DNA of 12,578 nt from Planctomycetota bacterium (GTDB lineage Bacteria > Planctomycetota > Brocadiia > JAJRTI01): NCBI GenBank assembly GCA_024278415.1, contig JAJRTI010000174.1:1-12578 (forward strand), given 5' to 3'. Numbering within the stretch: the stretch's first letter is position 1; each line of letters starts with the position of its first letter. Below the pieces are notes generated by a model, which was given only the letters and a program-made list of their open reading frames with translations, ran no database searches and was not told the DNA's origin. This document shows positions 1 to 12,578 of this stretch, one piece after another. A program made the position numbers and the translations under genes.

Positions 1-1138
1 ACACGCCGCCAGAGTCTTGCCACCCGCCGCCGGAGCCGGCGAGCCACTCGCCGAGGATTGCCCGGGCGGCCACGAGCCGGCGCTCGTCCTCATTCAGTTG
101 GCCGGTGAGCGAGCGCGCCTGGCCGGTCGCGCGCATGCACGCGGCAATGAGGCAGGCGAGTAGGCTGGTGGACACCGCGAGCCGCGAGCCCTTGGGGATG
201 CCGTTGACGCGGCTCACGATCTCGATGCCATGGCCGGGTTTGGTGAGCGTCGCCAGCAGCGACGCGAGCGGCTGGTCCGCGCCTTCCATGCCGGGCGAGA
301 CGATGCCCGACGCGATGACCGCGGCTTTGAGCAGGCCGAGGTAGTCGCGCGCGAAGTCGAAGACTTCCGACAGCTCCGTGATCTCCGCGGTCGCGCCGAG
401 GTCGACGCTGACGAGGCGCAACACGGGCTGGTCGATGACGCGGAAGTAGGCCTCGACCGGCGGCAGGGGCGTGCTGGGGCCGTCGCCGCCCACGACCGCG
501 AGGTCGATGGAGGTGTTGATGACGCGTGCGCCTTCGGGAAAGTCCATGCCGAGGAAGAAGATGTCGCTCCATCCGCTGTGCGTGAGGTCCATGCGCACCG
601 GGGTGGCTTCCTTGAGCACGGGAAAGAGCGGCAAGCCCTCCGGCCGGCGCATGAGTTCCTGGCGCACGCGCAGGGGCTGGTCGTCGGGGTGGCTCGTGCG
701 GAACATCCACTGGTTGCCCCGCACGGAGCGCACGCTGCGGCGCACCTGGTCCGCGAGCGTCTGGAAACCCAGGCCGTGGTACGCCTCCGCGAGTGCGCTG
801 GAGATCGCGTCGTTCGGCCCCGCCGCGGCCTGCGCGTCGAGGAAGATCTCAATGGCCTCCTCGAAGCGGCGCTTGAGCAGGTTCGTGTATCCGTCGAACG
901 GCACGCGGCCCTGCGCGGCCATGCCCGGCTTGACGGGTGCGTGGAAGCGGTGGATCGCGTAGAGGAAGAAGAGCGCACGAACGCGTTCGTACAAGTTGTC
1001 GCTCGCGCGCCGGAAGCGCTCCAGCGCCTCGCACTCGGCCAGCAACTCATCCAGCGACGCGCCGCGTGCGAACGCGTCGAGCGAGCGGTTGCGCTCGTCG
1101 GGGTCCGTGGCGGTGATAATGCGGATCAGCTCGCTCAT
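1..1138 (-). CDS. GHMP-superfamily sugar kinase, FKP/fucokinase-like, partial (3' end off the left edge)
   Basis: 379 codons are visible from an ATG at 1138; the frame is still open at the window edge. A ribosome site (AGGGGG) lies just upstream. Residues 1-175 form an extra, probably helical N-terminal domain I cannot name. From residue 180 the GHMP fold begins with PVRMDLTHSGWSD, which matches the R-x-DL-x-GGWSD sugar-binding motif of fucokinase-type kinases. GIPKGSRLAVSTS (313-325) sits where the ATP-binding PKGSGLGTSS loop belongs, and GSGGGWQDSGG (368-378) matches the GGGWQDQ motif. Family knowledge: these kinases phosphorylate a sugar at C1, making the substrate of a nucleotidyltransferase, and the gene 10 bp upstream encodes one. 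Odd: the phosphate loop reads SRLAVST instead of SGLGTSS, so activity or nucleotide preference may be altered. The sugar is unknown. The GHMP fold is secure; the kinase substrate is inference. Confidence 0.75.
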   Translation of the reverse strand, partial: MSELIRIITATDPDERNRSLDAFARGASLDELLAECEALERFRRASDNLYERVRALFFLYAIHRFHAPVKPGMAAQGRVPFDGYTNLLKRRFEEAIEIFLDAQAAAGPNDAISSALAEAYHGLGFQTLADQVRRSVRSVRGNQWMFRTSHPDDQPLRVRQELMRRPEGLPLFPVLKEATPVRMDLTHSGWSDIFFLGMDFPEGARVINTSIDLAVVGGDGPSTPLPPVEAYFRVIDQPVLRLVSVDLGATAEITELSEVFDFARDYLGLLKAAVIASGIVSPGMEGADQPLASLLATLTKPGHGIEIVSRVNGIPKGSRLAVSTSLLACLIAACMRATGQARSLTGQLNEDERRLVAARAILGEWLAGSGGGWQDSGGV

Positions 1139-1148
1139 GGTGGACCCC

Positions 1149-2009
1149 CTATTTCCCGTCCCGGCCCAGTTCGCGGACCGCGAGCAGTTCGAGCAGCGAC
1201 GCGAGCACTTCCTCCCGGTCTTGGCCGCTGAGCGCGAGCGCGAGCTGCGCGGTGAGCAGGCCGTACTTCACTCCCACGTCGTAGCGCCAGTCGCGCAGCT
1301 CCAAAGCGAGGTACTGCTCGCGCTGGGCGAGCGCGTTGAGCGCGTGGGACAAGTTCACGCCGCCCTTGTCGCCGGCCTGTTCGATGTCGCGGGCGAGCAA
1401 CTCGAAGATGGTCGGCGTGAGCACGTGGATGCCGAAGAAGCAGAGGTAGTGCCCCGCGCGCTGGCCGGGCACGATGAGGCGCTGCTCGGCTTCGGTGGGC
1501 GTGGGCTTCTCGACGACGGTCTCGATGGCGTAGAGGTCGGGCTTGCCCGGCACGCGCCGGCCGCCGACCGCGCCGTAGTAGGGCAGGAGGCTCTCCCGCG
1601 TGGCTTGCACGCTCGATACCGCGCAGCTTTCGGCCTCCGCGACCTCGACGAGCTTCTGCGCGCAGTCCTTCTCGGTGCGGCTCACGCAGAGGTGGTCGCC
1701 CACGAGGTGGAGGAACGCGTCGCTGCCCACGAAGTCCGCGGCGCAGTGCACCGCGTGGCCGTAGCCCAGCGGCCGCTCCTGGGCCACGAAGTGCAGCCGG
1801 CCCGCGTGGTCGCCAGCCACGTCCCTGTACGCGGCGTCATCGCCGGGGCGCACGACGACGCAGATGTCTTCGACTCCGGCCCGCAGGGCCTCTTCGATGA
1901 TGATGCCCAGCACGGACTTCTCCGCGCCGTCGCGGTCGATGAGCGTCTGCATGGGCAGCGTGTGCTGCCCCGGCCCGGCCGCGGTGATGACGGCTTTGGT
2001 GATCTTCAT
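1149..2009 (-). CDS. GalU-like sugar-1-phosphate nucleotidyltransferase with an atypical signature loop
   Basis: 286 aa from an ATG at 2009 with AGGAGAG upstream; ends in TAG 10 bp before the kinase start, so the two are surely co-transcribed. The family transfers an NMP from an NTP to a sugar-1-phosphate. Matches to GalU (UTP:glucose-1-phosphate uridylyltransferase): [10 protein letters not shown] (5-14), [11 protein letters not shown] (77-87), metal-site GDH (104-106, usually GDD), VVEKP (165-169) and [10 protein letters not shown] (241-250, usually RYDCGSKLG). Odd: the signature after the first glycines is [15 protein letters not shown], where GalU has GTRMLPATK..PKEMLP, so the Arg and Lys that contact the nucleotide and phosphate are missing. 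It may use another nucleotide or sugar, or be impaired. Fold call secure; exact reaction unknown, so no gene symbol is given. Confidence 0.8.
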
Positions 2010-2024
2010 GGGGCGCTCTCCTAC

Positions 2025-2051
2025 GCTTGTAGTGCGATCCTCACGGTTCCG
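2025..2051 (+). repeat. REP-like element, degenerate copy A
   Basis: Head GCTTGTAGT (2025-2033), a short CC-TCAC-GG core, and tail TTCCG (2047-2051). Head and tail match the better-formed copy at 3367-3396 at nearly the same spacing. It lies between the epimerase and the GalU-like gene, upstream of the latter's ribosome site. Confidence 0.45.
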
Positions 2052-2116
2052 GGGACACGAAGTCGGACGCTTCGCGGCCTTGGTTCATGTCCCCGAGAGC
2101 CCGCACCCTGGCGGGC
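2051..2116. repeat. Two inverted repeats in the epimerase-GalU gap
   Basis: GGGGACACGAA (2051-2061) can pair with TTCATGTCCCC (2084-2094), 11 bp with one G-U in the plus-strand RNA. GCCCGC (2099-2104) pairs with GCGGGC (2111-2116). On the minus strand the second hairpin starts 11 bases after the epimerase stop. Neither is followed by a T run, so I do not call a terminator. They may act in mRNA processing or stability within the operon, or be repeat debris. Confidence 0.5.
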
Positions 2117-2127
2117 GCGGCTACAGG

Positions 2128-3192
2128 CTAGAGCAGAATCCGTCGCAGCGCATCCTCATGCTCGTCGAGCCATTGCATGACGTCGGCGACGGTCTCGCGC
2201 ACGCTACGCGTGGGCCGCCACGACGTCTTCGCAAACAGCTTCGCACAGTCGGACACGTAGACGCGCACGTCGGCCGGCCGCGTCTCGGGTTCGCTGCCGA
2301 GGGGGATCTTCTTGCCCGTGGCTTCCTGGCAGAGCGCGGTCAACTCGCAGAGCGACACCGCGCCCTTCGCGCCGCCGCCGACGTTGAACACGCCTCCGTC
2401 GAACGCGTCCATCTCGCGCATCTGCTCCAGCACGAGGTCGCAGAGGTCGTCCACGTGGAGGATGTCGCGCAGTTGTTTGCCCTGGCCTCCGAAGCCGATG
2501 TAGCTCAGCGGCTGCTCGAACAGGTGCCGCAGCGCCCAAACCGCGACGATGCCTTGGTCGATCTTGCCCATCTGCCACGGCCCGGCCAGCACGCCGCAAC
2601 GGTTCACCACGTAGCGCGCGCCGTACGCGTAGCGATATTCCTCCAGCAGCATCTCCGCAGCGAGCTTGGTCATGCCGTAGAACGACCGGGGGCCGGCCAA
2701 GGGGAACACCTCGGACACGCCGGCCGACGACACGCCGGGCAGCTCCTGATTGTCGGTCCACTCGAACCGCGTATCGCGCTCGACGAAGTGGGCGGCGTTG
2801 AGGCCGTCCATGGGGTAGATGCGGCTCGTGCTGAAGAAGATGACCGGCGCGTCGGAGCGCCGCGCATAGTCGAGGCAGTTCGCGGCGCCGACGAAGTTGG
2901 TGTGGAGCACGTACTCGGGGCCGCTGGTGTAGCCGGCCATGACCGAGGGCTCGGCCGAGCATTCGAGCAGCACGTCCGCGTCGGGCAGGCCGGCGAGGTC
3001 GCCTTTGCGGCGCACGTCGCCATGGACGAACTCGACGCCGGCCGCCTTGAGCCGGCCGAGGCTATATTCGCTGCCGCGGCGCCGCAGGTTGTCGAGTGCG
3101 ACGATCCGCGCGGCGGGCATGGCCTCGCGGATGCGGACCGCGAGGGTCGATCCGAGGAAGCCAGCGCCTCCGATGATGACGATGGTGTTCAT
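2128..3192 (-). CDS. NAD-dependent nucleotide-sugar epimerase/dehydratase, CDP-paratose 2-epimerase-like
   Basis: 354 aa, an extended short-chain dehydrogenase. The NAD-binding GGAGFLG is at 8-14, catalytic Ser/Thr at 121-123 (STS) and Tyr172-x3-Lys176. DNLRRRGSEYSLGRL (34-48), VHGDVRRKGDL (56-66) and GKQLRDILHVDD (238-249) resemble CDP-tyvelose/paratose 2-epimerase more than GalE. Its likely role is epimerising or oxidising/reducing an NDP-activated sugar. I chose the ATG at 3192, 11 codons inside a longer frame that opens with GTG at 3225, because it sits directly before the Rossmann strand; no strong ribosome site supports either start. It ends in TAG at 2128, 118 bp before the GalU-like gene, and the gap holds a REP-like element and hairpins. 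First gene of the module with the nucleotidyltransferase and kinase. Family secure; the exact NDP-sugar is unknown. Confidence 0.85.
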   Translation of the reverse strand: MNTIVIIGGAGFLGSTLAVRIREAMPAARIVALDNLRRRGSEYSLGRLKAAGVEFVHGDVRRKGDLAGLPDADVLLECSAEPSVMAGYTSGPEYVLHTNFVGAANCLDYARRSDAPVIFFSTSRIYPMDGLNAAHFVERDTRFEWTDNQELPGVSSAGVSEVFPLAGPRSFYGMTKLAAEMLLEEYRYAYGARYVVNRCGVLAGPWQMGKIDQGIVAVWALRHLFEQPLSYIGFGGQGKQLRDILHVDDLCDLVLEQMREMDAFDGGVFNVGGGAKGAVSLCELTALCQEATGKKIPLGSEPETRPADVRVYVSDCAKLFAKTSWRPTRSVRETVADVMQWLDEHEDALRRILL

Positions 3193-3254
3193 GGAGTTGC
3201 ACCCAGGGCGCGATTTCGTGGCCACGCGTCGCCCTCGCGAGCGACCGCGGCATC

Positions 3255-3283
3255 ACGATACATCGCGCCCGGGCCAAATGCAA
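3255..3283 (-). promoter_or_regulatory. Candidate sigma-70-type promoter for the epimerase operon
   Basis: On the minus strand TTGCAT (-35, 3278-3283) is followed after 17 bases by TATCGT (-10, 3255-3260). Each hexamer matches consensus at four of six positions. It would give a leader of about 55-60 bases before the ATG at 3192. Spacing is ideal but the hexamers are only fair. Confidence 0.35.
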
Positions 3284-3366
3284 GGTGTGCCCTCCCGCTC
3301 GCCCCTCCTGGTGTCGCGTCATGCCTATGCAGTCACACCGTTCGCGACTGCAAGCGGATTACGTAG

Positions 3367-3396
3367 CGCTTGTAGTAGGCCCGTCAGGGCCTTCCG
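3367..3396 (+). repeat. REP-like element, copy B (GTCA loop, TTCCG tail)
   Basis: Reads CGCTTGTAGT, then a perfect hairpin GGCCC-GTCA-GGGCC (3378-3391), then TTCCG (3392-3396). A GTAG tetranucleotide just 5' of a palindrome is the hallmark of REP elements mobilised by RAYT (TnpA-REP) transposases. No RAYT gene is present in this window. It forms a facing pair with copy C. This pair is the main content of the 350-bp gap 3193-3542, in which I see no gene. Confidence 0.6.
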
Positions 3397-3416
3397 CTCA
3401 GGTGGCGATTCGCCAT

Positions 3417-3454
3417 CGGAACAGAGGGCGCGCTTACGGCCGCCACTACGAGCG
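3417..3454 (-). repeat. REP-like element, copy C (inverted, GTAA type)
   Basis: Read on the minus strand: CGCTCGTAGT head, an imperfect palindrome around CCGTAAG, and a CTCTGTTCCG tail. It is opposite in orientation to copy B, with a 20-bp linker containing GGCGATTCGCC. The pair resembles a bacterial interspersed mosaic element. Confidence 0.5.
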
Positions 3455-3506
3455 GGGCCAGCAGCCGCGTCCGTCCAGGCGCGGGACAGAAGGCCGATCC
3501 GCTTCC

Positions 3507-3524
3507 CGCATGCTGGCGCATGCG
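3507..3524 (-). other. Stem-loop downstream of the unrecognised gene
   Basis: CGCATGC (3507-3513), loop TGGC, GCATGCG (3518-3524): a perfect 7-bp stem 18 bases past the stop at 3543 on the minus strand. No T run follows, so intrinsic termination is not supported. It may be a 3'-end stabilising structure. Confidence 0.4.
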
Positions 3525-3542
3525 GCGACGCGTGGTCCGCGC

Positions 3543-4670
3543 CTAGTCCTTCCAATCGCCCAGCGTGTAGTAGCTCACGTGCAGCAACTCGTGGAAGTCC
3601 TGGGCCAGGCTGTACTCATCGTCCTTCTTGCGCACCAACTCCGCGGCCTCCAGCCCGGCGAGGGCTTTCTCGAGGAACGACGGGCTCGACGCCTGGGCCT
3701 TGCTGATCTTGGGCGATTGTTTCACCCGTGCGGCGATCTCGTCCCACGAGAACCACTCCTTGGGCCCGGCGTCGAGCCGCTCGTCGTCGGGCAGTAGGAC
3801 CTCGAGCACGGGCAGGAAGGCGCGCTTGACCCCGCGCACGATGTTGCCGCGCATGGTCCAGACCTTGCCGTGCGTGCGCGCGGCGTGGAGGAAACCTCGC
3901 AGGACCATGCGCTCCGCGTCTGAGTCGGCCGCCTGCTCTGGCGTGATGTGGGTGATGGGCCGCCCCCACTCCTCCTCCACGATCTTCTCGACCTCCTCCC
4001 GCGGCTGCTCCGACGCGTAGAACACGGCCGGCACGCGGTCGTGCTCGGACAGGTCGGCCTTGGCCACGGAGACGAGAATCTGCACGTCCTCGAACGTGCC
4101 TTTCTCCTTGTTCATCACTTCGACGAGATCTTCAATGGCCCGGCGCGCGGCGGAGTTGTATGGCCCGGTGCCGCGCACGAAATCCGCGAGCGGCTCGTGC
4201 ACCTTGGCCTTGCCGATCTCGTAGATAGGCCCGGTGATCTTGAACACGCAGCGGTTGCCGAACTGCTCGCCAAACACGGCGAGGAACGCGGCCTGCACCA
4301 TCTTCAGCACCGGCGCGTGGTCGTCGGGCATGGGGTTGAAGGTGAGCGTGATCTCCGACAGCGGCCCAGACGCGACGCCCGCCTCGACGACCTCATGGAA
4401 TAGCGGAAAGAGCGCTTCGAGTTCTCCTTCGAGCCGCGCGCGGCGCCACACGCGCCGGCCCACGTCCACGCACGCAGACGAACTCATGCCCCGGGGCCTG
4501 GTGAAGATCTTGGGCTTGCCGCCGAACTGGCTGCCGATGAGGATGAATTTGGCGTAGGGCTTGCGCAGTTCGTGAAACTTGCTGGCCACCGCCGGAGTGA
4601 GGCTATAGTTGCTCTTGGGGGCGAACACCGCGCGCACGTCTGCACAGATGGGTTTGAGTCCGAAGGGCAT
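3543..4670 (-). CDS. Unrecognised 375-aa protein
   Basis: I do not recognise this protein. It has no signal peptide and no long hydrophobic segment, so it is probably cytoplasmic. The body (about 1-270) mixes helices and strands (for example ITLTFNPMPDDH, CVFKITGPIYEIG, VQILVSVAKADLSEHD). The C-terminal part (about 295-375) has WDEIAARVKQSP and FLEKALAGLEAAELVRKKDDEY, a pattern seen in winged-helix domains; this is only a suggestion. The ATG at 4670 is preceded by pyrimidine-rich sequence without a ribosome site, and 13 bases upstream begins a nine-copy 7-bp tandem repeat. Ends in TAG. It stands alone: 350 bp separate it from the epimerase and 199 bp from the exporter gene upstream. Coding is supported by a long open frame, a balanced protein-like composition and conserved-looking charged/hydrophobic alternation. 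Confidence 0.7.
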   Translation of the reverse strand: MPFGLKPICADVRAVFAPKSNYSLTPAVASKFHELRKPYAKFILIGSQFGGKPKIFTRPRGMSSSACVDVGRRVWRRARLEGELEALFPLFHEVVEAGVASGPLSEITLTFNPMPDDHAPVLKMVQAAFLAVFGEQFGNRCVFKITGPIYEIGKAKVHEPLADFVRGTGPYNSAARRAIEDLVEVMNKEKGTFEDVQILVSVAKADLSEHDRVPAVFYASEQPREEVEKIVEEEWGRPITHITPEQAADSDAERMVLRGFLHAARTHGKVWTMRGNIVRGVKRAFLPVLEVLLPDDERLDAGPKEWFSWDEIAARVKQSPKISKAQASSPSFLEKALAGLEAAELVRKKDDEYSLAQDFHELLHVSYYTLGDWKD

Positions 4671-4683
4671 GGGGGTGTAACGA

Positions 4684-4746
4684 GTAAAACGTAAAACGTA
4701 AAACGTAAAACGTAAAACGTAAAACGTAAAACGTAAAACGTAAAAC
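4684..4746. repeat. Heptanucleotide tandem repeat, 9 copies of GTAAAAC
   Basis: Nine exact copies of the 7-mer, 63 bp, strongly AT-rich against its GC-rich surroundings. It lies in the 5' region of the unrecognised gene. A partial copy in the opposite orientation sits at 4838-4857 (TTACGTTTTACGTC...), and a second 7-mer, CGCATTG, is doubled at 4784-4797. None of the three forward frames contains a stop across the array, which creates spurious FYVLRFT repeats in translations. Copy-number change by slippage would alter spacing upstream of the gene. Confidence 0.95.
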
Positions 4747-4869
4747 GGAAGGCGGAGGAAGCAGGGGGAAGCGGGCGAGGTTTCGCATTGCGCATTGCGT
4801 GCAACGTATCTTCAGACCGCGCTCGGCGCGCCTCTGCTTACGTTTTACGTCTTTACGCGCTACTTTTCC

Positions 4870-6639
4870 TCACCCTGTCGCGGTTTGGCCTCCCTCTCCG
4901 CCTTCGTCCGTCTCCGCGTCTTTGGGCTGGTAGAGTTCCTTGTAGAGGCCATCCTGCTCCAGCAGCTCCTCATGCCGGCCGATCTGTTCGATGCGGCCGT
5001 TGCGCATGACGAGGATCTTGTCCGCGTCGCGGATGGTGGAGAGCCGGTGCGCGATGACGAACGTGGTGCGGTCTTCCATGAGGTGCGTCAACGCCTCCTG
5101 CACCTTCGTTTCGGTGGCCGTGTCTAGAGCGGACGTGGCTTCGTCGAGAATGAGGATGCGCGGGTTGCGCAGGAGTGCGCGCGCGATTGCGATGCGCTGC
5201 CGCTGGCCGCCGGACAGGCGAATGCCCATGGAGCCGGTCTCCGTGTCGTACTGGTCGGGCAGTTGCATGATGAAATCGTGCGCGTTCGCGGCCTCCGCGG
5301 CTTGGATGACCTCCTCCCGCGTCGCTTGGGGCCGGCCGTAGCGGATGTTGTCCTCGATGGTGCCGCTGAACAGATAGGTTTCCTGGAGCACCGTGCCGGT
5401 CTGGTCGCGGAACGTCTTCAGTTGCAGGTCGCGGATATCCACGCCATCGATGAGGATGTCGCCGTCCGTGCGGTCGTAGAAGCGTGCGATCAGGTTCGCC
5501 ACGGTCGACTTGCCCGACCCGCTTGGCCCCACGAGTGCGACCACTTCGCCGGGGTTTGCGACGAACGACACGTCCCGCAGCACCTCCTCCTCGCCGTCGT
5601 AGCTGAAGCACACGTTCCTGAACTCGACCCGGCCGGTGATGTTGCGCAGCGTCACCGGCTCTTCGGCTTCCTCCACTTCGGGCACCATGTCCATGATTTC
5701 GAACACACGATCCACGCCGACGCGGGCGGACAGGAACTGGCTGAGCATGGAGATGAACTTCTGGATGGGCGATTGGAGCATGCCCATGTACGTGACGAAC
5801 GCGAGGTACGTTCCGATCTTGAGTTCGCCGTTGATGACCGTCATGCCGCCGAACCAGAGGAAGATGAGCCGGCCGATGGAGGCGAGCGCTTCCGTGGTCG
5901 TGCCCCAGGTCATGGACAGCACGCGGAAGTCCAGGCCGAGGCCGAAGAGTTCCTTCGTGTCCTGGACGAACGTCTTGCTTGCGCGGGATTCCGCGTTGAA
6001 CGACTTCACGACCTTGGCTCCGGCCATGAGTTCGTACGCGGCGCCATGGACCGACTGCACCTTGTCGCGCATGCGGCGATTGGTGGCCTGCACGCGCTTG
6101 CTGAAGACCAGATAGGTGGCCACCTGGAGCGGCAGGATCGCGCACACGACGAGGTACAGCTTCACGTTGATGCAAAAGATGATGACCAACGTGGAGAAGA
6201 ACATGAAGACCTCAATGGGCAACTGCATGGCGGGGCCCATGATGAGCGTGCTGATCGACGTGACGTCGGACATGAGCCGGGACATGATCTCGCCGGGCCG
6301 GCGCGTGTCATAGTAGCTGAGCGAGAGGCGTTGCAGGTGCTGGAAGAGCCGGCGCCGCAAGTCGAACACGAGCCGGCTGCCCACGTAGCTCATGGTGTAC
6401 CTGTTGGCGAAGCTCATGACCTGCCGAAAGATGCTGAGCAGCAGGAGCCACCCGATGATGACGATGAGCAGTCCGCGATCCTTGCCGGGGAACGCGCTGT
6501 CGATGAGGAACTTCGTGGGCCACGGCTGCACCAGGCGCAGTGCGGATAGCACGAGCATGACCAGGAAGACCTGGAAGAGCAGCCCGGAGTAAGGCCTCGC
6601 CATGTGGATGACGCGGCCAAATGTGTTCTTGCGTTCCAT
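4870..6639 (-). CDS. MsbA-type ABC exporter half-transporter (fused membrane and ATPase domains)
   Basis: 589 aa, the usual length for a type IV ABC half-exporter, which would work as a homodimer in the inner membrane. The N-terminal membrane domain has hydrophobic segments near 20-40, 57-72, 138-158, 160-178, 250-270 and 276-296. The ATPase domain has A-loop Tyr347, Walker A GPSGSGKST (371-379), Q-loop Gln419, signature LSGGQ (475-479), Walker B ILILDE (495-500) and H-loop His531. All catalytic residues are present. MsbA-like proteins export lipid A or other lipids and drugs; the cargo here is unknown, and the nearby nucleotide-sugar genes make an envelope glycolipid plausible (inference). 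I chose the ATG at 6639 because the membrane domain starts just after it and longer frames read low-complexity leader sequence. No clear ribosome site; hairpins lie directly upstream. Confidence 0.92.
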   Translation of the reverse strand: MERKNTFGRVIHMARPYSGLLFQVFLVMLVLSALRLVQPWPTKFLIDSAFPGKDRGLLIVIIGWLLLLSIFRQVMSFANRYTMSYVGSRLVFDLRRRLFQHLQRLSLSYYDTRRPGEIMSRLMSDVTSISTLIMGPAMQLPIEVFMFFSTLVIIFCINVKLYLVVCAILPLQVATYLVFSKRVQATNRRMRDKVQSVHGAAYELMAGAKVVKSFNAESRASKTFVQDTKELFGLGLDFRVLSMTWGTTTEALASIGRLIFLWFGGMTVINGELKIGTYLAFVTYMGMLQSPIQKFISMLSQFLSARVGVDRVFEIMDMVPEVEEAEEPVTLRNITGRVEFRNVCFSYDGEEEVLRDVSFVANPGEVVALVGPSGSGKSTVANLIARFYDRTDGDILIDGVDIRDLQLKTFRDQTGTVLQETYLFSGTIEDNIRYGRPQATREEVIQAAEAANAHDFIMQLPDQYDTETGSMGIRLSGGQRQRIAIARALLRNPRILILDEATSALDTATETKVQEALTHLMEDRTTFVIAHRLSTIRDADKILVMRNGRIEQIGRHEELLEQDGLYKELYQPKDAETDEGGEGGQTATG

Positions 6640-6652
6640 GATGATCGCGTGA

Positions 6653-6690
6653 GCCGCCCAGCGGGGCGGCCGTGTGTGGGTGCGCCCACA
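6653..6690 (-). other. Two stem-loops just upstream of the exporter start
   Basis: TGTGGG-TGCG-CCCACA (6675-6690) and GCCGCCC-AGCG-GGGCGGC (6653-6670) are back-to-back perfect hairpins between the terminator T run and the ATG at 6639. The second ends 13 bases before the start codon, so it could affect ribosome access. They belong to the 5' leader if transcription reads through from the promoter at 6934. Confidence 0.5.
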
Positions 6691-6725
6691 AAAAAAGCCA
6701 ACTACGCGGCCGCGCGCAGAGTGGC
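6690..6725 (-). terminator. Intrinsic terminator on the minus strand
   Basis: Minus-strand RNA folds GCCA / TGGC (6722-6725 with 6697-6700), a small internal loop, then CTGCGCG / CGCGTAG (6713-6719 with 6702-6708) around a CGGC loop. Seven T follow at once (6690-6696). This is the only hairpin in the window with a proper T run. It lies 51 bases upstream of the exporter start, so it ends a separate RNA or attenuates the exporter. Confidence 0.7.
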
Positions 6726-6929
6726 TCGGATCTCTCGTTGCGCCGCGGGGCAGCGCAGCAGCAGATGGGGTGGGTGGTGGGACTGCCAGGTATTCGGGGC
6801 TCGCGCCCGCGTCTCCCAGTCTCTGAGCTTGGGGCACACGGCACACCTCGGCCCGCCGCGTCGGCGCGGGCCATACAAGGCAGTCGTCGTGTTCGCCGCA
6901 AGCTGCAACATGGTCATAGCCTACGACTG
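6690..6929 (-). ncRNA. Candidate structured small RNA or attenuated leader
   Basis: The unit is bounded by a promoter (6934-6962) and an intrinsic terminator (6690-6725) on the minus strand, giving an RNA of about 235-240 bases. It holds no convincing ORF: a 71-codon frame (6702-6917) lacks a ribosome site and is Arg/Pro/Ala-rich. Visible structure includes GCAGTCGT pairing with ACGACTGC near the 5' end, GGCCCGC/GCGGGCC (6850-6872), and a GGGC-GCGA-GCCC hairpin with a GNRA loop (around 6799-6810). GCGCAG at the extreme 5' end can also pair with CTGCGC inside the terminator, a possible antiterminator or closing stem. I do not recognise a known RNA class. It fills most of the gene-free stretch 6640-7105. 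The 5' end is inferred from the promoter. Confidence 0.4.
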
Positions 6930-6933
6930 CGCT

Positions 6934-6962
6934 AGTGTACCGCGCCCGCGCGTGGGTGTCAA
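6934..6962 (-). promoter_or_regulatory. Strong sigma-70-type promoter
   Basis: On the minus strand a consensus TTGACA (6957-6962) is followed after exactly 17 bases by TACACT (6934-6939, four of six). It is the only perfect -35 with ideal spacing that I found in the window. Transcription would start near 6927 and run toward the terminator at 6690 and the exporter gene. Confidence 0.65.
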
Positions 6963-7105
6963 CCAGCCAGATTGCACGGCCGCTCTGGGGGGCGCCTGCG
7001 CCGAGGCGAGTGCGGATTCCGAGAGAGCCGCCCAAATGCACGTGCGAGTTCGAGACATGGGAGGGCGCTGCACGTCCATTCTCCGCCCTGGCCGCAAGAC
7101 GCCGC

Positions 7106-8551
7106 TCATTCGACCCGCCGCGTCCGCACAGAATCGCGGCGTCGGCGCCACAGGCTGAGCGCGACGCGGAACGCGCTCCACGCGTAGTTCCACAACTGAG
7201 CGAAGCTGCCGCATTTGCGCAACTGGCGGAACACGATTTCCGGGCGGAAATAGAAGCGACGGAAGAATTGGCGATGCGCGGCCACCAAATCGGCCGCGGT
7301 GAGGCCGTGTGGGATAAACACGGGGTCCCAATAGGAAAACTTGTCCCAGCCCACGTCGAGGATCTGTCCGTGCTGTGGCGCGATGCACCGGAACTCGGTC
7401 TTGGGAATCGGCGTGGCCAGCATCATCACCGCGTCCGTCAGCGGAATAGATCGAGCGAAGCGAATCGTGTCGGCGATGGTTTCCTGCGTCTCCTTCGGGC
7501 AGCCGATCATGAAATAGCCCTTGAGCGCGATGCCCGCTTCGGTGGCCCAACGGGCCGCGTCGCGCACCTGGGCCAGGGTGATCCGTTTGTTGAGCGCGTC
7601 CAGCACCTCCTGGTTGCCGCTCTCGACCCCGATGGCGATCTGCCAACAGCCCGAAGCCTTCATGGCGCGCAGCATCTCCTTGGACACGAGATCGACACGG
7701 GTCATGCACGTCCACGCGACGCGGGGGCGCCGCCGGCGGAGGCGTTCGGCCAGCTCGAAGGTGCGCGCGTTGTCGACGGTGAACGTGTCGTCCAGGAAGG
7801 CGATCTCCCGCGCGCCGAGCGCTCGCACCGCGTAGCCCACGACCTCCTCGACGTAGCCCGCGGAGGTGGCCCGATAGCGATGGCCAAACACGGAACGGTC
7901 ACAGTAGATGCACCGGAAAGGGCAACCCCGGCTCGTGATCACGCTCACCACCGGCTCGTAGCGATACCCGCCAAGCGAAGGCCGGTAGCGCGCAGGGCGC
8001 TCCAGCAGGTGATAGGAGGGCAGGGGCAGGCCGTCGAGATTCTCAATGTATGGCCGCCGAGGGTTGATGCGGACCTCGCCGTCTCGCATGTAGGCGAGAT
8101 TGGGAATGTCCGACGGGTCGCGGCCTTCGGCCAGCGCCGCGGTCAACTCCAGGAACGTGTGCTCGCCTTCCCACAGCACCGCGTAGTCGAAGCATTCGTG
8201 GCGAACGGTTCCTTCCGGGTCGGCCGTGGCGTGGCAGCCGCCGATCAGCATGGGCAAGTCGGGCCGGGCCGCCTTCACGGCGGCCGCGACGGACGCGGCG
8301 CGGGGAAAGGTGACCGTGGTGGAGGTGACGCCGCACACGTCGGCCCGGAACCCGAGGACACGCTCCACGATTGCGCGGTTGTCGAGCCCCCACGCCTCGG
8401 CGTCGATGATGCAGACGGCATCGCCCCGCTGCTCGGCGACCGCGGCCAGGCTGCACAGCCCCATGGGCATTTCCTGCGCGCCAATGTCCCGCATGTCGCG
8501 GCCATACCGCTCACGCGAAGTGATGGGCGGGTTGATCAGAACAACTCTCAC
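7106..8551 (-). CDS. B12-binding-domain radical SAM protein
   Basis: 481 aa from a GTG at 8551. The N-terminal domain (about 1-140) is the Rossmann-like cobalamin-binding type: VRVVLINPP at the start, MPMGLCSLAAVAEQRG (29-44) and GGCHATADPEGTV (104-116). The classical B12-ligand DxHxxG is absent, as in many BchE-like members. The radical SAM core has TSRGCPFRCIYCD with Cys210-x3-Cys214-x2-Cys217 for the 4Fe-4S cluster, FLDDTFTVD, the GVESGN strand and GYFMIGCPKET. Such enzymes do radical methylation, cyclisation or rearrangement on lipids, porphyrins or antibiotics; the substrate here is unknown. The longer frame back to 8665 is rejected because a good promoter (8622-8649) lies within it; the leader would be about 65 bases. 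A purine-rich GGAAAG serves as ribosome site. The gene follows the methyltransferase pair by 237 bp but has its own promoter. Confidence 0.88.
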   Translation of the reverse strand: MRVVLINPPITSRERYGRDMRDIGAQEMPMGLCSLAAVAEQRGDAVCIIDAEAWGLDNRAIVERVLGFRADVCGVTSTTVTFPRAASVAAAVKAARPDLPMLIGGCHATADPEGTVRHECFDYAVLWEGEHTFLELTAALAEGRDPSDIPNLAYMRDGEVRINPRRPYIENLDGLPLPSYHLLERPARYRPSLGGYRYEPVVSVITSRGCPFRCIYCDRSVFGHRYRATSAGYVEEVVGYAVRALGAREIAFLDDTFTVDNARTFELAERLRRRRPRVAWTCMTRVDLVSKEMLRAMKASGCWQIAIGVESGNQEVLDALNKRITLAQVRDAARWATEAGIALKGYFMIGCPKETQETIADTIRFARSIPLTDAVMMLATPIPKTEFRCIAPQHGQILDVGWDKFSYWDPVFIPHGLTAADLVAAHRQFFRRFYFRPEIVFRQLRKCGSFAQLWNYAWSAFRVALSLWRRRRDSVRTRRVE

Positions 8552-8621
8552 GTCTTGTCTTTCCGCTCCATCCGGTTGGGCCGATTGGGGGAGCCATGCG
8601 ATGCCGCGCAGTCGCCTGCGT

Positions 8622-8649
8622 ATCATACCCTCCCGTCCTGGCTCGTCAA
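8622..8649 (-). promoter_or_regulatory. Sigma-70-type promoter of the radical SAM gene
   Basis: On the minus strand TTGACG (8644-8649, five of six) is separated by 16 bases from TATGAT (8622-8627, five of six). Transcription would start near 8615, which rules out the upstream ATG codons at 8665 and 8626 and leaves the GTG at 8551. Confidence 0.65.
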
Positions 8650-8788
8650 GCTGAGCCGCGGCCATGGTCGGGGCCCACTGCCGGACCGTGGCGAGGGCGC
8701 CCTGGGGCAGGCGAGCAGGCCCTACGCGGCCGCAATCGCCGCCGCATCCGTCCGGAAAGCATGCACGCGGTGGCAGGCCCCAACCGCG

Positions 8789-9556
8789 TCAGGTTGCCAC
8801 TGGTTCGCGCAGGCGGCCCGACTTTTTTAGGTACTGCGCGGTCGCCCAGCCCAGCGTCAACCCAGCCAGCCCGGCCCCCAGCGCGATGAAGTACGCGTCG
8901 GACGGACGCGGATTGCGCAATGCCGCCTCATACCCCAGGAGCAGCAGCGTCGTGGAGAGCCACACATAGGTGGACCCGTGTTCCTTGGCGATGAGGCGCC
9001 GCCATTGGAATCGCATGCTGCCCATGGTCTGCCGCAGGCCCCGAGGATTGGGCAGCCATCGATTCACCCGCCGGCAATAATCGTCATACTCCTGGCCGAA
9101 CTTCTCGCGCAGGTAGGCTTCTTCCGCCGCGACGATCGAGATGTACATGAGCAACACGAACGGGATCCCGATTGCGTACACCCACGGGTTATTGTGGATG
9201 ATGAAGAGGCCCGTCGCCATGAGGATGTTGCCCAGGTAGAGGGGGTTGCGGCTGTGGTTGAAGAAGCCTTCCACCACGAGCGTCGTGGCGTAGACGCGGC
9301 CATCTTTCCCGCCGCGCTTGATGTACGCGTAGCCGATAACCGCCGCGCGCAGGATCTGGCCCGTGAGCGAGATGAGGATGCCCAGCGCGTCTACAGCCCA
9401 GTCCCAACGGCCGCTCGCGGTGAAGGTCGCAGGCCGGAACCCGGCGAACAGGCCCACCATGACGACGGGGAAGACGATGTTGCGGGAGCGAAAGAACCAG
9501 TTCCCGATGCCGACGAATCGCGTGGGGCGGGAATCTGCGTCAGAGGGCGTACTCAT
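8789..9556 (-). CDS. Isoprenylcysteine carboxyl methyltransferase / phospholipid methyltransferase family membrane protein
   Basis: 255 aa integral membrane protein. Hydrophobic segments lie near 26-42, 55-76, 107-120, 124-143, 197-209 and 222-240. The family signature is clear: [14 protein letters not shown] (97-110; the His-x2-NP-x-Y part binds SAM) and [25 protein letters not shown] (145-169; EE plus the Y-x2-Y-x3-V-x-R-x-LP tail). Relatives methylate isoprenylcysteine carboxyls in eukaryotes or phospholipids and other lipophilic substrates in bacteria; the substrate here is unknown. The C-terminal 85 residues add two more membrane segments beyond the usual core. Its ATG overlaps the TGA of the cmoA-like gene (ATGA, 9553-9556), so translation is probably coupled. 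It ends in TGA; no terminator is visible before the radical SAM promoter. Confidence 0.85.
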
Positions 9557-10278
9557 TTCACTGCAATCATGCCGGCGAAGTTATACCAGCGGAAAAACTC
9601 TTCAAACTGTGAGAACCCCTGGCCCAAGAGCAAATCGCGATTCTCTTCGAGCCGGTAAGGGATGAGAACGTTTTCGAGCGCGGTGCGCTTCTGCGCGATC
9701 TCCAACTCGGAGTATCCGTTGCGCCTCTTCATCTCGTAGTAGTACTTGATGAAAAGGCGGTTGAACAGCGATTCCTCGAACATGAGCTTTTCGACGAGGA
9801 TCAGGCATCCCGCGTGCTTCAAGCCGCGGGCGATGCTGTTGATGATCCGCTCGCGATACAGCGGACGCACAAACTGGAGCGTCAGGATCATGACGACGAC
9901 CGATGCGTTCTCGACCATGAGCCCTTGGTTCATGTCCGCTTCGATCAGTTCATAGGGTCTGGTAAAGCCATGCTCCGCAAGCTTCTATCGGCCTTTCTGA
10001 AGCATTTCGGCCGAGCTGTCGATGCCCACGAATTTCACCTTGGGGTCCACCATGGTGTCGAGCGCCAGAAACGTGGTGCACGTGGAGCAGCCCAAATCGT
10101 AGAGGCAGGTCCCTTCCACGGCAAAATCCGCCGCCATCTCAGCGGTCATGCGTTGCATCTCGCCGTAGAAAGGAACCGATCGGTTCACCATGTCGTCAAA
10201 CACCGATGCGGTTTTGCGGTCAAATCTAAAATCTCGATTGCCTGCGTCTTCAGCTTCAAAAAGGTTATCTTGGCTCAT
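9553..10278 (-). pseudogene. cmoA: cmoA-like carboxy-SAM synthase gene interrupted by an in-frame TAG
   Basis: The full reading is 241 codons (E. coli CmoA has 247), opening at an ATG at 10278 with AGGGAGA upstream. CmoA converts SAM and prephenate to carboxy-SAM, used by CmoB in tRNA wobble-uridine modification. Matches: [13 protein letters not shown] (26-38), YDLGCS (60-65), [11 protein letters not shown] (83-93), ENASVVV (123-129), TLQFVRP (133-139) and [14 protein letters not shown] (185-198). The last contains the Arg equivalent to E. coli Arg199, which binds the carboxylate. Codon 98 (9985-9987) is TAG, and the same frame resumes at once with KLAEHGF. Two further changes hit conserved spots: the second Gly of motif I (GCSxG) is Cys67, and the Asn before TLQF is Ile131. 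Both fit single-base changes. Decay is the likeliest reading; assembly error or readthrough remain possible. 5' part: 97 aa, 9985-10278; 3' part: 9553-9984. Confidence 0.82.
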
Positions 10279-10342
10279 AGGGAATCTCCCTGGATGAGGG
10301 CGAGCGAAGTGGGCGAGCCCACTCACCCCGAGGGGCTCGGCG

Positions 10343-10348
10343 ATTATA
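10343..10348 (-). promoter_or_regulatory. Possible -10 element for the cmoA-like gene
   Basis: A perfect TATAAT on the minus strand, 64 bases upstream of the ATG at 10278. No convincing -35 hexamer lies at 16-18 bases. GTGGG-CGAG-CCCAC (10309-10322) and an overlapping GAGCCC/GGGCTC pairing would fall in the leader. Confidence 0.35.
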
Positions 10349-10434
10349 CTGCGACCTGTCTAGCCGTGGATGAAGCTTGAATGAATAGAAGTTAATGAGT
10401 CTCTGTCGCGAAATGCACGGAGCCCGATGGTCGC

Positions 10435-10454
10435 ACGCACGTCAGTGCGTTCCG
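10435..10454 (+). repeat. REP-like element, copy D (GTCA loop)
   Basis: ACGCAC-GTCA-GTGCGT is a perfect 6-bp stem with the same GTCA loop and TTCCG tail (10450-10454) as copy B, but with different stem bases. That is the pattern expected of a conserved fold. The CGCTTGTAG head is missing. Confidence 0.55.
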
Positions 10455-10480
10455 TTCTGTGGTTTCCCGCATTACCGGCC

Positions 10481-10511
10481 AGAGACGCTCTTACGAGCGC
10501 GCTACAAGCGC
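10481..10511 (-). repeat. REP-like element, copy E (GTAA loop)
   Basis: On the minus strand: GCGCTTGTAG head (10502-10511), hairpin CGCTC-GTAA-GAGCG (10486-10499), then TCTCTG. It shares the GTAA loop and CTCTG tail with copy C, and it faces copy D as C faces B. Confidence 0.55.
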
Positions 10512-10704
10512 CCGTCGCGCGGCATTTCGCGACGGACACTAATGAGGAGTGCGGCGGTTCGCCGCGAAGCTGGGTGCGCGCTCTTGGCGCAGAGCCGCCT
10601 GCCGGCGCAAGGCCGTTATCATAGACAAAGAGCCGCCAAGAAGGCAAGACCCCAAGCGCTGGCCCAACAAGGGGGTCGCCGCACTCGCGCGGAAGCCACT
10701 CCCT

Positions 10705-10772
10705 GCGCTGAAGCGCTAGGCTATTCTCAGTCGTCCCTGCTACGGGGCGCCGGGCTTAAGTTCGCGCCATTG
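10705..10772 (+). repeat. Composite hairpin module, degenerate copy
   Basis: Order: hairpin GCGC-TGAA-GCGC, GGCTATTC, TCAGTCGTCCCT..GGGG, then GCTTAAGTTCGCGCCATTG (10754-10772). The same order recurs at 11255-11338 (hairpin, GGCTATTC, ACTGTCGCCCC..GGGGC, GCTTAAGTTCGCACCATTG), so this is a diverged direct repeat of a composite unit. Confidence 0.5.
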
Positions 10773-10804
10773 GGGACAAAACCCGTGCTGGCGTTCAGCG
10801 ACAT

Positions 10805-10820
10805 CGACAACATGTTGTCG
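10805..10820. other. Perfect 16-bp palindrome
   Basis: CGACAACATGTTGTCG is exactly self-complementary. It could be an operator for a dimeric regulator or a hairpin stem. It is about 760 bases from the URO-D gene start and 530 from the cmoA-like start, too far for an ordinary operator of either. Confidence 0.6.
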
Positions 10821-11129
10821 TTCGGGTTCTTCGCTGTTTCGTGTGGGTAGCGTGGCTGCTGGTACAGTTCGAGGGATTCGATTCATCCCTGCCTGTCGCA
10901 TTCGCGACGCAGACAGGGCTTTGGGCCTAGAACAGAAGGTGATAGGATGCCTGTCTGCGTGCAGCACGCACAGGGAGGCCCGAAGCCGCCCTCCCTCCTG
11001 TCCTCGGGTCTGCTGGGCGCTCAGGCCGCTTCTCCGCCGTACGGCGCAATGGCGCTGACTTAGCGTTCGCCAGCGCCGTAGGCGCGGCAGTCAATAGCCA
11101 GGCGGCGGGGGTCAACGGCCGCCCGGGGG

Positions 11130-11193
11130 CCCAAGGCGTAAGCCTTGGGAACGCTGATCGTGGCGTTCACAGAGCCCCGCAAGGGGCGACAGT
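11130..11193 (+). repeat. Hairpin module 1
   Basis: CCCAAGGC-GTAA-GCCTTGGG (11130-11149), GAACGC/GCGTTC (11149-11168), then AGCCCC-GCAA-GGGGC-GACAGT (11173-11193). The last part is an inverted copy of 11281-11302, and a related ACTGTCGCCTC..GAGGC sits between them at 11212-11230. Confidence 0.6.
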
Positions 11194-11254
11194 ACCGTGC
11201 GAACGTGGCAGACTGTCGCCTCTACGAGGCTTTGGCGCCCTTGCGTGTTGGTTA

Positions 11255-11302
11255 CCCAAGGCTCACGCCTTGGGCTATTCACTGTCGCCCCTCGTTGGGG
11301 CT
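11255..11302 (+). repeat. Hairpin module 2
   Basis: CCCAAGGC-TCAC-GCCTTGGG (11255-11274) has the same 8-bp stem as module 1 with a different loop. CTATTC and ACTGTCGCCCC-TCGTT-GGGGCT (11281-11302) follow. Conserved stems with free loops imply selection on, or transposition of, the folded form. Confidence 0.6.
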
Positions 11303-11571
11303 TCCGAAGGCCATCCAGCGCTTAAGTTCGCACCATTGCGCCGTACGGCGAATTGCCCTATCCTCGCAACACGCGCGGGACATGATCGGCCACATTGTCA
11401 ACGGTGTCAAGGAGGAACTCGGTGCACGAGAAACAGTTGCTCGTGCTGCCGCTGGATTTGCGTCTGTGATTGGCCACGTCTTGTTCGTTCGACGCCGGGG
11501 GAGAAGCAGAGCCACCTGAAAGCTATGACACAACGCCTTTTTCAGATGAACGCAACACGAAAGGACCGGCG

Positions 11572-12578
11572 ATGACGGTATCATCCAAAGAGAGAGTCCT
11601 GCTGGCGCTTGCGCATGAGGAAACGGACCGCGTGCCCATTGCCACGGTCTGCGCCGGCATCAATCCGCCTGCGCTGAACGAGTTGGTGAAGCACCTCGGC
11701 CTCAAGAACGCGGCCGAAGTACGTGCATGGCTGGACAGTTTCGTCGACCTCAAGTCCGTCGCGCCGGACTACGCCGGCCCGAAGCTCCAAACGCGCGCGG
11801 ATGGAAGCCACGAGGACGCATGGGGCGTATGGCGCAGGCCTACAAGCTACGGCGCGGGAGCCTACAACGAGATATGCCGCCATCCCCTTGCCGACGCGCA
11901 GGACGTGAGCGACCTCGACAAGCATCGCTGGCCCACGCCGGACTGGTGGGACTTCGACGTCCTGCCCGACAAGATCGACCAAGCCAACTTGCAAGAGGAG
12001 CATGCCATCCTCATAGGCAACGGGAACATCTTCGAGAGCGCCTGGTACATGCGCGGGTTCGAGCAGATGTTCATGGACCTGGTGGTGAACCCGGAGCTGG
12101 CCCAAGAGATCATGCGCCGCGTGACCGACTACTACATTGCCTTTCTAACTCGCGCGCTCGACGCCGCGCAGGGAAAGGTGGACGTAGTCTTCACCGCGGA
12201 CGATGTCGCCGGGCAGAATGGGTTGCTCATGTCGCTGGATATGTGGGAGCAACATCTGAAGCCGCATCACGTCAGGATGAACGCGGCCCTCCACGAATTC
12301 GGCGTGAAGGTGATGTATCATTCCGATGGCGACGTGATGGACGCGGCGCCTGGCCTGATCGACATGGGAATCGACGTCCTCCAAGCGCTTCAATTCAGCG
12401 CCGGCAGCATGGATGCGCGAACCCTGAAGCAGAAGTACGGAGACAGGCTTTGCTTCGAGGGCGGCATCGACGTGCAGACCACGCTGCCCTTCGGAAGCGC
12501 TGAGGACGTGAGGCGCGAGGTCATCGAGCGCATCGAGGTCCTCGCGCACAACGGCGGCTACATCCTCGGGCCGTCTCA
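11572..12578 (+). CDS. Uroporphyrinogen decarboxylase (URO-D) superfamily protein, partial (3' end off the right edge)
   Basis: 335 codons from an ATG at 11572, preceded by AAAGGA at good spacing; the frame is open at the window end. MTVSSKERVLLALAHEETDRVPI is the usual opening of the non-HemE branch of this family. FTADDVAGQNGLLMS (207-221), VMYHSDGDV (247-255), FEGGIDVQTTLPFG (295-308) and GGYILGPS (328-335) match the TIM-barrel family blocks. The HemE N-terminal substrate motif (RQAGRYLPEY) is absent, so heme synthesis is unlikely. Relatives include cobamide-dependent methyltransferase proteins that bind zinc through His-x-Cys; here His250-x-Asp252 replaces that pair, so zinc-thiol methyl transfer is uncertain. 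Such proteins are highly multiplied in planctomycete-like genomes with mostly unknown substrates. Probably 10-60 residues are missing. No neighbour on this strand. Confidence 0.88.
   Translation, partial: MTVSSKERVLLALAHEETDRVPIATVCAGINPPALNELVKHLGLKNAAEVRAWLDSFVDLKSVAPDYAGPKLQTRADGSHEDAWGVWRRPTSYGAGAYNEICRHPLADAQDVSDLDKHRWPTPDWWDFDVLPDKIDQANLQEEHAILIGNGNIFESAWYMRGFEQMFMDLVVNPELAQEIMRRVTDYYIAFLTRALDAAQGKVDVVFTADDVAGQNGLLMSLDMWEQHLKPHHVRMNAALHEFGVKVMYHSDGDVMDAAPGLIDMGIDVLQALQFSAGSMDARTLKQKYGDRLCFEGGIDVQTTLPFGSAEDVRREVIERIEVLAHNGGYILGPS

Follow-up and report, generated by a model that had tools for sequence, protein, structure and literature searches.

What may be transcribed from the gap of about 470 bases between the stop codon of a radical SAM gene (7106) and the ATG of an ABC exporter (6639), both on the minus strand, and how would it be related to the exporter? 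This question was studied in a window of 12,578 nucleotides, that is, the whole stretch of DNA that was analysed, which appears to be an entire contig. An earlier description made from the letters of the window (hereafter the sequence-only reading) had placed in this gap a promoter-to-terminator unit without a protein, which would be either a free small RNA or a leader controlling the exporter by attenuation. We found that the anatomy of this proposal fits, with a promoter, a terminator, no believable protein and no Rfam family, but that the attenuation by pairing of GCGCAG with CTGCGC was not supported. The promoter (TTGACA, an exact 17-nt spacer and TACACT on the minus strand) has the coordinates that had been given, and the stem with seven T (T7) is placed downstream of it on the same strand, at 6727-6690, as had been said. 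The features are as follows.

4870..6639, minus strand: ABC exporter, with transmembrane and ATPase domains on one chain
6652..6671, minus strand: 8-bp GC hairpin, past the terminator and ahead of the exporter ATG
6690..6727, minus strand: intrinsic terminator (stem 6727-6695, T7 6696-6690)
6730..6766, minus strand: hairpin preceding the terminator in the minimum-energy fold
6767..6780, minus strand: C-rich segment, predicted to be single-stranded
6781..6885, minus strand: central domain of the predicted fold, branched and with a 7-bp closing stem
6807-6796, minus strand: GCGA tetraloop on a 4-bp stem, an alternative local stem in the central domain
6895..6927, minus strand: 5′ hairpin of the predicted RNA in the minimum-energy fold, 10+4 pairs
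6927, minus strand: predicted transcription start, 7 nt past the -10 element
6934..6939, minus strand: -10 element TACACT, after a 17-nt spacer
6957..6962, minus strand: -35 element TTGACA
7106..8665, minus strand: B12-binding radical SAM protein, upstream of the leader and on the same strand as the exporter

Promoter and neighbouring genes

The -10 element ends at 6934, and the usual spacing between a -10 element and +1 puts the start at about 6927. The exporter ATG at 6639 thus lies 288 nt downstream of this predicted start. The leader promoter is well above chance. For instance, there were three promoter-like sites scoring at least 10/12 in the window, whereas 300 dinucleotide shuffles had on average 0.19 each, and sites of at least 10/12 with a perfect TTGACA appeared 0.067 times per shuffle (dinucleotide-preserving, n = 300). 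At a score of at least 9/12, there were five sites in the window and 1.6 in the shuffles. In addition, sigma70-like sites were scanned at a score of at least 7/12, with A at position 2 and T at position 6 of the -10 element and spacers of 15-19. TTGACA-17-TACACT was the sole such site on the minus strand from 7108 to 6560, and no second one was found between the terminator and the exporter on this strand. Since one promoter-like site lies before the terminator and none was found after it, the exporter would be transcribed by read-through of the terminator, unless it has a promoter of another type.

Among the 80 loci kept out of 463 confirmed ones, the relatives of the ABC exporter have 34-44% identity, and 169 of the 386 sampled genomes contain a match at E ≤ 1e-110 (the best-scoring one at 40% identity). 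For the radical SAM protein, 12 of 386 genomes gave a match at E ≤ 1e-85 (best 39%), as did, at E ≤ 1e-60, 18 of 40 genomes from one phylum. Furthermore, a single close relative of this protein was found (81%, on a contig of 11,008 bases); the nearest relative that bears a name, "Planctomycetes bacterium", is at 54% and gives a weak indication of the lineage. Another promoter-like site (10/12, minus strand, 8649-8622) falls within the beginning of the radical SAM ORF as listed and suggests that the true start codon of this gene is further downstream than listed.

Meanwhile, head-to-tail GTAAAAC heptamers are found just 3′ of the ABC exporter (window 4677-4753). Downstream of the exporter, a protein of 375 aa without a Pfam or NCBIfam family is encoded on the minus strand at about 3543-4670. 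Among 8000 candidates scored, six relatives were found, all of 375 aa and with 56-74% identity (the one at 74% on a contig of 14,987 bases), while searches of genomes gave none (0 of 386, 0 of 2, 0 of 7, 0 of 4, 0 of 74, and 0 of 386, the two sets of 386 overlapping). It is a rare, well-conserved family of no known Pfam or NCBIfam type. The viral contigs contained neither a match to the promoter-region pattern nor a relative of this protein. Finally, a CmoA-like methyltransferase gene (minus strand, 9553-10326) is apparently split over two reading frames; the CmoA models match the 5′ piece (9985-10326), and the 3′ piece is 9553-9933. The gene is either truly broken or was misassembled here.

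Terminator and predicted fold

In the minimum-energy fold, the GC-rich terminator stem has 6+7 pairs, and its seven core pairs reach probabilities of 0.90-1.0 in the full RNA. The T7 terminator is about 50 nt ahead of the exporter ATG. A T7 run preceded by sequence that folds at ≤ -15 kcal/mol turned up four times when the whole window was shuffled 60 times, and therefore T7 with a strong fold in this gap would be unlikely by chance. A looser terminator scan of the window gave no excess (6 sites vs 7.3 expected).

The predicted RNA 6927-6690 folds at -107.7 kcal/mol with a z-score of -2.18, and 3 of 200 shuffles were as good; with 60 shuffles, the z-score was -1.99. Whole-RNA folding is thus mildly stronger than that of the shuffles. 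When windows of the same length were tiled over both strands of the contig, 12 of 104 had z ≤ -2.18, and the fold alone is therefore not exceptional. The sub-domains of the leader have z-scores of -2.6 to -3.4 with limits picked after the fold was seen. Among the structures named in the sequence-only reading, the GNRA hairpin is present as GCGA on four pairs (6807-6796) and the 7-bp GC stem lies in the central domain of the predicted fold, in which the 5′ hairpin, described as one of 8 bp, has 10+4 pairs.

The sequence-only reading had also proposed two exclusive folds, in which GCGCAG at the 5′ end would pair with CTGCGC of the terminator stem. However, the stretch 6962-6690 contains GCGCAG a single time, at 6932-6927. 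Because the -10 element ends at 6934 and the start is at about 6927, all but the last base of this motif falls outside the RNA; with +1 at 6927, the start used by that reading itself, the last base alone is transcribed. Even for an RNA started at 6933 or 6932, the probability of the GCGCAG/CTGCGC pairing is ≤ 0.001. In addition, six-base complements of the terminator hairpin numbered 6 upstream; 500 mononucleotide shuffles had 3.6 of them on average, and 92% of these shuffles contained at least one. We rejected this antiterminator, since its 5′ arm is mostly upstream of the predicted +1, its pairing is ≤ 0.001 and the match is at chance level.

To compare the leader with known RNA classes, 4227 Rfam families were searched against the whole window and, with permissive filters, against 6630-7010. 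As in the sequence-only reading, no known riboswitch or other RNA class was recognised, the leader remaining below every gathering cut-off. There were four sub-threshold matches in 6630-7010, and the best of them, BcKCsr2 (RF02883, Burkholderia sRNA 2), was taken as a chance match at 20.0 bits against a gathering score of 40. It spans 6797-6690 and includes the terminator end, whereas several pairs of the model are broken in the leader. A dispersed repeat was likewise not seen: a search for repeats of at least 18 bases (seed 10) listed 20 of its 30 direct families and 25 of its 28 inverted pairs, and none of those listed has a copy inside 6690-6962. Furthermore, the leader with its flanks (7000-6640) was compared with 88 loci, in which nhmmer gave no match at E ≤ 10 and the best blastn match was at E 0.21 (16 bases). 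No close relative of the leader was among the loci reached, and this gap in the comparison does not speak against its conservation.

Elsewhere in the window, an Acido-Lenti-1 RNA (RF01687) was found in the intergenic region 10701-11302, at 11255-11302 on the plus strand (46.2 bits vs a cut-off of 37), and this region also has three weaker Acido-Lenti-1 matches on both strands and long inverted repeats. In the phylum reached via a contig with an Acidobacteria title, Acido-Lenti-1 was found at E ≤ 0.001 in 34 of 149 genomes and above the cut-off in 28 of 149, often with dozens of copies each, while the controls gave 0 of 14. Acido-Lenti-1 looks like a dispersed palindromic repeat, not a single gene.

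We consider the chances about even that 6927-6690 belongs to the exporter 5′ leader, and that this leader holds an intrinsic terminator and yields both an RNA of about 238 nt and, by read-through, exporter mRNA. RNA polymerase would start near 6927 and would meet the predicted terminator at 6727-6690. Many transcripts would stop there as this short structured RNA, while the remaining ones would run past the terminator into the exporter at 6639. The terminator may then keep basal exporter mRNA low, and the RNA set free may be a by-product or may act in trans. In favour of this reading, we counted the above-chance promoter and its being the sole site, the position of T7 near the ATG, the core pairs of the terminator and the precedent of UpsM/mraZ. 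Against it, we counted the loose terminator scan and the tiled windows that equalled or surpassed the fold.

Alternative explanations

First, the terminator could mainly end transcripts of the upstream genes and shield an exporter that has its own unrecognised promoter, TTGACA being incidental or minor. Apart from the T7 site, the minus strand of the window has no run of at least six T, and the radical SAM gene and the earlier upstream genes share the strand of the exporter, as would be expected from this explanation. However, the terminator is about 380 nt past the radical SAM stop codon and downstream of a good promoter, and the scan gave no sigma70-like site between it and the exporter. We regard this explanation as possible but rather unlikely.

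Second, the leader could be a riboswitch-like attenuator, which responds to a ligand, a protein or stress and controls the exporter via another alternative fold. A transporter gene whose leader contains a terminator would suit such a device, and the central domain has a z-score of -3.4; however, the limits of this domain were set after the fold was seen. There are also upstream complements of the loop side of the terminator (for example, 7 bases at 6861), but complements of such length are expected by chance, and no Rfam riboswitch reached its cut-off. Thus, an attenuator of this kind seems unlikely. A more far-reaching proposal is a new structured RNA class from a rarely sampled lineage, perhaps one related to Planctomycetota: a leader under the control of its terminator, in which the branched central domain 6885-6781 would sense the substrate of the exporter or the stress that it relieves, and the terminated form would in addition act as an sRNA. 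We consider this proposal improbable.

Third, the transcript could encode the 71-codon ATG ORF at 6917-6702, either as a small protein or as a leader peptide whose translation to UAG would block termination. Its ATG lies about 10 nt past the predicted start, and its UAG stop is inside the terminator stem. In UpsM, too, a small ORF runs across the terminator, with weak reporter activity (PMC5089854). Yet when the gap was shuffled 1000 times, 31% of the shuffled sequences contained an equally long ATG ORF on the same strand. In the 71-codon ORF, the GC fraction at second codon positions is 0.65, compared with 0.39-0.50 in six neighbouring genes in frame; this comparison leaves out the row of the ABC gene, which was taken one base out of frame, and a row covering two frames of a broken gene. 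One candidate and no match at E ≤ 10 came from the protein search, and no Pfam or NCBIfam family matched, so that coding by this ORF is very improbable. The ORF was rejected as a small-protein gene, having no homologues found, no support from codon bias and no above-chance length, which agrees with the earlier statement that no believable protein lies between the promoter and the terminator.

Comparison with UpsM/mraZ

On present evidence, the leader is ordinary, and as it stands it is a well-placed candidate RNA element. If the RNA is real, it would be another leader whose terminator has two roles, freeing a small RNA and gating an exporter, and it would come from a lineage seldom represented in the collections searched.

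The reading of 6927-6690 as a terminated exporter leader has a counterpart in UpsM, an sRNA from the leader of mraZ/dcw in Rhodobacter sphaeroides (PMC5089854). UpsM was shown by RNA-seq, RACE and reporter fusions, whereas the exporter leader is predicted from its sequence. In addition, UpsM precedes mraZ in another lineage, while the gene downstream is here an ABC exporter; the likeness considered is one of layout. For the mraZ leader, no nearer promoter was detected by reporter fusions, and the estimate of read-through was about 1 in 100 (PMC5089854). Both systems have one promoter and a Rho-independent terminator within the leader (predicted ones for the exporter), and a small ORF overlaps the terminator in both leaders. 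The mraZ gene has no nearer promoter, and for the exporter the scan gave no nearer sigma70-like site; the leader lengths are 268 nt for UpsM/mraZ and a predicted 288 nt for the exporter. The promoter, the intrinsic terminator and the exporter start codon follow one another on one strand, which is the UpsM-like layout. A terminated leader, or an sRNA derived from a leader, is an already known kind of arrangement.
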